Positions 1-52,399 of a stretch of 52,399 nt of DNA are shown here, piece by piece (within the stretch, counting starts at the first letter, position 1; every line of letters begins with the position of its first letter). This stretch comes from Richelia sp. CSU_2_1. Lineage in GTDB: Bacteria; Cyanobacteriota; Cyanobacteriia; Cyanobacteriales; Microcoleaceae. The translations under genes and the position numbers were made by a program. Under the pieces are notes generated by a model, which made no database searches, was not told the origin of the DNA, and worked only from the letters and a program-made list of their open reading frames with translations. The DNA lies in assembly GCA_012034575.1 (NCBI GenBank), contig JAAUPF010000024.1, positions 1-52,399 of the forward strand, written 5' to 3'.

Positions 1-72
1 ACAAATGTTAATTTTTGTCAACTTAATTGTTAAGAAAGATCCTTATAAAGCATAGCTTAAAAAAGGGGGACT

Positions 73-888
73 TTGACTTCTCCGGTCCCCCCCTTCTTAA
101 GGGGGGCTAGGGGGGATCTAACCAACATTCACAGCATCAAATACGGCACCCGCAACATTCAATTTGCCCTAGAATATTCGCCCCGAAAAACCCTAGCGAT
201 CGAAGTCTATCCCGACAGCAGCGTCGTCGTCAAAGCACCCCAAGATGCTACCTTAGAAGCTATCGAAACAAAAGTCAGCAAACGGGCATCGTGGATTGCC
301 AAACAACAACGCCAATTCGCCCAATACGCCCCCCAATTACCCGCCCCCGAATACGTATCTGGCGAAGGATATCGCTATCTGGGCAGACAATATCGCTTGA
401 AAACCATCACAAGCGATCGAGAACAAGTTCGTCTTTGGTACGGCAGACTCGAAGTTAGTACGCCCGATCCAAACAATAGCAAACAAATCGAAAAAGCGCT
501 CGACAAATGGTATCGCGATCGAGCTTTAATCATCTTTTTGGAACGGTATCAGCATTGCCTGCAACTCGTCGCCCCCTATGGAATTCAGCCCGATAGCAAA
601 GCATCGGAAAATGGGAAGATCGGCTTTGAGTTGCGCACCATGCAAAAACGCTGGGGAAGTTGCACCAAAGAAGGTAAAATATTGCTCAATCCCCTGTTAG
701 TTTGCGCCCCCAAAGATTGCATCGACTACGTAATCGTTCACGAACTCTGTCACCTTCGCATTCACAACCACTCGCCGCATTTTTACCAGCTTTTAGGAAC
801 CATTATGCCTGACTGGAAAACTCGGAAAGATTACCTCGATCGGTGCATCGAATTGCGTGCGATCGACTGCAATAATCTTAGTCCGTAG
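73..888 (+). CDS. YgjP-like (DUF45/M48-type) zinc metallopeptidase
   Basis: Predicted zinc-dependent metallopeptidase of the YgjP/DUF45 group; its substrate is unknown. Visible: the zinc motif HELCH at residues 223-227, followed by NHSPHF, which supplies the third ligand (about H233), and the family signature KRWGSC near 192-197. The domain begins around residue 27 (IQFALEYSPRK), where a typical family member starts. The open frame begins at a TTG, and its first ~15 codons are made by a GC-rich hairpin repeat (88-106). There is no ATG before residue 190, so the true start is uncertain and may be a non-ATG codon near 120-150. The rest of the domain looks full length. It stands alone on the plus strand, convergent with ftrV. 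Confidence 0.85.
   Translation: MTSPVPPFLRGARGDLTNIHSIKYGTRNIQFALEYSPRKTLAIEVYPDSSVVVKAPQDATLEAIETKVSKRASWIAKQQRQFAQYAPQLPAPEYVSGEGYRYLGRQYRLKTITSDREQVRLWYGRLEVSTPDPNNSKQIEKALDKWYRDRALIIFLERYQHCLQLVAPYGIQPDSKASENGKIGFELRTMQKRWGSCTKEGKILLNPLLVCAPKDCIDYVIVHELCHLRIHNHSPHFYQLLGTIMPDWKTRKDYLDRCIELRAIDCNNLSP
88..106. repeat. GC-rich hairpin repeat (C6TT / AAG6)
   Basis: Stem CCCCCCTT (88-95) pairs with AAGGGGGG (99-106) across a 3-base loop. The same design recurs at 27096-27116 inside murE, so this is a dispersed repeat. Here it overlaps the apparent 5' end of the YgjP-like gene and probably distorts the called N-terminus. Confidence 0.75.
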
Positions 889-964
889 TACGTACCGAAG
901 TCCGTATCAGACAACTGGCACAATAAAAATCAAAAATCACCGCACTTTTAGAACGGTGAATATA

Positions 965-1018
965 TCAACTGTCAACTGTCAACTCTCAACTCTCAAATCT
1001 CAACTCTCAACTGTCAAC
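965..1018. repeat. Short tandem heptamer repeat (STRR), unit TCAACTG/TCAACTC
   Basis: Seven to eight degenerate copies of a 7-base unit (TCAACTG, TCAACTC, TCAAATC). This is the heptanucleotide STRR class known from cyanobacteria. On the minus strand it reads into the last codons of ftrV. Related TCAACTG tracts occur at 19988-20015 and 32907-32946, and the complement (GTTGACA) at 29851-29880. Confidence 0.9.
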
Positions 1019-1230
1019 CCTACTTCATCCTCTCTAAGATGAGCGCGAAATTTTTTATCAAATTGTACTAAGACGGGTAAATTTGCACTTACAGGTCTGC
1101 CATGCCATTCATGCACGATCGCTACAATTTCTCCTTCCATACCCTTAATATCGAAGGGTTGATTGCGATTTTGAGGATGGTGGTAGACAACGACTGATTT
1201 TTTAATGCACACGCGATCGCCAACTTTCAT
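1000..1230 (-). CDS. ftrV: Ferredoxin-thioredoxin reductase, variable chain
   Basis: Small variable (alpha) subunit of ferredoxin:thioredoxin reductase, which forms a heterodimer with the 4Fe-4S catalytic chain and relays electrons from photosystem I ferredoxin to thioredoxin. The 76-residue product carries the family hallmarks: MKVGDRVCIKKSVVVYHHP at the N-terminus, the segment FDIKGMEGEIVAIVHEW, and the close PVLVQFDKKFRAHLRE, which together form an SH3-like barrel. Length fits the family (70-80 aa). The last residues (GLTVES) and the stop codon are read from the adjacent heptamer repeat, so the native C-terminus has been overrun by an STRR. No clear Shine-Dalgarno precedes the ATG at 1230. 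The catalytic-chain gene is not in this window. Confidence 0.95.
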   Translation of the reverse strand: MKVGDRVCIKKSVVVYHHPQNRNQPFDIKGMEGEIVAIVHEWHGRPVSANLPVLVQFDKKFRAHLREDEVGLTVES

Positions 1231-1270
1231 AGGATTTAAAACTTAGTGTTCTCTCTGCAAAACTGTACAG

Positions 1271-1299
1271 AGCCTGCAAGTGCATAACACTTGCAGGCT
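1271..1299. terminator. Perfect 12-bp stem-loop, possible terminator
   Basis: AGCCTGCAAGTG (1271-1282) and its exact complement (1288-1299) enclose a 5-base loop. It sits between the GH57 gene (ending at 1579, minus strand) and the ftrV start. No strong T-run follows on either strand, so it may be a processed RNA structure or a repeat rather than an intrinsic terminator. Confidence 0.4.
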
Positions 1300-1350
1300 T
1301 TGGAGGCATTCTATTCATCTTCCCACACAAGAGCAAAAACTCAAACTATG

Positions 1351-1395
1351 ACAGAAGGCAGAAGGCAGAAGGCAGAAGGCAGAAGGTAGAAGGAA
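1351..1395. repeat. STRR, unit GAAGGCA
   Basis: Five to six tandem copies of the heptamer GAAGGCA (one as GAAGGTA) directly precede the MITE-A element at 1397. A short tail of the same unit reappears after that element at 1492-1505, so the element may have inserted into the tract. Confidence 0.9.
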
Positions 1396-1396
1396 C

Positions 1397-1486
1397 AGGA
1401 CTTACACACAGGCTCTATATGTAGGGTGCGCAGTGCGCACCTTGCCACTACTAATAGTGTGTCAAACAGTTTCAGGCGTAAGTCCT
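1397..1486. mobile_element. MITE-A, non-autonomous element with AGGACTTAC ends
   Basis: Terminal inverted repeats AGGACTTAC (1397-1405) and GTAAGTCCT (1478-1486) flank about 90 bp containing the palindrome GGTGCGCAGTGCGCACC. There is no coding capacity. Related copies or fragments occur at 10516, 22478, 24976, 26752, 31136 and 31177. The size, terminal repeats and dispersal fit a miniature inverted-repeat element; no cognate transposase is in the window. Confidence 0.7.
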
Positions 1487-1541
1487 GAGGAAGAAGGCAG
1501 AAGGGAAATGCAGTCACAGTAATAGTTTCAACTAATGGGCT

Positions 1542-1560
1542 GGGTGCGCGTTGCGCACCC
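1542..1560. repeat. GGGTGCGCGTTGCGCACCC palindrome (MITE-A core)
   Basis: A solitary copy of the palindromic core found in MITE-A, lying just downstream of the GH57 gene. It could serve as a hairpin at the end of that minus-strand transcript. Confidence 0.6.
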
Positions 1561-1578
1561 TCGATCGATGGAAGTGGA

Positions 1579-4356
1579 TTAACTCAACTGTTTCAGCCAG
1601 CACTCCACATCAACAGCGAGTGTTTGGCCCAATTCCAGCAACTGCCGGATTGCAGATAACTCATTGTCTGCTTGAGAATCATCTAACCCAGCAATCTGGT
1701 TAGCGAAGTCCTCGCCCTCGATCGAGCTTTCGCCCCCTCCAGCTTGCCGTTGCAGCCATCCCAAACACAAGGGCACGATTTGACTGTAGAGAGCGTCGAA
1801 ATACAGTTCCTGGGATTTGTCCAGACACAAACCCAGACCCAACTTTTCGCCCGCAGCGATCGAACGCTCGATCTTCCGAATATCGGCTTTTAAGTCGAGG
1901 GGGGAACGTTCCAGCGCGCCCGTTCCTGCTTGTAGCAGGGCATCAAGATTGCGCCAAACCAGCTTTTCCAAAATTTGCTTGACTTCAGGAACTTTCAACC
2001 GACAGCGCAGGTGTCCCGCTTCAGTTGCGATCGCCTCAATTTCCGCCAGCGATTCTCCGTCCTCAGTTTCCACATCCAGCAGCCTCGCCGCCGTCAAACA
2101 GCGGTGTCCCAAAGCCACCTCTGCCGCCACCTGCAACTCGATCGGCACCACCAACTCGTCGCGGTGGAAAGCCATCATCACCCCGTAATTTTCCCGGTAA
2201 ACCTGAGTGTAAAGCTGATCCAAGCGAGTCAAATTTTCCTGACTCAGCAACTGCACGATCCGGTGTCGTTCCTCAGCGAATAAATCCCGCAAGGTAAAGG
2301 ATCGATCGCCAAACAGCCGCACCATTTCCAGAATCGCGTGGGCTGCCGAAGCTTCTTGCAGAACATCAAACAGCCGTTCTTTGAGCATCGTGTAAGACCG
2401 GCGGCCGCCAAAGGGCTGAATCGAACAGTGGAAGTCCCAGCCGCCGAGGTAGAACGCAGCAAACACGAATACCTCTGTTTCCCGAGTAATTTCGGAGGTT
2501 AACTGCACTTGACCGACAGCCAGACTCATCGATCCCATCCGCTGGATCTGGTAATCTAGCTGCTCGGCTTGATAGCAGTAAACTCGCTGTTCGCGGGGAT
2601 ATTTGGCAAAGAGAGAACTGATGGCGTAATGGGCCGCAACTTGTCTGAGATCGATCTGGGCCGTCACTACCAGTTGGCGGTAAACTTCCGCCCCTGTTTT
2701 GAAACATTCAACATTACTCGGCGCTCGATCGAGCCTTTCGATGAACTCTTTTTCTAGCTGCACGCCGGTTACTTCCCCGGCCAATTCCAGGGCCCGGGCC
2801 GCGTAGCGCAGAATTTGCACGCCTTCTGGGCGGGAGATTTCTTCAAAAAACCAGCCGCAGCTAGTGAACATTAACAGGGCGTGACGCTGCATTTCCAGCA
2901 GGCGCAGGGCGTCCACCCGATCGGTAGCGTCGAGTTCGCGCAGTTGGTGTTTGGAGAGGAAACTGTCAACATTAGCGGTCGATCGATCGCGAATGACATC
3001 GATATATTCATCTCTGGCCAGCCAGGGATCGCGGAATAACTTGCGCCCCGCTTCTTCGTAAATCGGAATCAGCCGATCGCGCAGCCAATTGAGACTATCC
3101 CGCAGGGGGCGACGCCATTTTTGATGCCATCCGCCACCGCCGCCGCAGCCGCAGTCCTCTTGCCAGCGATCGACCCCGTGGGAGCAACTCCAGGCTGTCA
3201 CTGGTTTGAGTTCCACTTCCCACTCGCTGGGATTTTGACTCAAGTAGTGAGCAAAATTCGTCACCGTCCAGCCGCGGCGGGGAAATTCTTCGGTAAAAGC
3301 GTAGGCGAGGCATTTTTCCGTACCGCCTTTGTGGTGACCGAAAGTTTCGCCATCCGTCGCCACGGAGATTAATTGGGCCGATCGGCGGTCTCCGCGCACT
3401 GCTTGACCCAAGCGGCCCGCCAAGTGGTGGCTGCTGCTGAGAACGTCGTTGAAGCCCATATCTCGCGAGATCGGGCCGTCGTAGAAAAAGATATCGATGT
3501 AGGGAGTGTTGGGCGCTGGGGCTTGAGAATTGTAAGACGGGTGGCGGCTGAAGTGATCAGTGCTCAGCGGCGAAAGTTGGTTGGAAGCCATCAACCGTTT
3601 TTCCGGCTTCAGATAGCAGCGGTACGGGCGAGTCGGATCGATTTGACCTCCGCCGACTTCGTGCCATTCCTCATTTTCCGTCGTTTCTCCTGCTTGGTTG
3701 TGGGCGATTAGCGGGCGGCAGCGTTCGGCTTGGGAGGGGGCCAAGATGATGAAGCGGATGCCTTCTGCGACCAAAACTTCGAGGGTGGCGTAGTCTACGG
3801 CGGTTTCGGCGAGCCACATTCCTTCGGGATCGCGATTGAAGCGCGATCGAAAATCTGCGATCCCCCAGCGGATTTGGGTGTATTTATCTCGCTCGTTCGC
3901 CAGGGGCATGATGATGTGATTGTAAACTTGGGCGATCGCGTTCCCGTGGCCGTTAAGGCGCTGGCAGCTTTTGCGATCGGCCTCTAAAATTCGCTGGTAG
4001 ACTTCCGAGTCGTAGCGTTCCAGCCAGCTCATCAGCGTCGGACCGATGTTGAAGCTGAGATATTCGTAGTTGTTGGCGATCCCCACTACTTCGCCCCGAT
4101 CGTTCATGATGCGGGCAAAAGCGTTCGGGCGGTAGCATTCGCGGTTGATGCGTTCGTTCCAGTCGTGGCTGGGTTCGGCGCTAGCTTGGCGTTCGATCGC
4201 GTCCAGGTAAGGGTTTTCTCGGGGCGGTTGGTAGAAGTGGCCGTGAACTGTCACGCACACTCCTGTTGCAGCAGGCGTGCTGCTTTGAGTCCCTGGCGCT
4301 GTAACTGGCGCAGATAAAGAGAGCGGATCGGATTGAGTTTTAAAAGTTGAAACCAT
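1579..4356 (-). CDS. Glycoside hydrolase family 57 protein with DUF3536 region
   Basis: A 925-residue cytoplasmic protein, probably acting on alpha-glucans such as glycogen. GH57 motifs are visible in order: HGHFYQPPRENP (about residue 38-49, motif 1), GMWLAETAVD (near 178, carrying the candidate nucleophile Glu), FFYDGPISRDMGF (near 288) and a DGETFGHH segment (near 335). The long C-terminal half matches the DUF3536 companion region. There is a Gly/Cys-rich insert (CGCGGGGGWHQKW) near 405. A GAGGA Shine-Dalgarno lies about 10 bases before the ATG at 4356. The gene is monocistronic, with long non-coding flanks on both sides. The sequence is more GC-rich than the neighbouring TA island. Whether it is a branching enzyme, amylase or an inactive paralogue cannot be decided by eye. 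Confidence 0.88.
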   Translation of the reverse strand: MVSTFKTQSDPLSLSAPVTAPGTQSSTPAATGVCVTVHGHFYQPPRENPYLDAIERQASAEPSHDWNERINRECYRPNAFARIMNDRGEVVGIANNYEYLSFNIGPTLMSWLERYDSEVYQRILEADRKSCQRLNGHGNAIAQVYNHIIMPLANERDKYTQIRWGIADFRSRFNRDPEGMWLAETAVDYATLEVLVAEGIRFIILAPSQAERCRPLIAHNQAGETTENEEWHEVGGGQIDPTRPYRCYLKPEKRLMASNQLSPLSTDHFSRHPSYNSQAPAPNTPYIDIFFYDGPISRDMGFNDVLSSSHHLAGRLGQAVRGDRRSAQLISVATDGETFGHHKGGTEKCLAYAFTEEFPRRGWTVTNFAHYLSQNPSEWEVELKPVTAWSCSHGVDRWQEDCGCGGGGGWHQKWRRPLRDSLNWLRDRLIPIYEEAGRKLFRDPWLARDEYIDVIRDRSTANVDSFLSKHQLRELDATDRVDALRLLEMQRHALLMFTSCGWFFEEISRPEGVQILRYAARALELAGEVTGVQLEKEFIERLDRAPSNVECFKTGAEVYRQLVVTAQIDLRQVAAHYAISSLFAKYPREQRVYCYQAEQLDYQIQRMGSMSLAVGQVQLTSEITRETEVFVFAAFYLGGWDFHCSIQPFGGRRSYTMLKERLFDVLQEASAAHAILEMVRLFGDRSFTLRDLFAEERHRIVQLLSQENLTRLDQLYTQVYRENYGVMMAFHRDELVVPIELQVAAEVALGHRCLTAARLLDVETEDGESLAEIEAIATEAGHLRCRLKVPEVKQILEKLVWRNLDALLQAGTGALERSPLDLKADIRKIERSIAAGEKLGLGLCLDKSQELYFDALYSQIVPLCLGWLQRQAGGGESSIEGEDFANQIAGLDDSQADNELSAIRQLLELGQTLAVDVECWLKQLS

Positions 4357-5114
4357 GCGATCGAATCCTCAAGTAGTTAAAGACATTAAAACCAGCCTAG
4401 TTAGCGGCGCAAACTTGACGCAGCAGGCGTTGCAGGTAGGCATTTGTAAGTGCTAAATCTTGGCAGACAAGTTGCGATCTATTTGCATTATTGCGAGCAA
4501 AGCATTCGTTTCAATATGCCAACCGCCGATCCCTGAGTTTTGATGCCAATACTTTGCTATTGAAAGGGTTAAAAAAGGTAGTTTTTGTTGCTTGCTGGCA
4601 CTTTCGACCTATTGTTTGACCTATTGTTTGACCTATTGTTCGACCTATTGTGAGTTAGTGCTTGCAGGGCTGCTTGCTGAGATTTTGATATACATTGCTG
4701 GATTCTAAAGTCTAATTCATTAAATAGCAAGTTTTCCCCGGAAAGATTTAAGCTTTGCAACATTTCGCGATCGACCGTTGCAGTTGTGCGGTTGCGTCTT
4801 GGGAGAGGGGGAAAAGTGCGAGGGCGTGCGATCGAACTCTAATTCATCATTGCAGAATCACTACAGCGTCCAATCTTCGATCGAGAGCCTTGGAACTTGA
4901 CTAAAGTCTCATTGGTTGCAGGTGACAATGGTAGCACCGACAGACAAAGCAATAGCTGCAATCCGCATATCTTTTTGCAGGCGATTTTTTCGCAGGGGTG
5001 GATTATCTTTTAACAGTTTTAAAAAGAAGCAGAAGCGCGATCGCTCTTTTATTTTAGGCGAGCGCTCATCAGAAACAACAAAGGGATCTCGCTCCTTCAT
5101 TTTAGACAATATTA
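4357..5114. other. Non-coding stretch with a 4 x 12-bp tandem repeat
   Basis: No convincing gene is seen. At 4604-4651 four perfectly spaced 12-base units (T[C/T]GACCTATTGT) are in tandem. The minus-strand frame through them gives a repetitive NNRS peptide, which I regard as spurious. HIP1-like sites and GCGATCG fragments at 5030-5100 mark the start of the repeat-rich TA island. Confidence 0.7.
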
Positions 5115-5393
5115 CTATTGTAAAGCTGGAGAAGGTGATACCGATTCTACTGTTTTTTCTTCGAGTTGACTGGTGAGATAGAGGGTATCCGGACTAAAAT
5201 CTTGCTCGTGGGGCCATTGAATGCTGCCAAAGCTAAGTTTGACTTGCTGAAAATATTCAATGTTTTGAAGTTCGGTGAATATTCCTTTATCGAGATAGGG
5301 AGTGACATTAAAGAGACGAATTTCGCCATTACTAAAGGTGAGGCGAAGTCGATAGTTTTCTAAGGGTTTGACCTTGATGACTTTGGGAGACAT
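5115..5393 (-). CDS. DUF2442 family protein (likely antitoxin-type partner)
   Basis: A 92-residue protein. Recognisable DUF2442 core: VIKVKPLENYRLRLTFSNGE, then VTPYLDKGIF, and FGSIQWPHEQDFSPDTLY in the second half. An ATG at 5411 is also open, but the ATG at 5393 has GGAG seven bases upstream and gives the canonical N-terminus (MSPKVIKV), so I choose 5393. The alternative start overlaps the DUF4160 stop as ATGA, so the two genes are translationally linked either way. DUF4160-DUF2442 pairs are common in cyanobacteria and are treated as putative toxin-antitoxin modules; the activity of this pair is not demonstrated. Confidence 0.85.
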   Translation of the reverse strand: MSPKVIKVKPLENYRLRLTFSNGEIRLFNVTPYLDKGIFTELQNIEYFQQVKLSFGSIQWPHEQDFSPDTLYLTSQLEEKTVESVSPSPALQ

Positions 5394-5407
5394 ATAATTA
5401 CTCCGAA

Positions 5408-5677
5408 TCATTGGAGGGGGTTAATTTTGAAGACTTGTTGCCCATTGACTGCGAGTTGCCAATTCGCCATCAGTTCGTCTTGATGAATTTCAATCCAGGC
5501 TTGAACCAGCTTGAGTTTAGATCGTTGGAGTTGCCCCTCAAGGAGATCGCCATTAGGGATGGCAAATACGGCTTCATCGTCTTGATAGCTGACGTGAATG
5601 TGGGGGCATTGATGTTTCTGGTTATCAAAGTAGTACATCCTGATGATGACACCATAAAACATTGAAATTACGGGCAT
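5408..5677 (-). CDS. DUF4160 family protein (likely toxin-type partner)
   Basis: An 89-residue protein, first gene of a two-gene minus-strand operon with DUF2442. The DUF4160 signature is clear: MPVISMFYGVIIRMYYFDN, then HQCPHIHVSYQDDEAVF, ending in a helical WIEIHQDELMANW segment. The open frame extends 53 codons further upstream (to 5836), but that extension runs through HIP1 repeat sequence and has no homology, so the start at 5677 (MPVIS) is preferred. Its 3' end abuts the DUF2442 gene. Function is inferred only from the conserved pairing. Confidence 0.85.
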   Translation of the reverse strand: MPVISMFYGVIIRMYYFDNQKHQCPHIHVSYQDDEAVFAIPNGDLLEGQLQRSKLKLVQAWIEIHQDELMANWQLAVNGQQVFKINPLQ

Positions 5678-5714
5678 GGCGAGTGTTTTTGGGCATGGAT
5701 TGATTGTACTTTCT

Positions 5715-5830
5715 ATTGTAGGCGATCGCGCCAAATCCTGGGAGAGTTGTGGGGCTTGGGCACGATCGCACTTGATGCGTGTTGGGCGATCGCTCCGATG
5801 GAAAGAATTAAGAAGGGCGATCGCCAAATG
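5715..5830. repeat. HIP1-bearing repeat array, copy 1
   Basis: Several GCGATCG(C) palindromes separated by A-rich spacers. It includes the unit CTTGATGCGTGTTGGG-CGATCGCTCCGAT and AGAAGGGCGATCGC, which recurs nearly identically at 7641-7695 and 8916-8968. It lies between the DUF4160 gene and the VapBC module. Confidence 0.75.
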
Positions 5831-5908
5831 TAGCATCGGCGTATTGCTTTTTTGTGGAGACTTAAGTTAAACTGGTAACACAATCGATCGAGTAATTCTC
5901 AGACTGCA

Positions 5909-6178
5909 ATGGCCACACTTCAGATTGAAAACCTACCTGATGAATTGTACAGTCGCATTCAATGTCTTGCCTCCGAACAACAATTGACTTTGAATGAAGC
6001 GGTAATTCATCTATTGAAGCGATCGTTTGAGCCTGACAAGATCGCGATCGATCCGGCACAAGAGAGCCAACCAATGTCAGTAATCCTCAAAAGGATTCGC
6101 AGTCGTCTCAGAGTCAATCCAAGTGACTTTGGCTTAATGGATAGTACAATCTTAATTGCAGAGGATCGCAATAGATGA
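5909..6178 (+). CDS. FitA/VapB-like antitoxin
   Basis: An 89-residue antitoxin of a type II module. The N-terminal segment MATLQIENLPDELYSRIQCLA fits a ribbon-helix-helix DNA-binding domain (beta strand, then two helices). The C-terminal tail is the part expected to wrap the toxin. The stop overlaps the PIN toxin start by 4 bases (ATGA, 6175-6178), the standard coupled arrangement. Autoregulation of the operon is expected from the family, but no operator is obvious. There is no strong Shine-Dalgarno upstream of the ATG. Confidence 0.85.
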   Translation: MATLQIENLPDELYSRIQCLASEQQLTLNEAVIHLLKRSFEPDKIAIDPAQESQPMSVILKRIRSRLRVNPSDFGLMDSTILIAEDRNR

Positions 6179-6630
6179 CTGTTCCGTTACGATGTGTAAT
6201 TGATACAAATATTTGTATTAAACAGTTTATTGCCGATCCATTGACTCCCAAAGTTAATCAACTATTCGATCTTCTTGACGAGCCGGCTGTTGAGTTTTTT
6301 GTACCCGATCTGTTTTATATTGAGTGTGCTAACGTTCTTTGGAAATATGTTCGAGCCAACCTTTACACTGCTCAACAAGTTCAGGCCGATCTAAGTGACT
6401 TAAAAGCTTTACGATTTCAAGTTACTTCAACTAAGGATCTAATGAATGAAGCTGTTAAAATTGGCTTGGACTATGGGATTACAGCTTATGATGGCTGTTA
6501 TGTGGCACTCTCCGAGCAAGTTACAGCACCGTTGCTAACGCTGGATGAACGCTTGGTGAATTCCTTGAGAAATAGTAATTTTGACGTGCGACTGTTTACC
6601 AATTTCACAGTGCCAACTAGATCTGCGTAA
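6175..6630 (+). CDS. PIN-domain ribonuclease toxin, VapC type
   Basis: A 151-residue PIN-domain endoribonuclease. The acidic metal-binding residues are all visible: D10 (VIDTN), E50 (FYIECANVL), D106 (YDGCYVAL) and D124 (LLTLDERL). The length matches VapC (130-155 aa). It is coupled to the upstream FitA/VapB-like antitoxin by ATGA overlap. The catalytic set is intact, so the toxin is probably active when unbound. A HIP1 repeat array starts within 80 bases of the stop codon. Confidence 0.92.
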   Translation: MTVPLRCVIDTNICIKQFIADPLTPKVNQLFDLLDEPAVEFFVPDLFYIECANVLWKYVRANLYTAQQVQADLSDLKALRFQVTSTKDLMNEAVKIGLDYGITAYDGCYVALSEQVTAPLLTLDERLVNSLRNSNFDVRLFTNFTVPTRSA

Positions 6631-6689
6631 TAATCCCGATCGACAAATAGATTGATGTTTTTAGATGATTGAAAATAGGAGATCTCCCT

Positions 6690-6912
6690 TGCTGCCTGTT
6701 GGGGCGATCGCTCTTATTTCAAAAGAATCATCAGGGCGATCGCACTTGTTGGAAAAAATTAGAAGGGCGAGCGGTCATCAGAAACAAGAAAGGGATCTCG
6801 CTCTTGATGCGTGATGGGGCGATCGCACCTGGTTGAAAAAATAGTCAGGGCGAGCGTTCTTTCTTTTTAGGTACTCGCTGTTTCTTTTGGTGGGGCGATC
6901 GCTATCCATCCA
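6690..6912. repeat. HIP1-bearing repeat array, copy 2
   Basis: Alternating units of about 31-32 bases: GGGCGATCGC followed by CTT-rich or A-rich spacers such as CAAAAGAATCATCA and GAAAAAATTAGAA. The period resembles a CRISPR by eye, but the conserved part is only the HIP1 palindrome and the spacers themselves repeat. This accounts for most of the 6631-7018 gap, which has no other feature. Confidence 0.75.
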
Positions 6913-7018
6913 ATCATTCCATTATCATGATGGAAATGGATAATATTGTGAGTATAAACAATGTTAGGTTTACCTTCGTCAACCTAACCCACAAGGTTAG
7001 CTACACTATCGCAAACGC

Positions 7019-7270
7019 TCACGCAGTACGAACCTTTTCGAGAACCCATTCGCGAATTAAATCAGTGTAATTAATACCTCTTAATTTGGCAACTTTTTTA
7101 ACTGCTTCTACTTCCTGAGAAGGCAAATGTATTTGTACCAAAGCTTCTCGATCGAAAATTAGTTCCGTGACTTCTTCTAACTGTTCTTCAAAATCGGTTA
7201 ACTCATGGGTATCCCAGAACAGCGCTAACTCTTGAATAGAGTCAGTTTGTGGAATTGCTTCAATATTCAT
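7019..7270 (-). CDS. CopG/BrnA-type antitoxin
   Basis: An 83-residue antitoxin paired with the BrnT-like toxin. It contains the partner-binding segment SIQELALFWDTHELTDFEEQ, typical of the CopG-antitoxin family, and a C-terminal ribbon-helix-helix (VQIHLPSQEVEAVKKVAKLR, then GINYTDLIREWVLEKV). The start is placed at 7270, not 7282: GGAGG sits just upstream of this ATG, and it overlaps the toxin stop as ATGA. Order is toxin first, antitoxin second, as in brnTA operons. Confidence 0.9.
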   Translation of the reverse strand: MNIEAIPQTDSIQELALFWDTHELTDFEEQLEEVTELIFDREALVQIHLPSQEVEAVKKVAKLRGINYTDLIREWVLEKVRTA

Positions 7271-7551
7271 CGGTTCCTCCATTGCCTGTATCGCTGCTTT
7301 TCTGTATCAGTCATCGATCGCGCTGTGACTGGATATCCCCTGCCATCAGGAAATTGAATCACGACGCAGAATAAATATCGTCCAACTTCGGTTTGACCAA
7401 GCACGTAATAAACAGGGTTGTCTCCTTCGGATTTTGCGCGCTGTACTAGCGCTATCCCAAAACAAGTTTCTTCAACTTCTTCAGGAGAAACACTGTGTCG
7501 CGCAATATGGTCAATCCGATCTTGGTTCCAAATTAACTCGTAGATCCTCAT
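7267..7551 (-). CDS. BrnT family toxin
   Basis: A 94-residue RelE-fold-like ribonuclease toxin of the BrnT family. Diagnostic features: the N-terminal strand YELIWNQDRIDHIARHSVS (family pattern W-x2-x-K/R-x3-N-x4-H-G-V), the central YYVLGQTEVGRYLFCVVIQF strand pair, and the C-terminal VTARSMTDTEKQRYRQW. The His/Arg/Arg residues expected for catalysis are present. It is coupled with the downstream CopG antitoxin through a 4-base overlap. Confidence 0.88.
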   Translation of the reverse strand: MRIYELIWNQDRIDHIARHSVSPEEVEETCFGIALVQRAKSEGDNPVYYVLGQTEVGRYLFCVVIQFPDGRGYPVTARSMTDTEKQRYRQWRNR

Positions 7552-7569
7552 AGACCAATTTTAGCAAAT

Positions 7570-7815
7570 CTTCGATCGTTGGGGCGATCGCTCTTTCATT
7601 TTAGGCGATCGCCCATCAGAAACAAGAAAGGGCGATCTCCCTTGATGCGTGTTGGGGCGATCGCTCCGATAAGCAAAGAATAAGAAGGGCGATCGCACTG
7701 GGCAAGAAAATAATCATCAGGGCGATTGCACTTATTTCAAAAGAATCATCAGGGCGATCGCTCTTTTTTGAAAAGAATCATCAGGGGGATCGCACTTGTT
7801 GGAAAAATTAGAAGG
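7570..7815. repeat. HIP1-bearing repeat array, copy 3
   Basis: The densest array: about eight GCGATCG(C) palindromes in 245 bases. Spacers are mostly shared (CAAAAGAATCATCA, GGAAAAATTAGAA) with arrays 2 and 4. The array reads through the apparent first codons of the DUF6932 gene, which is one reason a later start is preferred there. Confidence 0.8.
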
Positions 7816-7888
7816 GCGATCGCACTTTTTGGAAAAATATGATAATATTAAGAAACCAAGAATTAATTTGTATTCAGAGTGTGAGAGA

Positions 7889-8335
7889 GTGATTCCAGAA
7901 TTCGATGAAAACGGCAATCTACCACCAGGAGTTCATTTTTGTGAATGGGAGGAGTTTAACGAGAGATTTAATACTAATTTCAAAAGAAATAACATGATAG
8001 ATGGCTTGAAAATAGCAATGACTCAGCTAAAAGCAGCAGGTTGTAGGACTATTTATATTAATGGTAGTTTTGTTACCAACAAACCAGATCCTAACGATTT
8101 TGATGCTTGTTACGATGGCGAAACTGTAGACATGGATAATCTGAGAACTAATGCTCCTCGATTGTTCAATCATTTTGACAGAAATGCCCAAAAAGCCAAG
8201 TATAAAGGGGAGATTTTTCCCGCAGATCAGCCTGTAGGCAATTACGGCGATAATTCCTTTGAGTTTTTTCAAAAGGATAGAAAACACAGGAAGAAAGGAA
8301 TTGTAGCTATAGATGTAATGAGGTGGGAACCATGA
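7889..8335 (+). CDS. DUF6932 family protein, nucleotidyltransferase-like
   Basis: A 149-residue protein resembling DUF6932. The family opening IPEFDENGNLPPGVHFCEW is present, followed by a nucleotidyltransferase-like core: INGSFVTNKPDPNDFDACYD matches the GS-x-n-D-x-D pattern of the Pol-beta/MNT fold. The open frame reaches back to a TTG at 7796, but those codons run through HIP1 repeats. GTG at 7889 gives exactly the family start (VIPEFDENG) and has a GAGAGA stretch before it. The stop overlaps the next gene as ATGA. By analogy with MNT/HEPN and other NTase modules it could be the toxin or modifying enzyme of a two-gene module; this is inference. Confidence 0.75.
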   Translation: MIPEFDENGNLPPGVHFCEWEEFNERFNTNFKRNNMIDGLKIAMTQLKAAGCRTIYINGSFVTNKPDPNDFDACYDGETVDMDNLRTNAPRLFNHFDRNAQKAKYKGEIFPADQPVGNYGDNSFEFFQKDRKHRKKGIVAIDVMRWEP

Positions 8336-8850
8336 TTAAAGATGAATTTGAGTATGAAGTCAGCAAAGAATGGGTTGAAAAATTCAATAAAACTCTAGCG
8401 GCAATGGAGAGGGATGAAGAAGCAAAAAGAAAGGATTTTCTCAAATGGGATGCAGGTAGGGGGGCGATACAATGTCATTTGGATCAATTACATGAAGAAA
8501 TAGCGGAATATGAAAGATTGATTAACTGTGACAAGAGCGAGCCGATCGAAATTGTCGTTGAGAATTTGAATAAACTACCAGATGCTTTAATTAAAGCTCG
8601 GATTGCTGCCAAGATGAGCGAGCAAGAACTAGCCCAAATGCTAGGAATTGAGGAACAGCGGATTAAGGAGCATGAGGCTAAAAGTTATCAAAGTGCTAGT
8701 TTTTTGGAACTACTTGAAATTAGCTTTGCTTTGGGTGTGGAGTTTAAAACTGCTGTAATGCAGGTGGATTTTGAGCAGATCGAGGAACTCAAAGAAAGTG
8801 CAAAAGAATGGCACGAAAAAAGAAGAAAAAGGGCAATTAAGGTATCTTAA
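8332..8850 (+). CDS. XRE-type helix-turn-helix protein paired with DUF6932
   Basis: A 172-residue protein. The N-terminal ~90 residues are charged and helical (probable coiled coil: LHEEIAEYERLI). The C-terminal half holds an XRE/Cro-like HTH (IKARIAAKMSEQELAQMLGI, then RIKEHEAKSYQSASFLELLE). Start is set at ATG 8332, which overlaps the DUF6932 stop as ATGA and has a GAGGTGGGA Shine-Dalgarno; a GTG at 8323 is also open. Likely role: cognate antitoxin and repressor of the pair. The tail is strongly basic (KRRKRAIK). Confidence 0.78.
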   Translation: MIKDEFEYEVSKEWVEKFNKTLAAMERDEEAKRKDFLKWDAGRGAIQCHLDQLHEEIAEYERLINCDKSEPIEIVVENLNKLPDALIKARIAAKMSEQELAQMLGIEEQRIKEHEAKSYQSASFLELLEISFALGVEFKTAVMQVDFEQIEELKESAKEWHEKRRKRAIKVS

Positions 8851-8866
8851 ATAAATGCTGTTGATT

Positions 8867-8970
8867 TTGGAGAGCGATCGCTCTTATTTAAAAGGAAGCA
8901 GAAGGGCGATCGCCCTTGATGCGTGTTGGGGCGATCGCTCCGATAAGCAAAGAATAAGAAGGGCGATCGG
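8867..8970. repeat. HIP1-bearing repeat array, copy 4
   Basis: GGAGAGCGATCGCTC, then a unit nearly identical over about 55 bases to 7641-7695 (CTTGATGCGTG ... GATAAGCAAAGAATAAG). It closes the TA island and abuts the 3' end of the GTPase gene. Confidence 0.75.
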
Positions 8971-8974
8971 TCTG

Positions 8975-10339
8975 CTATGTGCTGTCCCGTTCCAGTAAGC
9001 CAATAATTTTATCACAGTATTGAAGTATGTCTATCTTATTAGAACAAGCCAAATTTATTTGACGACAGGAAGCTTGTTTAAGACGAACTTTCTCTTCAAT
9101 CTTTTTGCCCTCATCAGATGAAAGCTCTTTTGCACGTCCGTAACCATTATTTGATAATCCCCAGATGATAGCTATACCTTTGACGGAAAGAGTTTTCATC
9201 TGCTCTTCGTCGATCTTGATAGTGACAGTATCACCATCATCGAAGAAGACGAACATACTTCCCATAGCAGCCCCTATTGTTCCTCCAATTTGCGCCCAAG
9301 TCAGCGCCCCGGGTAAAGCACCTACTCCACCTGTTAGAACTCCCATGATTGTACCTCCCAAAATGGCTCCCATGAAAGCACTAACACCTCCTATAATTGC
9401 TGCTGCCCCGCTACCGGTACCTATCCTGCCAAGATAGTTAGCTTTTGGCTGCATCAGAAGAAGTAATTCATCTTTTGAAGTTGTCGGATGCTCTGCTGCT
9501 ACTTTGTAGAGATCGGAAACACAGTAGATGAATTCAGCAAGAGAGCCATTAATCTTACGCGCTACTTGTTCTTTGGCTTCTTCAACTTTTTGCGGTTTAT
9601 TAAAATCTCCTTTTGTAATAATAACAAATGCGTCTTCCGCACAATCTTTAATGAGAGAAGCGAGCATACTGCAAGCCTCTCGTGTTATCTCTAACTGTCT
9701 TTCCTTATATCGTTTTAGCCCTTCAAGAAACTGCGAGCGCTGTTCGGGATCTAGAATTTTGACAATCTCATCGTAGATTTGACTTATTTTTGCAGGATTA
9801 TCCCAGTGAGCATCGAAAACAATGATGCTATTAACAGATTGTCCTCTGAAGAATGTATTCCATTGTTCTACCCGATTTTCGACTTCTGTTGCGCTACTTG
9901 CTCTAAGTTCCTTTTCATATTGATTGATAATAGCTACAATTTTTGAGCATTTACGCTTAATAATAGAAAGTTCTCCTTTAAAACTGTCATCCGGCACAGA
10001 GCTTAAACTTGCAACATAAAGAACTAAATTACTCTTCTCCAGTGCCTTCATTGCTTTTTCATCATAAGTAATATCATCTTTATGTTTCTGCGGCATCTTA
10101 CAGTTAGGATTTTCATCCAGCATGTCAAGGTACATCTCCATAGCAGAAGCATTTTGAAAGCCAGGTGTATCTATAAAGTTTGCTTGTATTCCGTTAAAAT
10201 AATATGCCTGTTCTCGCTGCGAAACATTTGGTGAATCTCTGACTTCTCCAACAGATGCTTTCATCAAAGTTCTGATGAGAGTTGTCTTTCCTACGTTTGT
10301 GTGACCAGCGATAGCAATATTAATTTTTTGGGTGTCCAT
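8975..10339 (-). CDS. TRAFAC-class GTPase with glycine-rich membrane-inserting segment
   Basis: A 454-residue protein resembling Era/YeeP-type GTPases with a DUF3482-like C-terminal half. Visible: G1 P-loop GHTNVGKTT (residues 12-20), a switch-I region with conserved Ser/Thr, and G3 DTPG (57-60). At the G4 position there is NQYE (139-142) in place of NKxD, so guanine specificity may be altered. A glycine-zipper hydrophobic stretch of about 60 residues (roughly 305-365; GGVSAFMGAILGGTIMG) could insert into membrane, a layout seen in dynamin-like or colicin-like effectors. No neighbour on its strand; divergent from the vMAP-NB-ARC gene. Function unknown; a conflict or stress role is inferred from context. 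Confidence 0.8.
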   Translation of the reverse strand: MDTQKINIAIAGHTNVGKTTLIRTLMKASVGEVRDSPNVSQREQAYYFNGIQANFIDTPGFQNASAMEMYLDMLDENPNCKMPQKHKDDITYDEKAMKALEKSNLVLYVASLSSVPDDSFKGELSIIKRKCSKIVAIINQYEKELRASSATEVENRVEQWNTFFRGQSVNSIIVFDAHWDNPAKISQIYDEIVKILDPEQRSQFLEGLKRYKERQLEITREACSMLASLIKDCAEDAFVIITKGDFNKPQKVEEAKEQVARKINGSLAEFIYCVSDLYKVAAEHPTTSKDELLLLMQPKANYLGRIGTGSGAAAIIGGVSAFMGAILGGTIMGVLTGGVGALPGALTWAQIGGTIGAAMGSMFVFFDDGDTVTIKIDEEQMKTLSVKGIAIIWGLSNNGYGRAKELSSDEGKKIEEKVRLKQASCRQINLACSNKIDILQYCDKIIGLLERDST

Positions 10340-10515
10340 ATTAAAATTTTAATATAATTATTGGTGAATCTAAACTATATTTACCCGATCGAGCGAAAGT
10401 TTGTCTAGTAAAAAAATGTTCGATTTTGCAGATATTTTTGCGAGAAATTTACTTTTTTATATCTTTTTGTACGAAAATGTACGAAAATGTTGGCAGACAT
10501 AAGCTATAATACATA

Positions 10516-10605
10516 AGGACTTACGCAAAAATAATTCGGTCCACTATTGCTAAGGGTAAGGTGCGCAGTGTACACCCTACGAATAGAGTGACTTCGCCAG
10601 TTCCG
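10516..10605. mobile_element. MITE-A fragment upstream of the vMAP-NB-ARC gene
   Basis: It begins with AGGACTTACGC (the MITE-A terminal repeat) and carries a decayed core (AAGGTGCGCAGTGTACACC). The right end is degraded. It separates a candidate -10 box TATAAT (10505-10510) from the gene starting at 10635. A direct repeat TGTACGAAAA occurs twice at 10469-10489. Confidence 0.6.
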
Positions 10606-10634
10606 TATATAAAACCTCTCATTTCCCTGACCAG

Positions 10635-12005
10635 ATGAATCTTAAAGCAGTGTTAAACCTCGTGGATGAGATAGTATTTGCTAAAACGGGTCAGCATCTT
10701 GACGATTTGCAGGAAGCTGTACTGCGGGGAACTCTACAACGCGAGACATACAAAGAAATAGCGAAAGACTTTGATTGTTCTGAAAGTCGCATCAGGGAAA
10801 TTGGATCGGAATTATGGCGGATACTTTCAGAAGAATTAGGGGAAGATGTCAGTAAAACAAATTTTCGATCGGCAATGGAGAGATTCCAACTCTCCCTATT
10901 TTCAAATGTTGTACAAGATTATGTCGGAGCTGGTAGCATTAACATCTGTGGAGAAGGTAGACACCCGCCAGATATACCACACTCACCTAATGGAGAAACA
11001 TCCAATTCAAAACCAACTAAAATATCGCATCAAGATTTAAGCGAAATGCCGGAGTTGGGTAATTTCTTCGATCTCACCCCGCAACTCGACACCCTCACCA
11101 CCTGGATTCTACAACAACACTGCCGCCTCATCACCCTCACCGGCATGAGCGGCATCGGCAAAACATCCCTAGCAATCCAACTCGTACAGCAAATAAGACA
11201 CGAATTTGAATGCGTTATCTGGTGCAACATCGACGCATCCTGCACCCCAGATGAATTTGAACATAAACTAATCCAGTTTTTCTCCGAATCAGAAAAGCTA
11301 GATTCCCCCGCAACTAAGCCGAAACGCTTACCTCTAATTAAATATTTACAACAATATCGCAATTTAATCATCTTAGATGACCTGCAAAATATTTTCTGTA
11401 GCGGCGAATTGGCAGGTAAATACAAACCCGGCTGCGAAGAATATCGCTTCCTATTCAAACAAATAGAAACATTCTCCCATCAAACCTGCTTTCTGTTAAT
11501 CGGTTGGGAACAACCTAGAGAAGTTCCTCAACTCGCCGACGAAAATACTTCCATTCGCACCTTACAACTGGGTGGTTTAGACACCGCAGCCGCACGGGAA
11601 ATCCTGAAAAATAAAGGATTAGCAGAAACTGACAACTGGGATACTCTCATTCACCGCTATCAAGGCAACCCGTTATGGTTAAAAAGCATTGCAACTCTGA
11701 TTCTTGAGTTGGGAATTGGCGTTACTGAGTTATTACAAGATGATATTATATTGTTACCTGAAGATTTGAAAGATGTTTTACAACAGCAGTTCGATCGCGC
11801 TTCCGAAATAGAAAAACAAGTTCTCTCATTATTAGCAAAAGAAAGCGAAGCAGTCAACTTAGCAAAATTGCTCCAAAACGGACAAATACCACCATCAGAT
11901 TTAGTAAATGCACTCCAATCTTTATCGCGGCGATGCTGGATCGAAAAACAGGAAAGTCTTTACACTCTCCCACCTGTATTGAAGCAGTATATCAAAGGGT
12001 TGTGA
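10635..12005 (+). CDS. vMAP N-terminal HTH plus NB-ARC (STAND) ATPase
   Basis: A 456-residue signal-transduction NTPase. The first ~85 residues match the vMAP-N helix-turn-helix domain common in cyanobacteria (LQEAVLRGTLQRETYKEIAK, then CSESRIREIGSELWRILSE). A low-complexity linker (90-140) follows, then an NB-ARC core: Walker A GMSGIGKTSL (170-179), Walker B NLIILDDL (243-250), a GNPLWLKSIA segment equivalent to the GLPL motif (near 345), and a winged-helix-like end. The usual C-terminal sensor repeats (WD40, TPR or pentapeptide) are absent. The stop codon sits 1 bp before a MITE-B element, so the gene may have been truncated or may be a naturally short form. Confidence 0.85.
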   Translation: MNLKAVLNLVDEIVFAKTGQHLDDLQEAVLRGTLQRETYKEIAKDFDCSESRIREIGSELWRILSEELGEDVSKTNFRSAMERFQLSLFSNVVQDYVGAGSINICGEGRHPPDIPHSPNGETSNSKPTKISHQDLSEMPELGNFFDLTPQLDTLTTWILQQHCRLITLTGMSGIGKTSLAIQLVQQIRHEFECVIWCNIDASCTPDEFEHKLIQFFSESEKLDSPATKPKRLPLIKYLQQYRNLIILDDLQNIFCSGELAGKYKPGCEEYRFLFKQIETFSHQTCFLLIGWEQPREVPQLADENTSIRTLQLGGLDTAAAREILKNKGLAETDNWDTLIHRYQGNPLWLKSIATLILELGIGVTELLQDDIILLPEDLKDVLQQQFDRASEIEKQVLSLLAKESEAVNLAKLLQNGQIPPSDLVNALQSLSRRCWIEKQESLYTLPPVLKQYIKGL

Positions 12006-12137
12006 CTAACATTTTGCACCAATGCGATCGGGGGATTTTTCGTGGGGGAGGGCGGGTTTATTTAACCTGTCTGCTACCTTTAATGTCTTGGGCGAACCCG
12101 CCCCTACAGGTTTATTGACAGGAGTGCAAGATATTAA
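12006..12137. mobile_element. MITE-B, copy 1
   Basis: Ends CTAACATTTTGCACC (12006-12020) and AGTGCAAGATATTAA (12123-12137) are imperfect inverted repeats. The core has a GGCGGGTTTATTTAACCTG arm and a GAACCCGCCCCTACAGG arm that can fold back. It is the same element as 14265-14398, 15974-16116 and 50582-50718. It starts directly after the stop of the NB-ARC gene. Confidence 0.75.
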
Positions 12138-12289
12138 TCGACCTTAATAAATAAAGTTTGTAGTGTAGACTTAATTCCGCTCCGAATTAGGTGTTTCGTA
12201 AGTCTTGCGATCGAGCGTTGTTGCAAACAAACCCAGTCTCAAGTGAGTACATATTATATGCTAATAGCCGATCGCACCACAACACCCTC

Positions 12290-13231
12290 TTAACGCCAAT
12301 CATCCAATACAAAAACATCCGATCGACTGTAACCGCAATCGTTTGGCCTGTGCATTGCAACACCCGTAATTTCTGTCCGAAAATCCCGATCGAGCATTCT
12401 CAGATATGCTGCATTGCGACTCGTATTTATTCCCGCCCTCAGATGCAACATTTTTTGACTCGCCCCAAATGCTTCACACAGATCTAATAACTGCTCGAAC
12501 CTTTCGCCTGCACCTGTTCCCAGCCTCACCGCTCCAAATTTGACATAGCATACATCGCTGCCCGCTTCGCTACCCGCACCGCAATGACACACAGCAAATC
12601 CTGCTAAGCCTTTGTCATCCCACAACAATAAAGTATCGCCTAAATTTTGAATATTAACTGCTATAATTTCCCGCGATAAATCCAGCCCTTCATAAATAGA
12701 ATCAGTCAGTTGGTAACACTCTTTCAGACAGCTCGATCGCTCTTCTGGATTCAGTTCGGAATATTTGATTATCGGAAAATCTCGTTCAACAAAATCAATT
12801 GATTTTAACATCATGAAAGTCAGAAAACGCGGGTAGAATCCGAACTTTTGATAAAGCCCGTGGTGTTTCGGGCTGTTCGCAAAAGTAAATAAACCCGCCT
12901 GTCGCGTTTCCCATTCAGAAAAACGGTCGATCGTGCTTTCAATCAAACATTTAGCAATCCCTTGATCCCAAAAGCTAGGATGAACGCTCAGAGGTCCAAA
13001 AGAACCGACACTTCCCCAACAAATTGCTATATTCGAGCCAACTAACTTGCCATCAACTTCTGCTGCAAAAGCCCCTGTAGGATAGATGCGCGATCGAGTT
13101 TTAATGTAGTTTGCATCACTGCAAAAATCTGTAGGTTCCGGCAAGTTAATAAAAGTACCGAAAGCCAGTCGAAAAATATGCTCTGCCATCGGTAATTCAT
13201 CTTCGCGAAGCAGTCGGATAGAAATTTTCAT
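12290..13231 (-). CDS. GNAT family N-acetyltransferase
   Basis: A 313-residue protein with an N-terminal GNAT domain: MKISIRLLREDELPMAEHIF at the start, then GSFGPLSVHPSFWDQGIAKCLIE, which holds the acetyl-CoA pyrophosphate-binding V-x-P-x2-x2-G-I/G-x pattern, and HGLYQKFGFYPR, the closing motif. The C-terminal ~150 residues look like a degenerate second GNAT-like half. The open frame extends to 13318, but ATG 13231 overlaps the VOC stop as TAATG and begins at the domain, so it is chosen. Transcribed with VOC and probably the ABM gene. Substrate unknown. Confidence 0.85.
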   Translation of the reverse strand: MKISIRLLREDELPMAEHIFRLAFGTFINLPEPTDFCSDANYIKTRSRIYPTGAFAAEVDGKLVGSNIAICWGSVGSFGPLSVHPSFWDQGIAKCLIESTIDRFSEWETRQAGLFTFANSPKHHGLYQKFGFYPRFLTFMMLKSIDFVERDFPIIKYSELNPEERSSCLKECYQLTDSIYEGLDLSREIIAVNIQNLGDTLLLWDDKGLAGFAVCHCGAGSEAGSDVCYVKFGAVRLGTGAGERFEQLLDLCEAFGASQKMLHLRAGINTSRNAAYLRMLDRDFRTEITGVAMHRPNDCGYSRSDVFVLDDWR

Positions 13232-13665
13232 TAAAGTTTTTCCTGCACTGTAAATCCAATTTCTTGACCGTATGATAGTTCGAGAGTATGACCGTCTGGA
13301 TCTCGCAAAAAAGCCCAATAGCCGATCGGATATCCCGAATCTTTTGGTTCTTCAACTAATACAGCTTCTTGACGCGCCAAATCGCAGAGGGAATCCATAT
13401 ATTCCCGACTTTTGCAGCCAACTCCTAGGTGTGCCAAAGGAGACAAAACTGGATTGACTGACTCTTTTTGAATTAGCACAATTACAAAAGGGCGAGTGCC
13501 GTCCGAAAGCCAGACAACAGCAACACCTGCTTCGGCGTCGATCCGGCGGTGAATGGCCTGCATTCCCGCATATTTCGAGTAAAATTCAATACTGCGATCG
13601 ACATCAGAAACGGGTAGTGCGATGTGAGTTAAACCGATATCGATCGTTTTATGATTTGCGTCCAT
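13231..13665 (-). CDS. VOC (glyoxalase/bleomycin-resistance fold) family protein
   Basis: A 144-residue single-chain VOC protein with two beta-alpha-beta3 repeats. It opens with IGLTHIALPVSDVDRSIEFYSKYAGMQ (His of LTHIAL is a likely metal ligand) and the second repeat ends with FLRDPDGHTLELSYGQ (Glu ligand). Such proteins isomerise, cleave or sequester small molecules using a divalent metal. It is the upstream partner of the GNAT gene, coupled by TAATG overlap, which suggests a joint role in metabolite or antibiotic modification; the substrate cannot be told. Confidence 0.9.
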   Translation of the reverse strand: MDANHKTIDIGLTHIALPVSDVDRSIEFYSKYAGMQAIHRRIDAEAGVAVVWLSDGTRPFVIVLIQKESVNPVLSPLAHLGVGCKSREYMDSLCDLARQEAVLVEEPKDSGYPIGYWAFLRDPDGHTLELSYGQEIGFTVQEKL

Positions 13666-13703
13666 TTTTTGTTATTTGTTATTTGTCTTAAGTTTTTGGC
13701 TCA

Positions 13704-13994
13704 TCATAAAATAATTTCATAATGTTCCACTATCGGAAACGGATCGTAGAAATGGTGCAATAAAGAACGCCATTTTTGATAATCTGGCGATTGCCGAAAT
13801 CCCACAGTATGGTCTTCTAATCTCTGCCACCGTACAAGTAAAATATAACGATTTGCAGTTTCTATACAGCGTTGCAGCTCGTGAGAAATATACCCCGGCA
13901 TAGCAGAGATAATAGTTGAAGCTGTTTTGAAAGCGACTTCAAATTCCGCAGCCAGATTGGGCTTAATATCAAGAATTGCAACTTCCAATATCAT
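13704..13994 (-). CDS. Antibiotic biosynthesis monooxygenase (ABM) domain protein
   Basis: A 96-residue dimeric ferredoxin-like ABM protein. Typical pattern: ILEVAILDIKPNLAAEFEVAF, then STIISAMPGYISHEL, and a central RYILLVRWQRLEDHTVGFRQSPDY. These small enzymes oxidise aromatic compounds or act as haem-degrading or stress proteins. It lies 38 bp upstream of the VOC gene on the same strand, so ABM-VOC-GNAT may form one transcript. Confidence 0.9.
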   Translation of the reverse strand: MILEVAILDIKPNLAAEFEVAFKTASTIISAMPGYISHELQRCIETANRYILLVRWQRLEDHTVGFRQSPDYQKWRSLLHHFYDPFPIVEHYEIIL

Positions 13995-14052
13995 AGATTT
14001 AAATAGCCAAATGATAATTATAGCATCTCAAAGAGTTTGACAACACGTTAGT

Positions 14053-14246
14053 TTATAAAGTTTTGCGATCGACCGCCAGCAACATCTCTCTCTGAGGTGA
14101 ATCCTGCCTAAATTTTTCCTTGCTGCATTTTCTATCTGGGTGCGAAACATATCGAGCATTCCTATAACTTCTCTGTGTAATTCTATATATTCTTCTCGAT
14201 CGAACGCCGAATAATTACCGTGCGCAATTTCATTCCTTGTTTTCAA
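14053..14246 (-). pseudogene. HEPN nuclease remnant (MAE_28990/MAE_18760-like)
   Basis: Only the C-terminal part of a HEPN-type RNase remains. The catalytic R-x4-H signature is visible as RNEIAHG, followed by the helix YIELHREVIGMLDMFRTQIENA. The N-terminal portion is missing and a MITE-B element begins 19 bp upstream of the remaining frame. The called frame ends in a Cys-rich nonsense tail. Adding one A to the A5 run (T5 on plus, 14113-14117) gives a more natural charged C-terminus (KFRQDSPQREMLLAVDRKTL) stopping at 14053. So it is both truncated and frameshifted. Confidence 0.65.
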
Positions 14247-14264
14247 AAGCTTGATATCAATTAA

Positions 14265-14398
14265 TACTGAGATCTTGCACCAGTCGCAATAACCTGTAGG
14301 GGCGGGTTCTCAACAGTCACAGAAGGTAGCAAATAGGTTAATAAACCGCCCCACCCCACCAGAAAACCTCTTATTGACATTGGTGCAAGATGTGAGTT
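14265..14398. mobile_element. MITE-B, copy 2 (inverted orientation)
   Basis: Best-preserved ends: ACTGAGATCTTGCACCA at the left and TGGTGCAAGATGTGAGTT at the right (inverted, about 15 of 17 matching). The internal GGGGCGGGTTCTCAACAG and GGTTAATAAACCGCCCC arms match copy 6 on the opposite strand. About 134 bp, no ORF. Confidence 0.82.
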
Positions 14399-14500
14399 TA
14401 ACCGGACACAAGCTGAGTTCAGATAATGAGGTTCAAGCTAGTCTGAAAAAATGTTAAAATATCTCAACAATTTGCAGTAAAATTTTTAGGAGAAAAACTG

Positions 14501-15891
14501 ATGACTTTACTCACAGAAAATTCTCAATCGTCTAATAACACGGTCAGTAAATTTCCTGAAGGCCCTAAGAATTCTAAATTTTTACGTACAGCGCGAATCA
14601 TTATGAATCCTCTGGGTTACTTAGAGGAAAAATACCAGCAGTACGGTGACATTTTTAGCCATGAATTCAGCAGTTTTCCCCGCCAAGTAATTGTCAGTCA
14701 CCCTCAAGGAATTCAAGAAATTTTTACAGCGGATTCTAAGTTATTTGAATCCGGCAGCGGAAATCAGATAGCGCTACCTTTAGTAGGTCGAATTCGTTAT
14801 TGTTACTAGATGGCGATCGGCACCTGCAGCAGCGAAAGCTTTTAATGCCGCCTTTTCACGGCGAACGCATGAAAACCTACGGAAAAATCATCCGCGATAC
14901 CACTGAAAAAGTAATTCAAAATTGGACTCCGGGCAGCACTTTTAAAGCGCAAGCTAAAATGCAAGAGATTTCATTGGAAGTAATTTTGCACGAAGTTTTT
15001 GGACTTAGCGAAGGAGAACGCTATCGAGAAGTTCAGCGAATAATTGTGAAAATGCTCGATGTTTTTAGCAATCCTTTGAGCGCTACTTTTTTGTTTTTCA
15101 AAGGGCTGCAAAAAGATTTAGGTGCTTGGAGTCCTTGGGGGAGATTTTTAGAGGGGCGGCGGCGTTTAGATGAACTGCTTTATCAAGAAATTAGCGATCG
15201 CAAAGCTCAATCTCAACCTTTGGGAGAGGATATTTTGAGTTTGTTAATTTCAGCGCGAGACGAGGCGGGGGAACCGATGAGCGATGTGGAATTGCGCGAT
15301 GAGTTAATGACTATGTTATTTGCAGGTCACGAAACTACTGCTACAGCTTTATCCTGGGCTTTGTATTGGATTCACTACGTCCCGGAAGTTCGCGAAAAGT
15401 TGCTGCAAGAACTGAGTGGAGTTGATGTCGAAAATGCGGAGGCGATCGAAATTACTAAGCTGCCGTATTTGAATGCAGTTTGTTCGGAAACACTGCGATT
15501 TTATCCGATTATTTTCTTTGCTTTTCCGCGCATTTTGCAAGCTCCAATGCAGTTAATGGGTAACAATCTTCCTAAAGGTATCATGCTTTCTCCTTGCATT
15601 TATTTGGTTCACCACCGAGAAGATATTTACCCGGAACCGAAGCGTTTTAAACCGGAACGTTTTCTCGAACGGCAATTTTCGCCCTATGAATATTTCCCCT
15701 TTGGTGGAGGGAACCGCCGCTGTATTGGCGCGGCATTTGCGATGTTTGAAATGAAGTTGGTATTGGCAAAATTGCTGTCGCGGTATTCGTTAGAACTTGC
15801 CGAAAAAGGTCCGATTTTAGCGGTACGTCGCGGTTTGACGATCGCACCGAAGGGGGGAGTGCGCCTGCGGGTAAAAGCCCGTTTGTCGTAG
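14501..15891 (+). pseudogene. Cytochrome P450, CYP110-like, frameshifted as assembled
   Basis: Haem monooxygenase of the cyanobacterial CYP110 type, probably acting on fatty acids, alkanes or terpenoids. The first frame (14501-14809) encodes the N-terminal proline-rich and substrate region; the second (from about 14793) carries DGDRHLQQRKLLMPPFHG (C helix), the I-helix AGHETTATA, the E-x-x-R motif ETLR and the haem loop FGGGNRRCIG with its Cys ligand. Adding one A at 14791-14792 restores an uninterrupted protein of about 463 residues (reading GRNSLLLLDGDRH). The start ATG at 14501 has AGGAG seven bases upstream. All catalytic motifs are intact, so the lesion is either very recent or a sequencing error. 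Confidence 0.88.
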
Positions 15892-15973
15892 GGTAAATTG
15901 TAGGTTGGGTTGAGGAACGAACCCTCCGCTTCACTCCGCCCAACTTCTGAGGTTGCTAGTTGGGTTTCGCTGT

Positions 15974-16116
15974 ACCTAACATCTTGCAGCAATGTCAGGG
16001 GGTTATTTGGGGATTATTTGTGGGGTGGGGGCGGGTTTATTTAACCTGTCTGCTTCGTTTTTGGTCTTTGGCGAACCCGCCCCTACAGGATTATTGAAAG
16101 GCGTGGCAGATATCAA
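15974..16116. mobile_element. MITE-B, copy 3
   Basis: Left end CCTAACATCTTGCAGC (15974-15989) and right end GGCGTGGCAGATATCAA (16100-16116), with the conserved GGGCGGGTTTATTTAACCTG and GAACCCGCCCCTACAGG arms between them. It lies between the P450 gene and the 3' end of the coiled-coil cluster. Confidence 0.75.
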
Positions 16117-16148
16117 TTTACGATGCTGCCTCAGCTATAAATTGCGGA

Positions 16149-17246
16149 TTACTTATTTTTTTGCTGAGTTTTCGCTTGTTCGATCGCGATTTCCTTAACT
16201 GCTTGGAAAGAACTCAAATTCGACGCACCTTCAATCGCTTTCACTGCCAAATCTTGAACTTGTTTCAAAGCAGCATCTAATTGCTTCGACAAACTCGCAA
16301 TCCGCGATTCCTGATTTTGAATTGTCTGCAACATTCCTTGAATTTGCAATTCGTAATTTTGCTTTTGTCCTTCAATATCTTTCGCCAACAAATCTGCCTT
16401 GACTTTAGCTTGATAGAAACCGATATTGCGGCCGTTATCTTTGCCATTTTTGATATTAGCCTCCAATTCTTTTGGATGGGATTCTACTTTCGCTTTCACC
16501 TCAGCATACAGTTTTTCGCGATCGGCAATTGATTTTTCGCGATCGGTCCATTGTTTCTCTTGTTCCTGCTGAAATTCTTCGATTTCTTTGTACAGCGTTT
16601 TCTGGCGTTGGTCGTATTCTTCAATGTCAAGATTGCGCTGCAAGTGCAAATCGTAGTTGTAAGTTTCTTCATCCCGCTGGCGAGTTTTTTGCAAGTTTTC
16701 GTTGCGTTCTTTGACAGCTAATTTTTGCTGTTCCTGTTCTTTTTCCCAAGTTTGTCGCAGTTCCAGCAATTCCTGTTCGACAGTTTCGCGCCGATCGCTG
16801 AGTTCGTTAGTAAATGTTTTGGCGCTTGATTCGTACTGTTCGATTAAATTGTCCAGCGTATCTTCTTCAACATTTTCTAAAGCGTGCAATTCTTGCAATT
16901 GCTGGACTTCTTCGCCGACAGTGCGCTGCAAGTCTTCCAGTTTAGAAGCTTCGGAAGTTAGCTTTTCAGAAAGTTCGCTGACTGCACCGCCAAAGCTGAA
17001 TTGTAGCAAGATTAAATTGTCGATCGTAGACTGCATTTTTTGTTTGTTTTGAATTGCATTCATCGGTTTCTTTGCCTCCACGGTAACTTTTTCTTGGACA
17101 GTTGTTGATTGTTGCAAAGCATTTGCCGGTGGATTGCTGCTAAGCTGCTTCAGTTGCGATTCCAAAGCAGCCTTTTCTTTCGCAGCTTCCTTGTATGCTT
17201 CCAAAATTTCAGCCTTGGTGTTTTTGTCGCTAACTCTTTTGTTCAT
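16149..17246 (-). CDS. Coiled-coil-rich protein A (paralogue of 17508-18485)
   Basis: A 365-residue, almost entirely helical protein with long heptad-rich, Gln/Glu/Lys-rich segments (roughly residues 60-330) and no signal peptide or membrane segment. The segment VSELSEKLTSEASKLEDLQR aligns with the corresponding stretch of the neighbouring 325-residue protein, as do the WEKEQ, YNYDLHLQR and AKVKADL-x-AK-x3-G blocks and the C-terminal QVQDLAVKAIE. The two are therefore diverged tandem duplicates. Such coiled-coil-rich proteins in cyanobacteria can form filaments. A pair of adjacent paralogues in Anabaena (Alr4504/Alr4505, ZicK/ZacK) is a possible parallel, untested here. Last gene of the minus-strand cluster; AGGTGA Shine-Dalgarno before the ATG. 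Confidence 0.75.
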   Translation of the reverse strand: MNKRVSDKNTKAEILEAYKEAAKEKAALESQLKQLSSNPPANALQQSTTVQEKVTVEAKKPMNAIQNKQKMQSTIDNLILLQFSFGGAVSELSEKLTSEASKLEDLQRTVGEEVQQLQELHALENVEEDTLDNLIEQYESSAKTFTNELSDRRETVEQELLELRQTWEKEQEQQKLAVKERNENLQKTRQRDEETYNYDLHLQRNLDIEEYDQRQKTLYKEIEEFQQEQEKQWTDREKSIADREKLYAEVKAKVESHPKELEANIKNGKDNGRNIGFYQAKVKADLLAKDIEGQKQNYELQIQGMLQTIQNQESRIASLSKQLDAALKQVQDLAVKAIEGASNLSSFQAVKEIAIEQAKTQQKNK

Positions 17247-17294
17247 GACTTTTCACCTGTTAATATTTGAGAAAAATTGGTTTTTTTTCGTAAG

Positions 17295-17460
17295 GCGCGC
17301 GTTGCGCGCCTACTTCTTAGTCGGCGGAGGCCGACTTCGTTCGTGTAGTTGCGGTTTCAACCGCCGAACTTATTGTTTTTCGCAACGCGCGCGTTGCGCG
17401 CCTACTTCTTAGTCGGCGGAGGCCGACTTTGTTCGTGTAGTTGCGGTTTCAACCGCCGAA
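17295..17460. repeat. Two 74-bp direct repeats, each with three hairpins
   Basis: Copies at 17295-17368 and 17387-17460 (period 92) differ by about one base. Each holds a GCGCGCGTTGCGCGC palindrome, an AGTCGGC-GGA-GGCCGACT hairpin and a GCGGTTTCAACCGC palindrome. It lies between the two coiled-coil genes and could attenuate transcription or stabilise the upstream mRNA. Confidence 0.85.
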
Positions 17461-17507
17461 TGATTCCACCGAATGATTCCGCCGAATAATTAATGAAGTC
17501 CGAAGTT

Positions 17508-18485
17508 TTAAGCTTTAGTAGCAAAAGCCTTCATTGCCAAATCTTGCGCTTGTTTCATCGTGGCTTGCAATTGTGCAGAGATTTCAGCAATTTGTTCGGT
17601 TTGACGCTCGATCGTCTGCTGCAAAGATTGGATTTTCAACTCATATCCTTGCTTGCTTCCTTCCCATTCTTTCTCAGCTAAATCTGCCTTCACTTTAGCT
17701 TCGCGGGAAACTTCTTGAATCGCTTCTTCTTTGGCTTTAATGTAAGCCTGTTTCAATTCTTCTTCAAAGCCGGCGGCTTTCTTTTGATTTTCTTCAAACT
17801 GAGTTCGATCGTCGTTAAGAACCTTCTCCCGTTCCGCCCATTTCTTCTCTTTTTCGCGGGTAGAAAGTTGCAGTTCCCGTTCGAGTTTGCGCTTCGTTTC
17901 TTCGTATTCGTCAGTTTCGATTTTGCGGGTGCGCTGCAATTCGTATTGATAATCGGCTGCTTCCCGCTGGCGTTCTTTAGTTGTGAATGCGGTTTTGTCG
18001 GCGGCTTGAGTGTCAAATTCTTGCTGTTCTTTTTCCCAGATTTTGCGTTTTTGGGAAGTGTCTTTTTCGATAATTTCGCGCTGGTTGGCGCTGTTTTGTT
18101 CGAGAAGGGTTAATTTTTCTCGGTGTTCTTGAGTTAAGATGTGGAGGGCGTCGGCTACAACTCGGATTTTTTGTAACTCTTGTAACTGCTGGGTTTCAAT
18201 GTCGATCGCCCGTTTTAATTCGTCTAATTTTGAGGATTCGGAACTCAGTTTTTCGGAAAGTCCGCTGATGACAGTACCGAAATCTAACTGCAAATCGGCA
18301 AGGCCTTTAACGATGCTATCGATCGTGTAGGTGGAAGCGACTTCGAGGAGTTGTTTGTTCTTAGCTTTTTCAGCTTCTTGTTCTTTCGTTTCGACCTTGG
18401 ATTCAATCTGTTTGTTTTCAGCTAAAATTTGCTGGAAGTTTTGCAAGATTTTGGCTTTGCTATCTTTAGCAGTTGCTAGTGTCAT
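17508..18485 (-). CDS. Coiled-coil-rich protein B (paralogue of 16149-17246)
   Basis: A 325-residue coiled-coil protein. The N-terminal ~50 residues are Lys/Glu-rich. A conserved block TVISGLSEKLSSESSKLDEL (near 92-111) precedes heptad-rich helices through residue 310, ending QAQDLAMKAFATKA, much like the end of its paralogue. No catalytic motif, signal peptide or membrane span. A GGGAG Shine-Dalgarno precedes ATG 18485. Downstream (minus sense) are the hairpin repeats and paralogue A; upstream is the cysteine-motif protein, so the genes read in one direction. Structural (filament, scaffold) rather than enzymatic function is inferred from composition. Confidence 0.75.
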   Translation of the reverse strand: MTLATAKDSKAKILQNFQQILAENKQIESKVETKEQEAEKAKNKQLLEVASTYTIDSIVKGLADLQLDFGTVISGLSEKLSSESSKLDELKRAIDIETQQLQELQKIRVVADALHILTQEHREKLTLLEQNSANQREIIEKDTSQKRKIWEKEQQEFDTQAADKTAFTTKERQREAADYQYELQRTRKIETDEYEETKRKLERELQLSTREKEKKWAEREKVLNDDRTQFEENQKKAAGFEEELKQAYIKAKEEAIQEVSREAKVKADLAEKEWEGSKQGYELKIQSLQQTIERQTEQIAEISAQLQATMKQAQDLAMKAFATKA

Positions 18486-18597
18486 AATCTTTGCTCCCGA
18501 TTGTTGTTACTTTTTGAGATGTTTTGTGACGATTTCAGTTTCAGTTATCAACCTCGCTCTTAACTGTTAACAGTCAACTTTTCCTGTTTTAAAAACC

Positions 18598-18627
18598 GGG
18601 CGGGCACGGGGGCACCGCCCCTACAAA
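18598..18627. repeat. GGGCGGGCACGGGGGCACCGCCC dispersed repeat
   Basis: A GC-rich imperfect palindrome followed by CTACAAA. The same sequence occurs inside the fructosamine kinase gene at 36760-36789, so it is a dispersed repeat rather than a terminator specific to this cluster, although here it sits just downstream of the 122-residue gene. Confidence 0.7.
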
Positions 18628-18642
18628 TCAACTCTCAACTCT

Positions 18643-19011
18643 TTATCCCAGTTTGCGGAGTTGGGTGAGGAGGGATTTGTATTTTTTGGCAGCATCCGGT
18701 TTGAGATCGATATTTTTACCTCCGAGAATGTTGAGGATTTGTACGCAGCGATCGCACCGATTTCCTTGCCAGCAGTCGCAATTTTCAACTACGCCCAATA
18801 GCGTATCTTTCAGCAGTTGATTTTGCGCTAACAAAGCTCGGTAATTCCGCTGTACTGATTCGACAACTAAACTCATATGTTTGAAGTCGGATGTCAGAAC
18901 TTCGAGGTCGTTAATTGAGTCCGATCGAATCAGGGCGATCGATTCTAAATTCTCTTTCACTCGGCTTTCTGGCAGGTTGGATTTCGGTTGAATTTTGGTT
19001 ACTTTCTTCAT
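18643..19011 (-). CDS. Small helical protein with CDC-x6-C-x2-C motif
   Basis: A 122-residue protein of unknown function. The N-terminal third is basic, the middle is helical (VESVQRNYRALLAQNQLLKD), then comes a cysteine cluster NCDCWQGNRCDRC (about residues 83-95) that could bind zinc, then a Lys-rich helical tail. It lies between the DUF5895-like gene and coiled-coil B on the same strand, so it is probably a component or adaptor of the cluster. A MITE-B copy abuts its 5' end (start codon at 19009-19011), which may have altered its promoter or N-terminus. Confidence 0.65.
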   Translation of the reverse strand: MKKVTKIQPKSNLPESRVKENLESIALIRSDSINDLEVLTSDFKHMSLVVESVQRNYRALLAQNQLLKDTLLGVVENCDCWQGNRCDRCVQILNILGGKNIDLKPDAAKKYKSLLTQLRKLG

Positions 19012-19016
19012 GTTGC

Positions 19017-19127
19017 CCTGGAGGTTATTTGTGGGGAAGGGCGGGCTTATTTAACCTGTTTGTCACCCGATGGACTGTTGGTGAACCCGCCCCTACAGGT
19101 TATTGAAAATGCTGCAAGATGTCAGTT
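19017..19127. mobile_element. MITE-B, copy 4 (5' end degraded)
   Basis: The right end GCTGCAAGATGTCAGTT (19111-19127) and the paired GGGCGGGCTTATTTAACCTG / GAACCCGCCCCTACAGG arms are clear. The left terminal repeat has been lost where it meets the 122-residue gene. Confidence 0.65.
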
Positions 19128-19188
19128 ACAACCAAGGATTTTCGTCCATCAAACCCTGTTTCTGACGTAATTTTTGGTTATTTTAAAG

Positions 19189-19206
19189 GCGCGATTCGAT
19201 CGCGCC
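19189..19206 (-). terminator. Palindrome downstream of the DUF5895-like gene
   Basis: GGCGCGATTCGATCGCGCC lies 13 bp beyond the stop of the 235-residue gene, preceded on the plus strand by ATTTTAAA and followed by TTTTCATC. On the minus strand it is followed by TTTAAAAT, a weak U-run. Plausible intrinsic terminator. Confidence 0.45.
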
Positions 19207-19218
19207 TTTTCATCGGAA

Positions 19219-19926
19219 TTAGAACAAGTCAGCAGTCGCCCTGTCTTCCGCAGATGGCAGAGACATATTGCCGTTAGCAGTAGCAGGCAAAGTCAAAGTC
19301 TCGCTGTCACTGCTAGAATGAACGGCCATCAAGCAAGAAACTTCCTGAGGGGAAAGATTGTCCAAACACACCATTTGCCGCGTTCCTTCCAAATCAATCA
19401 TGCGAGATAGATTGCTCGAATCGGACAAAACTGCTGCTGCTTGGTCGATAACTCCCCAATCGCTGCGCTCGTTCCAAGACCATTTCAACGAGTAGTAATT
19501 AATTGGTTTTACTACACCGCTGTCATCTGGTTTTTGCCCGCTATGTTTTACAAATTCCGGTACAAAAATGCCAGTTGCAGGTTCGACACCGCGCGATTGA
19601 ACCGAAGCAACCAAACGGTTAAAATCGTTCAAACTGCGGTTTTTAATGTATGTCACCATGACCACACCTTGAGGCAATTCGCCTGTTTCGGCAACAAACC
19701 AAAGTTGTCCCCACAAAGTGTTAGAAGTTTGACCCAAACTGCCAAAAAACTTGGAAAATTTGAGAATCGTCATGGAACATTTAGAACCGTAATCCGCATC
19801 TCCGATCGCCCATTGCCCCGACTGGCAATTGTTGCGCACTGAAATCGGAATTTCTGGTACTAATAAAGCATTACTTGGTTTGGCTCCAAATACTGTAAAT
19901 GTAGGTCTTTCTTGTGTTTTAGTCAT
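19219..19926 (-). CDS. DUF5895-like protein of the coiled-coil cluster
   Basis: A 235-residue soluble protein. From memory it resembles the cyanobacterial DUF5895 family; I cannot verify this. Visible: a proline/beta-rich N-terminus (PTFTVFGAKPSNALLVPEIP), a central aromatic segment (NTLWGQLWFVAETGELPQGVVMVTY), the stretch SLKWSWNERSDWGVIDQAA and an acidic, low-complexity C-terminus ending RATADLF. An acidic tail tipped with aromatic residues recalls single-strand-binding proteins, which is only a suggestion. AAGGAAG precedes the ATG. The 3' flank carries a GCGCGATTCGATCGCGCC palindrome at 19189-19206, a possible terminator. Confidence 0.6.
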   Translation of the reverse strand: MTKTQERPTFTVFGAKPSNALLVPEIPISVRNNCQSGQWAIGDADYGSKCSMTILKFSKFFGSLGQTSNTLWGQLWFVAETGELPQGVVMVTYIKNRSLNDFNRLVASVQSRGVEPATGIFVPEFVKHSGQKPDDSGVVKPINYYSLKWSWNERSDWGVIDQAAAVLSDSSNLSRMIDLEGTRQMVCLDNLSPQEVSCLMAVHSSSDSETLTLPATANGNMSLPSAEDRATADLF

Positions 19927-20014
19927 TGTTCTTTCTTCCTTGGTTCTTGCTTAATTTCCGGGTAATTAGTAATCTCTAATCCGAAAAAACTGTCAACTGT
20001 CAACTATCAACTGT

Positions 20015-20293
20015 TTACCGAATTAGATGTTTTGCCGTTTGTTTTGCACCTTTTGATTCTGGATATGCGTACTCGAGCATCGCCTCTTGTTGTGCTTGAA
20101 TAATTCGCAGCGCGCCCAACAAATGCTCTAACATTTCGATGTGCGCCGGCGTGAAATGAATGCTGAAGCCTTCGCCATCCCGCGCGTAGCCGGGACAAAC
20201 AAGTGAGGCCGAGCTTTGTTCTTCGTGAGTGGCAATGTATAACCAGTCATCGTCTTCGAGCTTGTAATGCGTGTCTGTCCAGGTTCTGAGCAT
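20015..20293 (-). CDS. Small protein heading the coiled-coil cluster
   Basis: A 92-residue protein with no recognised domain. It has an aromatic/acidic N-terminus (TWTDTHYKLEDDDWLYIATHEE), a central CPGYARDGEGFSIHFTPAH, and an amphipathic C-terminal helix. The frame is open to a TTG at 20326, but ATG 20293 has an AGGAGGAA Shine-Dalgarno 11 bases upstream and is preferred. First gene of the minus-strand cluster and nearest to the divergent XRE gene, so its expression may be under the same operators. Confidence 0.6.
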   Translation of the reverse strand: MLRTWTDTHYKLEDDDWLYIATHEEQSSASLVCPGYARDGEGFSIHFTPAHIEMLEHLLGALRIIQAQQEAMLEYAYPESKGAKQTAKHLIR

Positions 20294-20431
20294 GGCCGAT
20301 GGTTCCTCCTTTTTTGCTGCTTTCAAGCGTTTTTACGGCTCGCGGTTCTCGCTCCTCTCTCAAGTAACCGCCTAGATATAGCGTGTTGGCTCGGCTTTAA
20401 CGCACGCTCAACCCTACCAATACAGTTAAGC

Positions 20432-20453
20432 TAGTTGACTAATCCATCAACTA
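20432..20453. promoter_or_regulatory. Operator-like dyad 1, TAGTTGA-N8-TCAACTA
   Basis: A perfect 7-bp inverted repeat with an 8-base centre, in the 250-bp gap between the divergent XRE gene and the coiled-coil cluster. First of three sites with the same GTTGA-N8-TCAA geometry. Confidence 0.6.
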
Positions 20454-20469
20454 AACTCATGGTAGCGCG

Positions 20470-20489
20470 AGTTGATTTTCCCGTCAAGT
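20470..20489. promoter_or_regulatory. Operator-like dyad 2, AGTTGA-N8-TCAAGT
   Basis: Same geometry as dyad 1, with one mismatch in the second arm. Centre is 37 bp from dyad 1. Confidence 0.55.
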
Positions 20490-20493
20490 ATTT

Positions 20494-20513
20494 TGTTGAA
20501 CTTTTCATCAAAA
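20494..20513. promoter_or_regulatory. Operator-like dyad 3 over the -35 box, TGTTGA-N8-TCAAAA
   Basis: Third copy of the GTTGA-N8-TCAA pattern; it overlaps the -35 hexamer of the XRE promoter, so binding here should repress. Confidence 0.5.
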
Positions 20514-20524
20514 CAGGCTAGAAT
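20496..20524 (+). promoter_or_regulatory. Promoter of the XRE-ImmA operon
   Basis: TTGAAC (20496-20501), 17-base spacer, TAGAAT (20519-20524): a near-consensus sigma-70 promoter. AGGAGG (20531-20536) follows, nine bases before the GTG start at 20546, leaving a very short leader. Confidence 0.65.
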
Positions 20525-20545
20525 GCTTGCAGGAGGCGAAAAACC

Positions 20546-20869
20546 GTGGAACAAACATTTGGAAAACTCATCCGTCAAGCCCGCAAGGACAAAGGCTACT
20601 CACAAAGAGAGCTGGCAGCTATACTAGGTGTGGATTTTACCTACTTGTCGAAGCTGGAGAACGATCGGGCAGATTACGCGCCAAAAGAGGACGTAATCCG
20701 CGCATTAGCGCGCAATTTGGACTTAAACGAGGAAGAACTAATTTTCCTTGCCGGGAGGCTGCCGCAGCAGTACGAAGCATTGCTGAAGCAAAATCCGAAG
20801 GAAATGCAGGCTCTTTTCCGCCGGATGCAAGAAAATCCCGATTGGCTGAAACAGTCTTTTGAAGCGTAA
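20546..20869 (+). CDS. XRE family transcriptional regulator
   Basis: A 107-residue phage-repressor-type regulator. The HTH covers residues 7-60: GKLIRQARKDKGYSQRELAA, then GVDFTYLSKLEND as the recognition region, and KEDVIRALARNLDL. It starts at GTG with AGGAGG. Upstream are three GTTGA-N8-TCAA dyads, one on its own promoter, so autorepression is likely. It is followed 15 bp later by an ImmA/IrrE-type peptidase gene, which in other systems (ICEBs1 ImmR-ImmA, DdrO-IrrE) cleaves the XRE repressor. The divergent coiled-coil cluster is a likely regulated target. Confidence 0.9.
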   Translation: MEQTFGKLIRQARKDKGYSQRELAAILGVDFTYLSKLENDRADYAPKEDVIRALARNLDLNEEELIFLAGRLPQQYEALLKQNPKEMQALFRRMQENPDWLKQSFEA

Positions 20870-20884
20870 GAGAGGCCTGTCAAA

Positions 20885-21573
20885 GTGAGTATCTTTAAAC
20901 CGTATTGCTTCTATCCCAAAGAAACGATCGAGCGCCTAGCAAATGACATTTTAATGCAGATGCAAAAGACGCAAAATTTTGCTCCAAATGGCCTTTTGAA
21001 GCAACAACTGTTGCCGATTTTCTAGATTTAGGAGTAGTTTGGGACTGCATCGAACCCGACGAAGAAGGTGCGATCGCGGCGAGGATTTTGCCGCAGCAGC
21101 GGTTAATTGAAATCAACGAATTAATTTTGGAAAAACCGCCCGGATTCGTTGAATCGACGATCGCGCACGAAATCGGACACTGGGTATTGCACGTCAATCA
21201 AGACGAAGCAGACGGTACAACTCAACAGTTGGAATTAAACCTAGGAAATTTTGGCAAAACAGCGTCTGATGTCGAGGAACCGTTTGTATGTCGGGGTGCG
21301 AGTGCCGATACTAAAATTGCATCGATCGAATGGCAAGCGCAATATTTTGCAAGCTGTTTGTTGATGCCACGCTGCGTTTTGGAGGAAAAAAGAAAGGGCA
21401 GAGATTTAACTAAATGGTCGAATTTGTACAAACTTCGCGATGAAATGGGAGTGAGTATTTCCAATTTAACTAACCGCTTGCAAGAGTTCGATTGGATTTA
21501 CATTCCTAAAGGAACGCGCGAGATTTATCCGGGGAAAGATGCGGCCAACGGACAGCAGCGGTTGTTCGGTTGA
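20885..21573 (+). pseudogene. ImmA/IrrE-type metallopeptidase, frameshifted as assembled
   Basis: Zinc peptidase expected to cleave the adjacent XRE repressor. It starts at GTG 20885 with AGAGAGG upstream. The first frame gives SIFKPYCFYPKETIERLAND and breaks near 20986-20988; one more A in that A3 run restores APKWPFEATTVADFLDLGVVWD and joins the second frame. The active site HEIGHW and the downstream E-x2-AQYFASCLLMP segment (third ligand region) are intact in the second frame, followed by a C-terminal domain ending GQQRLFG. Restored length is about 229 residues. All key residues are conserved, so a sequencing error or a very recent lesion is likely. Confidence 0.82.
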
Positions 21574-21657
21574 AAGTAATCTCGAATTTGAGATTTGAGA
21601 ATTGCGAGTTCTCGAATCTCAAATATTAAAATTATTTGCACGCCAGGAGGCAACAAA

Positions 21658-22008
21658 ATGGAAAGCAAACGAGTCGCCGATTTGACAGTTGAAGAATTGC
21701 GATGGATCCTTCTCGAAACAAAACCGGTATCGGAATTGACTGTTGGAGAATTGAAAGCAATAATTGCAGAAGTAGTAGATATGCGGTTGACTTATTGGCT
21801 AAACGCAGCGAACAAACAAACATCTGCCGCGCTTCCCAAAATAACTCAGGAAGAACAAATGCAGAGAAATCTAGAAATAGTAGAATGGCTAGATAAATGG
21901 GCAGAAGAAGGAGATGAAGAAGAACAACGCGAAACTTTTGAATACCTGCAAAAAGCCTTAAATGAAGACCGCCTCTCATCGCAGCGACTTTTATTTCAAA
22001 CACAATGA
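21658..22008 (+). CDS. Putative antitoxin of a PIN-domain module
   Basis: A 116-residue acidic protein, upstream partner of a PIN toxin with ATGA overlap (22005-22008). A tandem motif is seen: VADLTVEELRWIL and VSELTVGELKAII, then an acidic helical C-terminus (EWLDKWAEEGDEEEQRETFE). I do not recognise a DNA-binding fold. The open frame extends to 21595, but ATG 21658 has a perfect CAGGAGG nine bases upstream, so it is the start. Role inferred from coupling. Confidence 0.75.
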   Translation: MESKRVADLTVEELRWILLETKPVSELTVGELKAIIAEVVDMRLTYWLNAANKQTSAALPKITQEEQMQRNLEIVEWLDKWAEEGDEEEQRETFEYLQKALNEDRLSSQRLLFQTQ

Positions 22009-22451
22009 TAGTATTATTAGATTCTGGACCTTTGGGAATATTGACAAATCCTAAAGGGTCGGCGGTTACGGTGGAATGTCGGATGTGGGTGCGTTCTTTG
22101 TTGCTGAAAGGCTACAAAATAAAATTACCTGAGATAGCTGATTATGAGGTGCGACGAGAATTGCTTCGTGCTAAGAAACTAGCAGGCGTTAAACGGCTTG
22201 ATGACTGGAAGCAAAGACTGGAATATTTGCCGATAACAACGCCAGTGATTCTCAAGGCGGCTGAGTTGTGGGCCCAATCCCGTCAGGCAGGAATGCCAAC
22301 AGCAGATCCTAAAGAACTTGATGGAGATGTAATTTTAGCGGCTCAAGCTTTGCTGGAAGGTGAATCTGGAGAAGAAGTTGTCATTGCTACAACCAATGTC
22401 GGGCATTTATCCAGATTCATAGATGCTCGCAAGTGGCAAAATATAGAATAA
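22005..22451 (+). CDS. PIN-domain nuclease, VapC-like toxin
   Basis: A 148-residue PIN protein. The first acidic residue is D6 (VLLDSGPLG), the second the Glu of YEVRREL (about 49), the third in ELDGDVILAAQA, and the C-terminal strand IATTNVGHLSRFIDARKW is typical of this cyanobacterial PIN subfamily. Coupled by 4-base overlap to the acidic protein upstream. Expected to be a Mg-dependent RNase. A MITE-A core palindrome lies 27 bp after the stop. Confidence 0.85.
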   Translation: MIVLLDSGPLGILTNPKGSAVTVECRMWVRSLLLKGYKIKLPEIADYEVRRELLRAKKLAGVKRLDDWKQRLEYLPITTPVILKAAELWAQSRQAGMPTADPKELDGDVILAAQALLEGESGEEVVIATTNVGHLSRFIDARKWQNIE

Positions 22452-22477
22452 TAAAATTGTCATACTTTCATCAAATT

Positions 22478-22558
22478 GTAAGGTGCGCAGTGCGCATCTT
22501 ACTGCTGGATGTCGATCTCTATGTTTTGCCAGAATGATGTTAGTTAGCTTAAGTCCTA
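22478..22558. mobile_element. MITE-A fragment
   Basis: TAAGGTGCGCAGTGCGCATCTTA core (22479-22501) and a terminal TTAAGTCCT near 22549-22557. The left terminal repeat is not recognisable. Confidence 0.5.
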
Positions 22559-22579
22559 AAAAATTATACTGCTCAAATT

Positions 22580-23407
22580 ATGCTGACAAATATCAACCTC
22601 GTTCTCGCAGCTTGTCAAGAATTAAATATACCTTACGAAATTCTGCATCATTCCCAAAACTTAGTGAGAATTAAAAAAGCCGATCGAGACTATTACTTTG
22701 TCAATTACATGACGCCCTTTAACAGCGCGTCCCTAGCACAGATATTCAAAGACAAAGAATATACTTACCAACTATTAAAAGGCAAAATAAATACTCCCAA
22801 AACTCTAGCTTTTGTTTCGCCATACTGCGAAGAAAAATATCAAAAGTATCTGAGTTACCGCAAGATTGACGAAATGGTTTTAGAAGTCAATAAAATTTTT
22901 ACTCTGCCCGCGATCGTCAAAAGAAATCGCGGATCGGGTGGCAACAATGTTTTTTTATGTGAAAGCAAAGAGCAGATTCAAGCTGCTTTAGAAATTATAT
23001 TTAATATTAACAATAAAGATTACGATTATGTGGCGCTAGCTCAAGAATATATCGAAATTGCGCGGGAATATCGGGCAGTATTTTTCCAAGGAAAGCTAGT
23101 TTTGCTGTACGAAAAAGACAAATCTCAGGCTCAATTTGCAGGCAATTTAAGCCCGCTGCACTGGGAAGGTGCTAAAGCAAAACATATTCTCGACCCAAAT
23201 TTGATGTCTGAGATTGAAGATTTTGTTAAACCAGTTTTTGCTGAAGTTAGTATTGATTATGCTGGCTTAGACGTGGCACTGGATGCCCGAGGAAAATATT
23301 GGCTAATTGAGATTAATTCAAGTCCTAACTTCGATATTTTTGTGAGAGATAACGATCGCCAGATTGTTGTCAAGATGTTTAAAAACATCCTAGAAAGTTG
23401 GGAATAA
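22580..23407 (+). CDS. ATP-grasp ligase, RimK-like
   Basis: A 275-residue ATP-grasp enzyme, expected to form an amide or peptide bond via an acyl phosphate. Visible: a pre-ATP-grasp N-terminal domain (about 1-70), the glycine loop VKRNRGSGGNNVFL, the EYIEIAREYRAVFFQGKLVLLYEK core strands, and the Mg-binding end GLDVALDARGKYWLIEINSSPNFDIF (with conserved Glu and Asn). The closest groups are alpha-L-glutamate ligases and small peptide-tailoring ATP-grasps; the substrate cannot be told. No RiPP precursor was recognised nearby. Monocistronic. Confidence 0.85.
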   Translation: MLTNINLVLAACQELNIPYEILHHSQNLVRIKKADRDYYFVNYMTPFNSASLAQIFKDKEYTYQLLKGKINTPKTLAFVSPYCEEKYQKYLSYRKIDEMVLEVNKIFTLPAIVKRNRGSGGNNVFLCESKEQIQAALEIIFNINNKDYDYVALAQEYIEIAREYRAVFFQGKLVLLYEKDKSQAQFAGNLSPLHWEGAKAKHILDPNLMSEIEDFVKPVFAEVSIDYAGLDVALDARGKYWLIEINSSPNFDIFVRDNDRQIVVKMFKNILESWE

Positions 23408-23431
23408 TTGTCTTTCAGCCAACAAAATCAA

Positions 23432-24705
23432 TCAACAAAACTCCAGAAATCGCGCGTGCCACAGTTTGCCACTTTCCGTAAAACCCTGCGATCGCACTTT
23501 GATTTTAACCCCTCCCGGATTGGCTTCATGAAGTCGCGCAATTTCCTGCATTTCTTCAAGGCTAAAACCCGTTCCTACCGTTCCTAAAGGCACTAATTTA
23601 CCGTCAATTTCTTGTGCAACTTCGATCGCGCTAAACGGCCTCCCCGCAACTTTTGTCGGCGTCAATCCTGCAATGAAAACATCTAATTCCTGAGAATATT
23701 TAGTTCTCACCATCGGATATTTTTCACATCTTTACCGCCAACATAGCGGCATTCATGCAAAATCCAAACTTCTCCTTCTCTAGCTTCTGCTTCCTGCTGT
23801 TGTGCCAGTAAAAGTTTTTCAGCAGCAGTGCGAAATGTCGGTAAAATTTCAAATTCAGGAGATAAACTTACCAGCATTTCCCCGACTGTAACTCCAGCCT
23901 CAATTCGTTCGGATTCAGCAAGTTGAGTTAGGTCTTTTCCTTGAAAAAACAAACATTTAAAAATGGCATAAACTGCTTGGGGTTGCACGGTGGGCAAGCC
24001 GCTTTCTATATTAACTGTAGCAGCTTGGGAACCCGTGCGGTGTTCGCTACCCGTACAGCTTTTGTAATACAATTCGCCGTCTAAAACAAAAGTACCGATT
24101 TTAGCCGCTGTTTCCATTAAAGCCCGATCGATCTCAATTGATGCTTGCTGTCGCAGGTTAGTCGATCGCGATTGATAGTATACTTTATCTTGAGTGGCGA
24201 TCGCAACTACTCGATTGCCGTCGCGTTTCGGCTGCCCCCAATAATCGGGGTTTTCGATGTAATAAGTACGATCGCTGGGGGCATCAACCGGCTGCATGGT
24301 AACGATTCTTCCCGGCTGCAAGTGAGGTGGAAGTTCGGGAATATTTGGATTTTCGGCAGTGTTTTTTTTGGTGCGAGAAGTTGCTTTTTTTGGAGCGATA
24401 TTTGCGGTAGAATTTTCTGGAAGATTGAGATCGATCGGCTGTTCTCCTATTTCTAATTCAAAGGCTTTTTTCCAAAAGCCGATCGCCATTTCCGGGTATC
24501 CTTCCGACTCCGCACAAAGTGCAAAACCGATAACTTTTGCCGTACCGATGCCGCGTCCGTAATCGGCTAAATACTGCACAGCACCCGCTTCGCCCATCAA
24601 GTGCAATCCCCGCTGAACTATGCGGTTATTCCAGCGTTCTCGAATGTCGGAACTAATTTTTTTAGCTGCTTTTCTCTTGGCTTCTACATATTCGGTTAAG
24701 TCCAT
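23432..24705 (-). pseudogene. ATP-dependent DNA ligase-like protein, split by frameshift
   Basis: Nucleotidyltransferase plus OB-fold ligase split into two frames, 24705-23707 (332 residues) and 23713-23432 (93 residues). In the first: adenylation motif I K-x-D-G as QPKRDGNR, motif III VLDGELYY, motif IV EGEVWILHECRYVGGKD. In the second: motif V-like VRTKYSQELDVFIAG and the OB fold IEVAQEIDGKLVPLG. They overlap by 7 bases. Adding one base at the GG at 23715-23716 fuses them as KNIPMVRTKY, giving about 424 residues. The first ~100 residues are a separate helical domain of unknown role. Probably one gene in life. Partner in repair unknown; no Ku gene nearby. Confidence 0.78.
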
Positions 24706-25046
24706 ACTACCTCCTTTTTAGTTGACAGTCGATAGTCGATAGTCGATCGTTGGTATTATAGGGATATTTTTATATTTTACTTATTTTTGACTAATTCGTC
24801 AAGTACGGTTACAATGTCCGATAAGATTGTACGAATCTCGAACATAAATTATATTAAATCTAGTGGCATCAGAATTATTAATCTCTCTCTTCTCTCCCTC
24901 TGCGCCCTCTGCGTTCTCTGCGGTTTAAAACCATTCCAATGCTACCGCAAATGATGTTACACATATACTCACTTATGTAGGGTGCGCAGTGCGCACCTTA
25001 CGGCAATTACCAATTCCCAATTCCCAATTCTTCAATCAAAAATCGC
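24706..25046. other. Non-coding gap with repeats
   Basis: Holds an STRR (GTCGATA units, 24727-24748), AT-rich sequence, a TCTCCCTCTGCG-type low-complexity tract, and a MITE-A core GTAGGGTGCGCAGTGCGCACC at 24977-25000. No gene seen. Confidence 0.7.
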
Positions 25047-26102
25047 TCATCCTCTCGCGCCCGTGATGATTTGGAAAAATTTAGGCGTATATCTTTGTAA
25101 TAAAGTTCCTGCGCCTAAGGTTATCGAAGTAGCAAGCGTTCCAATTAACACATAACTTACCATCACCGTTAGCGAATCATCAGGCGGAGAAATTCTGTCA
25201 AAGATTTCTTTGAAAACAGTTACTGTCGGTTCGTGGGCTGCATAAACAAAAAATGCCAATCCTGACAGATTTAACAGGATTTTTTGCAATTTCCCCCCCA
25301 CTAAATCGGCAGCGCACCAAATCGCGATCGTACCTGCAAATCTGGTGCAACATTCAAACGGATGTCTGAAAGTTTCAATGCCAGCAGTTTGCATTGCCGT
25401 CAGCACGATCGCCATCCCTAAGTATATCCCAATTATCAATTTTTTGTGCCGATCGAGCCAGCTTAGATCGAGGTTTTGTACGGCAATCCAACATCCCAAA
25501 TAAAAGAATAGCGGTCCCAACCACTGAATGCTAATAAAACCGAGTTCCAATCGCAGCAGCCAAGGCGCGGCAAACAAAGCTAAACCCAAATACGGTATGT
25601 ATCTCGCAATTAGCAAAAAGATCGGCGACAAAATCACCATCGCGATTAAATCCCGGACGTACCAGAAATGAAAAGCAATGGGATAACCGCTTTTGTAGCC
25701 GATCAAAGAGTCTGTGACAGTAGCTACTATGTTGTCGGCGATGTATTTTTTATAATGACCTTGAATAATCGAACTTGTTGCAGGGACGTTCAATAAAATT
25801 AATACCAGTGCCAATAAGGCTAAGTTCCAAAATAAATAGGGAACCAGCAGAGTCCAAAATCGCGATTTGAGTTTTTCTAGGTAAGAATTTAGCGATAAAT
25901 TAAAGTTTCTAAAAAACAGAAATCCCGAAAGGATAAATAAAAAAGCCACGCAGGAACCACCCCAAGTCCCGGCAATAAATGTCTGAAAAAACTTATCGGG
26001 ATATCCCACAGGAACCAGAGAAGAGTGAATCGTGACAATGCCGACTATAAGAGGCAAGCGCAACAGTTTGATTCGGCAAGAGATTTCCGGCGTAATTTGC
26101 AT
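25047..26102 (-). CDS. Acyltransferase family 3 integral membrane protein
   Basis: A 351-residue multi-span membrane acyltransferase (AT3/OafA-WecH type). An N-terminal IKLLRLPLIVGIVTIHSS contains the conserved His expected on the first membrane segment. About ten hydrophobic spans follow, e.g. WGGSCVAFLFILSGFLFF, FWTLLVPYLFWNLALLALV and FWYVRDLIAMVILSPIFLL, the last with the R-D pair typical of the family. These enzymes O-acetylate or succinylate polysaccharides and lipids. Start ATG 26102. No cell-envelope gene is adjacent on its strand, so the acceptor is unknown. Confidence 0.88.
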   Translation of the reverse strand: MQITPEISCRIKLLRLPLIVGIVTIHSSLVPVGYPDKFFQTFIAGTWGGSCVAFLFILSGFLFFRNFNLSLNSYLEKLKSRFWTLLVPYLFWNLALLALVLILLNVPATSSIIQGHYKKYIADNIVATVTDSLIGYKSGYPIAFHFWYVRDLIAMVILSPIFLLIARYIPYLGLALFAAPWLLRLELGFISIQWLGPLFFYLGCWIAVQNLDLSWLDRHKKLIIGIYLGMAIVLTAMQTAGIETFRHPFECCTRFAGTIAIWCAADLVGGKLQKILLNLSGLAFFVYAAHEPTVTVFKEIFDRISPPDDSLTVMVSYVLIGTLATSITLGAGTLLQRYTPKFFQIITGARG

Positions 26103-26429
26103 TTTTTCCTAACAGAGTGTATTGTGCGATCGGTCTGTAGTTGCGACCAGAGGCTGGCATTACAGCAATTGATTGCCCGCAAATGCTAAGATAGCCTCGA
26201 TCGCGGATTCATGCCAGTGATGTCAAAGCTTGCACGTGGCAAAGTCCGGTTAGCTGAAATCTGGCACCATTCTTAATAACCTTAGAACAACCGGTCAGAC
26301 AGCGAAAAATACAGTGTAGTTACGGGATTCTTTGCCAGAAACCCGGTTTTTGAACCCCGTTCAAGAGATTGGGTTAGCCAACTTGCGATCGAATTTTTGA
26401 AAATTTAAGTTCGAGTTGAATTTTGCTCA
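26103..26429. other. Non-coding gap, possibly structured
   Basis: No ORF of note. Imperfect stems (TGCCAGTG...CACGTGGCA at 26211-26241) and an AGAAACCCGGTTTT motif (26338-26351) that recurs at 36224 and 39848. Not recognised as any RNA family I know. Confidence 0.4.
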
Positions 26430-26738
26430 ATGATGCGATTGATTTTGTACAGCAAACCTGGATGCCATTTGTGCGAAGGGCTGCAAGAAAAATTAGAACA
26501 GATTGAAAGCCTTAACTTTCAGTTAGAAGTTCGAGATATCACCGAACGCGATGACTGGTTTCAAGCTTATCAGTACGAGGTGCCCGTGTTGTTTAAAGTG
26601 CAGCCCCGACGCCAAAATTCTGCTGGTAATCCTGCATTCTCCCCGGAAGAACAGTTGCCGCGCCCTTCTCCCCGCTGCACAGTGGCGCAATTGGAGCAAT
26701 TGTTACAGAAATATTTACAAACTGATGATTCAGAATAG
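26430..26738 (+). CDS. Glutaredoxin-like (thioredoxin-fold) protein
   Basis: A 102-residue thioredoxin-fold protein. The redox motif CHLC follows the first strand (LILYSKPGCHLCEGLQEKLEQ), then the VRDITERDDWFQAYQYEVPVLF segment with the cis-Pro of the fold. It matches the glutaredoxin-like DUF836 type. ATG at 26430 or 26433 is equivalent. A MITE-A fragment lies just after it, followed by murE. Role: probably thiol-disulfide exchange with glutathione or thioredoxin. Confidence 0.9.
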   Translation: MMRLILYSKPGCHLCEGLQEKLEQIESLNFQLEVRDITERDDWFQAYQYEVPVLFKVQPRRQNSAGNPAFSPEEQLPRPSPRCTVAQLEQLLQKYLQTDDSE

Positions 26739-26751
26739 ATTCAACACGAAT

Positions 26752-26800
26752 TACGCAGGCACTCTATATGTAGGGTGCGCATTGCGCACCTTAGCGCGAT
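26752..26800. mobile_element. MITE-A fragment
   Basis: Shares AGGCACTCTATATGTAGGGTGCGC with the element at 1397-1486, and the palindromic core GGTGCGCATTGCGCACC. The flanking GACAAACTGATGATTCAGAAT and ATAGATTCAACACG sequences occur on both sides of it (26717-26744 and 26801-26835), a sign of a duplication made during insertion or recombination. Confidence 0.55.
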
Positions 26801-26855
26801 TGACAAACTGATGATTCAGAATAGATTCAACACATCGAAGTGAGGGATTTTTGAC

Positions 26856-28385
26856 ATGAAATTGAGAGAATTATTGGCAGCAGTTCCTAGTATTTCCATT
26901 GCAATGGAACATCCGGCACTCGATGCTGAAGTCAAGGGTTTATCGACTAATTCCCACGCCTGTCAGTCGGGGGATTTGTTTTTGGGAATGCCGGGAACGC
27001 GGGTAGATGGGGGAGATTTTTGGCAAGGCGCGATCGAATCTGGGGCTGTGGCTGCCATAATTTCTACCCAAGCTGCACAGAAAACACCCCCCCAACCCCC
27101 CCTTAGCAAGGGGGGGCGAGAAGAGGTTCCCTGCGTTATTGCAGCGCCTGATATGGCGAAAGCTTGCGGGCAAATAGCAGCAGCTTTTTACGGCAATCCT
27201 GCTGGCAAATTAAAGATGGTCGGGGTGACGGGTACTAACGGCAAAACTACAACTACTCATTTAATCGAATTTTTGCTCGATCGAATGCAGTTGCCGACAG
27301 CGATTTTCGGTACGCTGTATACTCGCTGGCCGGGTTTCCAAAAAACTGCTCTTTACACTACGCCTTTTGCCGTCGAACTGCAACAGCAATTAGCCGAAGC
27401 CGTGGAGGCGGGATGCAAGTTTGGAGTGATGGAAGTCAGTTCTCATGCTTTAGCCCAGCATCGGGTTTTGGGCTGTACTTTTGAAGTTGCCGTGTTTACA
27501 AATCTGACTCAAGACCATCTCGATTATCACTCCGATATGGAGGATTATTTTGATGCTAAAGCGCTGTTGTTTGACGCGAGTTACCTTAAGAATCGGGCGG
27601 TAATTAATATTGATGACGCCTACGGGCGGCGGCTGTTTGAAAATTTAAATTCCGATCGCATTTGGGGTTACAGCACTCAGGATAAATCTGCTGATTTGTA
27701 TGCTGACGATTTGCAGTATCAGCCGGATGGAGTTAAGGGAATGCTGCATACTCCTCGGGGTAAAATCGCTTTTGCTTTGCCTTTGGTCGGTCAGTACAAT
27801 TTATCCAATATGCTGGCCGCTGTCGGCGCTGCTTTGGAATTGGGTTTGGATTTGCCCGCAATTGTAGAGAAATTATCTCAGTTTCCGGGAGTGCCGGGAC
27901 GGATGGAACGGGTGCAAATTAGTCCGCAGCAAGATATTAGCGCGATCGTGGATTACGCGCACACTCCTGATAGTTTGGAAAACTTGTTGAAAGCTGCCAG
28001 GCCTTTTATTTCGGGTAAGATGATTTGCGTGTTTGGCTGCGGGGGCGATCGCGATCGTACTAAACGCCCGAAAATGGGGAGAATAGCGGCAGAATTGGCC
28101 GATATTGCTGTTGTTACTTCCGACAATCCCCGCACGGAAGATCCGCAGCGGATTTTGCAGGATATTTTAACCGGAATTCCGGCATCAGTAACGCCGACCG
28201 TCACGGCCGATCGAGCTGCTGCTATTCGCACTGCTATTCTGAATGCTAAGCCGGGAGATGGCGTGCTGATTGCGGGAAAAGGACACGAAGACTATCAGAT
28301 TTTGGGGACTGAAAAAGTCCATTTTGACGATCGCGAACAAGCCCGAGAAGCCCTCAAGGCAAGGATGAATGGGGTTGGCGGTTAG
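26856..28385 (+). CDS. murE: UDP-MurNAc-tripeptide synthetase
   Basis: Adds meso-diaminopimelate to UDP-MurNAc-L-Ala-D-Glu in cytoplasmic peptidoglycan synthesis. 509 residues. Mur ligase features are clear: an N-terminal domain with GLSTNSHACQSGDLFLGMPG, ATP loop GVTGTNGKTTTTH, central HAL-x-QHRV and FTNLTQDHLDYH, then the C-terminal FGCGGDRDRTKRPKMG and the Dap-recognition motif DNPRTEDP. A GC-rich hairpin repeat (27096-27116) is inserted in-frame in the N-terminal domain, giving TPPQPPLSKGGREEV, a surface loop extension not found in other MurE. The gene is otherwise intact and essential, so the insertion is tolerated. Shine-Dalgarno GAGG before the ATG. Confidence 0.95.
   Translation: MKLRELLAAVPSISIAMEHPALDAEVKGLSTNSHACQSGDLFLGMPGTRVDGGDFWQGAIESGAVAAIISTQAAQKTPPQPPLSKGGREEVPCVIAAPDMAKACGQIAAAFYGNPAGKLKMVGVTGTNGKTTTTHLIEFLLDRMQLPTAIFGTLYTRWPGFQKTALYTTPFAVELQQQLAEAVEAGCKFGVMEVSSHALAQHRVLGCTFEVAVFTNLTQDHLDYHSDMEDYFDAKALLFDASYLKNRAVINIDDAYGRRLFENLNSDRIWGYSTQDKSADLYADDLQYQPDGVKGMLHTPRGKIAFALPLVGQYNLSNMLAAVGAALELGLDLPAIVEKLSQFPGVPGRMERVQISPQQDISAIVDYAHTPDSLENLLKAARPFISGKMICVFGCGGDRDRTKRPKMGRIAAELADIAVVTSDNPRTEDPQRILQDILTGIPASVTPTVTADRAAAIRTAILNAKPGDGVLIAGKGHEDYQILGTEKVHFDDREQAREALKARMNGVGG
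27096..27116. repeat. GC-rich hairpin repeat inserted in murE
   Basis: CCCCCCCTT-AGC-AAGGGGGGG, a 9-bp perfect stem, the same repeat type as 88-106. It lies in frame in murE and encodes part of a Pro/Gly-rich loop. Confidence 0.8.
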
Positions 28386-28843
28386 TTATTAATTATTGGT
28401 TCCCAGGCTCTACCTGGGAACTAATTAAACGATCGATAACGAATTATAAATTATTCTAACCAGTTAGAAAACCTAACTAAAAAACATCAAATACTCAGCT
28501 ACACACAGCAATATTAGAGAGTGGCTATTTACCTTCTCGATCGTCCAAATCCTTACTAATATTACCTCTTACTTCTTCTTTCTTCTTTTTGTCTTCTGTC
28601 TTCTGCCAGATCGGTATTTTTACTAATGTGCAATCCGATCGCCATAAGCTTATAATGATTGAGCTAGGAAAATAGTGAGGTAAAACACTTTTATGAATAA
28701 AAATTTTACTGCGATCGAAATCACAAATTATCTAATTCTCGATCACAATTAACGAGACACTAGCATCATTATCTATCGCTAAAATTGAACCTATAACCGA
28801 TCTCTCATCACCGCCACACTATTGCAGAGTTAAAACTAAAACC
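28386..28843. other. Non-coding gap after murE
   Basis: Carries a perfect hairpin GTTCCCAGG-N5-CCTGGGAAC (28399-28421), which may end the murE transcript although no T-run follows, then AT-rich sequence and a TTCTTCTTTCTTC low-complexity tract (28567-28605). A TATAAT (28650-28655) and other AT-rich stretches could serve the next gene. Nothing else seen. Confidence 0.6.
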
Positions 28844-29843
28844 ATGACTACCTATCCCTCCTCGGTGCAACCCACACAGTTCGATCCGCTATCGCATTCG
28901 GTAGACTTATCTGTTTCCTTCGCCCAAAAAATATATCGCCAAAATGAAAGGCCCTGGTGGCGGGGGTGTGGAGGATAACTTTGTCGAAAGGCGGCGCGCT
29001 GGAATGGCAAAAAAAATGTTAGAATCGCTGCGTTCAGTGAGCGCGCAATCGTGGATTAAAACCGAAAATTTGCTCTCCAAAATATTAGTAGAACATGGAG
29101 TTAATACCGATTTAATCGATCCCTGGCAGATTTCTGGCGGTATTCATCAAGTCTACAAGTTGGCGATCGAAGCTTACGCCGAACAACAGTCGCCCTATCG
29201 GATAGTTAATAAAATCAGTCCCGTACTCGGAGAAGTCCGGAAGAGTGTCACAGAAATTGACCCCCGCGTCATTGGCTTTGTGGCGATGCAATATCACTAC
29301 ACGGGCATCCAGTTAATGGAATTGCTTCCTGAAAGCGAGCAGGAGAACTTTGGTAGCTACGTCAAAATTCTCGACGATCACCTGTATATGCCCCTGCAAC
29401 GCGCCTATCAAGCTGCGGGGAACCATTCATCGGATTCGATGGCGCTGCAATCTGTACGCACGCTAATGCCAGCAATGAGTCGAATTGCCGAACGAGTGGT
29501 CGATCGAGTAAATCAACTATATCCGCGCTATCGCTCTCATTCTGGGTTTTTGACGGATCCAACCATCCGCACCTCCAGCATTCGCGATGTCGAGATGTTT
29601 CAGGTATATATGTGGGTTTGTCTCCTCGAAGGCAACTTGCACGCCCTGGAGACGGAACTTTTCCCCCTGTGCGTGATGATTTATCCCCGACTGAATGTGA
29701 GTTGGGAACTTGTCAGCCAAATGACTCACTTACTGCGCAAAGAAGTTGCAACTTATCTGCCACCCGAACAAGCAAAATATTGCGAACCTTTCTACGAAAT
29801 TCTGCGCCGTATTTTTTCAACGGAAGTTTTTCCGAATGCTTGA
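28844..29843 (+). CDS. Conserved cyanobacterial protein, unknown function (frame break near the 5' end)
   Basis: I do not recognise the family. The open frame from 28944 gives 299 residues, but a better start is ATG 28844: MTTYPSSVQPTQFDPLSH, then FAQKIYRQNERPWW. Removing one G from the G5 run at 28962-28966 joins it as RPWWRGVEDNFVERRRAG, giving about 332 residues. The rest is helical with no membrane span: SAQSWIKTENLLSKILVEHG, then PVLGEVRKSVTEIDPRVIGF and YVKILDDHLYMPLQRAYQAA. No signal peptide and no cofactor motif. Alone on its strand, followed by an STRR. Confidence 0.6.
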
Positions 29844-29850
29844 TTTAATA

Positions 29851-29880
29851 GTTGACAGTTGACAGTTGACAGTTGACAGT
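29851..29880. repeat. STRR, unit GTTGACA
   Basis: Four tandem copies of GTTGACA directly after the stop codon of the preceding gene. Confidence 0.9.
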
Positions 29881-29887
29881 ATCAAAA

Positions 29888-29954
29888 ACCTGTAGGGGCG
29901 GGTGCGCCAAAGGCTTTGATACTGACAAACAGGTTAAATAAACCCGCCCTACCG
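29888..29954. mobile_element. MITE-B core fragment, copy 5
   Basis: ACCTGTAGGGGCGGG and CAGGTTAAATAAACCCGCCC arms are present in inverted order; both terminal repeats are missing. Confidence 0.6.
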
Positions 29955-30011
29955 ACCTTCAACGATCGAAAAAATTCCTAAAGGCGGCGTCCCCGTATCT
30001 GCCCTACCTCT

Positions 30012-30824
30012 CTAACAGCGAGACATTTTTAAAGAAATGTCCAACTTATCCATCAGGGTATTTAGCGCGCTCAAATTGGCATCATTGGTTTCTAGTTCGG
30101 CTAGCAGTTGTACTAGCATTGGAGCTTTTTCAGAATTGTCTGCATCCAAACTTGCCAACTCCAAATTACCGCTGCGCAAATCTGCCAAAACTGGCATCAA
30201 AATTGGCGGATCGATAATAATTGGTCTCGTCCGTTCGCGCGGAATCATATTTAATGCTTGGCCGCTAGCAATTGCCAGAGTGTAGTTAATTTGATCGAAG
30301 TCTAAATCGCCAACTACACCGGGGAAATCATTAGGCAAGAAAGTACCCCGAATTTCTGGATTCAACAACACTTTGACTGGTGGCAATTCCGGTCCTGGAA
30401 ATGGCACTGAGAAGCGGACAGGCGCAAACAGCGAGACATATCCGCGCACTTCTAATCCACCTAACTTGAGCGTATCTGGCAGCAGGGGTAACAGTTGAAT
30501 GGAAGCTGTTTTGCCTGCGGGGATTCTGAAAAAGCCGCGATATATACTGGGATCTGTCGGGCTTTGAGTCAGCGCTAAAAAGGTGTTAGCGCCTTCAACG
30601 TCAATAATTAATTGAGCGTTACCGAGCAAGATTTTAGCTGGATCTGGCGGTACGGGCAAGCTGATTTTAAATTCGATTCGATACCGCAGGTCGATCGCCT
30701 CTAAATTAGAGATGGTGAGAAAGTATCCTTGTACGACTCGGCGCAGCACTGGATTTAGTTCTGGCACGCCGGGAACGGGCGGCGCAATCGGTTTTGCTAA
30801 CAGCTCAAAAGTTGAAATTTCCAT
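30012..30824 (-). CDS. Beta-rich protein of unknown function
   Basis: A 270-residue protein of unknown family. Proline-rich N-terminus (PIAPPVPGVPELNPVLRR), then alternating hydrophobic/polar strands (IEFKISLPVPPDPAKILLG, IYRGFFRIPAGKTASIQLLP) suggesting an immunoglobulin- or jelly-roll-like fold, and a helical tail rich in Leu/Asp (LVQLLAELETNDANLSALNT). No signal peptide. ATG 30824 has no better Shine-Dalgarno than the upstream 30857, but begins the structured region. Isolated between repeats. Confidence 0.55.
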   Translation of the reverse strand: MEISTFELLAKPIAPPVPGVPELNPVLRRVVQGYFLTISNLEAIDLRYRIEFKISLPVPPDPAKILLGNAQLIIDVEGANTFLALTQSPTDPSIYRGFFRIPAGKTASIQLLPLLPDTLKLGGLEVRGYVSLFAPVRFSVPFPGPELPPVKVLLNPEIRGTFLPNDFPGVVGDLDFDQINYTLAIASGQALNMIPRERTRPIIIDPPILMPVLADLRSGNLELASLDADNSEKAPMLVQLLAELETNDANLSALNTLMDKLDISLKMSRC

Positions 30825-30969
30825 GTTTTTTTCTAAGTAGCTCGTTTGTTTTGGCAAGCTTGGTTTTTGCTTTTGCCTCGCTGTATCTATTCTTAATAGA
30901 GGAAAAATTAGTTACCAGTCGCTTTTTTTAGTGACACTCAATCTGCGTAACCCTTTCGGGCTAGCCCAA

Positions 30970-31076
30970 TCGATTTTAGATTTGAGATTTTTAGATGTGA
31001 GATTTAAGATTTAAAATTTGAGATTTAAGATTTTAGATTTTTAGATTTTTAGATTTGAGATTTGAGATTGTGAGAT
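30970..31076. repeat. STRR-like A/T heptamers, unit GATTTGA / GATTTTTA
   Basis: A long degenerate tract of GAGATTT and TTTAGAT units, over 100 bases. Upstream of msrA. Confidence 0.8.
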
Positions 31077-31135
31077 GGGTAATTGGAAATTTGGGGATTG
31101 GAGATGGGAAAATTGGAAAATTGGGAATTTGTAGG

Positions 31136-31202
31136 TGGTAAGGTGCGCACTGCGCACCCCGTGCGACTTGAGATAGTAATGTGCGCGCTGCGCGCCCTAC
31201 AT
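31136..31202. repeat. Two MITE-A core palindromes
   Basis: AAGGTGCGCACTGCGCACC (31140-31158) and TGTGCGCGCTGCGCGCCCTACAT (31180-31202), arranged in series 60 bp before the msrA start. Confidence 0.65.
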
Positions 31203-31260
31203 ATTGAGTGGGTGTGTCAGTCCTGTTATAATAAATCTCAAAGTTTTGGACGATCGTGCA

Positions 31261-31725
31261 ATGGAAAAAGCGACATTTGCAGCGGGTTGTTTTTGGGGAG
31301 TAGAAGACAAGTTTCGATCGGTAAAAGGCGTTTTATCGACTCGTGCGGGCTATACGGGCGGTCACTGGCCGCATCCTTGCTACCTCGATGTTTGCGCGAG
31401 AGTTACCGGTCACGCGGAAGCCGTACAAATAGAGTACGATCGATCTATTGTCAGTTACGAAGAATTGCTCGATGTGTTCTGGAACTGCCACGATCCGACG
31501 CAAATCAACCGTCAAGGACCAGATCGCGGCGAACAGTACAGATCGGTGATTTTTTATCACAATTCAGAGCAAGAAAAAGCAGCGCGATCGTCCAAATATA
31601 AATTACAACTTTCTGGCAAATACGATAAAGATATTGCTACGGAAATCAAACCAGCTACCGAGTTTTATATAGCGGAAGATTACCACCAACAGTATTTAGC
31701 AAAGAAGCGGTTGCAAGCTAACTAA
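31261..31725 (+). CDS. msrA: Peptide methionine (S)-S-oxide reductase
   Basis: Repairs methionine-S-sulfoxide in proteins using thioredoxin. 154 residues. The catalytic Cys is C10 in the hallmark GCFWG, followed by GVLSTRAGYTGGHWPHPCYL, HAEAVQIEYD and FWNCHDPTQINRQGPDRGEQYRS, then AEDYHQQYL, all typical of MsrA. The open frame extends to 31204, but ATG 31261 is six codons before the conserved core and is the canonical N-terminus (MEKATFAAG). MITE-A palindromes sit upstream. Monocistronic. Confidence 0.95.
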   Translation: MEKATFAAGCFWGVEDKFRSVKGVLSTRAGYTGGHWPHPCYLDVCARVTGHAEAVQIEYDRSIVSYEELLDVFWNCHDPTQINRQGPDRGEQYRSVIFYHNSEQEKAARSSKYKLQLSGKYDKDIATEIKPATEFYIAEDYHQQYLAKKRLQAN

Positions 31726-32002
31726 TTTTTGTTATGAGCTACATAATTTTCGATAAATTTGGCGCATTTCTATAAAGGCGGATTTTTCAACAAGAATTGC
31801 CAATAATTGACAATCTCAAAACCGCCCCACCCCAACTAAGAGCCAAATCCGGGTTAAATACCCCCGTTATACTCGGCGGTTGAAACTACACAAACAAAAT
31901 GTCCTTGGCCGATTCTTGAATAATGGGGGCCACAACCCTCCGCTTCGCTGGGCCCGGATTTGGTATAAGAGCAAAAATTTTGATAACAGGAGGTTAAGAT
32001 TA

Positions 32003-32773
32003 ATGGTAAATGCCGATCGCGCTTGGCAAATTCCCACCGCAAATTTAACAATATCGGATGCTGAAATTCATCTCTGGTGCGTCGAGCTCGATCGCCCGCA
32101 ATCCGAAATTCAAAACATAGCACAAATCCTCTCTGACAGTGAATTGCAAAGAGCCGATCGCTTCCGGTTCGATCGAGACAAAAAACGTTTTATCGCCCGC
32201 AGGGGCGCGCTGAGAGCCATTCTGAGCCGCTATTTAAATGTCGCTCCCGATCGAGTGCAATTCAGTTACGGTCCCTGCGGTAAGCCAGAAATAGCAGCAA
32301 ACTCGGATTGTAAGGGAATTTGTTTTAACTTATCTGACTCTCAAGGATTAGCTTTATACGCAGTAACCCGCGGCAGAAAAATCGGAGTCGATCTCGAACA
32401 AATTCGCGCCGTTCCTAATATGGAAGAAATCGCCGATCGCTTTTTTTCCCAACAAGAAAGTGCGGCATTGCAATCGGTAGCAGCAGAGGAAAAAGCTAGA
32501 GCATTTTTTAATTGCTGGACGCGAAAAGAAGCTTACATCAAAGCTATGGGAGACGGATTAAGTTTTCCTCTGGACAAGTTCAGCGTTTCTCTCATTCCCG
32601 GCGAACCAGCCAAACTTTTGAACGTCGAAGGCGATCGATCGGCCCCGGAACGCTGGTATTTAAAAGAGTTAGTTACCGCACCCGATTGTATAGCTGCAAT
32701 TGCTGTAGAATGCAAGGGCGATCGAGCGTTGGAAATTATCAATTGGGAATTGGTAAGGAGTTTTGAGTTTTGA
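32003..32773 (+). CDS. 4'-phosphopantetheinyl transferase, Sfp/HetI type
   Basis: Transfers phosphopantetheine from CoA to a Ser of acyl or peptidyl carrier proteins (fatty acid synthesis, PKS, NRPS). 256 residues, the size of Sfp-type enzymes. Visible: RFIARRGALRAILSRYL (CoA-binding), FSYGPCGKPEI, the Mg-binding GVDLE, and WTRKEAYIKAMGDGLS. Start ATG 32003 has a clear AGGAGG; the frame is open to 31880 but lacks homology there. The last codons (SFEF) and stop are read from an STRR of GAGTTTT units, so the C-terminus has been overrun by a repeat. Resembles HetI; the symbol is not assigned because the carrier partner is unknown. Confidence 0.9.
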   Translation: MVNADRAWQIPTANLTISDAEIHLWCVELDRPQSEIQNIAQILSDSELQRADRFRFDRDKKRFIARRGALRAILSRYLNVAPDRVQFSYGPCGKPEIAANSDCKGICFNLSDSQGLALYAVTRGRKIGVDLEQIRAVPNMEEIADRFFSQQESAALQSVAAEEKARAFFNCWTRKEAYIKAMGDGLSFPLDKFSVSLIPGEPAKLLNVEGDRSAPERWYLKELVTAPDCIAAIAVECKGDRALEIINWELVRSFEF

Positions 32774-32792
32774 GTTTTGAGTTTTGAGTTAA
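32759..32792. repeat. STRR, unit GAGTTTT
   Basis: Four to five tandem copies overlapping the 3' end of the PPTase gene (stop at 32771-32773). Confidence 0.9.
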
Positions 32793-32884
32793 AGACAGTT
32801 CTTAATTCACGTACTCACGCACTTAAAATTCAGAACTCCCGAAATACCTATCCCTGTATCCTTGTCTTCCGTTTTGTGCTGTTA

Positions 32885-32946
32885 ACTAATGACTAATGAC
32901 TAATGACTACTGTCAACTGTCAACTGTCAACTGTCAACTGTCAACT
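32885..32946. repeat. STRR, units ACTAATG and TGTCAAC
   Basis: Three ACTAATG copies followed by five TGTCAAC copies, reaching to the 3' end of the histidine kinase gene (stop at 32949). A second ACTAATG tract lies at 34857-34891. Confidence 0.9.
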
Positions 32947-32948
32947 GA

Positions 32949-34544
32949 CTATTGCAGCGGCAAAAACACCGTCATCACCTCACCCTTTTGAGGGCGTTGG
33001 CGAATTACCAATCTGCCTCCAGCAGCCCGAAATAAATTCTTAGTCACGCTCAAATTTAAACTCAAACTGCCAGTTTCTGGCTGCACCATCAACAAAGGTC
33101 CGATCGACTGCAAAGGAGTATTAGCAGCAGTAAAAGTCGATTCGCCCCCAGCATCATCTGGATGTTGCGATTCCAACTGCAGCTTTACTCGATCGCCCGC
33201 CAAAGTTACCCCCACCTGAATGTGACTTCCCGAGATCAAAGTTCGAGTAAAATTCTCAATTAAACCAGTCAAAACCTGGTCTAGCATTGTCGGGTCGCTG
33301 ACTACTGCAGGCAGCTTTTTCGGCACAATTACTTCTAATGTATGATTGCGCTGGCGAGCTGCATTTTGCCAGCGGGGAATGCTATTTTGCAGAACTTCAC
33401 CGAGAGACATTGCTGTTAAATTTGTCGCATTTTTTGCTTGCGACATCTCCAATTCTACCGCGCGAAAAATCAAACCGAAGCGATCGATTTGCGCCGTACA
33501 TTCAGCATCGATCGCTTCCAAGCGCTTCACCACCACCGGATCGAGATTGGGGCGCTTCAGTATCAAGCGCGTCAGAGTGCGAATAGTAGCTAAAGGAGTG
33601 CGGACTTCGTGGGCGATCGCCTGCAACAATTCCACTTCTTTAGCTGCGTGAGGACTTGCCGATTTCCCGTTGAGATTTTGAGCCGGTAACTTTTCATGCC
33701 GCCCCCTCAAACTGTCATCAACCCTACCAGATTCATCTTTCCAAGCAGGTAAATTGTCCAACAACAAGCGGCTGAATCGCTGAACTGTTTTATAATTAGG
33801 AGCCACGGGATAAAATTGGTCGAACAGCGCGTCTAATTTAGCTGAATTATGAGTTAATTGGTGAAAATTGAGGTCGATCGGTCCTTCAGAATTTACCAAC
33901 AAACCCTCAGTTTCATTTACCCGCTGCCGCAAAACTGCCCAAGCCTTCGCGACTGCTTGCGGGTCAAAAGAAAACAGAAAAGCCGGAATCCCCGCAGCAT
34001 TTTCGCCCAAAACCATTACCAAACTAAATTCAGCAGTTAACACCAAACAAAACTGTTCGTGCGCCAGAGGGTCGCCACCGGCCAAAGGCAGCGCCGGCGC
34101 AGACGCAGGCACAGCTACAGCCTCACCCGCAGCCGGCAGCAAAGCCAAAGTTTGTCGGGCGCGAAAAGACCACGCAGCCGCATCGCCCTCTGGCAGTCCC
34201 GTAAAAATCCAACTCGCAAAACGTGAAGCCAAATCGGGGTCAGTCACCACCGCAGAGGGCCCGGACAAAAGCAATCCCCGGCAAGAATGGGGAATTGGTG
34301 ACAGGCAATTAGCTGTCAGGGGACTTGTTTTTTGTGCCTTTTGATGCGCGTCCAGCATTTGATTCAAAGCTGCGATCGCCCCGTACCATTCCTGTTCCGC
34401 CTTCAGCCGGGAAGCCCCGCGATTGCCGTGCGATCGGTAGCGGTTGTTTTCCCCCGCCAATTTGCCATCGCAGGGACTGAAATCATTTTCTGGGCCTTCG
34501 GAGGCTAAAATTTCGCTAATTGTCGGTAAAAAGTAAGTATTCAC
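32949..34544 (-). CDS. Sensor histidine kinase
   Basis: About 532 residues, soluble. The C-terminal kinase core has the HisKA phospho-acceptor box AIAHEVRTPLATIRTLTRLI, the N box LTGLIENFTRTL, then a weak G1 region and a final MTVFLPLQ. The N-terminal ~250 residues form an unrecognised sensory region with a DICT-like feel (ASWIFTGLPEGDAAAWSFRA, an AFLFSFDPQAVAKAWAVLRQRV stretch). The D-x-G nucleotide motifs are atypical (SLNLSVTKNLFRAAGG), so ATP-lid function needs checking. Start chosen at GTG 34544 (VNTYFLPTIS, family-like start, GGTGGG upstream); the frame is open to 34628. No response regulator adjacent. Confidence 0.82.
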   Translation of the reverse strand: MNTYFLPTISEILASEGPENDFSPCDGKLAGENNRYRSHGNRGASRLKAEQEWYGAIAALNQMLDAHQKAQKTSPLTANCLSPIPHSCRGLLLSGPSAVVTDPDLASRFASWIFTGLPEGDAAAWSFRARQTLALLPAAGEAVAVPASAPALPLAGGDPLAHEQFCLVLTAEFSLVMVLGENAAGIPAFLFSFDPQAVAKAWAVLRQRVNETEGLLVNSEGPIDLNFHQLTHNSAKLDALFDQFYPVAPNYKTVQRFSRLLLDNLPAWKDESGRVDDSLRGRHEKLPAQNLNGKSASPHAAKEVELLQAIAHEVRTPLATIRTLTRLILKRPNLDPVVVKRLEAIDAECTAQIDRFGLIFRAVELEMSQAKNATNLTAMSLGEVLQNSIPRWQNAARQRNHTLEVIVPKKLPAVVSDPTMLDQVLTGLIENFTRTLISGSHIQVGVTLAGDRVKLQLESQHPDDAGGESTFTAANTPLQSIGPLLMVQPETGSLSLNLSVTKNLFRAAGGRLVIRQRPQKGEVMTVFLPLQ

Positions 34545-35110
34545 AGCTATAAACCCACCTTCGGAGGCATGAAGGATGAAGTATTTATCTATAAAGAAGC
34601 TCAAGATTGAAGATTTCAGCAGCAGCAAAACTAAAAAAAGCCTGAAGAATTGCTACCCTTGTGTCTCCCCGATCGCATGATAGCCACATTTGTCAACTAC
34701 CGATATTGGCAGAACCGAACCAAATATTCGCGATCGCCGTGCCTCGGTTATTCGGTAACGGAGGAGTAGAGGGGGAGAGGGGGAGAGTGGGATGGGGGGA
34801 TAGGAGAGTTTGACTAAGAAAAATAGCTAATAGCGATCGCGAGTGAGTAGGTTCGCACTAATGACTAATGACTAATGACTACTAATGACTAATAACTACT
34901 ATCAACAATCGACTATTTTTTGCGCGATCGGACACAGAAGCTGATATAATCCTAAATTTGTGAGAAGCTCAGAGCTTCCCACCAACAATCTCAAATCCCG
35001 AACCTAAATAGCTCGGTAAGTCCACCTAATTAAACGTCCGAATCGACATTCCCTATCTAGGTTTGAGGTTTGAGGTTTAGTCCCTTCCTTCTTCCTTCTT
35101 CCTTCTACTT
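34545..35110. other. Long non-coding gap before leuB with STRRs and hairpin
   Basis: Contains a GGGGGAGA-type purine tract (34772-34800), an ACTAATG STRR (34857-34891) and a 7-bp hairpin GAAGCTC-A-GAGCTTC (34964-34978), possibly in the leuB leader. No leader peptide with repeated Leu codons was seen, so classical attenuation is not supported. Confidence 0.6.
34920..34950 (+). promoter_or_regulatory. Candidate leuB promoter
   Basis: A perfect -10 TATAAT (34945-34950) with a weak -35 (TTGCGC, 34920-34925; spacer 19). Transcription would start near 34957, giving a leader of about 150 bases. Confidence 0.35.
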
Positions 35111-36199
35111 ATGACTCAAAACTACCGCATCACTTTGCTACCAGGAGACGGCATCGGCCCGGAAATTATCGCTGTAGCGGTAGATGTACTCAAAATTGTC
35201 GGCCAACAACTAGACATCAGCTTTGAATTTCAATCCGCATTAATCGGCGGTTCGGCCATTGACGAAACGGGCAATCCGCTGCCTGCAGAAACCCTAGAAA
35301 AATGTCAAAACAGCGATGCAGTATTGTTAGCTGCGATCGGCGGTTACAAGTGGGATAACTTGCCCCGCGAACAGCGTCCCGAAACAGGATTGTTAGGATT
35401 GCGCGCCGGATTGAAATTATTTGCCAACTTGCGCCCCGCAACTATTTTACCGCAATTAGTAGATGCTTCTTCCTTAAAAAAAGAAGTAGTTGAAGGCGTA
35501 GATATTATGGTAGTTCGCGAACTCACCGGCGGCATTTATTTCGGCAAACCCAAAGGCATATTTGAAACCGAAACCGGAGAAAAACGCGGTGTCAATACGA
35601 TGGCATACACCGAATCAGAAATCGATAGAATCGGGCGAGTAGCATTTGAAATAGCTCAAAAACGCGGCAAAAAATTATGTTCCGTCGATAAAGCCAACGT
35701 TTTAGATGTATCGCAACTGTGGCGCGATCGCATCATTTCCCTTGCCAAAGAATACCCCGATGTCGAACTTTCGCACCTCTACGTTGACAACGCAGCCATG
35801 CAAATAATTCGCTGGCCGAAACAGTTCGATACCATAGTCACCGGCAACTTATTTGGAGATATTTTATCCGATGCGGCGGCGATGCTAACCGGCAGCATCG
35901 GAATGCTACCTTCAGCAAGTTTAGGTGCAACCGGCCCCGGAGTTTTTGAACCAGTCCACGGTTCCGCACCAGATATTGCCGGACAAGACAAAGCAAACCC
36001 GATCGCCCAAGTTTTAAGTGCAGCAATGATGTTGCGCTATGCTTTAAATCAACCAGAAGCAGCAACTAAAATAGAACAAGCAGTCGTCAAAGTTTTAGAC
36101 AAAAACTACCGCACCGGCGATATCATGTCAGAAGGCATGAAACAAGTCGGCTGCAGGGAAATGGGCGATGCTTTAATTGCAGTTTTGCAAGAGAATTAA
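35111..36199 (+). CDS. leuB: 3-isopropylmalate dehydrogenase
   Basis: Oxidative decarboxylation of 3-isopropylmalate in leucine synthesis, NAD-dependent. 362 residues. The isopropylmalate dehydrogenase family motifs run in order: [54 protein letters not shown], the long [51 protein letters not shown] and [21 protein letters not shown]. Length and motifs are fully typical. No Shine-Dalgarno is evident. Followed by an inverted repeat that may end the transcript. Confidence 0.97.
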
Positions 36200-36221
36200 A
36201 CGGGTAAGACTGGCGCGCACA

Positions 36222-36283
36222 TTCCCAGAAACCGGGTTTTGCGAAAACACTTCGCACTCACCAACAAATTCAGAAAAAACCCG
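36222..36283. terminator. Inverted repeat CCAGAAACCGGGTTTT / AAAACCCGGTTTCT after leuB
   Basis: A long stem (about 13 bp) with a 30-base loop and T-rich sequence after it, suitable as a terminator on plus. The AAACCCGGTTTCT motif also occurs at 26338 and 39847, so it is also a dispersed repeat. Confidence 0.5.
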
Positions 36284-36397
36284 GTTTCTTTGTTCAAAGC
36301 GCGCAATTCCTGCTAAATCGACATCCGCGTTAATCAGCGTTAATCTGCCTTCATCAGCGGTTAAAAATAAAAACCATCCATCAACGCGACATTTTTT

Positions 36398-37306
36398 ATG
36401 TGGAATCAAATAGCCGCACACATCAGCGAAATCACAGCCGAAAACTTCCAAATAGAAAACCGCCGTTCAGTCAGCGGCGGCTGCATCAACCAAGGATATG
36501 CTATTAGTAACAGTTCCCGCACCTACTTCGCGAAATTAAATCAAGCTTCCCAAATTGCCATGTTTGAAGCCGAAGCTTTAGGCTTGCAACAAATGCTAGA
36601 AACCAAAACAATTCGCGTACCAAAACCGATTTGTTGGGGAACCGCAGGAAACTCAGCTTACATCGTATTGGAATGGCTGGATTTAGGAGGGAGAGGGGGC
36701 GATCGACCCTGGGCAGAAATGGGTCGCAAACTCGCCGAAATGCACCGATATACTCCCCAGGGCGGGCACGGGGGCACCGCCCCTACAAAAGGGGGAAAAG
36801 AGGCTGATTTTGGGTGGGATATTAACAATACGATCGGTTCAACTCCTCAAATTAATAATTGGACGGAAGATTGGGCAGAATTTTGGGCAGAACACCGAAT
36901 CGGCTATCAGCTAAAATTAGGCAAGCGTCGCGGCGGAAACTTCCCTCGATCGGAAAATTTACTAACAGCAATTCCGAAATTGCTAGAAGGTTACAAACCT
37001 CAACCTTCCCTAGTTCACGGAGATTTGTGGGGCGGAAACGCAGCAGTTACAGAAGAGGGAGAACCAGTAATTTTTGACCCGGCGACTTATTGGGGCGACA
37101 GAGAAGTCGATCTTGCCATGACCGAACTTTTCGGAGGTTTTTCCGGCGCATTTTATCGCAGTTACAACGAAACTTGGCCGCTAGATTCCGGCTATCAAAA
37201 GCGCAAAATTCTTTACAACCTCTATCACATTTTGAATCACTTTAATTTGTTCGGAGGTGGCTACGAATCCCAAGCAAATCAAATGATTAACCGAATTTTG
37301 AGTTAA
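36398..37306 (+). CDS. Fructosamine kinase family protein
   Basis: Phosphorylates fructosamines or ribulosamines on glycated proteins, leading to deglycation. 302 residues, APH/choline-kinase fold. Visible: SVSGGCINQGYAIS (substrate loop), YFAKLN (ATP Lys), FEAEALGLQQML, WLDL hinge, catalytic loop LVHGDLWGGNAAV and the DPATYWGDREVDLAMTELFGG metal motif. A repeat unit of about 30 bases (36760-36789) is inserted in frame, encoding GGHGGTAPTKGG in place of the usual loop. The catalytic residues are intact, so the insertion is probably tolerated. Confidence 0.93.
   Translation: MWNQIAAHISEITAENFQIENRRSVSGGCINQGYAISNSSRTYFAKLNQASQIAMFEAEALGLQQMLETKTIRVPKPICWGTAGNSAYIVLEWLDLGGRGGDRPWAEMGRKLAEMHRYTPQGGHGGTAPTKGGKEADFGWDINNTIGSTPQINNWTEDWAEFWAEHRIGYQLKLGKRRGGNFPRSENLLTAIPKLLEGYKPQPSLVHGDLWGGNAAVTEEGEPVIFDPATYWGDREVDLAMTELFGGFSGAFYRSYNETWPLDSGYQKRKILYNLYHILNHFNLFGGGYESQANQMINRILS
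36760..36789. repeat. Dispersed repeat inserted in the fructosamine kinase gene
   Basis: GGGCGGGCACGGGGGCACCGCCC plus CTACAAA, the same as at 18598-18627. In-frame within the coding sequence. Confidence 0.75.
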
Positions 37307-37400
37307 ATTTGAAACAATACTCCGAACATTCGCTTTCCCATCTAAAAATCATCTGCGTTAATCTGCGTTAATCTGCCGAAATCTGCGGTTTCTTCCTTTT
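37307..37400. repeat. Tandem ATCTGCGTTA units
   Basis: Degenerate tandem ATCTGCGTTA/ATCTGCCGAA units at 37346-37388, similar to 37886-37922 and 36315-36360. Confidence 0.7.
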
Positions 37401-37443
37401 AAATAACAGAAAATTCGCCAATCTTATTCAACGAGAATCACCA

Positions 37444-37875
37444 ATGAAATCTTGGAACTCTTGCATCGATCGCGCATTAATAGTATTGTGTTCGATCGCG
37501 CTTGCATCAGAACAATCCTTAGCCGCCCTACCATTACAAACAGGAGTCTATCACGGCGGCGGTTCTCGCTACATACAGATCGCGCAAAAAGCAAATAGAA
37601 TCTGCTTCAAAGGCTTTTCCCCCAACGGAGTTACTGTCGCTTCCGTCACAGCAGAAACCAACCCCCCAAACACCTACAAAATCAACGGATTTGATGGCTT
37701 AATTCTCAAACAACAAGATAAAGACACTCTCCTATTCGGCCAGACAAATCAATTAAATAAATACACAACAAACTCCGGCTTTCCCAAAGAAGTAGATAGC
37801 GACTTGCAACAATGCCTGAATTCCCAAAAACCATTCTTCCAACAAAGATCGGGTGGCCGAGGTTCTCGTTCTTAA
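37444..37875 (+). CDS. Exported small protein of unknown function
   Basis: A 143-residue protein with a plausible signal peptide (basic start, LIVLCSIALASEQSLAALP, likely cut near residue 28). The mature part opens with GVYHGGGSRYIQIAQKANRICFKGFSPNG, a beta-rich pattern with one Cys, and a second Cys near the end (LQQCLNSQ), so one disulfide is possible in the periplasm. The tail is Gly/Arg/Ser rich (GGRGSRS). Similar small secreted proteins are common in filamentous cyanobacteria, but I cannot name the family. Confidence 0.6.
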   Translation: MKSWNSCIDRALIVLCSIALASEQSLAALPLQTGVYHGGGSRYIQIAQKANRICFKGFSPNGVTVASVTAETNPPNTYKINGFDGLILKQQDKDTLLFGQTNQLNKYTTNSGFPKEVDSDLQQCLNSQKPFFQQRSGGRGSRS

Positions 37876-37885
37876 AACCCTCGGC

Positions 37886-37922
37886 CATCTGCGTTAATCT
37901 GCGTTAATCTGCTTAATCTGCG
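37886..37922. repeat. Tandem TCTGCGTTAA units
   Basis: Three to four 10-base units between the exported protein and the ABC-F gene (convergent). Confidence 0.7.
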
Positions 37923-37961
37923 GTTCGCATTTTAAAAACCACCACTTCAACGGAAATGACA

Positions 37962-39662
37962 TTACTTCCGCTTAGCAGCAGCCTTTTTCTTCGCCTCCTT
38001 CTCAGCTTTTTTAGCAGCCTTTTCAGCTTCAATCTTCGCCAATTTTGCTTGCTCTTTCTCCTCAACAATTTTATCCAAATAGTAATGGTAATCGCCGAGA
38101 TAAGTCCGAAATTCCCCATCGCGAATCTCGACAATTTTGTTAGCGACTTGAGAAATAAAATAGCGATCGTGCGAAACAATAATCACCGTACCGTCATAAT
38201 TCTGAATCGCCTCTTCCATCATCTCCTTCGCCGGAATGTCCAAGTGATTTGTCGGTTCGTCCAAAATCAGCAAATTCACGGGTTCCAGCAACATCTTTGC
38301 CAAAGCTAGGCGCGCTTTTTCACCACCGCTTAAAGCACCGACTTGCTTGAAAACTGTTTCGCCGGTAAACAAGAACCGCCCCAACAAAGTCCGAACTTCT
38401 TCATTTTTCCAGTCAGGAACTTCATCGTGAATCGTTTCCATCACGGTTTTTTTCAAATCCAAAGCTTCTGCTTGATTCTGTTCAAAATAACCGGGGATGA
38501 CGTTGTGACCTCCCAATTTTACCGTACCTTCCGTAGGTTTTTCCAAACCCATAATCAGGCGCAGCAGAGTAGATTTGCCTGCACCGTTGGGACCGAGAAA
38601 CGCAATGCGATCGCCCCTTTCAATTAATAAATCCGCTCCTAAAAATAGGATTTTTTCGCCATAGGTGTGCACCAAATCTTTAATTTCTGCTACTTCCCTG
38701 CCGCTGCGGGGCGCGGGTGGAAACCGGAAATGCAAAGTTTTCAAACTGCCAGTTGGCGCTTCAATGCGTTCGATTTTATCTAACTGTTTCTCGCGGCTTT
38801 TAGCTTGGGTGCTGCGAGTAGCGCTAGCGCGGAATTTTTCAACAAATGCTTGCTGTTTTTCCAGTTCTTTTTGCTGGCTTTCGTAGGCGCTGAGTTGGGC
38901 TTCTCTGGCTTCGGCTTTTTGCAGCAAATAGGAAGAATAATTGCCGAGGTAGGTGGAGGAAACTCCGCGTTCGGTTTCGACGATTTGAGTGCACAGCCGA
39001 TCGAGAAACTCGCGATCGTGCGATACGATTACCATCGGAGTTGTCAACCCTTTGAGGTAAACTTCCAACCATTCGATCGTCTCTAAATCGAGGTGGTTGG
39101 TAGGTTCATCCAGCAGCAGGATATCGGGTTTTTGCAGGAGGATTTTGCCCAAACTCATCCGCATTTGCCAGCCGCCGCTAAAAGCACTGACAAGTCGATC
39201 GCCATCTTCCTGTTCAAATCCAATTTCTGGTAAAATTTTCTCGATTTGAGCTTCCAAACCGTAGCCATTTAAACCTTCAAATTGTCTTTGCAACCGATCC
39301 ATTTTGTGAATCAGTTCGTCAAGATTTTCTGGGCTGGCGGCTTCGAGATCTCGGTGCACCTGCGTCAGGGATTCGTGGACTTCGTTGGCTTCGCTAAAAG
39401 CGCGCCAAAATTCCTCTCTGACGGTGCGAGTCGGATCTACTTCAAATTCTTGCGATAGATAGGCGATGTGGAGGCTGGCGGGGCGAATGACTTCGCCGGA
39501 TGTAGGTTCCATTTCGCCGGCGATAATTTTCAGTTGAGTCGATTTACCGGCACCGTTAACGCCGACTAAGCCGATGCGATCGCCCGGTTTGACTTCCCAG
39601 GTGACATCCTTGAGTACGACGCCTGTGGGGTAAATTTTACTGATATGTTCGAGTCGCAGCAT
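37962..39662 (-). CDS. ABC-F family ATPase (ribosome-associated)
   Basis: A 566-residue soluble protein with two ABC domains and no membrane part. First: Walker A GVNGAGKST, signature FSGGWQMR, Walker B ILLLDEPTNHLDL. Second: GPNGAGKST, LSGGEKARL, LLILDEPTNHLDI. Between them is the helical P-site tRNA-interaction linker with a basic RASATRSTQAKSREKQLDKIE segment. The C-terminus is Lys/Ala-rich (AEKAAKKAEKEAKKKAAAKRK). ABC-F proteins bind the ribosomal E site and rescue stalled translation or give antibiotic tolerance. Closest by pattern to Uup/YbiT-type; subtype not certain. Confidence 0.95.
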   Translation of the reverse strand: MLRLEHISKIYPTGVVLKDVTWEVKPGDRIGLVGVNGAGKSTQLKIIAGEMEPTSGEVIRPASLHIAYLSQEFEVDPTRTVREEFWRAFSEANEVHESLTQVHRDLEAASPENLDELIHKMDRLQRQFEGLNGYGLEAQIEKILPEIGFEQEDGDRLVSAFSGGWQMRMSLGKILLQKPDILLLDEPTNHLDLETIEWLEVYLKGLTTPMVIVSHDREFLDRLCTQIVETERGVSSTYLGNYSSYLLQKAEAREAQLSAYESQQKELEKQQAFVEKFRASATRSTQAKSREKQLDKIERIEAPTGSLKTLHFRFPPAPRSGREVAEIKDLVHTYGEKILFLGADLLIERGDRIAFLGPNGAGKSTLLRLIMGLEKPTEGTVKLGGHNVIPGYFEQNQAEALDLKKTVMETIHDEVPDWKNEEVRTLLGRFLFTGETVFKQVGALSGGEKARLALAKMLLEPVNLLILDEPTNHLDIPAKEMMEEAIQNYDGTVIIVSHDRYFISQVANKIVEIRDGEFRTYLGDYHYYLDKIVEEKEQAKLAKIEAEKAAKKAEKEAKKKAAAKRK

Positions 39663-39923
39663 TGTTGTGGGGCTGGGGAAGGGAAATTTAGCGCCCGATC
39701 GGATGCCGGCGCTGAGGTCGCGTTCTATCTTAACAAATTTTAAAGAATTTTAGTGTATTGCAAACTTCGGATTTCAGGGGGCGATCGCAAATCAAGCGGG
39801 TTTGTGCGAAAAATTGCCGTTTCTCGATCGGGGATTTCGGAAAAAACCCGGTTTCTCACCTCATGGCGAGTATGCAAATCAACCGACTTTCTCTAGTTAT
39901 TTCAAACCTCTAACGATCGTTAT

Positions 39924-40157
39924 CTACAGTCCCAACCAAACTCGTAAAGATTGTTCTAACTTTTCAACATCGGCAATAGTTAACTGACCGATTAGTTTAA
40001 CAACTAAATTTTGATGAACTGTATAGACACCTCGTTTCACAGCCGTCTCAACATTCAGTCCTGCTGCCAACCAATCAGTGAGAACGAACTCGCCAGATAG
40101 CAGGGGTGTCGTTTTGCTGGTTAACGGAACAATCAAGATATCTTCAGACTGGTGCGG
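39924..40157 (-). pseudogene. PemK/MazF toxin fragment, N-terminus lost
   Basis: The C-terminal ~78 residues of a MazF/PemK-like RNase toxin remain: SEDILIVPLTSKTTPLLSGE, FVLTDWLAAGLNVETAVKRG and a final helix ADVEKLEQSLRVWLGL. The usual N-terminal strand with RPALVV/Gly motif is missing. The open frame continues upstream to 40235, but that part is antisense to a HicB remnant. So the toxin was cut at about 40157 by recombination. Probably inactive. Confidence 0.65.
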
Positions 40158-40160
40158 TGC

Positions 40161-40244
40161 GCTGAAGTAATTGAAATGTATTTGGAAGCTTGGGAAGCCG
40201 AATGTGAATCTATCCCCGAACCTCGCACGCTTCAAATTGCTTAA
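40161..40244 (+). pseudogene. HicB-like antitoxin C-terminal fragment
   Basis: A 27-codon open stretch reads AEVIEMYLEAWEAECESIPEPRTLQ then stop, matching the C-terminal helix of HicB antitoxins (E-A-I-x-x-Y-L-E-A, then P-x-P). No start or upstream part. Directly abuts the truncated MazF fragment in the opposite direction. Confidence 0.5.
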
Positions 40245-40385
40245 CTTAAAGCGAGTTTTGTATTTGTTGGGAATTGATGCAAGGGCGATCGAATTTCAAC
40301 AACCTTTTTTACAAGCAATTAGACAAGCTTGGGAAATCTGATGCAATAATTTCATTCACGGATCGCCCAAATTGTTGGGAAATCG

Positions 40386-40541
40386 CTACTCTTTCCCTCG
40401 ATCCCGAGCCTCTAGAGCCTCCAGAATCAATATCTCGATCATCACGCTAACGGAGCGCTTGTCCTTTTGGGCTATTGCAGTCAAGCGCTCTTTTAAGTCT
40501 TGGGGCAGGTACACGGTAATTCTGGCTTTATCGGTTGCCAC
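40386..40541 (-). CDS. Short ribbon-helix-helix protein
   Basis: A 51-residue protein, GTG start (40541). The first strand is ARITVYLPQDLKERLTAIA and the second helix SVSVMIEILILEALEARD, a standard RHH/CopG arrangement. It could be an orphan antitoxin or the former regulator of the MazF fragment downstream on the same strand. No clear Shine-Dalgarno. The upstream region (40581-40640) has a GTGAGGT/ACCTCAC inverted repeat. Confidence 0.6.
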   Translation of the reverse strand: MATDKARITVYLPQDLKERLTAIAQKDKRSVSVMIEILILEALEARDRGKE

Positions 40542-40580
40542 GCAAACACAGGAATTAAGAGAAATCCTAAAGATTTTAGA

Positions 40581-40638
40581 ACCTCACCGTCCATTTATGG
40601 TAACGTCATAGTAACGTTGTAAATAGTCACAGTGAGGT
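40581..40638. promoter_or_regulatory. Inverted repeat between divergent small genes
   Basis: ACCTCAC (40581-40587) and GTGAGGT (40632-40638) are exact inverted arms; the interval holds two GTAACG direct repeats 11 bp apart (40600, 40611). It sits between the RHH gene and the plus-strand ORF at 40644, so it may be an RHH operator. Confidence 0.35.
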
Positions 40639-40643
40639 ATGTT

Positions 40644-40808
40644 GTGGTAACACTTTCAGATGATGAGGTCGCTCTCATCCGATCGCTCCTGACAGCCCTT
40701 CGAGGCATCAAAGTCCGGGATATCGATAAAGCCTTGGTCATCCTGTCTAAAGGCAAACTAGCAGAGAGGAACGATCGCGCTAACAGACTAACAGGCGACA
40801 ATTTGTAA
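40644..40808 (+). CDS. Small ORF, function unknown
   Basis: A 54-residue reading frame starting at GTG with TGAGG nine bases upstream (a GTG at 40632 is also in frame). Sequence is helical and charged: TLSDDEVALIRSLLTALRGI, then IDKALVILSKGKLAERN. No homologue is recognised. Divergent from the RHH gene. Confidence 0.35.
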   Translation: MVTLSDDEVALIRSLLTALRGIKVRDIDKALVILSKGKLAERNDRANRLTGDNL

Positions 40809-41088
40809 GTCTAAAGCACCAAAAGTGCAAGTCTACCCGCGAGAGGCAAGTGGCGAAATTAGAAACCCGCGATCGTTTTGCGCAGCAATGAGCAACGGGT
40901 AGTTCGCCTGTTTGTTCTATCGACAGATACAAATAGCCCTTTTCTCTACCTGGAAGAGGGCTTGTTCGATCGAGTTTGTGTATTCCTAGCAATGACAAAA
41001 AGAGGGTAAAAATTTTATCGATCGTTCAGACGAGCTATAGATGCCCTCGAGTTAAAATCTTCCAATCACCCCTAACAACTCAACTTCT

Positions 41089-41936
41089 TTGGCCTACGAC
41101 AACACCTGCAAATATCTAGCCGAAAAATTCCCCGATGCCTTCGTCCGCTGGCTGCTACCAATTGACGAGCCCACCAGCATTGAGGTACTCAAAACCGAAC
41201 TAATTCAAGAACCCATTCGAGCAGATTCTCTCGTTTTCCTGCAAACCGATAACCAAATCCTCCATCTAGAATTTGAAACGCGACCCTACTCCGATCCGCC
41301 GATCGCCTTCAGAATGCTAGACTACTACGTCAGGCTGAAACGGCAATACTCCTGTGCCATCAATCAAGTCGTAATTTTTTGCAGGAAACAACATCAGAAC
41401 AAGTTTTTGTTTCGGAGTACGCAGATGCGAACACCCGACACAGCTACCGAGTGATTCGCCTGTGGGAACAAAATCCCGATTTACTGCTATCCGTCCCCGG
41501 CTTGCTGCCATTGGCTGCACTATCTCAAACCAATTCCCCGCGCACTTTGTTAGAGCAAATCGCCAGTCGGATTGCTACAATAGAAGAACCGACTCAACAA
41601 GCAGATTTACTTGCTTGCACCCAAGTGCTCGCAGGTTTGAGATTTGAAAAAAACTTACTCAGACAACTATTCAGGAAAGAAACTATGCGCGAGTCTGTAA
41701 TTTACCAAGAAATTCGCGAAGATGGCCTCCTTGAAGGCCGCAAAGAAGGAAGGAAAAATGAGGCGCTGTCGATCGTTACTCGCCAATTGACTCGGCGAAT
41801 TGGTTCGATCGCGCCTGAAACCCGCGAGCAAATTCAGACTTTATCCGTAGAAGAATTAGAGGATTTAGGAGAGGCTTTGCTAGATTTTTCATCAGCTTCA
41901 GATTTAACCAATTGGTTGAGCGATCGCCAGCCTTAA
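41089..41936 (+). pseudogene. Rpn/DUF4351 family nuclease-like protein, frameshifted as assembled
   Basis: Recombination-promoting-nuclease (Rpn) type protein, PD-(D/E)XK-related. The first frame (41089-41454) carries MAYDNTCKYLAEKFPDAF, the IRADSLVFL catalytic Asp region and LHLEFETRPYS (E-x-E). The second frame carries SEQVFVSEYADANTRHSYRV, GRKEGRKNEALSIV and a DUF4351-type C-terminal helix pair (LTRRIGSIAPETREQIQTL). Adding one T to the T6 run at 41375-41380 restores VVIFLQETTSEQVFV and one protein of about 282 residues. TTG start at 41089. Common in cyanobacterial accessory regions. Confidence 0.8.
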
Positions 41937-41980
41937 TTGTTAAGATATAGCCTGCGATATTCAAAAGTTATGCAGCCAAG

Positions 41981-42056
41981 CGATCGCAGGCTTGAAATCT
42001 GAAAAAGACTCGATCGAACAACTATTTAGGAAAGAAACTATGCGCGAGTCAGTATT
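41981..42056 (+). repeat. Partial duplication of the Rpn gene
   Basis: 76 bp closely match 41626-41701 of the Rpn gene (e.g. GGAAAGAAACTATGCGCGAG is identical) but with internal stops. A relic of a tandem copy or of recombination. Confidence 0.7.
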
Positions 42057-42094
42057 GTGAAGGGTAGAAAGTGCATCGCCCCTAAATAACCCGA

Positions 42095-42409
42095 TTAATC
42101 TTTGTCTTTTAACTCTTTAGTCAAGCGATCGAGCCGATCGTTGTTGTGTTTCTGAAATACTAGCAAAACCTTGATGAAGTTGAAAGTTAATTGGCTGGCA
42201 GGGGGAATCGAAGTTTCTGGAATTTTGCCAAAATATATCGATCCGATGCTTGCCACAATCGCAAGAAAGAGGGAAATGATAAATCCCAAAGTTGCGTTAG
42301 AAATAAAACGAGCTTGACGCCAATTGTCTTGAATCATCTTGCGTCGATCGAACTTGCTAGAATCATCAGAGGATGGTGCTTGGCTGGAAGGTAATTTATT
42401 GTCCGACAT
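42095..42409 (-). CDS. TRADD-N-associated two-transmembrane domain protein
   Basis: A 104-residue membrane protein resembling the cyanobacterial TRADD-N-associated 2TM domain: NWRQARFISNATLGFIISLFLAIVASIGSIYF (TM1) then a short loop, ASQLTFNFIKVLLVFQKHNNDRLDRL (second hydrophobic part plus the conserved N-D-R-L-D tail). The first ~30 residues are disordered and Ser/Asp-rich. In described cases this domain is attached to TRADD-N or STAND-type conflict proteins. Here it is a free-standing short protein, divergent from an HTH-STAND ATPase at 42558 and sharing its upstream region. Possibly the membrane effector of that pair; inference. Confidence 0.65.
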   Translation of the reverse strand: MSDNKLPSSQAPSSDDSSKFDRRKMIQDNWRQARFISNATLGFIISLFLAIVASIGSIYFGKIPETSIPPASQLTFNFIKVLLVFQKHNNDRLDRLTKELKDKD

Positions 42410-42452
42410 TTGTCTGCTTTCAACTCTACAATTCTATTGAAGAACCTGCGAG

Positions 42453-42514
42453 GTTGAGTTCGGGGTTGAGAAAAAATTCGATCGGGTTGACTTGTTCGTT
42501 GACTTTTAGTTGAG
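42453..42514. promoter_or_regulatory. Five GTTGA(G/C) direct repeats, operator-like
   Basis: GTTGAG at 42453 and 42465, GTTGAC at 42486 and 42498, GTTGAG at 42509. Spacings are 12, 21, 12 and 11 bp, so most repeats lie on the same DNA face. They lie in the divergent region, partly over the promoter at 42499. May bind the HTH of the 42558 product. Confidence 0.4.
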
Positions 42515-42528
42515 ATTAAATCTATAAT
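42499..42528 (+). promoter_or_regulatory. Promoter of the HTH-STAND gene
   Basis: TTGACT (42499-42504), 18-base spacer, TATAAT (42523-42528): near-consensus. GGAGG at 42549-42553 precedes ATG 42558. A second TTGACT at 42487 also occurs. Confidence 0.6.
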
Positions 42529-42557
42529 TCGACTTAGTAATTTTCTCTGGAGGCATC

Positions 42558-43634
42558 ATGGGGCGATCGCTCAGAGTTTCTCCAGGGTGTATCGAACAAG
42601 TCAAATCGGCTGTGGGGCGCAACGGCTTTCCGAGTCAGAAGGCTTTGGCTGAAGAATTGGAAATTGGGCTATCGACAGTCAAGAGCTTTTTGGGGGGAAA
42701 ACCCGTTGATTACTCATATTTTTTGGAAATTAGCGAGAGATTGGGGTATGAATGGAGAGCGATCGTACATATAGACGAAACTACTCCTAAGTCTATCTTG
42801 GAGGAAACATCAGCTTTCATCACTGGTCCTCCCATCACCAATCCGCGCTACTTTTTCGGACGGAATCGGGAAATCAAACGGCTTTTCGACTTACTGAAAC
42901 GCCGTCCCCTGCAAAATGCTGCGATTATCGGCAAGCGGCGCAGCGGCAAAACTTCTCTGCTGCACTATCTCAAAAACATTACTAATACTCCAAAAGAACA
43001 ATTGCGCGCCGATCAAAAATCTGATTGGTTGTCCGATCCAGAAAACTATCGCTGGATATTCGTAGATTTTCAAGATTCGCGACGGCAAAATCGGGAAGGG
43101 CTGCTGCGCTATATTTTAGAATGCCTAAAAATGTCAGTTCCCAGTCCTTGCGATTTGGATAGATTTATGGATGTGGTTAGCAGTAATTTAGATCGTCCGA
43201 CTGTTATCTTGCTTGATGAAATTGGTGTCGGTTTGCAGCGCTGTGACGAATTAGATGATGGCTTTTGGGAGAGTTTGCGTTCTTTGGCGACAAACCAAAC
43301 TAATGGGAATTTAGGGTTTGTTTTGGCAACTCCAGAATCACCACTTAAATTAGCGACTAGCACGGGACATAGTTCGCCTTTTTTCAATATATTTGGATAT
43401 ACTGCTTATTTGGGTGCGCTAACTGAAGCAGAAGCGCGGGAGTTGATAGCTAGTTCGCCCGTTCCTTTTCATGAGGGAGATGTCGAGTGGATTTTGCATC
43501 AAAGTCAACGTTGGCCTTTGCTGCTGCAAATTCTGTGTCGGGAACGATTGTTTAGTTTGGAAGAGGGGGAAACAGGGGATGATTGGCGCGAAGCAGGGTT
43601 AGAGCAATTAAAACCCTTTGCCGATCTACAATAG
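42558..43634 (+). CDS. HTH-STAND ATPase (AAA/nSTAND type)
   Basis: A 358-residue protein. The N-terminal ~70 residues are a small HTH (FPSQKALAEELEIGLSTVKSFLGG, then YFLEISERLGYEW). Then a STAND-type ATPase: a conserved entry GPPITNPRYFFGRNREIKRLF, Walker A GKRRSGKTSLL (125-135), Walker B RPTVILLDEIGV (about 213-224), a sensor region LGFVLATPESP, and a helical LTEAEARELI segment. No C-terminal repeat domain. It shares the ATPase layout with the 718-residue protein at 44288. Transcribed from its own promoter, divergent from the 2TM protein. Confidence 0.82.
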   Translation: MGRSLRVSPGCIEQVKSAVGRNGFPSQKALAEELEIGLSTVKSFLGGKPVDYSYFLEISERLGYEWRAIVHIDETTPKSILEETSAFITGPPITNPRYFFGRNREIKRLFDLLKRRPLQNAAIIGKRRSGKTSLLHYLKNITNTPKEQLRADQKSDWLSDPENYRWIFVDFQDSRRQNREGLLRYILECLKMSVPSPCDLDRFMDVVSSNLDRPTVILLDEIGVGLQRCDELDDGFWESLRSLATNQTNGNLGFVLATPESPLKLATSTGHSSPFFNIFGYTAYLGALTEAEARELIASSPVPFHEGDVEWILHQSQRWPLLLQILCRERLFSLEEGETGDDWREAGLEQLKPFADLQ

Positions 43635-43698
43635 ATATCAAAAGCAACTAATATTTGTAGAGCGGTACTATGACAACATAAAAGCAGAAGTACATTAG

Positions 43699-44187
43699 TT
43701 AATCGCCCAAATCTGAGGCAATTGGCTCGCCTGGGAAAAAATCTTTTTCTAGGATCTGCTCTAGGTTGTAAGAGCATTCTTGAGGAAAACAACTTGCATC
43801 TAAGGAAGTTTCGCGCACAGCCAAATCCAATGCAGCACTGTAGATTTCGATCGCAGCATTACTTAAATAAGGTTTTAAGCTAGGGCTGTCTGCGATGAGT
43901 TCTTTAATTTGATAGCGTTGTTCGGAGATAGTGTTCGACCAACTCCTAGAACGCTTGCCAGATTGATATTCCCATTTCAGCAGATGACCGATTAAAACTC
44001 TTAAGCGGTTCCTCAACTCCCTTCGCTCTTGTTTGCCCAAAGATTCAATCTCCTCAGCTAAATTTGGTACATCCAAACAATCCCACGCACCATCTCGCAA
44101 AAACTTCGCTTGCTCGACAGTCCAAGCATAGAAATCAGTTTCGTAACAATCGGAAGATTTAGAGACTCTTAATTGAGATGGGTTCAT
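43699..44187 (-). CDS. DUF29 family protein
   Basis: A 162-residue DUF29 protein, function unknown but very common in cyanobacteria. Pattern: YETDFYAWTVEQAKFLRDG, then LAEEIESLGKQERRELRNRLRVLIGHLLKWEYQ, and the SWSNTISEQRYQIKELI stretch. Helical throughout. Located between two STAND ATPase genes on the opposite strand. Confidence 0.93.
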   Translation of the reverse strand: MNPSQLRVSKSSDCYETDFYAWTVEQAKFLRDGAWDCLDVPNLAEEIESLGKQERRELRNRLRVLIGHLLKWEYQSGKRSRSWSNTISEQRYQIKELIADSPSLKPYLSNAAIEIYSAALDLAVRETSLDASCFPQECSYNLEQILEKDFFPGEPIASDLGD

Positions 44188-44287
44188 AGCTTGTGTGACT
44201 CAATTGAGTGATTTTCAGGATCTAGCCGTTTAGAATGCAAAATATTCGAGTTAATATTTGTATTATAGCCAAAAATGCTCGATCGAA

Positions 44288-46444
44288 ATGACATCGCCAA
44301 ATGTGCCGCGCAACGCCTACACCGACTCACCGGAACAGCACCACAACCTAATTATGGGTAGCCTGCAATTGCTGTTCTGGTTTGTCTTCCGTCCTTCTGC
44401 CTTGCAAAATCATCTCAAGCGCATTCATCTCAAACGTAGTGACCCCGATCTAGACTTCGACTCTAAGAGAAAAATACATCTAAGATCGCAGAGAAGAGTC
44501 TTGTGGAAGCTACGAATACAAGCATTCATAGTTTTACATTTAATTAATTCAATTGTTTTTGCTTTAGTTTTTTTGCGATTAGGTGTGCCAGTAGAACAGA
44601 TTGCGTGGGTCGTTGCGTTTTTTGTGGCGTTGTTTGCAATCTGGGACATGGCATTGTTCCTAGCGTGGGGCGAGGCTTCGGGTGTAACATCCGGCTTGGC
44701 TTTGGGCATAGGATTCATTATCAACACATGGCTGACGATATTGTATCCCCTCATAACAATATGGAATATTCTGCTCTACCAACTTGAAAAACGACGTAAA
44801 GCCACTCAATCTAGTTTCTTACGTTGGCATTCTGCTTTTTGGTATGAGCGTCCGTTCTTTCCTCTACAAGGTTTAGACAAACACGTTCTTTTAGTAATAG
44901 AACGTAATCCAGAAGAGGGCCAAGCTGCACTCAAATATTTAAGTAAAAGTTTGTTTCATGCTTGGGCAGCAAGAGCAGTACAGATTGAACTTGATGCACG
45001 ACAGATTGAAATTGATGCACGGGAATTAGAACGTTGTGAAGATGTAGTTGGTATTGCTAATACCTCCCCATATCTAGCTCTTAGAAAACAGATTAAGCCA
45101 GTTAGTTCTTCCCTGATGAGCTTTCGTCACATCAGCCAGGACATAGAAGCTGCTCTCAACCAAAATAGTGTTTACAACCAGCGTTTAGCTCTAACAATTG
45201 TAGAAAAAAAATTAAATGGTTTAATTCTCGAATTAAACAGCAGCGATGATAAATATGCAGCACGCTTTCATTCTATTGCTACCCGTTGGCATGAAATTGT
45301 CACCAACTATGCGCGGGAACTGGTAGAAGCTGTCGAACTTCGCCAAGAAATTGGCAACCCTTATATCATCGGTCCACCTCTCACAGAACGGCAAGAAATC
45401 TTCACCGGACGTACTGATATCGGCACTCGCATCGAGCAATTACTTCTAGACCGCCGCCGTCCTCCCTTGCTACTTTACGGTCAGAGACGCATGGGCAAAA
45501 CTTCCCTACTCAACAACCTGGGACGCTTGCTACCCAACAGTATTATTCCCATGTTTGTAGACTTGCAAGGCCCTGTTTCATCAGCAAGTGATGCTGTTGG
45601 TTTTCTCTATAATATTGCCAGGAGCATGACAAATTCAGCACAGCGTCAAAATGCGTTTGCTCTTCCATCTCTCGATCGCGTAACTCTGCAAGATGACCCT
45701 TTCACTGGCTTTGATGAATGGCTGGATAAAGTAGAACAAAAACTCGAACAAAATACTGCCCTGCTTGCCTTGGATGAGTTTGAGGCGCTAGATGATGCTA
45801 TTAGAAAAGGACGTTTCGACGAGCAAGATGCTCTGGGAATGTTGCGCCACCTAATTCAACACCGTCCCCGCTTCAAAGTAATGCTAGCTGGCAGCCACAC
45901 GATCGAAGAATTTCAGCGCTGGGCTAGCTATTTAATTAACGTCCAAGTCGTTCATATCAGCTACCTAAAAGAACCTGAAGCGCGCCAACTAATAGAGCGC
46001 CCGGTCAGTGATTTTACCCTGCGCTACGAACCCGATGCGGTCGATCGAGCTTTGCAACTCACCCGCTGTCACCCTTTCCTGATCCAACTCCTGTGCGGTG
46101 AAATTGTCGCCCTCAAAAACGAGCAAGATCCGTCTATCCGCCGGCTGGCAACTTTAGCCGATGTCGAAGCAGCAATCCCAGCAGCTTTAAGTGTTGGCAG
46201 TTTCTTTTTTGCCGACATTCAAAACAATCAGGTAGATGCGGCTGGATTAGCTATTTTGCAGTTTTTAGCAGCACGAGGGGAAGGGGGAATCGTTAGCCGA
46301 CAAGCTATATTGCAAGAGTTTCCTGATGGTGGTAGTGCGATCGATTTACTTTTGCAACGGGAGGCGATCGAGCAAATTAATGATGGTTATCGCTTTCAAG
46401 TAGAATTAATTCGCCGTTGGTTTGCGAATGTTGGTAGCGGTTGA
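44288..46444 (+). CDS. Membrane-anchored STAND-type AAA ATPase
   Basis: A 718-residue protein. The N-terminal region (about 75-165) has two to three hydrophobic spans (AFIVLHLINSIVFALVFLRL, WVVAFFVALFAIWDMALFLA, LGIGFIINTWLTILYPLITI). A helical region follows, then an ATPase with IGPPLTERQEIFTGRTDIG, Walker A YGQRRMGKTSLL (about 397-408), Walker B ALLALDEFEALDD, a sensor region RFKVMLAGSHTIEEF and a C-terminal winged-helix-like end. The frame is open to a TTG at 44258; ATG 44288 is chosen. It belongs with the 42558 product to the same ATPase group. Likely role: conflict or signalling at the membrane; not shown. Confidence 0.8.
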   Translation: MTSPNVPRNAYTDSPEQHHNLIMGSLQLLFWFVFRPSALQNHLKRIHLKRSDPDLDFDSKRKIHLRSQRRVLWKLRIQAFIVLHLINSIVFALVFLRLGVPVEQIAWVVAFFVALFAIWDMALFLAWGEASGVTSGLALGIGFIINTWLTILYPLITIWNILLYQLEKRRKATQSSFLRWHSAFWYERPFFPLQGLDKHVLLVIERNPEEGQAALKYLSKSLFHAWAARAVQIELDARQIEIDARELERCEDVVGIANTSPYLALRKQIKPVSSSLMSFRHISQDIEAALNQNSVYNQRLALTIVEKKLNGLILELNSSDDKYAARFHSIATRWHEIVTNYARELVEAVELRQEIGNPYIIGPPLTERQEIFTGRTDIGTRIEQLLLDRRRPPLLLYGQRRMGKTSLLNNLGRLLPNSIIPMFVDLQGPVSSASDAVGFLYNIARSMTNSAQRQNAFALPSLDRVTLQDDPFTGFDEWLDKVEQKLEQNTALLALDEFEALDDAIRKGRFDEQDALGMLRHLIQHRPRFKVMLAGSHTIEEFQRWASYLINVQVVHISYLKEPEARQLIERPVSDFTLRYEPDAVDRALQLTRCHPFLIQLLCGEIVALKNEQDPSIRRLATLADVEAAIPAALSVGSFFFADIQNNQVDAAGLAILQFLAARGEGGIVSRQAILQEFPDGGSAIDLLLQREAIEQINDGYRFQVELIRRWFANVGSG

Positions 46445-46629
46445 CACTTCAAAACAAACAATTAAGCTAAATAACATTGCGTCGCACGCCAATTCAGTTT
46501 GAGTCAGGCATAGGACGATCGCATTTAGTTAAAACTTAATTTTCGTATCGATCGGGCTGCACGATTCAATTGTAAAATAGGAATAGTTAAAAACTATCGC
46601 CCGATCGAGGCATCGATTAAACTCCCAAA
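46445..46629. other. Gap holding a LSQA-stop echo sequence
   Basis: TTTGAGTCAGGCATAGGACGATCGCATTTAG (46499-46530) nearly matches 51366-51396, which is the 3' end of the broken vMAP-pentapeptide gene. No other feature; palindrome AATAGTTAAAAACTAT at 46583-46598. Confidence 0.5.
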
Positions 46630-47415
46630 TTATTGCATTTTCAGCCAACCGTAAACTTGCTCGACCGTTAATTGCAGTGGAATACTTTCTAATACCGGCA
46701 ATACTTCATTTCCCAAATACAAGCGGGGTTGCTGTTCGGGCAAAAAAACTAAAATACTGCGATCGTCCGGGTCGAGAAACCAGCCCAAGCGACTGCCAAA
46801 ATTCAGGCAATACAGAATGTTGCCAATAACTTTATTTGGCTGTTGTTCGGGTGAAAGAATTTCAACGATCCAATTGGGAGGCAAATTAAATCTATCGGGA
46901 ACTTCACCCGTTTCAGTAAAAGGAATTTGCGCCCAGAGGAAAACGGCAATGTCGGCAACGATCGCCCGATTGCCAAAACTACAGCGCAATTCGGGAAAAG
47001 CATAGGCAATTCGATCGCTTTCCGAGACGCGATTCACCGCATCGCAGAGTTTTCCTTGGAGGCGGCTGTGTCTTCCTTTGGGCAGCGGTTTCTGAATAAT
47101 TTCTCCTTCGATATATTCGCTGGCAGGTTCGGTTTCTGGCTGTTGGAGAAACTCTTCTAAGGTTAGTTTTGTTTGGTTCAGGGCGATCGTCATATCGGCA
47201 AGTTGTAGTATATCGATTCCCCAGGCATTTTCTTGATTGTAATCGATCGCACCGCACAAATCTAGTAAATACTCTACCGCACTCGTACAATCCCCTGCCT
47301 GAATTTCAACTTCAATATAGGCTGGCAGGTTTTCTGATATGGCAAGAAAAACATTCATTGCCGGCGCAAATTTTAAGATATCGATCGTTGTATCGATGTC
47401 TCGATCGACCATCAA
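46630..47415 (-). CDS. Uma2 (DUF820) family protein with N-terminal extension
   Basis: A 261-residue frame. Residues 75-261 form a PD-(D/E)XK Uma2 domain typical of cyanobacteria: MTIALNQTKLTLEEFLQQPE, YIEGEIIQKPLPKGRHS, IVADIAVFLW (catalytic Asp), PNWIVEILSPEQ (E-x-L-S-P) and NKVIGNILYCLNFGSRLGWFLD. The canonical family start is the Met at 47193; the 74 residues before it (NVFLAISENLPAYIEVEIQA and so on) are open and look coding but I do not recognise them. Either a fused small domain or chance read-through. Divergent from the P-type ATPase. Confidence 0.8.
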   Translation of the reverse strand: MMVDRDIDTTIDILKFAPAMNVFLAISENLPAYIEVEIQAGDCTSAVEYLLDLCGAIDYNQENAWGIDILQLADMTIALNQTKLTLEEFLQQPETEPASEYIEGEIIQKPLPKGRHSRLQGKLCDAVNRVSESDRIAYAFPELRCSFGNRAIVADIAVFLWAQIPFTETGEVPDRFNLPPNWIVEILSPEQQPNKVIGNILYCLNFGSRLGWFLDPDDRSILVFLPEQQPRLYLGNEVLPVLESIPLQLTVEQVYGWLKMQ

Positions 47416-47546
47416 ACACCACCATCATAAAAATTAAAATTTGCAGCACGAACCTCGGTTTAAAGTTAAACAATAAAAGATAACAAATAACTGATAACCA
47501 AATAATTGATGACCGATCGCCGATAACAAAATCAGGACGCATCGCC

Positions 47547-50363
47547 ATGACATCACATCCCCCCATTTGGACTCTCAGCGCCGCCGAGGTATACGACACG
47601 CTAGGCACCTCCGCAGGAGGACTCTCCGACACAGAAGCGACCCAACGGCTGCAACACCACGGCTACAACGAACTCCCCGAACCGCCGCGCCGTCCTCTGT
47701 GGCTGCGCTTCACAGACCAACTGACGCACTTTATGGCGCTGCTGTTGTGGGCGGCGGGAACACTAGCGTTTATTTCCCACACCCCGGAACTGGGTTGGGC
47801 GATTTGGACGGTGATTTTGATTAACGCCGTCTTCAGTTTTTGGCAGGAATTCCAGGCGGAAAAGGCGCTAGCTGCCTTGAAAAACGTCCTGCCCGCCCAA
47901 GTGCGCGCCTACCGCGAAGGCACGCTGAAAATGATTCCGGCGCGGGAGTTAGTTCCCGGCGACGTAGTGCAACTGGAAGAGGGCGATCGCATTTCCGCCG
48001 ATGCCCGACTGCTGGAGGTTCAAAGCCTCTACCTCGATGTCTCCGTCCTCACGGGCGAATCCCTGCCCGTAGCCCGCCACGCCAACCCCGTTACGATCGA
48101 ACGAGTCCGCCCTGCTGAGGTGCGCAATTTGATTTTTGCCGGATCTAGCGTCGCCTCGGGCCGCGGCCAGGCCGTTGTTTACGCCACGGGAACCCAAACG
48201 GAATTCGGGCACGTCGCCCACCTCACCACGATGGTGAAGCGGGAACCGAGCACGCTGGAAGTTCAAATCGCCCGCATCGTTCGCCTGATTACCTTTATTG
48301 CCCTCAGCGTCGGCGCGCTGGTGTTCGCCCTTACTTCCCTGTTGGTGGGGATGGATGTCAAGGAAAGCTTTGTGTTCGCGATCGGGATTATCGTCGCCTT
48401 AGTCCCGGAAGGCTTGCTGCCGACGGTGACGCTGGCGCTGGCGATCGGCGTCAGGCGGATGGCGCGGCGCAATGCCTTAGTCCGCCGCCTGTCTTCGGTG
48501 GAAACCCTCAGCGCGACAACGGTGATTTGTACCGATAAAACGGGGACGCTGACGAAAAACGAGATGACGGTGAAATCGCTGTGGATTCCCTCGCGCGATC
48601 GCCAAACTCGCGAAATCGCTGTTACCGGAGTCGGCTACGATCCGGCGGGAGAGGTGCAAATTCCCCCGGAAACTGAGGCGAGTTGGCAAGTTCACCTGTT
48701 GCTGGCAGGGGCGGCCCTCTGTTCCAATGCCAAGTTAATTCACCTCACCGACCCCAGCCGCTGGCAGGAAATCGGCGACCCCACGGAAGCAGCCTTGCTG
48801 GTAGCGGCGATTAAAGGGGGTTTGAATCCAGAAGAGTTGCAGGGTCGATCGCCCCGCAGGCGCGAAGTGCCGTTCGATTCCCGGCGGCGGATGATGACAG
48901 TTGTCCTCGATTGGCATTTATCCGAAATCTGGCCCAACGAATACCCCTACCTCAGCTTTACTAAAGGCGCGCCCTTGGAAGTGTTGCGCCACTGTCGATC
49001 GATCCTGCGCGAGGGCCGGATCGAAGAACTCACCGAGGACGATCGCGCGGAGATTACTGCAGCGAACGATCGCCTTTCGGGTCAAGGATTCCGCGTGTTA
49101 GGCGTGGCGGCGCGCAAAGGCGGGGATGAATTGCTAGAAGGTCGATCGCCCCAACTGGAAGAAAATCTCACCTTTGTCGGTTTAACTGGAATGCTGGACC
49201 CCCCGCGTCCGGAGGTTGCCGGTGCGATCGCCCTGTGCCACCGGGCGGGCATTGCGGTGACAATGGTAACGGGGGATTACGGCTTGACAGCAGAAGCGAT
49301 CGCCCGCAGCATCGGATTGGTAGAAGGCAAGGCGCGAGTGGTAACGGGGGAGGAAATGGGGCAACTCTCCGACGCGCAACTGCGGCAAATCCTGCACCGG
49401 CGCAACAGCGGATTAGTATTTGCCCGGATGATGCCGGAACAGAAATTGCGTTTGGTGGAAACCTACAAGAGTTTGGGTCATATCGTTGCCGTGACGGGGG
49501 ATGGAGTCAACGATGCGCCTGCGTTGAGGGCGGCGAATATCGGCATCGCGATGGGCATCAGCGGCACGGATGTAGCGCGGGAAGCGGCCGATATCGTGTT
49601 GATTGACGATAACTTTGCGACCATTGTCGGCGCGATCGAACAGGGGCGATCGATTTACCAAAACATCCGCAAGTTTATGACCTATATCTTGGCTTCCAAC
49701 GTGCCGGAAGTCGTTCCGTTTCTCTCGATGGTGGCGTTCAAAATTCCCCCGGCCTTGACAATCATGCAAATCCTGGCGATCGACTTGGGAACCGATATGA
49801 TACCAGCTTTAGCCCTGGGCGCGGAACGGCCGGAAGCGGGTTCGATGCAGCAGCCGCCCCGTTCTCCTACGCAGCCGTTGCTGGATTTCTGGCTGTTGGC
49901 GCGTTCCTACCTGTTTTTAGGCGCGATCGAGGGCGCGATCGGGATGCTGGCATTTATGGCGGTATGGTGGAGTCACGGGTACTCGCTAGCCGAGTTGCAA
50001 GCCATCACGCCCGCTATTTTGGCCCACAGGGCCGATCGGGCGACGACAGGGCTGTACTACCAAGCGATGACGGTAACGCTGGCTTCGATCGTGGCTTGCC
50101 AAGTAGGAAATGTTTTTGCCTGTCGATCGGAACGGGTTTCAATTTTTAGTTTGGGGTTCTTTTCTAATCGGTTAATTTGGCCGGGAATTGTGGCGGAATG
50201 GCTGTTAATTTTATCAATTATTTTCATTCCTGCCTTGCAGAAAGTTTTTGCCACTGCGCCGCTGACACTGACACAATGGGCGGGGTTGCTGTTATGTCCG
50301 CCGCTGTTGTTAGTAGCAGAAGAATGCCGCAAGCAGTGGATGCGGAGGAGGAAAAAGGTATAA
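47547..50363 (+). CDS. P-type cation ATPase, Na,K-ATPase-like (P2 type)
   Basis: A 938-residue ion pump in the membrane. Features: N-terminal cation-ATPase domain, TGES (169-172, dephosphorylation), M4 VALVPEGLLPTVTLALAIG (PEGLL, about 287-291), phosphorylation motif ICTDKTGTLTKNE (D330), nucleotide-binding KGAPLEVLRHC, the hinge GDGVNDAPALRAA, and M5/M6 with NVPEVVPFLSMVAFK and AIDLGTDMIPALALGAE. PEGLL in M4 and IDLGTDM in M6 are closest to the Na,K/H,K-ATPase alpha group rather than SERCA/PacL. About ten membrane spans. Noticeably GC-richer than flanking genes, which may point to transfer. Ion specificity not certain. Start ATG 47547; no beta subunit nearby. Confidence 0.92.
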   Translation: MTSHPPIWTLSAAEVYDTLGTSAGGLSDTEATQRLQHHGYNELPEPPRRPLWLRFTDQLTHFMALLLWAAGTLAFISHTPELGWAIWTVILINAVFSFWQEFQAEKALAALKNVLPAQVRAYREGTLKMIPARELVPGDVVQLEEGDRISADARLLEVQSLYLDVSVLTGESLPVARHANPVTIERVRPAEVRNLIFAGSSVASGRGQAVVYATGTQTEFGHVAHLTTMVKREPSTLEVQIARIVRLITFIALSVGALVFALTSLLVGMDVKESFVFAIGIIVALVPEGLLPTVTLALAIGVRRMARRNALVRRLSSVETLSATTVICTDKTGTLTKNEMTVKSLWIPSRDRQTREIAVTGVGYDPAGEVQIPPETEASWQVHLLLAGAALCSNAKLIHLTDPSRWQEIGDPTEAALLVAAIKGGLNPEELQGRSPRRREVPFDSRRRMMTVVLDWHLSEIWPNEYPYLSFTKGAPLEVLRHCRSILREGRIEELTEDDRAEITAANDRLSGQGFRVLGVAARKGGDELLEGRSPQLEENLTFVGLTGMLDPPRPEVAGAIALCHRAGIAVTMVTGDYGLTAEAIARSIGLVEGKARVVTGEEMGQLSDAQLRQILHRRNSGLVFARMMPEQKLRLVETYKSLGHIVAVTGDGVNDAPALRAANIGIAMGISGTDVAREAADIVLIDDNFATIVGAIEQGRSIYQNIRKFMTYILASNVPEVVPFLSMVAFKIPPALTIMQILAIDLGTDMIPALALGAERPEAGSMQQPPRSPTQPLLDFWLLARSYLFLGAIEGAIGMLAFMAVWWSHGYSLAELQAITPAILAHRADRATTGLYYQAMTVTLASIVACQVGNVFACRSERVSIFSLGFFSNRLIWPGIVAEWLLILSIIFIPALQKVFATAPLTLTQWAGLLLCPPLLLVAEECRKQWMRRRKKV

Positions 50364-50390
50364 TTGTGAGGGGAAATTCTGATTTTATGC

Positions 50391-50415
50391 AAGGGGAAAC
50401 TGAGGTTCTCCCCTT
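50391..50415 (+). terminator. Candidate terminator of the P-type ATPase gene
   Basis: AAGGGGA (50391-50397) and TCCCCTT (50409-50415), 11-base loop, followed by CATAAAAATTTC. Weak T-run, so only moderately convincing. Confidence 0.35.
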
Positions 50416-50487
50416 CATAAAAATTTCAACTGTCGATTACTATAATAAGCTGTTTCGCATTTAAATTGGGATACTTAAATTCCTCAA

Positions 50488-50520
50488 AGGCAACAGGCAA
50501 CAGGCAACAGGCAACAGGGA
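50488..50520. repeat. STRR, unit GGCAACA
   Basis: Four tandem copies of GGCAACA, then GGGAAGA-type units. Confidence 0.9.
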
Positions 50521-50581
50521 AGAGGGAATACCCAATTTAAATGCACATTAGCTTATTCCGTAGGTTGGGTTCACTTTATTT

Positions 50582-50718
50582 AAACTAAGATCTTGCAGCA
50601 AAGTCAATAAGAGGTTTTCTGGTGGGGTGGGGGCGGGTTTATTAACCTGTTTGCTATCTTTAAGGCTGTTGAGAACCCGCCCCTACAGCCTATTGAGAAA
50701 GGTGCAAGATCTCAGTTT
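50582..50718. mobile_element. MITE-B, copy 6, with an extra half-end
   Basis: Ends AAACTAAGATCTTGCAGC (50582-50599) and GGTGCAAGATCTCAGTTT (50701-50718), 16 of 18 inverted match. Core arms as in the other copies. Immediately after it, AAACTGACATCTTGCAACC (50718-50736) is another terminal-repeat-like sequence in the opposite sense, so two elements probably stood end to end. Confidence 0.8.
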
Positions 50719-50785
50719 AAACTGACATCTTGCAACCTTCTCAACAATCCTGCCGATTTTATACTGCAAAGGAAACTCTTAAGCC

Positions 50786-51380
50786 ATGACCGTTGATGAA
50801 GCAATCGCGATCGCAGAAACAGTCCTCGATCGGGATTGCTTAAACGACGTACAAGAGCTCATCTTCAGACAATGTTGGGAAGGCAGATGTTCCTATGAAG
50901 AAATTGCTCAAATCTCTCAATATAATAAATACATAAAAGCGCTGGCTGCTAAACTCTGAAAACAACTATCAGATGCTTTTGATGAAAAGTAAAAAAAAAT
51001 AACTTACGCTCTGTTTTTAAGCGCTACCTACGGCGACATCAAGTCAACTTACACCGCCATCAGGAAATAGAAATAAATCTCAGCGGTGCTAATCTGAGTG
51101 GAGCAACCTTGAATTTAGCTAGTCTGAGTGGCACAAGACTATTATTTACAAACTTTAGTGAAGGAGGAGCGTCTCAAGAAGAGTTAGAACAAGCATTATC
51201 TCCTAATAATAACGGGGAATTCTCGAAATATTGCATCCCGATACCGAAAAAGATGAAATGCTCGATCGCACCTTTGCATCTCACGGAATTAGCATCATCC
51301 ACTATTGCGACGCTAACAGATGTCGCGAAGAACCCGATCGCATCGTCCAGGAGTTTTTAGATATATTGAGTCAGGCATAG
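50786..51380 (+). pseudogene. vMAP HTH - pentapeptide - nuclease-like protein, broken
   Basis: Three pieces of one gene. (1) ATG 50786, vMAP-type HTH: AIAIAETVLDRDCLNDVQEL, then CSYEEIAQISQYNKYIKALA; stops at TGA 50957 where TGG (Trp, as in KLW) is expected. (2) After one A missing in the A4 run (50985-50988): a pentapeptide region INLSGANLSGATLNLASLSG. (3) After one G missing in the G4 run (51214-51217): ILEILHPDTEKDEMLDRTFA, then HGISIIHYCDANRCREEP and a C-terminal FLDILSQA, stop at 51378. The last part looks like the end of a restriction-endonuclease-like fold. Restored length is about 198 residues. With one nonsense and two frame breaks it is probably dead, unless all are sequencing errors. 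Confidence 0.65.
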
Positions 51381-51510
51381 GAGCGATTGTATTTAATCAA
51401 CTACCCGCCACTCAGCTGATACTATCTAAAATAGGTTCGTAGTGAGGACTTTAACCCGCATTTTACCCAAATCTGCAAGCCAGGATTGAAGTCCTCACTA
51501 CAAACAACTA

Positions 51511-52310
51511 TTAGCCAAAACGGCCGCTCACATACTCCAAAGTAGACTCTTCCTTCGGAGTTTGGAAAATCACCTCAGTTCGATCGCATTCCACCAGATA
51601 ACCGAAGCGCTTGCCATCATCAGAAAGCTTAGCATTGAAAAAAGCAGTCAGGTCAGAAACCCGAGAAGCTTGCTGCATATTGTGAGTAACAATCACGATC
51701 GTATACTGCTCTTTCAACTCCCGCATCAACTCCTCAATCTTAATCGTAGAAATCGGGTCGAGAGAAGCGCAAGGTTCATCCATCAATACTACATCAGGAT
51801 TAATTGCGATCGCCCTGGCAATGCACAAACGCTGCTGCTGGCCGCCCGAAAGCGAAAAACCGCTTTGCTTCAGCTTGTCCTTAACCTCATCCCAAAGATA
51901 AGCTTGGCGGAGCGACTTTTCCACCAACTCATCCATATCTCCCTTATAATTATTCACCCTCGCCCCGTAAGCAATATTGTCATAAATCGATTTAGGGAAA
52001 GGATTCGGCTTTTGAAACACCATCCCTATCTTGCGCCGCACTTCCACAGCATCAATATCAGGATCGTACAGATTTTGACCGTGATAATAAATTTGACCGT
52101 TTAAACGAAAACCGTTAACTAAATCATTAAGGCGATTAAAACATCGCAGGATCGTACTTTTTCCGCAGCCAGAGGGTCCGATAAAAGCAGTAATGCGATT
52201 TTTGGGAATCTCCATCGAAACATTTTTTACAGCTTGAAAAGCGCCGTAAAAATATTAATATTGTCTACGTGCAGAACCGTTTCCGGCTTTTCTTCCACAA
52301 ATTGAATCAT
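51511..52310 (-). pseudogene. pstB: Phosphate ABC transporter ATP-binding protein, frameshifted as assembled
   Basis: ATPase subunit of the PstSCAB high-affinity phosphate importer. The long frame (52215-51511) has Walker [17 protein letters not shown]-loop [13 protein letters not shown], signature [15 protein letters not shown] and Walker [14 protein letters not shown]. It starts too late: the true start is ATG 52310 ([20 protein letters not shown]), and one more A in the plus-strand A5 run at 52248-52252 restores [16 protein letters not shown]. Restored length is about 266 residues, right for PstB. The lesion is again a single homopolymer base, so a sequencing error is likely. The rest of the pst operon would lie beyond the window edge. 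Confidence 0.9.
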
Positions 52311-52335
52311 ACAGTTAAGACTCCATTGAATTGTA

Positions 52336-52384
52336 TATGAGAGATTGGGAGAGAGGGGGAGGGGGGGAGGGGGAGAGTGGGAGA
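52336..52384. repeat. Purine tract of GGGAGAG units
   Basis: GAGAGATTGGGAGAGAGGG and related G/A units to the end of the window; similar to 34772-34800. An STRR-like low-complexity tract. Confidence 0.75.
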
Positions 52385-52399
52385 AGTAGTTACTTCTTC

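Follow-up and report, generated by a model that had tools for sequence, protein, structure and literature searches.

Five genes on one strand of the DNA of Richelia sp. CSU_2_1 lie opposite a gene for an XRE repressor and one for an ImmA/IrrE metallopeptidase, which raises the question of what response the five products serve and whether the divergent pair controls them. The reading favoured here, and considered likely, is that the genes are the arh cluster and form a LexA-independent DNA-damage (radiation) regulon under an XRE–ImmA protease–repressor switch. The arh cluster and its induction by gamma rays are already known; the candidate operators, the sites in trans at gene B, the CapP-like ImmA partner and the weak fold matches of D and E are new. 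Limnospira/Arthrospira, the host of the arh genes, is an edible and radiation-tolerant cyanobacterium, and the candidate protease, operator and trans targets turn its unassigned radiation genes into a testable switch.

Organization of the cluster

Open reading frame calls in the window, by which is meant the whole 52,399-nucleotide stretch analysed, recovered all of the elements named in the preliminary description, namely five same-strand genes opposite the XRE and ImmA/IrrE protease genes, with three dyads between the two groups. On the minus strand, A (16149..17246; 365 aa) encodes a coiled-coil protein paralogous to the coiled-coil protein B (17508..18485; 325 aa), C (18643..19011; 122 aa) carries a C-x-C-x5-C-x2-C motif, D (19219..19926; 235 aa) is predicted to be OB/SSB-like and E (20015..20293; 92 aa) is predicted to be PC4/Pur-alpha/Whirly-like. 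In the 2021 naming, A, B, C, D and E match arhE, arhD, arhC, arhB and arhA, respectively, B being ArhC in the 2015 naming. On the plus strand, the XRE repressor (20546..20869; 107 aa; HTH_3, E 6.6e-14) matches arhR and is followed by the M78 metallopeptidase (20886..21573).

Identity with the arh genes

The locus had been presented as a candidate undescribed system, a view that has to be withdrawn, as the cluster matches the published arhR|arhABCDE of Limnospira indica (Arthrospira sp.) PCC 8005 (PMC4398503, PMC4550399, PMC8400943), where five co-oriented genes in fixed order likewise diverge from an XRE gene. The six published ArhB/ArhC identities, for which it is not stated which of the two proteins each concerns, correspond to whole numbers, 155, 157 and 160 over 324 and 312, 311 and 309 over 328. 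B is 328 aa long in two Limnospira-like genomes, and its alignment with Nostocales-type B proteins spans 324 columns in seven of nine cases. Because the numerators for B range from 155 to 169 among the comparators, agreement in a single numerator is weak, and it is the lengths and denominators that carry the argument. One difference concerns a PstS-like gene of the 2015 list, of which the open reading frame list of the relative L250, inspected by eye, shows none beside A.

In PCC 8005, gamma rays induce arhA–E 8-30-fold and control by ArhR was judged 'very likely' (PMC8400943), while Table 4 of PMC4398503 reports induction of the RNAs and, for three proteins, also of the protein. According to the arh papers, these genes rank with those most strongly induced by gamma rays and remain elevated through recovery, recA is not induced in Arthrospira, the organism is without LexA and no function was found for the arh genes. 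Their main texts do not name ImmA or PprI, and IrrE/DdrO appears in one of them only as Deinococcus background. The DNA-damage response that had been guessed for the locus thus agrees with the published induction of the matching cluster.

Conservation across genomes

Genes A–E are co-conserved and adjacent to XRE–ImmA in many genomes; the contrary outcome, in which the genes scatter or XRE–ImmA has only unrelated neighbours, did not materialize, although some XRE–ImmA pairs do stand apart from A–E. Indeed, some genomes carry a close XRE without B or a close XRE–ImmA without A–E, and in genome G126 the pair adjoins an unrelated 1049-aa open reading frame. XRE is present in 57 of the 61 genomes of the family and a relative of B in 97 of the 148 genomes of the order. 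The distances of B correlate with those of XRE, A, D, E and C (r 0.82-0.97, for best hits covering at least 75%, with stops written as X), a correlation that also reflects the species tree.

Candidate operators and promoters

Dyads of the form GTTGA-N8-TCAAC with at most one mismatch start at 20434, 20471 and 20495, and the 52 kb window contains no others. Their number is ordinary (1.8 expected, with three reached in 30 of 100 shuffles) and, taken alone, was rejected as evidence for operators; their clustering is unusual, three within 252 bp occurring in none of 300 Markov sequences. Candidate operator 1 (20434..20451), an exact palindrome, lies directly downstream of the −10 predicted for the E promoter (TACCAT, 20464-20459, minus strand), the predicted −35 of which (TTGACG, minus strand) is contained in candidate operator 2 (20471..20488). 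Candidate operator 3 (20495..20512) overlaps the predicted −35 of the XRE promoter (TTGAAC, 20496), for which the predicted −10, TAGAAT, ends at 20524.

A scored operator pair with a spacing of 30-44 was found in 80 of 117 promoters, comprising 41 of 78 B and 39 of 39 E promoters, some of the E rows possibly representing one species drawn from two collections. All 80 share one architecture, with a −35 (TTGA) inside one operator, a −10 (TAnnnT) at 16-18 bp and then the second operator. The 78 B promoters come from the 97 genomes with B, leaving out 15 operon-type genomes and G016, G100, G107 and G108. Where a close XRE (at least 59% identity) is present, 40 of 47 genomes have the pair at B, versus none of 31 without such an XRE, against a random rate of 0.03% for the B-promoter pair score; the 59% cut was chosen after the identities had been seen, and accepting any XRE match at E <= 1e-15 gives 40 of 54 versus 0 of 24. 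The seven genomes with a close XRE and no scored pair at B are G039, G047 (31-bp spacing), G024, G028, G050, G006 and G115.

Searched as whole genomes, 38 of 148 contain a strict double operator, versus 3 of 148 for the reversed control. Among the 47 places where it was found in the 148 genomes, which include overlapping double hits at a single locus in G037 and in G060, 46 are at most 400 bp away from XRE and/or B; the search covered double sites, so that single-site targets would escape it. Sixteen genomes have the pair at B and XRE elsewhere, on the same contig in five (144 kb to 3.4 Mb away) and on another contig in 11, which implies control in trans. Sequence and comparison make apparent the conservation of paired sites over promoter-like boxes and the recurrence of the same sites at distant B genes, and the dyads look like operators. 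The earlier proposal that an XRE–ImmA switch controls the operon fits well with paired sites at the E and B promoters that are tied to the presence of XRE.

The repressor and its peptidase partner

While the XRE gene of the proposed pair was borne out, the ImmA gene was not recovered intact: the HEIGH motif is present, and in this assembly a single break between 20886 and 21088 interrupts the reading frame. An intact HE[IL]GH open reading frame of 229 aa is found in L083, the closest relative. A single motif pattern matched such frames in 22 of 26 relatives, 21 of them of 206-247 aa and one of 172 aa, and did not match in L087, L090, L094 and L109. The peptidase of an intact relative matches the capP profile (E 7e-16) and also RmrA models, and its best PDB match is CapP (E 0.055). 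The XRE protein matches the capH profile (E 2e-11), a resemblance that is generic, since HTH_VI scores better and many HTH models match. In its composition, an HTH repressor adjacent to an M78 peptidase with HExxH, the pair resembles a CapH/CapP-type switch.

The encoded proteins

The suggestion that A and B are paralogues was confirmed over their full length (hhalign probability 100%, 332 columns, 33% identity). A matches phrog_29668 over residues 4-343 (E 2.1e-20); Bacillus phage G gp268 (27%, E 9e-9), a match in which coiled-coil bias is possible, was rejected as a relative of A, and no occurrence of B in viral contigs was confirmed. All 42 aligned relatives of C keep the four cysteines of its motif, which could form a metal site. 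The protein set of relatives left out sequences with internal stops, incomplete ends or less than 70% of the length, as well as duplicates.

The model of E (pLDDT 74) comprises four strands and a helix and is nearest to Borrelia Pur-alpha (probability 0.99, but a weak E of 0.03), with PC4, MoSub1 and Whirly also listed. For D (pLDDT 85.7), the Foldseek rows are mostly SSBs and weak (probability about 0.1-0.6, low TM, best E 0.017), the top row being a GFP/Bax entry. Searches of the PDB with D and E gave low TM-scores and no fold match at or below E 0.001, and no sequence match at E <= 10. These predicted folds weakly suggest that E is PC4/Pur-like and D OB/SSB-like, and the idea that the five proteins form only a structural assembly is not retained, given that both weakly match ssDNA-binding folds. 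Nor is D 'DUF5895-like' by sequence model: Pfam DUF5895 matches none of 32 aligned D members, the profile–profile probability is 0.4%, and PF19247 was found in four of 12 genomes or records, there at loci other than D. On the other hand, a DUF5895-named iridescent virus protein is row 20 for D in a viral fold library (E 4.8e-4, TM 0.29/0.21), a hint of a remote fold link.

Relatives of D occur in ten IMG/VR contigs, which may contain host DNA and in which A, B, C and E are absent, and also on plasmids; the INPHARED phage set gave no match to D. Inspection of three viral contigs placed D close to genes for replication initiation, a DnaB helicase, a RusA-like protein or a methyltransferase. The genome studied here has a paralogue of D in a phage-like contig, and in relatives a group II intron lies inside D.

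XRE–ImmA pairs are a typical feature of ICEs and phages. An ImmR/ImmA-type immunity switch of an integrated mobile element, with A–E as cargo, would accommodate that habit, the phage-like paralogue and the intron of D and the unrelated neighbour in G126, and is nonetheless highly improbable, as no integrase or conjugation gene was seen among the cluster open reading frames, the arrangement is shared between families and the sites are also present at B promoters distant from XRE.

Proposed mechanism

In the regulon favoured here, ArhR, the XRE protein, would bind the two palindromes that bracket the −35 and −10 of the E-D-C-B-A promoter, and likewise those at the B-A promoter where B-A lies elsewhere; the third palindrome of the window covers the predicted promoter of XRE itself. 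Upon DNA damage, the partner ImmA/IrrE protease would become active, probably through ssDNA by analogy with CapP and PprI, and would cleave ArhR. The products then induced would be the predicted ssDNA-binding proteins E (PC4/Pur-like) and D (OB-like and shared with phages), together with the small cysteine-motif protein C and the paired coiled-coil proteins B and A, which would probably heteropolymerize in the manner of ZicK/ZacK and organize or protect damaged chromosomes.

Comparison with known systems

The tandem of coiled-coil paralogues B-A has a counterpart in ZicK/ZacK (Alr4504/Alr4505) of Anabaena PCC 7120. In the Anabaena-type genus, 11 of 13 genomes have B and A in tandem. The B-A pair probably belongs to the ZicK/ZacK family, and the parallel suggested earlier is plausible, which would tie the arh genes to a likely filament-forming protein family. 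BMAA raises Alr4504 4.35-fold and Alr4505 20-fold (PMC8147232), and ZicK/ZacK are described as forming heteropolymers that may stabilize the trichome (PMC7766704). B-A is also the most widely distributed component of the module and occurs by itself in Nostocales-type genomes, those examined having neither a close XRE nor paired sites. These features could suit a trichome or cell-shape module in which the radiation response is incidental and D, E and C play accessory roles without binding DNA, a reading that is very unlikely in view of the strong radiation induction and the ssDNA-type fold matches encoded upstream. Moreover, B, mostly with A, faces XRE in L092, L103-L105 and L108, which we take to be unicellular. 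A broader form of the damage-regulon reading, put forward tentatively, is that in many Cyanobacteriales a LexA-free switch, in which ssDNA-activated ImmA destroys ArhR, frees in cis and in trans ssDNA-binding proteins and a coiled-coil polymer by which damaged chromosomes are compacted or held, ZicK/ZacK of the Nostocales being a descendant freed from the regulon.

CapH–CapP likewise places an HTH repressor and an M78-type peptidase beside an operon, and profile matches were found to both proteins. Published work places CBASS and further immune operons under CapH/CapP control and reports that ssDNA activates CapP and PprI; A–E differ in being no known immune system. An anti-phage defence operon under such a switch, with A–E acting on invading DNA and radiation induction as a by-product of ssDNA sensing, would draw on these precedents, on the capP and generic capH matches and on the relatives of D in viral contigs and plasmids. 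It is judged unlikely, since A–E lack a PADLOC match and any toxic or nuclease family above cut-off, and since the correlated distances and wide occurrence of B are unlike patchy defence islands.

PprI/IrrE–DdrO of Deinococcus differs in its RDRM site and GAF-like C-terminal domain: no RDRM-like site was found across the window at up to two mismatches, and the peptidases of L083 and L250 gave no GAF match, only M78 and sub-cut-off SprT-like matches. The strict double site, furthermore, marks only XRE and B loci here, and not recA. Both systems nevertheless would join a metalloprotease and an XRE repressor to a LexA-free radiation response and, if the proposed regulon is real, protease–repressor DNA-damage switches extend beyond Deinococcus and immune operons.

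Identity of the cluster

Five genes lie on the minus strand of the window, namely A (16149–17246) and B (17508–18485), which encode full-length paralogues of coiled-coil type, C (18643–19011), D (19219–19926) and E (20015–20293), opposite an XRE repressor gene (20546–20869) and an ImmA/IrrE peptidase gene (20886–21573), as the preliminary description had it. The ImmA frame proved to be broken in the window. The products of A–E matched no Pfam or NCBIfam family above its cut-off. The cluster, previously thought to be undescribed, is known under another name: with good confidence, it is the arh cluster of Limnospira/Arthrospira PCC 8005, where arhA–E and the divergent arhR have the same order and orientation as E-D-C-B-A and XRE. 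The main texts on this strain describe an XRE-containing cluster that is strongly induced by gamma irradiation in RNA and raised at the protein level for three members, with a nonsignificant ArhB RNA change at 3200 Gy (PMC4398503), that is among the top-ranked genes and still high through recovery (PMC4550399), and whose five genes, renamed arhA–E, rise 8–30-fold under chronic irradiation, with arhR ‘very likely’ in control (PMC8400943). ImmA and PprI are absent from these three main texts, while IrrE and DdrO appear only in PMC4550399, as Deinococcus background. What is new here concerns the control sites, the trans targets and the likely biochemistry of the cluster.

The published identities, for which the paper leaves ArhB versus ArhC unspecified, correspond to whole numbers over 324 (47.84, 48.46 and 49.38%) or 328 (95.12, 94.82 and 94.21%). 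In two Limnospira-like single-contig genomes B has 328 amino acids and A has 362–363, and aligning Limnospira-like B to Nostocales-type B proteins gave 324 columns for seven of nine. The numerators 155, 157 and 160 were reproduced by one of the two genomes, a weak agreement given that the comparators span 155–169.

The window is contig 367 of a draft assembly that totals 7.27 Mb (completeness 86%, contamination 6.6%). Indel errors in this assembly are a fair guess, because the ImmA frame is broken, the profile match of the neighbouring P450 ORF (14501–15891) begins only at position 89, and two overlapping ORFs divide between them a DNA ligase-like gene (23432–24705). B and A are separated by two 88-bp direct repeats, 95% alike (17281–17460), and a dispersed repeat has copies downstream of A (16008–16102) and in the C–D gap (19019–19112). 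Right after ImmA (21661–22451), a 115-aa ORF overlaps by four bases a 148-aa ORF with a PIN match slightly below the Pfam cut-off; the two look like a VapBC-type toxin–antitoxin pair, also found in two relatives (L063 and L083).

Conservation and layouts

Among named genomes the closest relative is L083, whose B is 95% identical and whose record gives it as an Oscillatoriaceae MAG; the other close relatives include many Microcoleus, alongside Tychonema, Lyngbya and Oscillatoriales MAGs. Among 148 genomes of the order, B is present in 97, the second match usually being A, and D in 30, some only distant. The expectation that the genes stay together next to XRE-ImmA was borne out in many genomes. 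Of three layouts that recur in named genomes, one has E-D-C-B-A opposite XRE-ImmA (Microcoleus, Tychonema, Planktothrix, Okeania and others). In the other two, B or B-A lies directly opposite XRE, with ImmA detected or not (Prochloron, Hydrococcus, Crocosphaera, Geitlerinema and others), or B-A occurs without XRE (Anabaena, Calothrix, Rivularia and others). Genomes of family f20 carry E-D-C, E-D or E-C opposite XRE-ImmA, with B-A elsewhere, and 57 of the 61 genomes of family f1 have XRE. Distances of B correlate with those of XRE, A, D, E and C (r 0.82–0.97, n 22–48), partly reflecting the species tree.

In a Microcoleus MAG (L062:9668–12833), A is followed immediately downstream by 22 tRNA genes in an array; the other 56 loci of the same scan had no tRNA genes. 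One genome (G126; L165:1850–4999) has a double operator with XRE-ImmA, near which no match to A–E was found, adjoined by a 1049-aa ORF that appears to resemble plasmid primase/helicase proteins.

Putative operators and promoters

The three similar dyads reported in the XRE–E gap were recovered as GTTGA-N8-TCAAC palindromes with at most one mismatch at 20434, 20471 and 20495, the only copies in the 52 kb. The dyad count by itself is ordinary; three within 252 bp occurred in none of 300 Markov sequences. Relatives carry the same sites in the XRE–E gap, in the XRE–B gap and upstream of B without XRE nearby. A strict pattern of paired sites was found in 38 of 148 genomes, against three for the reversed control pattern, and its 47 places (22 near XRE alone, ten near B alone, 14 close to both and one, in G035, close to neither) mark only XRE and B loci, G035 apart; this genome-wide search covered double sites only. 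The XRE search placed the second pattern sites of G104, G121 and G127, and the site of G126, each next to an XRE gene.

Of the 47 genomes whose XRE reaches 59% identity or more, 40 have a scored pair upstream of B; of the 31 that lack such an XRE, none does. In 16 of these 40, XRE lies away from B and its pair. Five of them (G020, G069, G086, G103 and G121) have both on one contig, separated by 144 kb to 3.4 Mb; the other eleven have them on different contigs, which argues less strongly for distance where assemblies are fragmented. Confidence is high that the paired sites are conserved and that they are linked to XRE and B.

Of 117 promoters examined, 80 had a scored pair, and all 80 showed TTGA inside the gene-distal operator, TAnnnT 16–18 bp downstream of the hexamer and then the second operator. 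In the window, the boxes are TTGACG-17-TACCAT for E and, under operator 3, TTGAAC-17-TAGAAT for XRE; promoter-like boxes alone are no commoner there than in shuffles. Judged from sequence, promoters under repressor control are laid out in this way.

Predicted products of the cluster

The model of E has four strands plus one helix (pLDDT 74) and comes closest to Borrelia Pur-alpha; MoSub1, PC4, Whirly and phage T5 PC4 are also listed. That of D (pLDDT 85.7) matches mostly SSB OB folds in the PDB, with low scores. Binding of single-stranded DNA is thus predicted from the models, with low to moderate confidence. The four cysteines of C are conserved. In BFVD, the D model matched 25 viral proteins at E ≤ 0.001 (best 8.6e-7), most of them unnamed or uncharacterised, the one in row 20 being named DUF5895. 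Relatives of D occur in ten IMG/VR contigs (59–78% identity); in three of these (20 proteins scanned), neighbours include replication initiation, DnaB helicase, methyltransferases and a weak RusA-like match. The genome of the window has a second D gene (L167:5328–6026, contig 292), and the phage-like stretch around it gives matches to a DNA methyltransferase, a DHH phosphoesterase and a repressor. Because of these viral relatives, their neighbours and the second copy, D has the appearance of a protein from phage replication or recombination that was recruited to the regulon.

In three relatives, a group II intron (RF00029) interrupts D near codon 39, always at one and the same position (L083:3390–5813, L062:3379–5806 and L070:220–2643); a long ORF within the L083 intron appears by eye to be maturase/RT-like, and D of G109 is also split at this codon.

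One phage family, phrog_29668, matches both B and A along the full length. We infer that B-A corresponds to Alr4504-Alr4505. Anabaena ZicK and ZacK are described as heteropolymers that depend on each other and could have a stabilising role in the trichome (PMC7766704). Nostoc PCC 7120 under BMAA raises Alr4504 4.35-fold and Alr4505 20-fold, a response described as NtcA-regulated (PMC8147232), and related experiments show RecA and Alr4505 rising together (PMC7354497). Confidence in a function for the coiled-coil pair is low to moderate.

The proposed protease–repressor switch and known systems

In the nearest relative, the peptidase gives a match to the capP profile (E 7e-16) and, more weakly, to RmrA models; its best PDB sequence match is CapP, at a nonsignificant E of 0.055. 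XRE matches capH (E 2e-11) as one of several HTH models, HTH_VI being slightly better. CapP is described as activated by ssDNA to cleave CapH (PMC13373217, PMC10904395), and activation by ssDNA is likewise in print for PprI. Because of these activities and profile matches, it is natural to infer by analogy that ArhR would be cleaved upon an ssDNA trigger, a protease mechanism held with moderate confidence. The system differs from PprI-DdrO in that the peptidase lacks a GAF match and the window has no RDRM-like sites; it resembles CapH-CapP in the matches of its peptidase and XRE to the capP and capH profiles.
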